Below, piece by piece: positions 1 to 22,489 of a stretch of 22,489 nt of DNA. The stretch covers positions 1-22,489 of the forward strand of contig NYZA01000257.1 in the NCBI GenBank assembly GCA_002686955.1, in the 5' to 3' direction. Each line of letters starts with the position of its first letter. Within the stretch, counting starts at the first letter, position 1. Both the position numbers and the translations under genes were made by a program. The notes beneath the pieces were generated by a model. The model did not search any database. It saw nothing but the letters and a program-made list of their open reading frames with translations, and was not told the DNA's origin. This stretch comes from Gemmatimonadota bacterium (GTDB lineage Bacteria; GCA-2686955).

Positions 1-1
1 C

Positions 2-1081
2 GGCTGGAAAGAGAACGTCAAAGGCAACCCGATGATCGATGAGGTCATTGCGGTTGCTCCCGACGATGTTCCCTACACGGTCGAGCCCGACGGCAACGGT
101 GGTCCCGGTGCCGACGTTTTTCACTCGCTGAATGACGCAGGCGCCAAACTGACCTACTACCTGAGCGCGGGGGGTGGCGACGGCGACGTCGGCCGCTTCA
201 CTCGCGACGGCGGTGATCTGGCGAACCTCACTTCGGCCGACGTTGAGATGCGTTGGGACTACGCGCCCGATAACTATGGCTGGTGGGCGTTCGAGAGTTT
301 GACCTCCGGCCCGGTTCCCTTCGGGCTCTACTGGGTGGACGCGACTGCCGGCACGGAGGAGCGGCTAATCCCGATCCTCTACAGCGGTGGCGGCACCATC
401 GGTACCTACGACATGGCGGACAGCACGGCGGATCCCTACTTCGGGTTCCCCGCGTCTGATTGGACGTACGCCTACACGGGCGACTACGACTATTTCGCGT
501 CGGACGCCGCCGATGGCAACATCGATGACACCAGCCATGGCAACTCCGAGCTCTTCGCGCGCTTGATCGTTGGCGATTTCGAGCAAACGGGAGCGCTCTT
601 GCCTTCGGGAACGGTCATCCGATTCGTCACGACCAAACCGAACACCACCGCCGACGTGTTCCGCTTTTCCACCGAAGCCGGGCAGGGGCGCGACCTCGCC
701 CAGGCCGAGGTCGACCTCGACGACATCCGCGTCGTGCCAAATCCCTACTACGCGACATCGGACTACGACGAGAGTCAGTTCATTCGCCGCGTGAAGTTCT
801 TCGGCCTTCCGGAGCGTTGCACGATCCGGATCTTCAACGTCGCGGGCGACCTCGTTCGGACGCTAGAGCACGGCGCTGGATCGGACAACGACCGGACCGA
901 AGAAGTGGACGGTGACGACATCGAAGCCACGACATCGATCGAGGGTTGGGACTTGAAGAACGAAGGCGGTTTCTGGGCCGCTTCGGGTGTCTATGCCGCG
1001 CACATCGATGCGCCTGGCATCGGCACCACGTTCGTCAAGTTCGCCATCATCCAGGGCACGGAGGAGCTGGGTGTCTTCTGA
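2..1081 (+). CDS. Large secreted surface protein, C-terminal part, with FlgD/T9SS-like C-terminal domain (5' truncated)
   Basis: The reading frame is open from the first complete codon at base 2, so the gene starts outside the window; 359 residues are visible before the TGA. An in-frame ATG at 32 is very unlikely to be the true start because the protein has no signal peptide there. Most of the visible part is rich in Asp, Gly, Tyr and Thr, as in extracellular beta-sheet proteins. The last ~115 residues (about 715-1063) run from VVPNPYY through a segment with RIFNVAGDLVRTL, a WDLKN turn and GVYAAHI, ending near FVKFAIIQ. This is the pattern of FlgD-Ig-like and type IX-type C-terminal domains that mark exported proteins in FCB-group bacteria. 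A PorV-like gene follows 58 bp downstream, which suggests a cargo/transporter pair. The substrate or role of the protein cannot be told from this fragment. Confidence 0.8.
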   Translation, partial: GWKENVKGNPMIDEVIAVAPDDVPYTVEPDGNGGPGADVFHSLNDAGAKLTYYLSAGGGDGDVGRFTRDGGDLANLTSADVEMRWDYAPDNYGWWAFESLTSGPVPFGLYWVDATAGTEERLIPILYSGGGTIGTYDMADSTADPYFGFPASDWTYAYTGDYDYFASDAADGNIDDTSHGNSELFARLIVGDFEQTGALLPSGTVIRFVTTKPNTTADVFRFSTEAGQGRDLAQAEVDLDDIRVVPNPYYATSDYDESQFIRRVKFFGLPERCTIRIFNVAGDLVRTLEHGAGSDNDRTEEVDGDDIEATTSIEGWDLKNEGGFWAASGVYAAHIDAPGIGTTFVKFAIIQGTEELGVF

Positions 1082-1100
1082 TACCGGCCCCCTCTACGAA

Positions 1101-1124
1101 CCGCGGTCCTCGTGTGGGCCGCGG
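1101..1124 (+). other. Intercistronic hairpin between the surface protein and the PorV-like gene
   Basis: CCGCGGTCC and GGGCCGCGG can pair over 9 bp (one G-T pair) around a 6-base loop. There is no T-tract after it, so it is not a classical terminator. It lies 15 bp before the ATG at 1140 and may be an mRNA-stabilising or processing element. GC-rich DNA also makes such hairpins by chance. Confidence 0.35.
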
Positions 1125-1139
1125 ATCGGGAGAAACAAC

Positions 1140-2132
1140 ATGAAAAGCAACTTGGTGTTTTGCGGGATCGCCCTGGCTGTCTTTGCGGGAGATTCCTTCG
1201 CGGCGGATCCGCGCGTCGGCACTGCGGGTGCCCAGTTTCTGAGAGTTCCGGTCGGTGCGTCGATGACCGCCACCGGAGGTGCGGCCGTCGCCAGTGTCGA
1301 AGGCTCGGAAGCGCTCTATTGGAACCCCGCCGGCGTCTCCGCCATCGATGGAACCAGCGCTACTTTCACCCACCACGAGTATTTCGCGGGCATGTCCCAG
1401 GACTACTTCGGTGTTTCGATGGCCGTAGGCGATGAGCAGGCCATCGGCGCCAGCGTCAACTATTTCACCGCGGGTGAGATGCTTAGAACAACCGAAGAAG
1501 CCACGGATGGCATCGGCATGTTCGAGCCCTATTCGGTAGCGGCGGGGCTCACCTACTCCCGCCAGATGACCGATCGGGTCGCCGTTGGAGCCACGCTGAA
1601 GTACATCAACGAGGCGATCGACGCGGTAAGTGCGCAGGGATTTGGATTCGATGTCGGATTTCGGTACCTCACCGACTACCACGGCGCTCGCTTCAGCATC
1701 GTGATGCGAGATCTGGGCCCTAAGATGGAGTTCGCGGGATCCGGATTGACCGACGACGTGGATGGCGTTCCGGTGGACCGCAAAGCGGAGAGCTACGAGA
1801 TTCCCGCCTCGGTCAATTTCGCCGCGAGCTTCGATCTGATCAGCACCGATTCGGCATTGCTGACTCTGAGTGGAGCTACCGATCTGCAGAATTTCGCGGA
1901 GGAGACAGTCAGCCTGGGTGCCGAGCTGAATTTGCTCGATAACTATTACCTTCGCGCGGGCTATTCCGGCATCGGCGCGTCGGACCAGGGCTACGACTCC
2001 GGAGGGCTGGCGGCTGGCGGAGGTATCTATCTGGATCTGTCGGGATCGATGGGCATCGCTCTCGACTACGCCTATGCCGATCTGGGATTGCTGGACACAA
2101 CCGACCGTTTCTCTTTGACGGTGTTTTTCTAG
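1140..2132 (+). CDS. PorV/PorQ family outer-membrane beta-barrel protein
   Basis: The protein is 330 residues. The start is the ATG at 1140, preceded by GGGAGAA at a suitable distance. It has a signal peptide (residues 1-21, cleavage expected after SFA). The mature start, ADPRVGTAGAQFLRVPVGA, leads to the family hallmark SEALYWNPAGVS, typical of PorV/PorQ (UPF0164, FadL-superfamily) barrels. The rest alternates amphipathic strands and ends in an aromatic strand (FSLTVFF), as expected for a barrel folded by the BAM machinery. In type IX secretion PorV carries cargo bearing a C-terminal domain to the outer-membrane machinery. Here the upstream gene encodes a protein with such a domain, so a cargo-handling role is a reasonable inference. 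No other T9SS core gene (porT, sov/sprA, gldKLMN) is in the window. An intrinsic terminator follows the gene. Confidence 0.9.
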   Translation: MKSNLVFCGIALAVFAGDSFAADPRVGTAGAQFLRVPVGASMTATGGAAVASVEGSEALYWNPAGVSAIDGTSATFTHHEYFAGMSQDYFGVSMAVGDEQAIGASVNYFTAGEMLRTTEEATDGIGMFEPYSVAAGLTYSRQMTDRVAVGATLKYINEAIDAVSAQGFGFDVGFRYLTDYHGARFSIVMRDLGPKMEFAGSGLTDDVDGVPVDRKAESYEIPASVNFAASFDLISTDSALLTLSGATDLQNFAEETVSLGAELNLLDNYYLRAGYSGIGASDQGYDSGGLAAGGGIYLDLSGSMGIALDYAYADLGLLDTTDRFSLTVFF

Positions 2133-2162
2133 CGAAAGAGCCCAGGCGCAACGGTCGAGCAC

Positions 2163-2197
2163 GGGGGCGGGTCGATTGCGATCCGCCCCCTTCTGTT
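2163..2197 (+). terminator. Rho-independent terminator after the PorV-like gene
   Basis: GGGGGCGG at 2163-2170 pairs with CCGCCCCC at 2183-2190. The stem extends inward through a G-T pair and TCG/CGA to a 4-base ATTG loop, 12 bp in all. It is followed by the T-rich run TTCTGTT. It ends the surface-protein/PorV unit and lies only 7 bp upstream of the histidine kinase ATG. Confidence 0.85.
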
Positions 2198-2204
2198 GCT
2201 GGTC

Positions 2205-3641
2205 ATGCGAAAGGCGGCCGGGACGGTGGAGAACGGAAGCGATCGCACGCTCCAAGTCGATCTGGCACGACGAAAGCGGCAGGTGTTGGCTGCGCTGGTC
2301 TTCTCCGCCCTCTTCCTGGCGGCGCTGAACGCGGGTTCCTGGCTGCGGTACGCCCAAACACGGGATCGCTTTGAGGCGTTGCACGGGGAGCGGCTCCTCG
2401 CCGTGGCGCGTACCATGGCGCAGCGCATGGGCCACAGCGAGCTCGACCTTCTACGAACCCCGCGCACACCGGAAACCTGGGAGGTACAGCACGACCTCAA
2501 CAAGGTTCGCGAGGCCAACGATCTGGGTGCACTCTTTGTCGTAGATATCGGTGGCTTCGTGTTGCTGGACACGCGATCTCCCGCCGCGGCCGGCGGCAGA
2601 TTCACACATTTAGGACCCGACACCCTGGTGTGCCGGCATGCCCTCAACGGGCACGAAGCTACGGGTGCCCTGCATACGATCGGCTCCGAGCCTTTTCGCA
2701 TTGCGGCCGTGCCGATCTGGACCACGACGGCATCAGGGGATCGCGAAGTTGGGGCGGCCCTGGGTGTGGATGCCGCCGCAGCCTATCTGAGCGTACTCGG
2801 AAGTCAGCGCCGCTCGCTTTACTTCTTCGGAATAGCGTCAGCTCTGGGACTGGCGGCCGTGATAGGAGTTCTCGGACGATCGGTGGTCGCGCTCATCCGC
2901 GCGCAGGATGCACTCAGGGAGTCGGAGCAACTCGCGGTGATCGGCCGATTGGCACCGGCCATCGCCCATGAAATCCGCAACCCACTAGAGATCATCAAGG
3001 GTTCGGCCGACGTGATCAGACGGAAATACGCGTCCGAGTGCGAGAATGATGAGCTCTTCGCCTTCATCCCGAGCGAAGTGTCGCGAATAGATCGCCTGGT
3101 GGCGGAGTTCCTTTCGCTGGCACGCCCTTCGTCGCTCTCGATCGAGGAGATCGACATCGTCGCGCTGACAAGTCGCATCGTTTCCGGCATGAGAGCGCGT
3201 CTCGAAACGAGCAACGTGGAGTGTCGGATCGAGAGTGAGGAGGGGCTGCCATTCGTTGCCGCCGACTCGGATCGCTTGGAGCAAGTGATCCTGAACCTGA
3301 TCATCAATGCCGTCTCGACCCTCGAGGCCCAGAGCGATCGGTCGCGGGCGCGGATTCGTATCACCGCGTCCACCTGCGCCCTCCGCGGTCGCGACGCGAT
3401 CGAGCTGTGGATCGAAGACAACGGTCCCGGCGTGTCACCGGAGAATCGCAAGCGGCTCTTCGAACCTTTCTTTACGACCCGTGGTGCCGGCGGCACCGGG
3501 CTCGGGCTCGCAGTTTCGCGGAGGATCGTTCGAGATCACGGAGGCGTGATCGAGTTCGAGGAACCCTCTTCGGGAGGGGCGAGATTCACTCTTCGCCTTC
3601 CGGCTTTCCGGCGACCCGGGAAGACCGCTGAGAAGGAATGA
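2205..3641 (+). CDS. Membrane sensor histidine kinase, NtrB-like
   Basis: From the ATG at 2205 the protein is 478 residues. Residues 27-47 form a transmembrane helix. Residues 50-204 are a periplasmic sensor with a Cache/PAS-like pattern (ALFVVDIGGFVLLD and, near its end, VGAALGVDAAAAY). Residues 205-231 form the second helix, and no clear HAMP is seen. The kinase core has the H-box AHEIRNPLE with phospho-acceptor His255, the N-box LNLIINAV, the G1 box EDNGPGVS, the F box LFEPFFTT and the G2 box GTGLGLAVSRRI. This composition is typical of kinases that pair with NtrC-family regulators, and its stop overlaps the regulator region directly. No Shine-Dalgarno is visible before TTG 2196, ATG 2205 or GTG 2226, so the exact start is uncertain. 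The signal sensed is unknown. Confidence 0.92.
   Translation: MRKAAGTVENGSDRTLQVDLARRKRQVLAALVFSALFLAALNAGSWLRYAQTRDRFEALHGERLLAVARTMAQRMGHSELDLLRTPRTPETWEVQHDLNKVREANDLGALFVVDIGGFVLLDTRSPAAAGGRFTHLGPDTLVCRHALNGHEATGALHTIGSEPFRIAAVPIWTTTASGDREVGAALGVDAAAAYLSVLGSQRRSLYFFGIASALGLAAVIGVLGRSVVALIRAQDALRESEQLAVIGRLAPAIAHEIRNPLEIIKGSADVIRRKYASECENDELFAFIPSEVSRIDRLVAEFLSLARPSSLSIEEIDIVALTSRIVSGMRARLETSNVECRIESEEGLPFVAADSDRLEQVILNLIINAVSTLEAQSDRSRARIRITASTCALRGRDAIELWIEDNGPGVSPENRKRLFEPFFTTRGAGGTGLGLAVSRRIVRDHGGVIEFEEPSSGGARFTLRLPAFRRPGKTAEKE
3631..3637 (+). promoter_or_regulatory. Shine-Dalgarno deciding the response-regulator start
   Basis: AGAAGGA lies 6 bases before the ATG at 3644 but directly abuts the alternative in-frame ATG at 3638, so 3644 is preferred. 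The site lies inside the last codons of the kinase gene, giving translational coupling. Confidence 0.65.
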
Positions 3642-3643
3642 CC

Positions 3644-4987
3644 ATGGCCAGAATCCTGATCGTTGATGACGAACGCAAAGTACGTGTGGTTCTCAAGAAC
3701 CTGCTCGAGATGGAAGGGCATGAAGTTCGAGAGGCCGAAGATGGAGCCTACGCTCTGAAGGCCGTCGAGGATGATGCACCCGATCTCGTCCTCTCCGACA
3801 TTCGAATGCCCGGGCTCGATGGAATCACATTACTGAAAGAGCTGAAAGCGAGAGCCGTCCCCAGTGATGTCATCCTGATGACGGCGCATGCTTCGGCCAA
3901 GACCGCGGTCGAGGCGATGCGCGCGGGCGCCCACGACTACCTCATCAAGCCCTTCGAGAACGATGAGGTCTTACTGCGGATCAAGCGTCTGCTCGACGGA
4001 AAAAGCCTGAAACGCGAAAACGCGGCCCTGCGCCAAGAGCTGGCCGCGGGGCCATTCGGCGCGGACCGGGTCGTCTTCAGGAGCAAAGCGATGCAAGCGG
4101 TGCTCCAGATGGCGGAAAAGGTCGCCGCGAGCGATGCCACTGTATTGCTTCGCGGAGAGAGCGGCACTGGCAAGGAGGTGATCGCGGAGTGCATTCACAC
4201 GGCCTCTCAGCGCGCGGGGGCTCCCTTCGTACAGATCAACTGCGGCGCGCTCGCCGAGAATCTGCTCGAGTCAGAGCTCTTCGGGCACGAGAAAGGAGCG
4301 TTCACGGGGGCCGTCGCGAGGAAGATCGGTGTTTTCGAGGCGGCGAACGGAGGAACGATATTCCTCGACGAAGTGGGCGAGACCCCACCGGCACTGCAGG
4401 TGAAGCTGCTCCGCGTTTTGGAGAGCCGCAAGTTCTCGCGACTGGGCAGCTTGAGTGCGATCGAGGTCGATGTTCGTGTCGTCGCCGCAACCAACCGCGA
4501 CCTGGAAGAGGCGATGGCCGAAGGGGCGTTTCGCGAAGACCTTTTCTACCGCCTCGATGTCTTCCCGATCGACTTGCCCCCCCTCCGGACTCGCTCCGAC
4601 GATGTGCTGCCCCTCGCGGAGCACTTTCTGCGCGCTCACGGGCGAGAGCTCTCGGTGCTGACCGCGGCCGTCCGGGATCGGCTCGAGGGGTACGCTTGGC
4701 CAGGAAACGTGAGGGAGCTCCGCAATGTGATCGAGCGAGCCTGCATCCTCGCCGGCGACGGCCCGATCGATGGCGGAGCGGTGCCGGACCGTGTTCGCCC
4801 GGGGGAGCGGGTTGCGTACGAGGTCCCGATCCCCGACGAAGGTCTCGACCTGAAAGAGGTGGAAAAGGGGTTGATCTACCAGGCTCTTCGGAAGGCCGAG
4901 GGGAACAAATCGCGCGCAGCCGCGCTTCTGAGTATCACGCGCCGTACCCTCTACTCGAAATTGGACAAATACGGTGATCTCTCGTGA
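3644..4987 (+). CDS. Sigma-54-dependent response regulator, NtrC family
   Basis: The protein is 447 residues, full length for the family. The receiver domain (1-120) has the acidic pair Asp8/Asp9, phospho-acceptor Asp52 in LSDIRMPGLDG, Thr80 and Lys102 in the LIKPF motif. The central AAA+ domain has Walker A GESGTGKE (171-178), the sigma-54 contact loop GAFTGA (218-223) intact, and Walker B GGTIFLDE (236-243). The C-terminal Fis-type helix-turn-helix includes NKSRAAALLSITRRTLYSKL. Once phosphorylated it should activate RpoN-dependent promoters by ATP hydrolysis. Its partner kinase is the gene just upstream, and the two form one operon. Targets are not named by the context. The only strong sigma-54 promoter I find in the window is upstream of dnaK (20715-20729). 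Confidence 0.95.
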   Translation: MARILIVDDERKVRVVLKNLLEMEGHEVREAEDGAYALKAVEDDAPDLVLSDIRMPGLDGITLLKELKARAVPSDVILMTAHASAKTAVEAMRAGAHDYLIKPFENDEVLLRIKRLLDGKSLKRENAALRQELAAGPFGADRVVFRSKAMQAVLQMAEKVAASDATVLLRGESGTGKEVIAECIHTASQRAGAPFVQINCGALAENLLESELFGHEKGAFTGAVARKIGVFEAANGGTIFLDEVGETPPALQVKLLRVLESRKFSRLGSLSAIEVDVRVVAATNRDLEEAMAEGAFREDLFYRLDVFPIDLPPLRTRSDDVLPLAEHFLRAHGRELSVLTAAVRDRLEGYAWPGNVRELRNVIERACILAGDGPIDGGAVPDRVRPGERVAYEVPIPDEGLDLKEVEKGLIYQALRKAEGNKSRAAALLSITRRTLYSKLDKYGDLS

Positions 4988-5000
4988 TGGTGGGCGCTCT

Positions 5001-5017
5001 GGGTCAGTGTCTGACCC
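5001..5017. repeat. Perfect inverted repeat downstream of the NtrC-like gene
   Basis: GGGTCAG and CTGACCC flank a TGT centre, a perfect 7-bp dyad. No T-run follows, so it is at best a weak terminator; it could be a protein-binding site. It lies in the 159-bp gap before the next gene (4988-5146), where I see nothing else convincing apart from the Shine-Dalgarno at 5133-5138. Confidence 0.4.
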
Positions 5018-5132
5018 TGTAGGACCATTCTCGGCTGCCCCGATTCCAGCAAGGTGCGGAGTTTCAAACGCTTTCCGCCTCCGCCAGCCGGGGGCACATT
5101 CCTTGCAGGACTTCAGCGGGGGTGCTGGTCTC

Positions 5133-5138
5133 AGAGGA
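5133..5138 (+). promoter_or_regulatory. Shine-Dalgarno supporting a GTG start at 5147
   Basis: AGAGGA sits 8 bases before GTG 5147. This start puts a signal peptide exactly at the N-terminus, whereas the upstream in-frame GTG at 5054 would add about 31 residues without signal-peptide character. Confidence 0.65.
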
Positions 5139-5146
5139 TTCCGACC

Positions 5147-6352
5147 GTGATTCAGCCACTTCCAAGATTCCGGGTCGCCGCGCTCTTGGCGCTTTTGGCC
5201 ACGGTCGCCTCGGCGAACCTGGCGCTCGCGGGTCAACACGCGCGCCACCGCCCCGCGACTCGCGACGCTCCGCGCCTGCACCGCGATCAACCCATGCGCC
5301 GCGACCTGCTTCCCGCGCGACCCGCCACCGAACGCAACGCCCTGACCGAGCGAGCCCGCGGGCTGATCGAAGAGGCGCGTCCGCTCGAGAATCCGCGCGA
5401 TCTTCTCTTGGCCGCGTCGACGATGCTCGCGGCACGCCTGAAGAAGGCATCGACGACGAGCCCGGAGACGCTCCACGAGCGCATCAAGCGATTCGATGAG
5501 AGCTGGGATTTGGCCGGTGAGGAGGAGCATTCCGAGGTGCTTTGCGCGGAGAGCAAGGCGGCACGCTCTCGGGCCGACGGGTACTTGGCCGAAAAGCTGT
5601 GGGCGGACGCCCAGATGGCGATCGCGGCGAGCGAGCTTCTCTACCGTCGCGCCTTTCACACCGACGAGATCGCGATCGGCGCCCCGAGAGACTTGGATCT
5701 CGAACATCTGGCGCGGGCTGTGCGAGAGCTGCGGCGCCCCGATCGCGACACTCCGATCCTCGACGGCATCGAGGTCGAGATCGAGCTTGCCGAAACCTGC
5801 GCGGCAGAGGGCCTCGGGTCCTTGGCCCACCAGAGCGCGGAGCGCGCGCGCCGGCTCCTGGAGATGGCGACCGGGACAACCAAAGACCGCCTCCCGACTC
5901 GGCTGAAGCCGCTCGAACGCGAGTTTACCCGCTTCGATCATCTCCTCACGCAAGCTACGCCCCACGCGGATCGTTCGCCACGCCACCGCGAGCTTCATGG
6001 CCGGGCGGTCCAGCATAACTCGCGGGCACGGCGGTGGGCAGAAGCTGGGCAGCCGCGGCGCGCCCACCGCGAGATTGTCGATGGCACCCGGCTCTTGCTG
6101 CGCCTCATCGAGGAGTCGGAGGCGATCGATGCCTCATCACAGCTATCGAGGGTGGACGAGCTGCTGGTGGTCGCCCGAGAGCGCGTCGCCGGACTCCCCG
6201 CCGATTCACGTGCCGCCGGGCTGCTCGCTCGCGCGGAGAGCCACAGGCGAGAAGCCGAAACGGCCGCGGCGGCCGGGAAGCCGAAGCACGTGCACGAGTC
6301 GGCACGCGCCGCGGAAGAGCTCCTCTTCGAGGTGCTCGCACTCACTCGATAG
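5147..6352 (+). CDS. Secreted alpha-helical repeat protein of unknown function
   Basis: The protein is 401 residues from GTG 5147. A signal peptide covers about residues 1-28 (hydrophobic AALLALLATV, ending LALAG). A basic, His/Arg/Pro-rich stretch follows (about 30-60). The rest is almost entirely charged, Ala/Glu/Arg/Leu-rich helix. I see about five degenerate units of 32-37 residues, at roughly 69-100, 139-170, 211-242, 288-322 and 361-397. Each has an Ala-rich helix, a Gly-like turn and a second helix ending in a Leu pair. Units are about 70-77 residues apart. This resembles TPR-like helical hairpins, but I cannot assign the family. A single Cys is present (VLCAES). It probably acts as a periplasmic or surface scaffold, but this is a guess. 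It shares the strand with ssb, 71 bp downstream. Confidence 0.65.
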   Translation: MIQPLPRFRVAALLALLATVASANLALAGQHARHRPATRDAPRLHRDQPMRRDLLPARPATERNALTERARGLIEEARPLENPRDLLLAASTMLAARLKKASTTSPETLHERIKRFDESWDLAGEEEHSEVLCAESKAARSRADGYLAEKLWADAQMAIAASELLYRRAFHTDEIAIGAPRDLDLEHLARAVRELRRPDRDTPILDGIEVEIELAETCAAEGLGSLAHQSAERARRLLEMATGTTKDRLPTRLKPLEREFTRFDHLLTQATPHADRSPRHRELHGRAVQHNSRARRWAEAGQPRRAHREIVDGTRLLLRLIEESEAIDASSQLSRVDELLVVARERVAGLPADSRAAGLLARAESHRREAETAAAAGKPKHVHESARAAEELLFEVLALTR

Positions 6353-6354
6353 TC

Positions 6355-6383
6355 TGGACTCGACTCAGGGGCCTCTGTAGCAT
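6355..6383 (+). promoter_or_regulatory. Possible sigma-70-type promoter for ssb
   Basis: TGGACT (6355-6360) and TAGCAT (6378-6383) are 17 bp apart, close to the TTGACA/TATAAT consensus in the most conserved positions. The expected transcription start is near 6390, giving a leader of about 34 bases before GTG 6424. It begins just after the stop of the previous gene. Confidence 0.4.
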
Positions 6384-6423
6384 CTTGGGCAGATCCAAAC
6401 AGACAAGAACGGAGTCCCGAGCC

Positions 6424-7017
6424 GTGGTCAACAAAGTCATCCTCCTGGGCAATCTCGCCGCCGATCCCGAGCGCAGAACGACGCCTCAGGGAACCGCTGT
6501 CGTCAACGTCCGCCTCGCCACCAACGAGAAGTTCAAAGATCGCGAAGGCGTTCTGCAAGAGCGCTCCGAGTTTCATCGAATCGTGTTTTGGGGTCGGCAA
6601 GCGGAAACGATCGACCGCTACGCCCGCAAGGGGCGTCCTCTCTTCGTCGAGGGGCGGATTCAAACACGCGAATACCAAGATCGCGACGGCAATCGACGAT
6701 GGGCCACCGAGATCGTCGCCAGGGACTTCCGCTTCATCGCCGGCGCGCGCGGGGACGAGAGCCGCAGCGGAGGGTGGAGCGAGAATCGAGAGAAGCCTTC
6801 CTGGGGCGATCGCCAAGAGAACGACCGGGGGGACGCATCCACCGAGCGTCAGGGCTGGGGACCTCCCGAGGGCTCAGCGGGCGCCGAGCCTCCCGCGCCG
6901 GCTAGCGGCGAATCCCAGTCGGGAGCGACCACCGGAGGCTCATCCTCGAAGCCCGTGGACGAGCCCTTTTCCGATGAATGGGGTGGCCCTGGTTCGGATG
7001 AAGACCTTCCGTTCTGA
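6424..7017 (+). CDS. ssb: Single-stranded DNA-binding protein
   Basis: The protein is 197 residues from GTG 6424, with GGAG 9 bases upstream. Residues 1-105 form the OB-fold: it opens MVNKVILLGNLAADPE and carries the HRIVFWGRQAE, KGRPLFVEGRI and DGNRRWATEIVA segments typical of bacterial SSB. A Gly/Ser/Pro-rich disordered linker follows. The C-terminus is the acidic tip DEDLPF, which recruits replication and repair partners such as PriA, RecO and exonuclease I. The protein coats ssDNA in replication, recombination and repair. It stands alone here rather than between rpsF and rpsR as in many bacteria. It converges with the minus-strand gene 22 bp downstream. Confidence 0.97.
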   Translation: MVNKVILLGNLAADPERRTTPQGTAVVNVRLATNEKFKDREGVLQERSEFHRIVFWGRQAETIDRYARKGRPLFVEGRIQTREYQDRDGNRRWATEIVARDFRFIAGARGDESRSGGWSENREKPSWGDRQENDRGDASTERQGWGPPEGSAGAEPPAPASGESQSGATTGGSSSKPVDEPFSDEWGGPGSDEDLPF

Positions 7018-7039
7018 ACGGGGGCGTCGGTCCGGATTC

Positions 7040-7936
7040 CTACTCTTTGACGACCAGCCGTGCCACCTTGGCGAAGCGTAGCGCCTCTCCTACGCGTAGG
7101 TTCACGCGGTTGCCGTCGAGGCGAATCATCGCGGTCAGTGGCGGCTCCGGAACGCGGAACCGAAGCGGTGGCGTCATCCCTCTCAAGAAGAGCGTGTCGA
7201 CGCGCCCGCTCGAGGTGACCACCCCCCCTTCGCGAGCGATGATGAACCCGCTCGCTCGGCGCGTCTTCGGCCAAGTCAGATGCCACCCGAGCTCGTCGAG
7301 CCACAGCAGCGCACCGGTTTCGTCCCACGCGGGCGTCCTGGCGGACCACGCATCGCCCAACGAGACGGTCTGAGGGGCGGCGGCTCCGGGCAAGGAGAGA
7401 CCCAGCCACCTCTTGCCTGCACCGAGAGAGTCTTCGGCGGAAAGGGAGCCCTTCGCGACCACCTCGGGGCGACGGGTCGAGCGTGGGGCTGGAATCAAGA
7501 AGGGGAAACCGGGGGGATGGCGCTCCCCTTCGCGTCCGAGATGGACGGCCTCCCGGTCCTCTAGCCCGTTGACCGTGATGCGCAAGCTGATCGCCTCACC
7601 CGTGCCCCCGATGTCGATCCCCTGAGGAAGACCGGTTGATTTGGCGCGGAAACGAACGCGACGGGGAGCCCCCTCGATTCGCAGGCGCGTGGAATCGGCA
7701 CCGATCGGTCGGATCGACGCCAGGCGACCCGGGCCGCGCAGGATCAGATCTCCATCGAAAACCGCCCGGTCCTCCGTTGTGCTCCACCGCAGATGCCAAC
7801 CACCCGTATCGGACCACGCGCGAATGAGATGCGGGGACTTCTCCTCTTCCTCTTCACTCGAAGCGTCATCGATCGGCGCCGCCAGTGCAGTCAGCATCGA
7901 ACAGAGGGCGAGCAGGATCGGGATTCGTGGAGTCAC
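7040..7936 (-). CDS. Secreted protein with internal duplication, function unknown
   Basis: The protein is 298 residues when started at the GTG at 7934-7936. This places a signal peptide (RIPILLALCSMLTALAA) at the N-terminus, followed by a short acidic run (SSEEEEEK). The open frame continues upstream, but that part overlaps the divergent gene and lacks signal character. Residues about 38-123 and 208-284 look like two copies of one beta-rich unit. Both have a GWHLxW motif, then a Phe-rich strand, then a Leu-x-Gly turn and an Arg-Phe-Arg strand near the end. I do not recognise the domain. A good sigma-70 promoter ends 7 bp before the start codon, so the message may be leaderless. The likely location is periplasm or outer membrane. 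Confidence 0.65.
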   Translation of the reverse strand: MTPRIPILLALCSMLTALAAPIDDASSEEEEEKSPHLIRAWSDTGGWHLRWSTTEDRAVFDGDLILRGPGRLASIRPIGADSTRLRIEGAPRRVRFRAKSTGLPQGIDIGGTGEAISLRITVNGLEDREAVHLGREGERHPPGFPFLIPAPRSTRRPEVVAKGSLSAEDSLGAGKRWLGLSLPGAAAPQTVSLGDAWSARTPAWDETGALLWLDELGWHLTWPKTRRASGFIIAREGGVVTSSGRVDTLFLRGMTPPLRFRVPEPPLTAMIRLDGNRVNLRVGEALRFAKVARLVVKE

Positions 7937-7943
7937 GTCGCGA

Positions 7944-7972
7944 ACCCTAAGAACGCCTGAGAGCGGTGTCAA
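7944..7972 (-). promoter_or_regulatory. Sigma-70-type promoter for the minus-strand secreted protein
   Basis: On the minus strand an exact TTGACA (7967-7972) and TAGGGT (7944-7949) are separated by 17 bp. The -10 box ends only 7 bases before the GTG start codon, so transcription should begin at or next to the start codon. Confidence 0.6.
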
Positions 7973-8011
7973 TCGCTTCGGCTCGAATCGCGGAAAGGCT
8001 ACCCTTCGGCC

Positions 8012-8809
8012 ATGAGCCAATGCAGGCGGAGCATCGTGCCGGCGCTGGGCCTCTCGGTCCTGCCGGCTCTCTGTGCGGCGGCCGAGGGATTCACCGATCG
8101 GTGGGATACACCAGGAGCCGGTGGATTGGCAGGCGCGACGGCGCCCATCGCTCGAGGTGTCGAGGCCATCGAAGCGAATCCCGCCGGGATCGCGCTGGGG
8201 GGTGCGCTGGAGGGATCGATCGTGTGGTTCCAGAGCGGATACGATGGGCAAGAAGCGGCCAGAGTCGATATCGCCGTACGCGATGGAAGCATTGGGATCG
8301 GCGCGTTTGCGCGTGAAGCGACCGGCTTCGCTCCTCCCCGATTCGAGGACTGGGGAGTGGCAGCCGCTGCTCTGATCATGCGCCGACCTCATGGTGGACA
8401 CATCGCCCTTGGCGGTGCCGTGCGCACGAGGGACGAGGAATGGTTCGCCGACCTGGCTCTACAGCTCGAGCCTGTGCCGATGGTAGGTATCGGGGCGGTC
8501 TTGACGACATCGGCCGAGGATGCCTGGGCTCTCCCGACGCTCACCGCCGGCCTGGCGCATCGCTGGGCGGCCGGGTTGGAGCTCATCGCCGAGCGGGAAT
8601 TCCGCCGGGCTGCCCCGGACGAGGCGCGTTTCGGCGCCCAAGTCGAGCTCGGCGAGCCGATCTGTTTGCGAGTCGGTTCGGGAAGCCACCGCGTGACATG
8701 GGGCGTCGGGGTGCGCTGGGGCGGCTGGTCGGTCGATCTCGCGGCCGTAGCGGATCGCCGGTCGGGCATGGCCTGGATGGCTGGGCTGCAAGTGGCCGCG
8801 CCACGATGA
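8012..8809 (+). CDS. PorV/FadL-like outer-membrane protein, first gene of a four-gene cluster
   Basis: The protein is 265 residues. A signal peptide covers about residues 1-24 (IVPALGLSVLPALCAAAEG). Near residues 40-62 it has GVEAIEANPAGIAL, which matches the WNPAG-type motif of PorV/PorQ family barrels such as the protein at 1140-2132. Alternating short strands rich in Gly, Ala and Trp follow. At 265 residues it is shorter than the other PorV-like protein (330). No Shine-Dalgarno is close to ATG 8012. A TACCCT sequence lies 6 bases before it, so the message may be leaderless. Its stop TGA overlaps the next gene's ATG. Its role is unknown; the context suggests a subunit or transporter for the glycan-binding-type proteins encoded downstream. 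Confidence 0.75.
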   Translation: MSQCRRSIVPALGLSVLPALCAAAEGFTDRWDTPGAGGLAGATAPIARGVEAIEANPAGIALGGALEGSIVWFQSGYDGQEAARVDIAVRDGSIGIGAFAREATGFAPPRFEDWGVAAAALIMRRPHGGHIALGGAVRTRDEEWFADLALQLEPVPMVGIGAVLTTSAEDAWALPTLTAGLAHRWAAGLELIAEREFRRAAPDEARFGAQVELGEPICLRVGSGSHRVTWGVGVRWGGWSVDLAAVADRRSGMAWMAGLQVAAPR

Positions 8810-10191
8810 GAGCACGGACTGCGGCTGGGCTGCTCTTGCTGCTCCCTTTCCATGGCAGTGCCGACGTTGCGACCGACTCGACGGTCGTGGCCTTCGAGCT
8901 TCGCAGGGATCTGAGCGAGCCCGGGGCGGAGACTGAGCGTGAACGCCTCGATCTGACCCTGGCCGAACAGGGGAACGACTGGAGGGCGTCGGTCACCGCG
9001 CGCATTCCACTTCACTCCGATGCCTTGCGTCTGGGAGTCGAATCGGGGCATCTATCGTGGGCGTTTCCGGTCGGCGGGATCGAGGGCTTGGTCTTCTACG
9101 GGGAGAACCGGTCGGCGATTCCTCAGGGGCGGCTCACCTTGATCGACCTCTCGGAGGAGTGGGCGGGTCTGCGCGGTCTGCGCTTCTTCTCTCCCGCGTC
9201 CCCGCTCGCGCGGAGCGCCTGGGCGATCCAACTGGCTTCGACACCGGGCGCCGAGAGCCGATCGTTGCTGTCCCTCTGGTTGAGGCACGGCATTGGGCGC
9301 TTCGCCCATCGTGCATCGGCCCTGAAATCGGAACCGTACTCGACAGACGACCCGATCTCCGTTCACGAAGCGGTGGTATCGACTCTCGAATGGAGCACCG
9401 GTTCCAATGGGCCGATTTGGAGGAGCGAGCTGGGACTGACCTCGGGGGGCGGCTGGGCGTATGCCTTGGAAGCCAGGGTTTTCCGGATCGACGGGGGGGC
9501 ATTCGGCGTTGTCGAGATCCTGCCGAGTCTCTCGTGGGTTGCGCCGGAGTGGAACGGACCGGCGGGGAGCCTGAGGCGGGGGCGAAAGAGGGTCGCAGTG
9601 GAGCTCCGGGCCGCACCATGGGGAATCCCCTCGATACTCTTGGCCGAACGTGCTTCGCCCTGGGGGCAGCGACCCTGGGGATCGCGGGCCGACCACCGAC
9701 TCGAACTGGAAGTGGAAGGGAGGATCGTGCCGGGGGTTGACGGCAGAGTTCGTGGAACGACGGGGCGAGACTCCGAGCGCGTAATGGCGGTGCCGGGAGG
9801 CCGAAGAGTGCGCACCTTCGATCATCCCGTCGCTCAGCATGATCTTCTGCTCGAGCTGCGGGGCGGGATGGAATCGGCGTGGGCCCGGGCACAGATCCGG
9901 CGGGGATGGATCGACGATTCCACAGTAGTGGGAACGGAGTGGGGAGCCAGGCTGACGACCAACGTGACCGCGATAGGGCGGGTCATGGCGGGAATGCGCG
10001 GCGATTCGCGTGCTCGTACCGCCCACCTTGCCATGCTCCAGGCGACTCCCCATCCACAATTACAGTTGGAGCTGCAATTCGGCATGTTTCAGCTCGGCGA
10101 CATGGGAACCCTGACCGACGATGTGTCTCTCTTCGATCCGATCGCGCCCGAGCAGCGCACCCGAGTTGTGTTGAGAGGAGCATTCGATTGA
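8806..10191 (+). CDS. Predicted outer-membrane beta-barrel protein, unknown family
   Basis: The protein is 461 residues from ATG 8806, which overlaps the previous stop by 4 bp (ATGA). The signal peptide is short and clear (TAAGLLLLLPFHGSADV). The mature part is a long series of alternating hydrophobic/polar strands, many with Trp and Arg at strand ends, separated by short Gly/Asp/Pro turns and with no obvious soluble domain. This composition is that of an outer-membrane barrel, although the C-terminus (RTRVVLRGAFD) is not a textbook aromatic-ending strand. I do not recognise the family. The tight coupling on both sides argues that it is made in a fixed ratio with its neighbours. Confidence 0.6.
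   Translation: MRARTAAGLLLLLPFHGSADVATDSTVVAFELRRDLSEPGAETERERLDLTLAEQGNDWRASVTARIPLHSDALRLGVESGHLSWAFPVGGIEGLVFYGENRSAIPQGRLTLIDLSEEWAGLRGLRFFSPASPLARSAWAIQLASTPGAESRSLLSLWLRHGIGRFAHRASALKSEPYSTDDPISVHEAVVSTLEWSTGSNGPIWRSELGLTSGGGWAYALEARVFRIDGGAFGVVEILPSLSWVAPEWNGPAGSLRRGRKRVAVELRAAPWGIPSILLAERASPWGQRPWGSRADHRLELEVEGRIVPGVDGRVRGTTGRDSERVMAVPGGRRVRTFDHPVAQHDLLLELRGGMESAWARAQIRRGWIDDSTVVGTEWGARLTTNVTAIGRVMAGMRGDSRARTAHLAMLQATPHPQLQLELQFGMFQLGDMGTLTDDVSLFDPIAPEQRTRVVLRGAFD
10174..10180 (+). promoter_or_regulatory. Shine-Dalgarno deciding a TTG start at 10188
   Basis: AGAGGAG, a near-perfect ribosome-binding site, is 7 bases before TTG 10188. No ATG or GTG is in register with it. The TTG overlaps the upstream TGA (TTGA), which makes this rare start codon convincing. 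Confidence 0.75.
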
Positions 10192-12293
10192 TCCGCATCC
10201 GGGCGCGAAAACCGCGAGCTCTATTTCCGCGGTCCCTGGCCATCGCTGGGGCGATCGGGATCTTGATACGCGGGTCTGCTCTGGCTCGAGCGCCGGCCGT
10301 CGCCGAAGCGGCCGAGCTCCTCGACGCCCCCGCTGTCCAAAGCGGTGGATTCGAGCGCGTTCATGCGGATACGGTGCGTTTCGAATTGGAAAACGCCTTG
10401 GCCAAGGGCGCGGCGGTTTCCGGATCGTGGGACGGATGGGTCGCGCATCCCCTGGCTCGTGGCGCGGACCAGCGATTGTGGAAGGCTCGGCTGGCGGTGC
10501 CTTCGGGGCGACACCTATACCGCTTCGTAGTAGATGGACTTCCGTCGATCGATCCAGCCAATCTGGCGATCGATGTAGCTGGCGACGGCGGGCTCGCCAG
10601 CGTGCTCGAGGGGAATGCTCCGGTCGCCGGGTCGAGCAGGGTCGAGGAGCCGGCGATTGTTCCCGCGGCGGCGCCGGCGCCCGCGCTCGGCCCTCTTCAT
10701 TGGGGCGTCAGATACCGCGGGCTGACCACTCAAGATGTCGTCGAGACCGATATTCGTCCGGTAGAAGGGCTCCACACGCTCGATCTGCCGGTGACGGCCA
10801 AGATGCGGGGCTACGGCAGAGCCGACCTGCTCTTCGGCGCCAAAGCGCGGGGCGATACCGAAAACGCTGATGTCCAGCTCTTGCAAGTCGGTGCCCTGGT
10901 TCGGCTGAGTCGGGCGCGAGTGCGGCTCTTTCGTAACTTCACCGCCTCTCCCTCGGGTGGAGCACCGATGCCGCTGGTGGCGACCAAAGGGCGGTTCGGG
11001 CATCCTCTGGGCCTCGAAGCACAGGGAGCCTCGGGGCGGCTGCGATTCGGCGATTTGAGAGCGACGCTACTGCAGCTCGAAGGCGAAGGGGGACTGCTAG
11101 GGCCGGCCGGCCGACTGGGTGTGGCTGCACTGTCCGGGCCGATCGGGCCGCTTCGCGTCTCTTGGTCAGGGGCGCGAGAGAGCGATCGATCGCGGCGTTT
11201 CGTTCTGCGAGATGAGCAATGGGAGGAACGTCCCGCGGGCATTGATTCCCTGATGGAAGAGCGCACGTTGGCGACCGGATGGCGTTTGGGGGCCACTGTG
11301 CCGCCCGCGGACGACGGCGGCTTCGTCGCTGAGATGGCCTGGACGAGCGGTGGCTCGGAGTGGCGACCTGAGGCGAGATGGATCGCGGAGATCGCCGAGG
11401 ACCTTCCCGACGACGGGCGGACGGAATCGATTTCCGTGAGCCGGCGGTGGATCGTGGAGATGGGATGGATCTCCCCGGATGGCCTGGGCCCGTTCAGAGG
11501 CTTACGGGACGGGAGAATCGGGTGGGAGGGTGAGCGGATCGATCCGGCCGGTGAAGCGGTGCGCCGCGCCGACCGCATCGATCTCCAACTCGCCCTGTCG
11601 CGTTCAAGCTGGGATGTAGTGCTTCGCGTCGCGCACAGACACACGAGCGGGGTCGACCGAGCCAACGATCCCCTTCTCACCGATTGGGTGTGGCGGGGGA
11701 TGGTCCCCGGCGTGGGCCGAGCCACTTGGTGGGAGCTGCCCCTGCTCGGACTAGGCGATCTGACCAACTTTTCGGTGCACGCGAGCTTCCCCGCCGACGC
11801 TGGCGAAGCGGGCGCCGAAGCCGCGCTCTGGAGGTGTCGGTTCGAGACGAAGGGGTGGTTTAGCGGGATTCGCGCCCCTCTCCTGGCCACCGCGCGTTGC
11901 ACTCTGGAGAGAGACATCGGAAAGGAGTTCTTCGCTCGCGCGGATCTTCTGGCGGTAGGTCGAGACCAACCCTCCCTGGACCTCCGGAGCCACACCCTCG
12001 CACCCTTCTTCGAAGTGGGCTATCGGCCACGGAGCGAGCTTCTCCTCACGGCGGGTCTCGGTGTCGATCCCCTTAGTGACGATCCACTGACGCGCGAACA
12101 GATCGACCGCGGTCGGGAGGATTTCCTCGTCGACCGATCCGGCTATCACTCCCTCGTCGCGCTCGATGATCGTTCCTTTTCGCGCGGTGTTCGCGATGCG
12201 GACCGCGCCCTGGCCGGCAGGATGAGACTTGGGCTGGAACTGATCTTCCGTTTTGGAGAATCCCGTAGACCGATCTTGAAAGGAGCCAAGTGA
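10188..12293 (+). CDS. CBM48/AMPK-type glycogen-binding-like domain fused to a predicted outer-membrane barrel
   Basis: The protein is 701 residues from TTG 10188. The N-terminus carries a basic signal sequence (hydrophobic SLAIAGAIGILI). Residues about 61-142 form a CBM48/AMPK-beta glycogen-binding-type E-set domain. Visible marks are VRFEL, a GSWDGW segment (79-84), PSGRHLYRFVVDG (105-117) and IDPAN, ending with ASVLEGN. The Trp that normally follows VDG in this family is replaced by Pro-Ser-Ile. An Ala/Pro linker (about 143-168) leads to about 530 residues of alternating strands with many Trp and Arg. These finish in MRLGLELIFRF plus a short basic tail, consistent with an outer-membrane barrel. 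The domain could bind an alpha-glucan or another glycan, or simply act as a plug or docking domain; sequence alone cannot decide. The stop overlaps the next GTG by 4 bp. Confidence 0.75.
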   Translation: MIRIRARKPRALFPRSLAIAGAIGILIRGSALARAPAVAEAAELLDAPAVQSGGFERVHADTVRFELENALAKGAAVSGSWDGWVAHPLARGADQRLWKARLAVPSGRHLYRFVVDGLPSIDPANLAIDVAGDGGLASVLEGNAPVAGSSRVEEPAIVPAAAPAPALGPLHWGVRYRGLTTQDVVETDIRPVEGLHTLDLPVTAKMRGYGRADLLFGAKARGDTENADVQLLQVGALVRLSRARVRLFRNFTASPSGGAPMPLVATKGRFGHPLGLEAQGASGRLRFGDLRATLLQLEGEGGLLGPAGRLGVAALSGPIGPLRVSWSGARESDRSRRFVLRDEQWEERPAGIDSLMEERTLATGWRLGATVPPADDGGFVAEMAWTSGGSEWRPEARWIAEIAEDLPDDGRTESISVSRRWIVEMGWISPDGLGPFRGLRDGRIGWEGERIDPAGEAVRRADRIDLQLALSRSSWDVVLRVAHRHTSGVDRANDPLLTDWVWRGMVPGVGRATWWELPLLGLGDLTNFSVHASFPADAGEAGAEAALWRCRFETKGWFSGIRAPLLATARCTLERDIGKEFFARADLLAVGRDQPSLDLRSHTLAPFFEVGYRPRSELLLTAGLGVDPLSDDPLTREQIDRGREDFLVDRSGYHSLVALDDRSFSRGVRDADRALAGRMRLGLELIFRFGESRRPILKGAK

Positions 12294-12706
12294 ACAGCTT
12301 CTGGTCGCTCGTCGGTGTCTCGCTCCTATTGGGGCTCGCCTCGGGCTGCGCCTACACCCCGACACCGCTCCGCGGAGCGCCGGAGCAGCACGGTGGAGCC
12401 GTGCGTTTTGCTCTGCGAATGCCCTCGGCCCACCGGGTCCAAGTTGTCGGGAGCTGGGAAGGGAACGCCTGGGGCGGGCTGGCCGAGAGCGGCGCGTGGC
12501 TCGACCCGCGCCGGGGCGCCCTGAGCGACCCCGACGGCGACGGTGTGTGGGAGCGGATTGTGTTCCTCCCCGCTGGGTACCATACGTACCGATTCGTCGT
12601 GGACGGCACGCTGTGGCTCGTGGATCCTTCGAACCCCGAGCGCACCAGGCACAACGGGGCCGAATCGTCGGTTCTCGTGGTTCAGGGGGATTTCGGCTCC
12701 CGTTGA
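12290..12706 (+). CDS. Lipoprotein with CBM48/AMPK-type glycogen-binding-like domain
   Basis: The protein is 138 residues from GTG 12290. AAAGGAG lies 4 bases upstream and the start overlaps the previous stop (GTGA). The N-terminus is a lipoprotein signal ending LGLASGC with lipidated Cys20. The rest is essentially one E-set domain: VRFALRM, VQVVGSWEGNAWGG, then a DPDGDGVWE turn, LPAGYHTYRFVVDG, LWLVDPSNPE and SSVLVVQ. Both Trp positions expected for sugar contact in CBM48 are present, one after GSW and one after VDG. It shares the exact YRFVVDG string with the barrel-fused domain encoded just upstream, so the two are probably paralogous modules. It is likely anchored in the outer membrane as a partner of that barrel. 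Confidence 0.85.
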   Translation: MNSFWSLVGVSLLLGLASGCAYTPTPLRGAPEQHGGAVRFALRMPSAHRVQVVGSWEGNAWGGLAESGAWLDPRRGALSDPDGDGVWERIVFLPAGYHTYRFVVDGTLWLVDPSNPERTRHNGAESSVLVVQGDFGSR

Positions 12707-12731
12707 CCCCTCATCTACGCTGGCCTAGCTT
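12703..12731 (+). promoter_or_regulatory. Possible sigma-70-type promoter for the 12767 gene
   Basis: TTGACC (12703-12708) overlaps the stop codon of the lipoprotein gene, and TAGCTT (12726-12731) follows after 17 bp. Transcription would start near 12738, about 29 bases before ATG 12767. The -10 box resembles the TAGCAT upstream of ssb. Confidence 0.45.
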
Positions 12732-12766
12732 TGTTTTCGCCGGAGCATTCGTCTAGGAGATCAGAT

Positions 12767-13114
12767 ATGCCTTACCCGATTCCCGTGCTTTCCCTCCCCT
12801 TTGCGCTCGCCGCGACGATCGGCGCCGGCGAATCCGAGCTCGATCAAAAGGTATTCGAGGCGGAGGTGGTGTGCATCGGCTGCGAGCTGAAAAGGAGCGC
12901 CGGAGTGGACGCGCAATGCAGCGTCTACGCGAAGCACGAACACGGATTGCTCATGGAATCGGGCCAGATCTGGTCGATCCTCGATAACGAAACCGGACAT
13001 GGTCTGCGAACCGACCATGACTACTTGACTCGCCGGGTCCGGGTCAGTGCTGTTCCGCTGCCCCGCGCCCAATACATGGATATTCGATCGGTGGAGCTCC
13101 TTCCCACCCGATAG
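12767..13114 (+). CDS. Small exported protein with CxxC-x11-C motif, function unknown
   Basis: The protein is 115 residues from ATG 12767, with AGGAG 7 bases upstream. The N-terminus (IPVLSLPFALAATIGAGES) is a probable signal peptide. The mature part contains VVCIGCELK with Cys36 and Cys39, a third Cys at 51 (DAQCSVY) and a nearby KHEHG. The spacing could bind a metal or form a redox-active disulfide, but I cannot name the family. The end (VRVSAVPLPRAQYMDIRSVEL) looks like the closing strands of a small beta-barrel or OB-like fold. It lies 32 bp upstream of the protease/barrel fusion and may be co-transcribed with it. Confidence 0.7.
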   Translation: MPYPIPVLSLPFALAATIGAGESELDQKVFEAEVVCIGCELKRSAGVDAQCSVYAKHEHGLLMESGQIWSILDNETGHGLRTDHDYLTRRVRVSAVPLPRAQYMDIRSVELLPTR

Positions 13115-13146
13115 CTCCCCCGCAACCGAACGAACCGGTAGAGCCG

Positions 13147-16100
13147 ATGATCAGATCAACGCTTCGCATACGCTTCTCGCTAATCATGGTCTCGATCTGC
13201 GCCGGCATCGCAACCGGACAGGGTTTCGGTAAGAACAAAGTCCAATACGAGAATTGGGACTGGTTCCTTCTCGAAAGCAAAAACTTCGACGTCTACTTCT
13301 ACAGCGGCGCCGAAGATCTTGCCCGATTCGCCGCGATCGAGTCGGAACGGGCACTCTCTCAGATCGCGCGGGAGTTTCGATACGAGATAAGCGATCGGAT
13401 TCCGCTGATCATCTACAAGTCGCACAACGATTTCCAGACAACGAATGTGACTCCAGGGCTCCTGCCTGAAGGTGTTGGAGGCTTTACCGAGTTCTTGAAG
13501 CATCGCGTCGTGGTGCCGTACGAGGGCGACTACGATCAGTTCCGTCACGTGCTGCACCACGAGCTGATCCACGCTGTCATGTTCGACATGCTCTATGGTC
13601 GCTCCCTCGCGAACTTGATCGGAGGGCAAAGCTCTCTGCGTCTGCCCCTCTGGTTCAGTGAAGGCCTGGCGGAATACGCGTCCGAAGGGTGGGACACAAA
13701 AGCCGACATGTTCATTCGAGACGCAGTCCTGAGCGGAACACTGCCCCCAATCGACTACCTCGGCGGCTACTTCGCCTACAAAGGCGGCCAGTCCCTTTTT
13801 CGATTCCTCGGCGATCGGTACGGCCGAGAGAAAATAGGGGAGCTTTTGGGCAAGGTGCGCTCGCTTCGTAAACTGGATTCGGCGCTCGAACAATCCTGCG
13901 GCATGACGATGGAGGCCTTGAATCGGGAGTGGAGCAAGGCGATGCGGCGAGAGTACTGGCCCGAAATCGCTTCGCGAGACGAGCCGGAGGAGTTCGCTCG
14001 CCGATTGACTGACCACAGAAAGCTACAGAATTACTACAATACCAGTCCTTCGCTTTCGCCGGATGGATCGAAAGTCGCGTTTCTTTCGGATCGAAACGTC
14101 TACGCCGATGTCTATCTACTCTCCGCGATCGACGGAAAGGTGATTCGCCGCTTGGTCAAAGGCCAGCGGAGCGGCAAGTTCGAAGAGCTCCATTGGCTGC
14201 GCCCGGGAATCGGATGGTCGCCGGCGAGTGACTACATCGCACTTGCGGCGAAAGCGGGTGAACGGGATCACCTTTTCGTGATCGATGTCAAAGATGGCGA
14301 TGTCGACAGGGAGCTCGATTTCGATCTCGATGGTCTCTTCAGTCCGGCTTGGTCGCCTACGGGAGATCGTATCGCATTTGTCGGACTGAAGGACGGGGCC
14401 TCTGATATCTACTATGTCGATCTCGCCGACGAGAGCATTCATGCAGTGACCTCCGATCCATTCAGTGATACCGATCCGAGTTGGTCACCGGACGGCGAAA
14501 GGCTGGTTTTCATCAGCGATCGCGGCGGCGCTCGGGGAGAAGGGTTTTCTTCAGAGGCGATGACGCGACACGACTACCGCCACGTCGACGTCTATATGAC
14601 CTCTCGCGATGGCAACGACATCACCCGAATCACGGACGATCCCTTCATAGAAGAGACACCGATAGTAGCTCCGGACGGTCGCCACGTTCTCTTCACGGCA
14701 GATCCGAACGGCTGCTTCAATGTGTTCGTTCACTCGCTCGACGACGGGCAGCGATGGCCGATCACCAATGTGCTGACGGGCGCATTCGACATATCCCTTT
14801 CCCGGGACGGGTCAAAGCTGGTTTTCGCCGCTCTGAGCGACGCCGGCTGGGATGTATTCGAGATGTCGAATCCGCTTTCCGTGGAGCCAGGGCGGATTGA
14901 GCTGGTCCCGACGGCCTTCAGGCAGCTCGAAGAAGACCGCCGAGCGTGGGTGGCAGAAGCGGAAGCGACCGACTCGACGGAAACGCTTGCGCCGCTAGAT
15001 GTGGGCGCGCCCGATTTCGACCAGTTCATCTTCTCGAAGGAGACGGTGATCAGGGTCGGCGAGCTTGCCGAGGCCGAGACCCCCAACCCAGAGTTGACCC
15101 CACCCGATTCTCTTTCGACGGACTCCGCCGAGAATCCGATCGGCGGCCCCCAAGACGAGGACGACGAAGAACTGAGCGTACGCCCCTATTCACCCAAGTT
15201 CTCTCCCGATCTGGTGTACGGAGCCGCGGCCTACAGTCAGTATTTCGGCGTAGTTGGTGCGAGCCAGATCGCTCTCTCCGACGTTCTCGGCAATCATCAA
15301 ATCTACATCTCTACGAACCTCTATTTCGATCTCGAGAACTCTGATTTCTACGGGTCCTATTTCTATCTACCCAATCGCAACGACTACGGATTCTCGATTT
15401 TTCACAATGCTTTTCTGTGGCTGAGCGATAATCCGGAGTTCGTTGAGGACAAGCTGCTCGAGGGCGGCTACGACTACGCGCCGGGTTCCATCATCTTCTT
15501 CCGGGATCGCTTCTACGGGGGCGGAATCGCCATGCGGCGACCTCTGGATCGCTTCCGAAGGCTCGAGGGTGAGCTCGGAATGGTGTTCATAGATCGGGAG
15601 TTCTTGGATCTGGACGCCAAGTCTCAGCATCGACGACTCGTGCAGATGCGAACTTCCTACGTGACCGATACGGCGCTCTGGGGCATTACCGGTCCGATGG
15701 GCGGAGCCGTCTCACGTTTTGGCGTATCCGTGAGCCCGGCCCTGAGTGACAATCAGCTCAGTTTTGCTACATTTGACGCCGATTTGCGTCGCTATTTCTT
15801 GATCGGAAAGGAGTATTCCTTTGCTCTTCGCTTCTTCGGAGGGGCTTCGATAGGTGACGATCCGCAGCAGTTCTTCCTGGGAGGCATGCAGAACTGGCTC
15901 AACCGTGATCTTGGAGACGATTTCCGAATCGAGAATCTCGACGACCTATATTTCGCTTCTTTTGCGACGCCGCTCCGCGGGGCCGACTACTACACGCAGG
16001 TCGGAAGGCGCGTCGCGCTCGCGAATATAGAGTTCCGTTTCCCTCTGCTGCGTCATCTGGCGATGGGTTTTCCGCTGCCGATCGAACTAGGAAATATCCG

Positions 16101-16332
16101 GGGCGCGGTTTTCGTGGACGTGGGTTCGGCTTGGAACAACAACTCGGATTGGCGCCTGAGCACTCGAACCGAGAGTGGAGAACGCATGCTCGATGATCTG
16201 CTCCTGGGGTATGGTATCGGGGGACGTTGGAATCTGGGCTTCTTTGTCCTCAAGTTCGACGTCGGGTGGCAAGATGACTTCGCCCATCGATCGAAGCCCC
16301 GCTGGTACTTAACCTTGGGGCCGGAGTTCTAG
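13147..16332 (+). CDS. Periplasmic gluzincin protease - TolB-like propeller - BamA-like barrel fusion
   Basis: The protein is 1061 residues. A signal peptide covers about residues 1-24 (FSLIMVSICAGIATGQG). Residues about 35-270 are a peptidase-MA-like metalloprotease: HHELIH holds the HEXXH zinc motif (His138, Glu139, His142), and LWFSEGLAEY supplies the third ligand, Glu172. Residues about 298-575 hold about six PD40/TolB-type blades, recognisable by repeated SWSPDG-like strings (LSPDGSKVAF, WSPTGDRIAF, WSPDGERLVF, APDGRHVLF, SRDGSKLVF). An acidic linker (about 600-680) leads to about 380 residues like the BamA/surface-antigen D15 barrel. It has FFLGGMQNWLNR, LRGADYY and VFVDVGSAW, and ends LTLGPEF. 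All expected catalytic residues are present. It should sit in the outer membrane with protease and propeller in the periplasm. A role in processing or assembly of envelope proteins is an inference. The next gene starts 4 bp after its stop. Confidence 0.88.
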   Translation: MIRSTLRIRFSLIMVSICAGIATGQGFGKNKVQYENWDWFLLESKNFDVYFYSGAEDLARFAAIESERALSQIAREFRYEISDRIPLIIYKSHNDFQTTNVTPGLLPEGVGGFTEFLKHRVVVPYEGDYDQFRHVLHHELIHAVMFDMLYGRSLANLIGGQSSLRLPLWFSEGLAEYASEGWDTKADMFIRDAVLSGTLPPIDYLGGYFAYKGGQSLFRFLGDRYGREKIGELLGKVRSLRKLDSALEQSCGMTMEALNREWSKAMRREYWPEIASRDEPEEFARRLTDHRKLQNYYNTSPSLSPDGSKVAFLSDRNVYADVYLLSAIDGKVIRRLVKGQRSGKFEELHWLRPGIGWSPASDYIALAAKAGERDHLFVIDVKDGDVDRELDFDLDGLFSPAWSPTGDRIAFVGLKDGASDIYYVDLADESIHAVTSDPFSDTDPSWSPDGERLVFISDRGGARGEGFSSEAMTRHDYRHVDVYMTSRDGNDITRITDDPFIEETPIVAPDGRHVLFTADPNGCFNVFVHSLDDGQRWPITNVLTGAFDISLSRDGSKLVFAALSDAGWDVFEMSNPLSVEPGRIELVPTAFRQLEEDRRAWVAEAEATDSTETLAPLDVGAPDFDQFIFSKETVIRVGELAEAETPNPELTPPDSLSTDSAENPIGGPQDEDDEELSVRPYSPKFSPDLVYGAAAYSQYFGVVGASQIALSDVLGNHQIYISTNLYFDLENSDFYGSYFYLPNRNDYGFSIFHNAFLWLSDNPEFVEDKLLEGGYDYAPGSIIFFRDRFYGGGIAMRRPLDRFRRLEGELGMVFIDREFLDLDAKSQHRRLVQMRTSYVTDTALWGITGPMGGAVSRFGVSVSPALSDNQLSFATFDADLRRYFLIGKEYSFALRFFGGASIGDDPQQFFLGGMQNWLNRDLGDDFRIENLDDLYFASFATPLRGADYYTQVGRRVALANIEFRFPLLRHLAMGFPLPIELGNIRGAVFVDVGSAWNNNSDWRLSTRTESGERMLDDLLLGYGIGGRWNLGFFVLKFDVGWQDDFAHRSKPRWYLTLGPEF

Positions 16333-16336
16333 CGTT

Positions 16337-17614
16337 ATGCGATCGTTCGATTGCGCAGCCGCGAAACTGCTGATGGCGGTTTCTCTGAGCCTCTCGTTCT
16401 CCTGCGAGGTCGCGGTGGCTGCGGCCAGGGCTGAGAGCTTGAGTTTCGAGTTTGGGGTGTACGGAACCCCCGCGGCGGGCGAGGGTCTGGGCGGAGTTGA
16501 CGTGTTCGTTGGAATCACCAACAAGCGATTGCAGTTCGTGAAGAAGCGGGGCCGCTGGATCGCGGACTATTCGATCACGATCGATCTGTTGACGGAAGAC
16601 GGAACGCGGGTCAAAGGGAAGACCGTCGAGCATCGACGTACCGCCAAGGGATATCGGTTCACGAATGACGCCACCATCCGCCAGGTTACCCACATGCGTT
16701 TCGACATGCCCGGAGGACGATTTCGCGTCGCGGCTCGGGTGCGGGACGAAGACCTTCGAACAGAGATCGCGAGGGAGAAGACCGTGGAGGTCGGTTCCGT
16801 TCTCGGTGGCGATCTAGGGCTGAGCGACATCATTCTCCTCGCCGATCGCGAAGAGGCCGCATCAGGCAGATTCGCGGATTTTCAGTCGATCTACTTCGAA
16901 ACCAAATCCGACCAAGAAGGAACACTGTATGCTGTGTTCCGAGTGGTGGGCAAAATGAATGGAGAAGCAGGTGGACGGGCACTCTTTCGACACCCTTCTG
17001 GTAACGTAGTTAGAGATGCAGAGTTCGGTCTTCCCGCGGAAGAGGGGTGGCGCTTCATCGAGCTGAGCGCCGAAGGTCTACCTACGACGGTCTACGATAT
17101 CGAAGTGAGCTTGAGCGCCGATTCGGGTATGGAGACGCGCGCGAAGCGAAAGTTGATTATTCGCTCCGCGGGCGTCTCTCCTTTGGTGAGCGATTTGGGT
17201 GAAGCAATCGACCAACTCCGATATATTGCGGAGAAGAACGAGCGAGACCGAATGAAGGAGGCGCATGACGAGGAAAAGCGGAGTCTCTTCGAAGCGTTTT
17301 GGAAGGCGCGCGATCCGTCGCCGGGGACGCCGGACAACGAGTTGATGGACGAGTATTATCGTCGCATCAACGAGGCAGACACACGTTTTCGCTGTTACAA
17401 GGCGGGCTGGAAGACCGATCGGGGCTGGGTCTTCGTGACACACGGCGAGCCGAATGAAATCGAACGCTATCCTTTCGAGCTCGAAACTCATCCCTACGAA
17501 GTCTGGCGCTATTTCAATCCGGAACGTCGTTTCGTCTTCGTGGATCGGAATGGATTTGGAGACTACGATATGGTCGAGAGCACGGGGGGCAACTTCCGAT
17601 ACGGCGTGGATTGA
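16337..17614 (+). CDS. GWxTD domain-containing exported protein
   Basis: The protein is 425 residues, starting 4 bp after the previous stop, with GGAG 10 bases upstream of ATG 16337. A signal peptide is present (LLMAVSLSLSFSCEVAVAA). Residues about 30-275 are beta-rich repeats. A charged helix (about 290-330) precedes the GWxTD domain: GWKTD at 357-361, then RGWVFVTHGEPNEIE and YEVWRYFNPERRFVFVDRNGFGDY, very typical of the family. GWxTD proteins are widespread in FCB-group and candidate phyla. Their function is not established. The near-contiguous arrangement with the protease/barrel fusion suggests that they act together at the envelope. Its TGA and the stop of the opposite-strand antiporter gene form a single palindrome, TGATCA. 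Confidence 0.92.
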   Translation: MRSFDCAAAKLLMAVSLSLSFSCEVAVAAARAESLSFEFGVYGTPAAGEGLGGVDVFVGITNKRLQFVKKRGRWIADYSITIDLLTEDGTRVKGKTVEHRRTAKGYRFTNDATIRQVTHMRFDMPGGRFRVAARVRDEDLRTEIAREKTVEVGSVLGGDLGLSDIILLADREEAASGRFADFQSIYFETKSDQEGTLYAVFRVVGKMNGEAGGRALFRHPSGNVVRDAEFGLPAEEGWRFIELSAEGLPTTVYDIEVSLSADSGMETRAKRKLIIRSAGVSPLVSDLGEAIDQLRYIAEKNERDRMKEAHDEEKRSLFEAFWKARDPSPGTPDNELMDEYYRRINEADTRFRCYKAGWKTDRGWVFVTHGEPNEIERYPFELETHPYEVWRYFNPERRFVFVDRNGFGDYDMVESTGGNFRYGVD

Positions 17615-18559
17615 TCAGATGTTGGCGCCATATGTGAGAGCAACGTAAGATAAGTAGCCGACGATCAGGAGGAGCCCTTCGCGTCGTCGCACACGGCCCG
17701 AGGTGGCAAGGATCGGAATCAGTGCCACGCCGAATAGGAGTGCGGCCGGCATATCGATGCGCAGGCTGCTCGGGCTTACCCGTAAGGGGCGCAAGATGGC
17801 CGTAAGGCCGAGCACGGCCCCGATATTGTAGATGTTCGATCCGACCACGTTGCCGAGGCCGAGCTCTTCGTGCCGCCGAATCGACGCGAGCCATGTCGTG
17901 GCTGCCTCGGGGAGCGACGTTCCGATCGCCACCACGGTCAGTCCGATCAAGAGGTCGGGCACTCCGAGCTTCTGTCCAATGGCGACCGCTGAGTTCACCA
18001 GGAGACTCGCGGCGTAGGCGATCCCGACCAGCGCGAGCAGGAGCAGGCATAGAGCGACCGGCAGCGAGATGACCCGGTTCTCGACGGGTTCGACTTCGCC
18101 GGTGGCCGTATAGCCGCGATCACCGCGGATCGAGCTCACCACGAAAACGCTCAGCCCCAAGAGAAGAAGTGCGCCGTCCAGTCGGCCGACAAGGCCGTCC
18201 ATCGCCATGACCAGCATGCCCACAGTGGCCGCGAGCATGAGGGGCATGTCTCGGGTGAGCACTCTTCTCCGTGCATGGATGGGACGAATCAGAGCCGCGC
18301 CGCCGAGGACCAATCCGATGTTGGCTATGTTGCTCCCCAAGACGTTGCCCATCGCGATGTCTTGTCTGCCCTCCAGAGCGGCAACCACGCAAACGAAGAT
18401 CTCCGGGGCCGAGGTGCCGAATGCGACAATCGTGAGGCCGATGACCCGCTTGGTCAATCCGATCCGCTGGGCCAGGCTGATGGAGGCCTTGAGCAGGAGC
18501 TCGGCCGTCCCGTAGAGGAGGGCCACGGCGATGAACAGGCTGGAAAGATCCCCTAGCAT
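17615..18559 (-). CDS. Na+/Ca2+ antiporter-type CaCA family membrane protein
   Basis: The protein is 314 residues from ATG 18557-18559, the usual length for YrbG/MJ0091-like exchangers. It has about ten hydrophobic segments in two halves. Each half carries an alpha-repeat: IGLTIVAFGTSAPE plus GNVLGSN (about 40-77), and IGLTVVAIGTSLPE plus GNVVGSN (about 205-242). The acidic residues Glu53 and Glu218 of the GTSxPE motifs, which bind the cation, are intact. It probably exchanges Na+ (or H+) for Ca2+ across the inner membrane; the exact ions cannot be told. It lies 97 bp downstream of dnaK on the same strand, but the dnaK terminator stands between them. No good Shine-Dalgarno or promoter is seen before this start, so some read-through or a hidden start signal is likely. 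Confidence 0.9.
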   Translation of the reverse strand: MLGDLSSLFIAVALLYGTAELLLKASISLAQRIGLTKRVIGLTIVAFGTSAPEIFVCVVAALEGRQDIAMGNVLGSNIANIGLVLGGAALIRPIHARRRVLTRDMPLMLAATVGMLVMAMDGLVGRLDGALLLLGLSVFVVSSIRGDRGYTATGEVEPVENRVISLPVALCLLLLALVGIAYAASLLVNSAVAIGQKLGVPDLLIGLTVVAIGTSLPEAATTWLASIRRHEELGLGNVVGSNIYNIGAVLGLTAILRPLRVSPSSLRIDMPAALLFGVALIPILATSGRVRRREGLLLIVGYLSYVALTYGANI

Positions 18560-18584
18560 GTGGGAGTCGCAGGCGAAGAGGTGT

Positions 18585-18622
18585 ACAAAGAAGAGGCCGA
18601 CGCAGTCTCCCACGTCGGCCCC
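18585..18622 (-). terminator. Rho-independent terminator of dnaK
   Basis: On the minus strand GGGGCCGACG pairs with CGTCGGCCTC (10 bp, one G-T pair) around a 10-base loop, followed by TTCTTTGT. It starts 34 bp after the dnaK stop and ends 25 bp before the antiporter ATG. Confidence 0.75.
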
Positions 18623-18656
18623 TGCTCGGTACCAAAAAGCGTCTTGTGGTGCTGCG

Positions 18657-20591
18657 CTACTTGTCGTCCACCACCTCGAAGTCCGCATCGACGACGCCGT
18701 CGGCTCCCTCGGGCTTGGACGAAGCCGCGCCCGCGGGTTCCTCCGCGCCGGTTGCCGCTCCCGGATCGGGCCGCGCGCCGGCGTCTTCCGGTGCCGCCTG
18801 CTGATACAGCTTCTCCGCGACTGAGTGCAGCGCCTGCTCCAGTTCAGCCTTGGCCGCGGTGATCGAGGCGAGATCGTCTCCCGAGACCGCCTTGCGGACC
18901 GATTCGATCGCTGTCTCGACATTCGATTTCTCGTTCTCGTCGAGCTTCTCGCCATTCTCCTTGATCAGCCGTTCAGCCTGGTAGGCGGTGTTGTCGGCCT
19001 CGTTGCGCGCGTCGACCAGCTCACGGCGGGCGCGGTCCTCTTCGGCGTGGAGCTCGGCGTCTTTGACCATGCCCTGAACTTCGTCGTCTGAGAGGCCGCC
19101 GGTCGCTTCGATCTTGATCGATTGCTCTTTGCCGGTTGCCTTGTCCTCGGCCGAGACGTGCAGGATGCCGTTCGCGTCGATATCGAAGGTCACCTCGATC
19201 TGTGGCATTCCGCGCGGTGCCAGAGGGATGCCCGTGAGCTGGAAGCGACCGATCGTCTTGTTCTGGGCGGCCATCTTTCGCTCGCCCTGGAGCACGTGGA
19301 TCTCGACCGTGGCCTGGTTGTCGGCCGCGGTGGAGAAGATCTGGCTCTTGCGCGAAGGGATCGTCGTATTGCGATCGATGAGCGCGGTGGAGACGCCTCC
19401 CTGTGTTTCGATGCCAAGGGTGAGCGGCGTGACGTCGAGCAGAAGCACGTCCTTCACGTCGCCGGCGAGAACACCGCCCTGGATCGCCGCGCCAACCGCG
19501 ACCACCTCGTCCGGATTCACTCCTCGGTTCGGCTCCTTGCCGAAGAACTCCTTGACCAGCTCTTGGACCTTCGGGATGCGCGTAGAGCCCCCGACCAGGA
19601 TCACCTCGTCAATCTGAGAGGGCTGAAGCCCCGCGTCGGAGAGCGCCTGTCGGCAAGGGGCGAGCGTGCGCTGGAAAAGCGAAACACAAAGAGCCTCGAA
19701 CTTGGCCCGAGTGAGAGTCTGCACCAGATGCTTCGGACCCGAAGCGTCGGCCGTGATGAAGGGCAGATTGATCTCGGACTGACCGGTCGTGGAGAGCTCG
19801 CATTTGGCCTTCTCGGCGGCCTCTTTCAGCCGCTGCAGGGCCATGGGGTCCGCCGAAAGATCGACACCCTCCGCACGGCGGAACTCGGCCACTAGCCAGT
19901 CGATGACGGCCTGGTCGAAATCGTCGCCGCCCAGGTGGGTGTCGCCGTTCGTCGCCTTGACCTCGGTCACGCCGTCGCCCAGCTCCAGCACCGAAATGTC
20001 GAAGGTGCCTCCGCCCAGGTCGAAGACGGCGATCGTCTGCTCCTTTTCCTTTCCCAGACCGTAGGAGAGTGCGGCGGCGGTGGGTTCATTGATGATTCGC
20101 TTCACCTCCAGTCCCGCGATGCGTCCAGCATCCTTGGTCGCCTGGCGCTGGGAGTCGTTGAAGTAGGCGGGAACCGTGATCACCGCCTCCGTTACAGATT
20201 CCCCCAAGTACTCCTCAGCGGTCGTCTTCAGTTTCTGCAGGATCTTCGCGCTGATTTCGGGCGGAGCCAAGAGCTTGTCGTCGATCTTCACGCGCGCATC
20301 GGAGTTGTCCCCGGCGGCCACATCGTAGGGGACCTCTCCGGTCTCGGTACCGACCTCGGAGAGCTTCCGTCCCATGAAGCGCTTGATGGAATAGACGGTC
20401 TTCGTGGGGTTTGTGATGGCCTGGCGCTTCGCCACCTGGCCCACCAAGAGTTCCCCGTCTCTGGCGAACGCCACGACGGAAGGGGTGGTTCTGCCACCTT
20501 CAGCGTTGGGAATCACGGTCGGCTCGCCACCTTCCATGACAGCGATGACCGAATTGGTCGTTCCTAGGTCGATCCCGACGATCTTGCCCAT
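18657..20591 (-). CDS. dnaK: Chaperone protein DnaK (Hsp70)
   Basis: The protein is 644 residues, full length. The ATPase domain (about 1-380) has [10 protein letters not shown]-type phosphate 1 (here GIDLGTTNS, 6-14), [27 protein letters not shown] and [12 protein letters not shown]. The hydrophobic linker is DVLLLD (381-386), followed by the beta substrate-binding domain starting TPLTLGIET. The helical lid and an Ala/Pro/Gly-rich tail end in [10 protein letters not shown], close to the bacterial consensus. The start is ATG 20589-20591 with AAGAGG 9 bases upstream. It refolds and protects proteins with DnaJ and GrpE, neither of which is adjacent here. A strong sigma-54-type promoter lies about 125 bp upstream (20715-20729). 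No CIRCE element was seen. It is divergent from tRNA-Leu/tig/clpP. Confidence 0.98.
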
Positions 20592-20623
20592 GTCTTGTTA
20601 CCTCTTCGAGTTCGGGAGCTGCG

Positions 20624-20642
20624 GCCCGCGATCCCCGCGGGC
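20624..20642 (-). other. Hairpin in the predicted dnaK leader
   Basis: GCCCGCG and CGCGGGC form a perfect 7-bp stem with a 5-base loop, 33 bases upstream of the dnaK ATG. It lies inside the transcript predicted from the sigma-54 promoter. A regulatory role is not shown. Confidence 0.4.
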
Positions 20643-20714
20643 TTACGATGATGCCGAAAGCTTACGAGAGAGGCGGGTTGTCGATTCCTGTTCTGCGGCG
20701 GACAAGAGACATGC

Positions 20715-20729
20715 GCAAGCTGCGTGCCA
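20715..20729 (-). promoter_or_regulatory. Sigma-54 (RpoN) -24/-12 promoter upstream of dnaK
   Basis: The minus strand reads TGGCACG-CAGC-TTGC. All 11 fixed bases of the consensus TGGCACG-N4-TTGC match, with the correct GG-N10-GC spacing and a pyrimidine before the TGG. Transcription is predicted near 20703, giving a dnaK leader of about 112 bases. With equal base frequencies, about 0.0002 such matches are expected in 405 bp on both strands. Confidence 0.75.
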
Positions 20730-20818
20730 GATGAATCTGTTGCGTCGCTGTTCTGCAAGGTGTTGCGAAACAAGCGCTTTGGTGCGCAGGGCACCTCCGG
20801 GCTCCCCGCGGCCCGAGG

Positions 20819-20833
20819 CTGCCAGGTTGGCAG
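20819..20833. repeat. Dyad symmetry upstream of the dnaK sigma-54 promoter
   Basis: CTGCCA and TGGCAG flank a 3-base centre. It is 90 bp upstream of the -24 element and next to the stronger dyad at 20838-20856. Confidence 0.35.
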
Positions 20834-20837
20834 TGAC

Positions 20838-20856
20838 CTGACACGTTCGGTGTCAG
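20838..20856. repeat. Perfect 7-bp dyad, candidate enhancer-binding site
   Basis: CTGACAC and GTGTCAG are separated by GTTCG. The centre lies about 145 bp upstream of the predicted dnaK transcription start. NtrC-type activators usually bind dyads about 100-150 bp upstream of their promoters. Confidence 0.45.
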
Positions 20857-20892
20857 CGGCCGGCGATCGACCGCGATTCGGTCCCCAAGATG

Positions 20893-20921
20893 TTGACCCG
20901 TCACCCGGGCGGTGACAGACT
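20893..20921 (+). promoter_or_regulatory. Possible sigma-70-type promoter for tRNA-Leu/tig/clpP
   Basis: TTGACC (20893-20898) and CAGACT (20916-20921) are 17 bp apart. The -10 box is imperfect. The dyad at 20900-20916 fills the spacer, so a bound protein would block or alter this promoter. Predicted start is near 20928, about 69 bases before the tRNA. Confidence 0.4.
20900..20916. repeat. Dyad in the spacer of the possible tRNA-Leu promoter
   Basis: GTCACC and GGTGAC flank a 5-base CGGGC centre. Its position between the -35 and -10 boxes is typical of an operator. It could also serve as a distal site for the dnaK promoter. Confidence 0.4.
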
Positions 20922-20996
20922 CCCTGTTTTCATCGGGGAAACCGACCCATCGGGCGGTGCTCCCTGGTGTCTCCGGTCGAGATCGTCGGTGTACTG

Positions 20997-21081
<85 letters not shown>

Positions 21082-21111
21082 CTACACACGAGGCGGCACC
21101 GGCGCGACAAG

Positions 21112-21117
21112 AGAGGA
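21112..21117 (+). promoter_or_regulatory. Shine-Dalgarno supporting the GTG start of tig
   Basis: AGAGGA lies 6 bases before GTG 21124. An upstream in-frame ATG at 21040 lies inside the tRNA gene and can be excluded. Confidence 0.75.
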
Positions 21118-21123
21118 ATCAAA

Positions 21124-22404
21124 GTGCACGTCGAAGTTCTCCAGGAGCCCTCCTGGAAACGGCGAATCCAGATCGAGGTTCCGGCTGACCAGGTCACGCG
21201 TGAGTACGAAGAGATCTCCCGAAGATTTCAACGGACCGCCAGCTTGCCCGGTTTTCGCAAGGGCAAGGTTCCCCGCAGCCTGGTCCAGAAGTCGTTCGCC
21301 GGCAGAATCCGGCAAGAGGTCGTCAATCGATTGCTCGACGACGCCTACCGGAACGCGATTCGCGAAGCCGACATCGACCCGATCTCCTATCCCACGATCG
21401 ACAAGCTCGAGTTCAATCTCGGCGAGCCGATGACGATCCATGCAGTCGTGGAGGTCAAGCCGGAGATCGAATTCGTGGACTACAAGGGGGTGAAGGCTGT
21501 TCGCCCCGCCGCCGCGATCACCGACGATGATCTGGACCAGGCCCTGGAGAACCTGAGGGAGCGGCAAGCCCAGTTCCGTTGTGTCGAGGGAAGAACCGCC
21601 CAGGCGGACGACATGGTGATCGTCGACCAGGAGGCTCATGACGAGACCGGTCTAAAGATCCCGAAAGGATCGGGAGAGGATCTGGCGATCCCCGTGGGGC
21701 GCCGCCTCACACGGCCTGAATTCGAAGAGGCTCTGATCGGCGCCGCGGCGGGAGACGAGCGCAAGGTCCAGGTCGATTTCCCTGCGGACGCCGACGATCC
21801 CGCCTTCGCCGGCAAGAACGTGACCTTCACACTCTTCGTCAAAGAGGTGAAGCTCAAGGAGCTGCCCGATCTCGACGACGACTTTGCCTCGGAGATGGGC
21901 GACTTCGGCACAGTCGACGATCTCCGCGCTGCCGTTCACGCCGACCTGGAGCGCCACGCCACCCAACGGGCCGAGGAGTCTTTGCGGTCCCAGTTGGTCG
22001 AGATCTTGGTCGAGAGAAACCCCTTCGATCTGCCCGTGGCCATGGTTGAACGCTACCTCGACAGCGTGGTCGAATCGTCCGCGGCTCAGTCCCGGCGCGA
22101 CCCGCGCGAGGCCGCGAGCTTTGACCCCGATGTCGTGCGGGAGCAGCACCGAGAAATGGCCCAGAAGCTGATCCGCAAGACGCTGCTCTTCGAGGCGATC
22201 CAGAAGCTCGAGTCGATCGCCGTGAGTGAAGAGGATCTGGATGAGCATGTCGCCAAGATCGCCGAACTGAACAATCTCCCGCCGAGGAAGATGCGAGTCT
22301 CTCTCGAAAAGGAGGGCAAGCTCGCCCGCCTTCACGACGAACTACTGGAAGAGAAGACCTTTGGTGTATTGATCGCTCTGGCCGACGTAGCCGAGACGGC
22401 CTGA
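21124..22404 (+). CDS. tig: Trigger factor (ribosome-associated chaperone / peptidyl-prolyl isomerase)
   Basis: The protein is 426 residues from GTG 21124. The N-terminal ribosome-binding domain (about 1-115) includes the signature GFRKGKVP (43-50), which docks on ribosomal protein L23. The FKBP-type isomerase domain lies at about 155-245 (ADDMVIVDQEAHDE to VTFTLFVKEVKLKELP). The C-terminal helical chaperone domain follows, with the typical NPFDLPVAMVERYLD. It shields nascent chains at the exit tunnel, working in parallel with DnaK, which is encoded divergently 532 bp away. It is followed 26 bp later by clpP, the common bacterial order tig-clpP(-clpX). Confidence 0.97.
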   Translation: MHVEVLQEPSWKRRIQIEVPADQVTREYEEISRRFQRTASLPGFRKGKVPRSLVQKSFAGRIRQEVVNRLLDDAYRNAIREADIDPISYPTIDKLEFNLGEPMTIHAVVEVKPEIEFVDYKGVKAVRPAAAITDDDLDQALENLRERQAQFRCVEGRTAQADDMVIVDQEAHDETGLKIPKGSGEDLAIPVGRRLTRPEFEEALIGAAAGDERKVQVDFPADADDPAFAGKNVTFTLFVKEVKLKELPDLDDDFASEMGDFGTVDDLRAAVHADLERHATQRAEESLRSQLVEILVERNPFDLPVAMVERYLDSVVESSAAQSRRDPREAASFDPDVVREQHREMAQKLIRKTLLFEAIQKLESIAVSEEDLDEHVAKIAELNNLPPRKMRVSLEKEGKLARLHDELLEEKTFGVLIALADVAETA

Positions 22405-22430
22405 CGCGGACCCTAAGGAAAGGAGAGAGG

Positions 22431-22489
22431 ATGAAGGCTTACAACCGAATCCCCGGGGTTTGGGAACGAACCTCCCGCGGCGACCAGCC
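22431..22489 (+). CDS. clpP: ATP-dependent Clp protease proteolytic subunit, N-terminal start (3' truncated)
   Basis: Only the first 19 codons are visible. IPGVWERTSRGDQ matches the conserved ClpP N-terminus (IPxVxExTSRGER type), with a short leader MKAYNR. AAAGGAG lies just upstream of ATG 22431. The position right after tig agrees. ClpP with ClpX or ClpA degrades unfolded and tagged proteins in the cytoplasm. The catalytic Ser-His-Asp residues lie beyond the window. Confidence 0.88.
   Translation, partial: MKAYNRIPGVWERTSRGDQ

Follow-up and report, generated by a model that had tools for sequence, protein, structure and literature searches.

A conserved four-gene outer-membrane module with CBM48-like domains, probably part of an alpha-glucan uptake system, and its diverged copy in a Gemmatimonadota bacterium

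The described systems closest to the locus reported here are the SusCD/Sus starch system of Bacteroidota, the LamB/MalEFGK system of enterobacteria, the PorV/PorQ proteins of type IX secretion and the glycogen-binding domain of AMPK-beta (PF16561, CBM48). The Sus system combines an outer-membrane barrel with starch-binding surface lipoproteins and has GH13 enzymes in its operon, an arrangement that the four-gene module described below (P1 to P4) resembles. As in the LamB/MalEFGK system, relatives of MalE, MalF and MalG adjoin the outer-membrane genes of the module in other genomes. Relatives of P1 match the PorV/PorQ family NF033709, and their genes follow that of a CTD protein; domains of P3 and P4 match PF16561. 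MalEFG and amylases are also encoded in many lineages in which SusD and LamB are missing.

The window, the whole stretch of 22,489 nucleotides that was analysed, is one contig (C257) of a Gemmatimonadota genome (G000) of 4.28 Mb in 270 contigs, which is 84.5% complete. Its features, in order, are as follows.

8012-8809, plus strand: P1, ATG start, 265 aa; short PorV/PorQ-like outer-membrane protein with an N-terminal GVEA...NPAG motif
8806-8809, plus strand: stop/start overlap ATGA of P1 and P2; also 4 bp in G026, G067, G135 and G366
8806-10191, plus strand: P2, ATG start, 461 aa; predicted beta-barrel without a Pfam or NCBIfam family
10188-10191, plus strand: stop/start overlap TTGA of P2 and P3
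10188-12293, plus strand: P3, TTG start, 701 aa; signal region, N-terminal CBM48-like domain, Pro/Ala linker and predicted C-terminal barrel
10344-10607, plus strand: CBM48/AMPK-GBD-like domain in residues 53-140 of P3; W100 retained, with R in place of K126, P of W133 and A of N150
12290-12293, plus strand: stop/start overlap GTGA of P3 and P4
12290-12706, plus strand: P4, GTG start, 138 aa; lipoprotein (LASGC lipobox) with a single CBM48-like domain
12395-12685, plus strand: CBM48/AMPK-GBD-like domain in residues 36-132 of P4; both W100 and W133 retained, with R in place of K126 and S of N150
12767-13114, plus strand: small conserved protein of 115 aa, encoded next after P4 in the apparent operon; 65% identity to its counterpart in G001
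13147-16332, plus strand: Peptidase_MA_2/PD40 (TolB-like)/Omp85 fusion, probable later gene of the operon of the module in both genera
16337-17614, plus strand: GWxTD-domain protein, its gene 4 bp downstream of that of the Omp85 fusion

Re-reading of the sequence confirmed the four genes of the earlier note with their coordinates, start codons and three 4-bp overlaps, and the two non-ATG starts are both preceded by a strong Shine-Dalgarno sequence (agaggagcattcga-TTG for P3 and gaaaggagccaa-GTG for P4); that of P2 is weak. A promoter scan returned no more sites than expected by chance. Our sample of the phylum consisted of the window genome and G001, a MAG deposited as 'Gemmatimonadetes bacterium' (JALXCG010000081.1) and belonging to a different genus, in which the same gene order is found, from a divergent gene through P1 to P4, the small gene and the genes for TolB-Omp85 and GWxTD to DnaK. 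Between the two genomes, P1 to P4 share 38-53% identity, less than the Omp85 fusion (66%) and DnaK (77%), and all three 4-bp overlaps are kept in G001 (TTGA, TTGA and ATGA, respectively) despite the differing start codons. The overlaps are therefore not a matter of chance, and their retention across genera together with the fast divergence of the proteins argues that the coupling of P1 to P4 is maintained by selection. This evidence supported a single co-translated outer-membrane module, the products of which may have a fixed stoichiometry and form a single complex.

The first gene had been read as PorV-like. In the window, P1 has no significant family match in Pfam or NCBIfam, NF033709 included, and the reading comes from relatives in the same position, which match NF033709 at 87.6 and 45.3 bits (E = 1e-24 and 9e-12; cut-off 90) and also match PF11751 (PorP_SprF). 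Unlike PorV/PorQ proteins, P1 proteins are short (about 265-300 aa), and their NF033709 score lies just under the curated cut-off. From their sequences, P2 and the C-terminal part of P3 are predicted to be barrels, with an amphipathic-strand signal that exceeds that of shuffled sequences (z = 3.5 for P2 and 2.6 for P3). A terminal aromatic residue is typical of outer-membrane proteins; 23 of the 25 P3 proteins of the family end in Phe, and most P2 proteins end in Phe or another aromatic residue. Neither P2 nor the barrel region of P3 matched a Pfam or NCBIfam family, any porin family included, with canonical relatives also used as queries. AlphaFold2 models of P3 and P2 on two-row alignments, which paired the window with the related copy L109, reached a pLDDT of 28-30 and were discarded, the alignment depth being too low for them to be informative; thus the two barrels of the earlier note are backed by strand signal and terminal aromatics and receive no support from structure prediction. 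Homology between P2 and P3 was considered and rejected (hhalign probability 9%).

A fusion of a CBM48-like domain and a barrel beside a lipoprotein with the same kind of domain had also been proposed, and this is supported by matches to PF16561 in P4 (28.2 bits, over the cut-off of 26.8) and in P3 (26.2 bits, marginally under it); a profile of P3 relatives matches the AMPK-beta structures 2f15/1z0n at 1e-15 to 1e-16. Four contact residues, W100, K126, W133 and N150, have been reported as critical in AMPK, and the plant domain AKINbeta2 has only the two tryptophans and still binds starch (PMC4032982). All four residues are retained in most other members of the module, although the Asn is also missing from part of the P3 domains in the groups G030/G312, G073/G214 and G069/G210. 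The window copy has the features of CBM48 at the level of the fold. Its lineage differs from the AMPK-beta domain in lacking K126 and N150 in both P3 and P4 and W133 in P3, so that three of the four contacts are lost in P3 (W, R, P, A) and two of the four in P4 (W, R, W, S) of the window; the corresponding residues in G001 are W, R, P, A and W, Q, W, T. In one lineage group, P4 carries two CBM48 domains and is directly followed by MalF-like genes (L036 5151-5933, L169 12013-12879, L171 6138-7034 and L173 12610-13341).

Gene order is conserved well beyond the source genome, and the cluster thus passes the main test by which the earlier note could have been refuted. A search of 386 genomes with a five-row P2 profile, which defines the P2 family here, matched 26 genomes, which fall into 17 family-level groups, with E < 1e-50 for many of them; a search for related loci with P3 alone returned no match. 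The order P1-P2-P3-P4 is found in 14 genomes, the window counted (P4 of G070 was read separately), and P2-P3-P1-P4 in two; most of the remaining genomes have P2-P3-P4 with no adjoining detectable P1, and several loci end at a contig edge. Among the 39 genomes reached through named loci carrying the TolB-Omp85 gene (FCB-type), only G195, a Candidatus Eisenbacteria genome (100% contig match), has P2 and carries the module. This patchy distribution resembles that of a nutrient system rather than of core envelope machinery. We found no description of the module in the literature within our search, which left most subscription journals outside, and it is apparently previously undescribed.

The genes around the module in other genomes point to alpha-glucans. 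Neighbours confirmed by Pfam include GH57+CBM48, GH13, SBP_bac_1 and Glucodextran_C with FlgD/CHU_C C-termini. Mal/GH genes lie near 16 of the 24 module loci (two of which come from a single genome) versus 1 of 58 control loci of similar length around the TolB-Omp85 gene, a different locus in partly different lineages (p = 2.7e-10, leave-one-out queries), and identical counts were obtained with independent queries from the mal operon of the window genome itself. The other eight module loci have no Mal/GH gene, in some cases owing to a contig end. The start of MalF overlaps the stop of P4 by 4 bp in G070, G340 and G211. At the other end of the module, in 11 of the 13 loci checked, a protein with a WDGxDxxGxxVPxGxY C-terminus (P0) ends at or just before the start of P1; P0 is large or mid-sized, is of the FlgD/CHU_C type-IX-signal kind and often has a glucodextranase_C domain. 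Matches to SprA occur in all 26 module genomes, 18 of them exceeding the curated cut-off, and in the window genome SprA (G000:C17:38438-42898) reaches 522.7 bits with its in-frame neighbours against a cut-off of 200.

The absence of SusC/SusD features claimed in the earlier note was borne out. SusD (PF07980) was found in none of the 26 module genomes, with a positive Bacteroides control, and no plug or TonB-receptor domain was found in P1 to P4 or their relatives. The module thus differs from the Sus system, having instead a CBM48 lipoprotein, a CBM48-barrel, genes of a MalEFG ABC transporter and a PorV-like protein. It differs likewise from the LamB/MalEFGK system, as LamB (PF02264) was found in none of the 26 genomes (control positive) and P2 and P3 lack porin-family matches. 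Taken together, the Mal/GH neighbours, the absence of SusD and LamB and the SprA matches support an alpha-glucan uptake operon at the level of the family, which probably provides the outer-membrane components of an uptake system that operates without SusD and LamB. Considering these results, we think it reasonably likely that P1 to P4 are a conserved module which in most carriers supplies the outer-membrane components of an operon for the use of alpha-glucan (starch, glycogen or maltodextrin), with the window copy as a diverged member.

A plausible model for the canonical module is as follows. The glucan-binding P0, encoded just upstream and exported by type IX secretion, would reach the surface with the PorV-like P1 as its escort, and the CBM48 lipoprotein P4, with a putative surface position, would capture or present glucan chains. 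The P3 barrel would then pass malto-oligosaccharides to MalE and MalFG, import being the putative direction, with its N-terminal CBM48 domain expected on the periplasmic side and P2 acting as a possible partner barrel. The window copy has lost P0 and the local Mal/GH genes, joined an apparent operon with a TolB-Omp85 protein and undergone alteration of both CBM48 sites. The new type of glycan-handling system that the earlier note had proposed is supported at the family level, where GH13, GH57 and Mal genes are neighbours, and not for the window copy, in which contact residues are lost and no glycan genes lie nearby.

The surroundings of the window copy differ from those of the family. No Mal, GH13 or GH57 gene adjoins the module in the window or at locus L033, and no CTD protein (P0) lies directly upstream of P1 in the window; its place is taken by an opposite-strand gene (7040-7936) that is unrelated to the CTD gene and is found at the same place in G001, 45% conserved. 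A second pair of cargo and PorV-like protein occurs at 2-2132 of the window, where a secreted protein, the C-terminal domain of which is of the sorting type, is followed by a clear PorV/PorQ gene (NF033709, E = 7.5e-50). Downstream of P4, the small protein, TolB-Omp85 and GWxTD genes are closely spaced and on the same strand as P1 to P4 in both genera. The small protein has the pattern VCIGCELKK...QC...HEHGLL, matches no Pfam family over the cut-off, and its Cys/His pattern suggests metal binding. The fusion protein has an HExxH motif (in LHHELIHAV) and is widespread in FCB-type phyla (59 loci), near GWxTD genes in several KSB1 loci. The TolB-Omp85 gene was also considered as a constant companion of the module, which was rejected, as 58 other anchor loci lack P1 to P4.

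This arrangement raises the strongest alternative, that the window copy has been fully repurposed and has no role with alpha-glucans any more. It would then be a complex for envelope biogenesis or surface assembly that works with the TolB-Omp85 and GWxTD proteins encoded in the same direction. The operon-like arrangement with the 13147 and 16337 genes in both genera and the loss of P0 and of the Mal/GH neighbours are in its favour. In the P2 tree, the window and G001 group with G173 (support 97/96) and sit on a long stem of 2.44 changes per column; in G173, their nearest relative, the P3 site is intact and that of P4 altered, and the search for Mal/GH genes close to the module found none. In addition, residues 98-139 of P3, despite the loss of contacts (W133 to P, N150 to A), are 76% identical between genera versus 44% for the barrel, which suggests selection for something else and speaks for changed function rather than decay. 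However, P4 retains both tryptophans, the state in which AKINbeta2 binds starch, and the lack of P1 to P4 at all 58 other TolB-Omp85 loci argues against a general partnership. Full repurposing is thus a real possibility, yet one we lean against. MalEFG and an amylase are encoded on contig C17 of the window genome, away from the module (equivalents on C239 in G001), so that the window copy may still take up glucan. Its neighbours and its contact residues speak against canonical glucan binding. P1 to P4 of the window most likely still assemble into an outer-membrane complex of four proteins, the ligand of which would be a different glucan or something else.

Other CBM48-containing proteins were observed in these genomes. 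A ParA/MinD-like ATPase with a C-terminal CBM48/AMPK-type domain (AAA_31 + AMPK1_CBM) is encoded in both genera of the family of the window (L034 3450-4532, G000:C173; L239 1213-2316, G001:C753), and a partition-type ATPase with a glycogen-binding domain is unusual. About 14 kb from this gene in the window genome lies a gene for a protein of 1519 aa with CBM48, GH13 alpha-amylase and maltogenic-amylase C-terminal domains (L035 4859-9418, G000:C173).

The module could also be primarily an accessory of type IX secretion, in which P1, the barrels and the E-set proteins serve to anchor the CTD protein encoded upstream, or to release it, and sugar binding is secondary. The PorV-family P1 adjoining a CTD protein and the SprA matches in every module genome are consistent with this, as is a weak match of a CBM48 domain to the T9SS plug protein, but that match is 16 bits against a cut-off of 100. 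Most members retain the glucan contact residues, the association with GH57, GH13 and Mal genes is strong, and the spread (26/386; 1/39 named FCB-type genomes) is unlike that of core secretion parts; we therefore regard this role as unlikely. Export or assembly of glucan (capsule or extracellular glycogen), which the CBM48 domain preceding the P3 barrel, expected in the periplasm, would recall from export pores, is very improbable, since the genes around the module serve uptake and degradation (MalEFG, amylases and amylopullulanase-like GH57) rather than synthesis.

Alpha-glucan uptake remains the preferred reading for the family. A broader proposal, to which we give slightly less than an even chance, is that the module represents a third type of machine for alpha-glucan uptake at the outer membrane, unrelated to SusCD and LamB. 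It would combine a PorV-escorted glucan-binding protein at the surface, a lipoprotein with CBM48 and a barrel that has a periplasmic CBM48 domain of its own. Many uncultured lineages would use it, and in the phylum of the window it would have been re-wired to a new ligand and joined to a TolB-Omp85 operon. The module is a concrete candidate for glucan passage in lineages without SusD and LamB, here in 17 family-level groups, and would tie the type IX/PorV world to glycan uptake. Furthermore, the window copy, in which canonical sugar contacts have been lost, is a natural case of the module in which a change of ligand can be tested.
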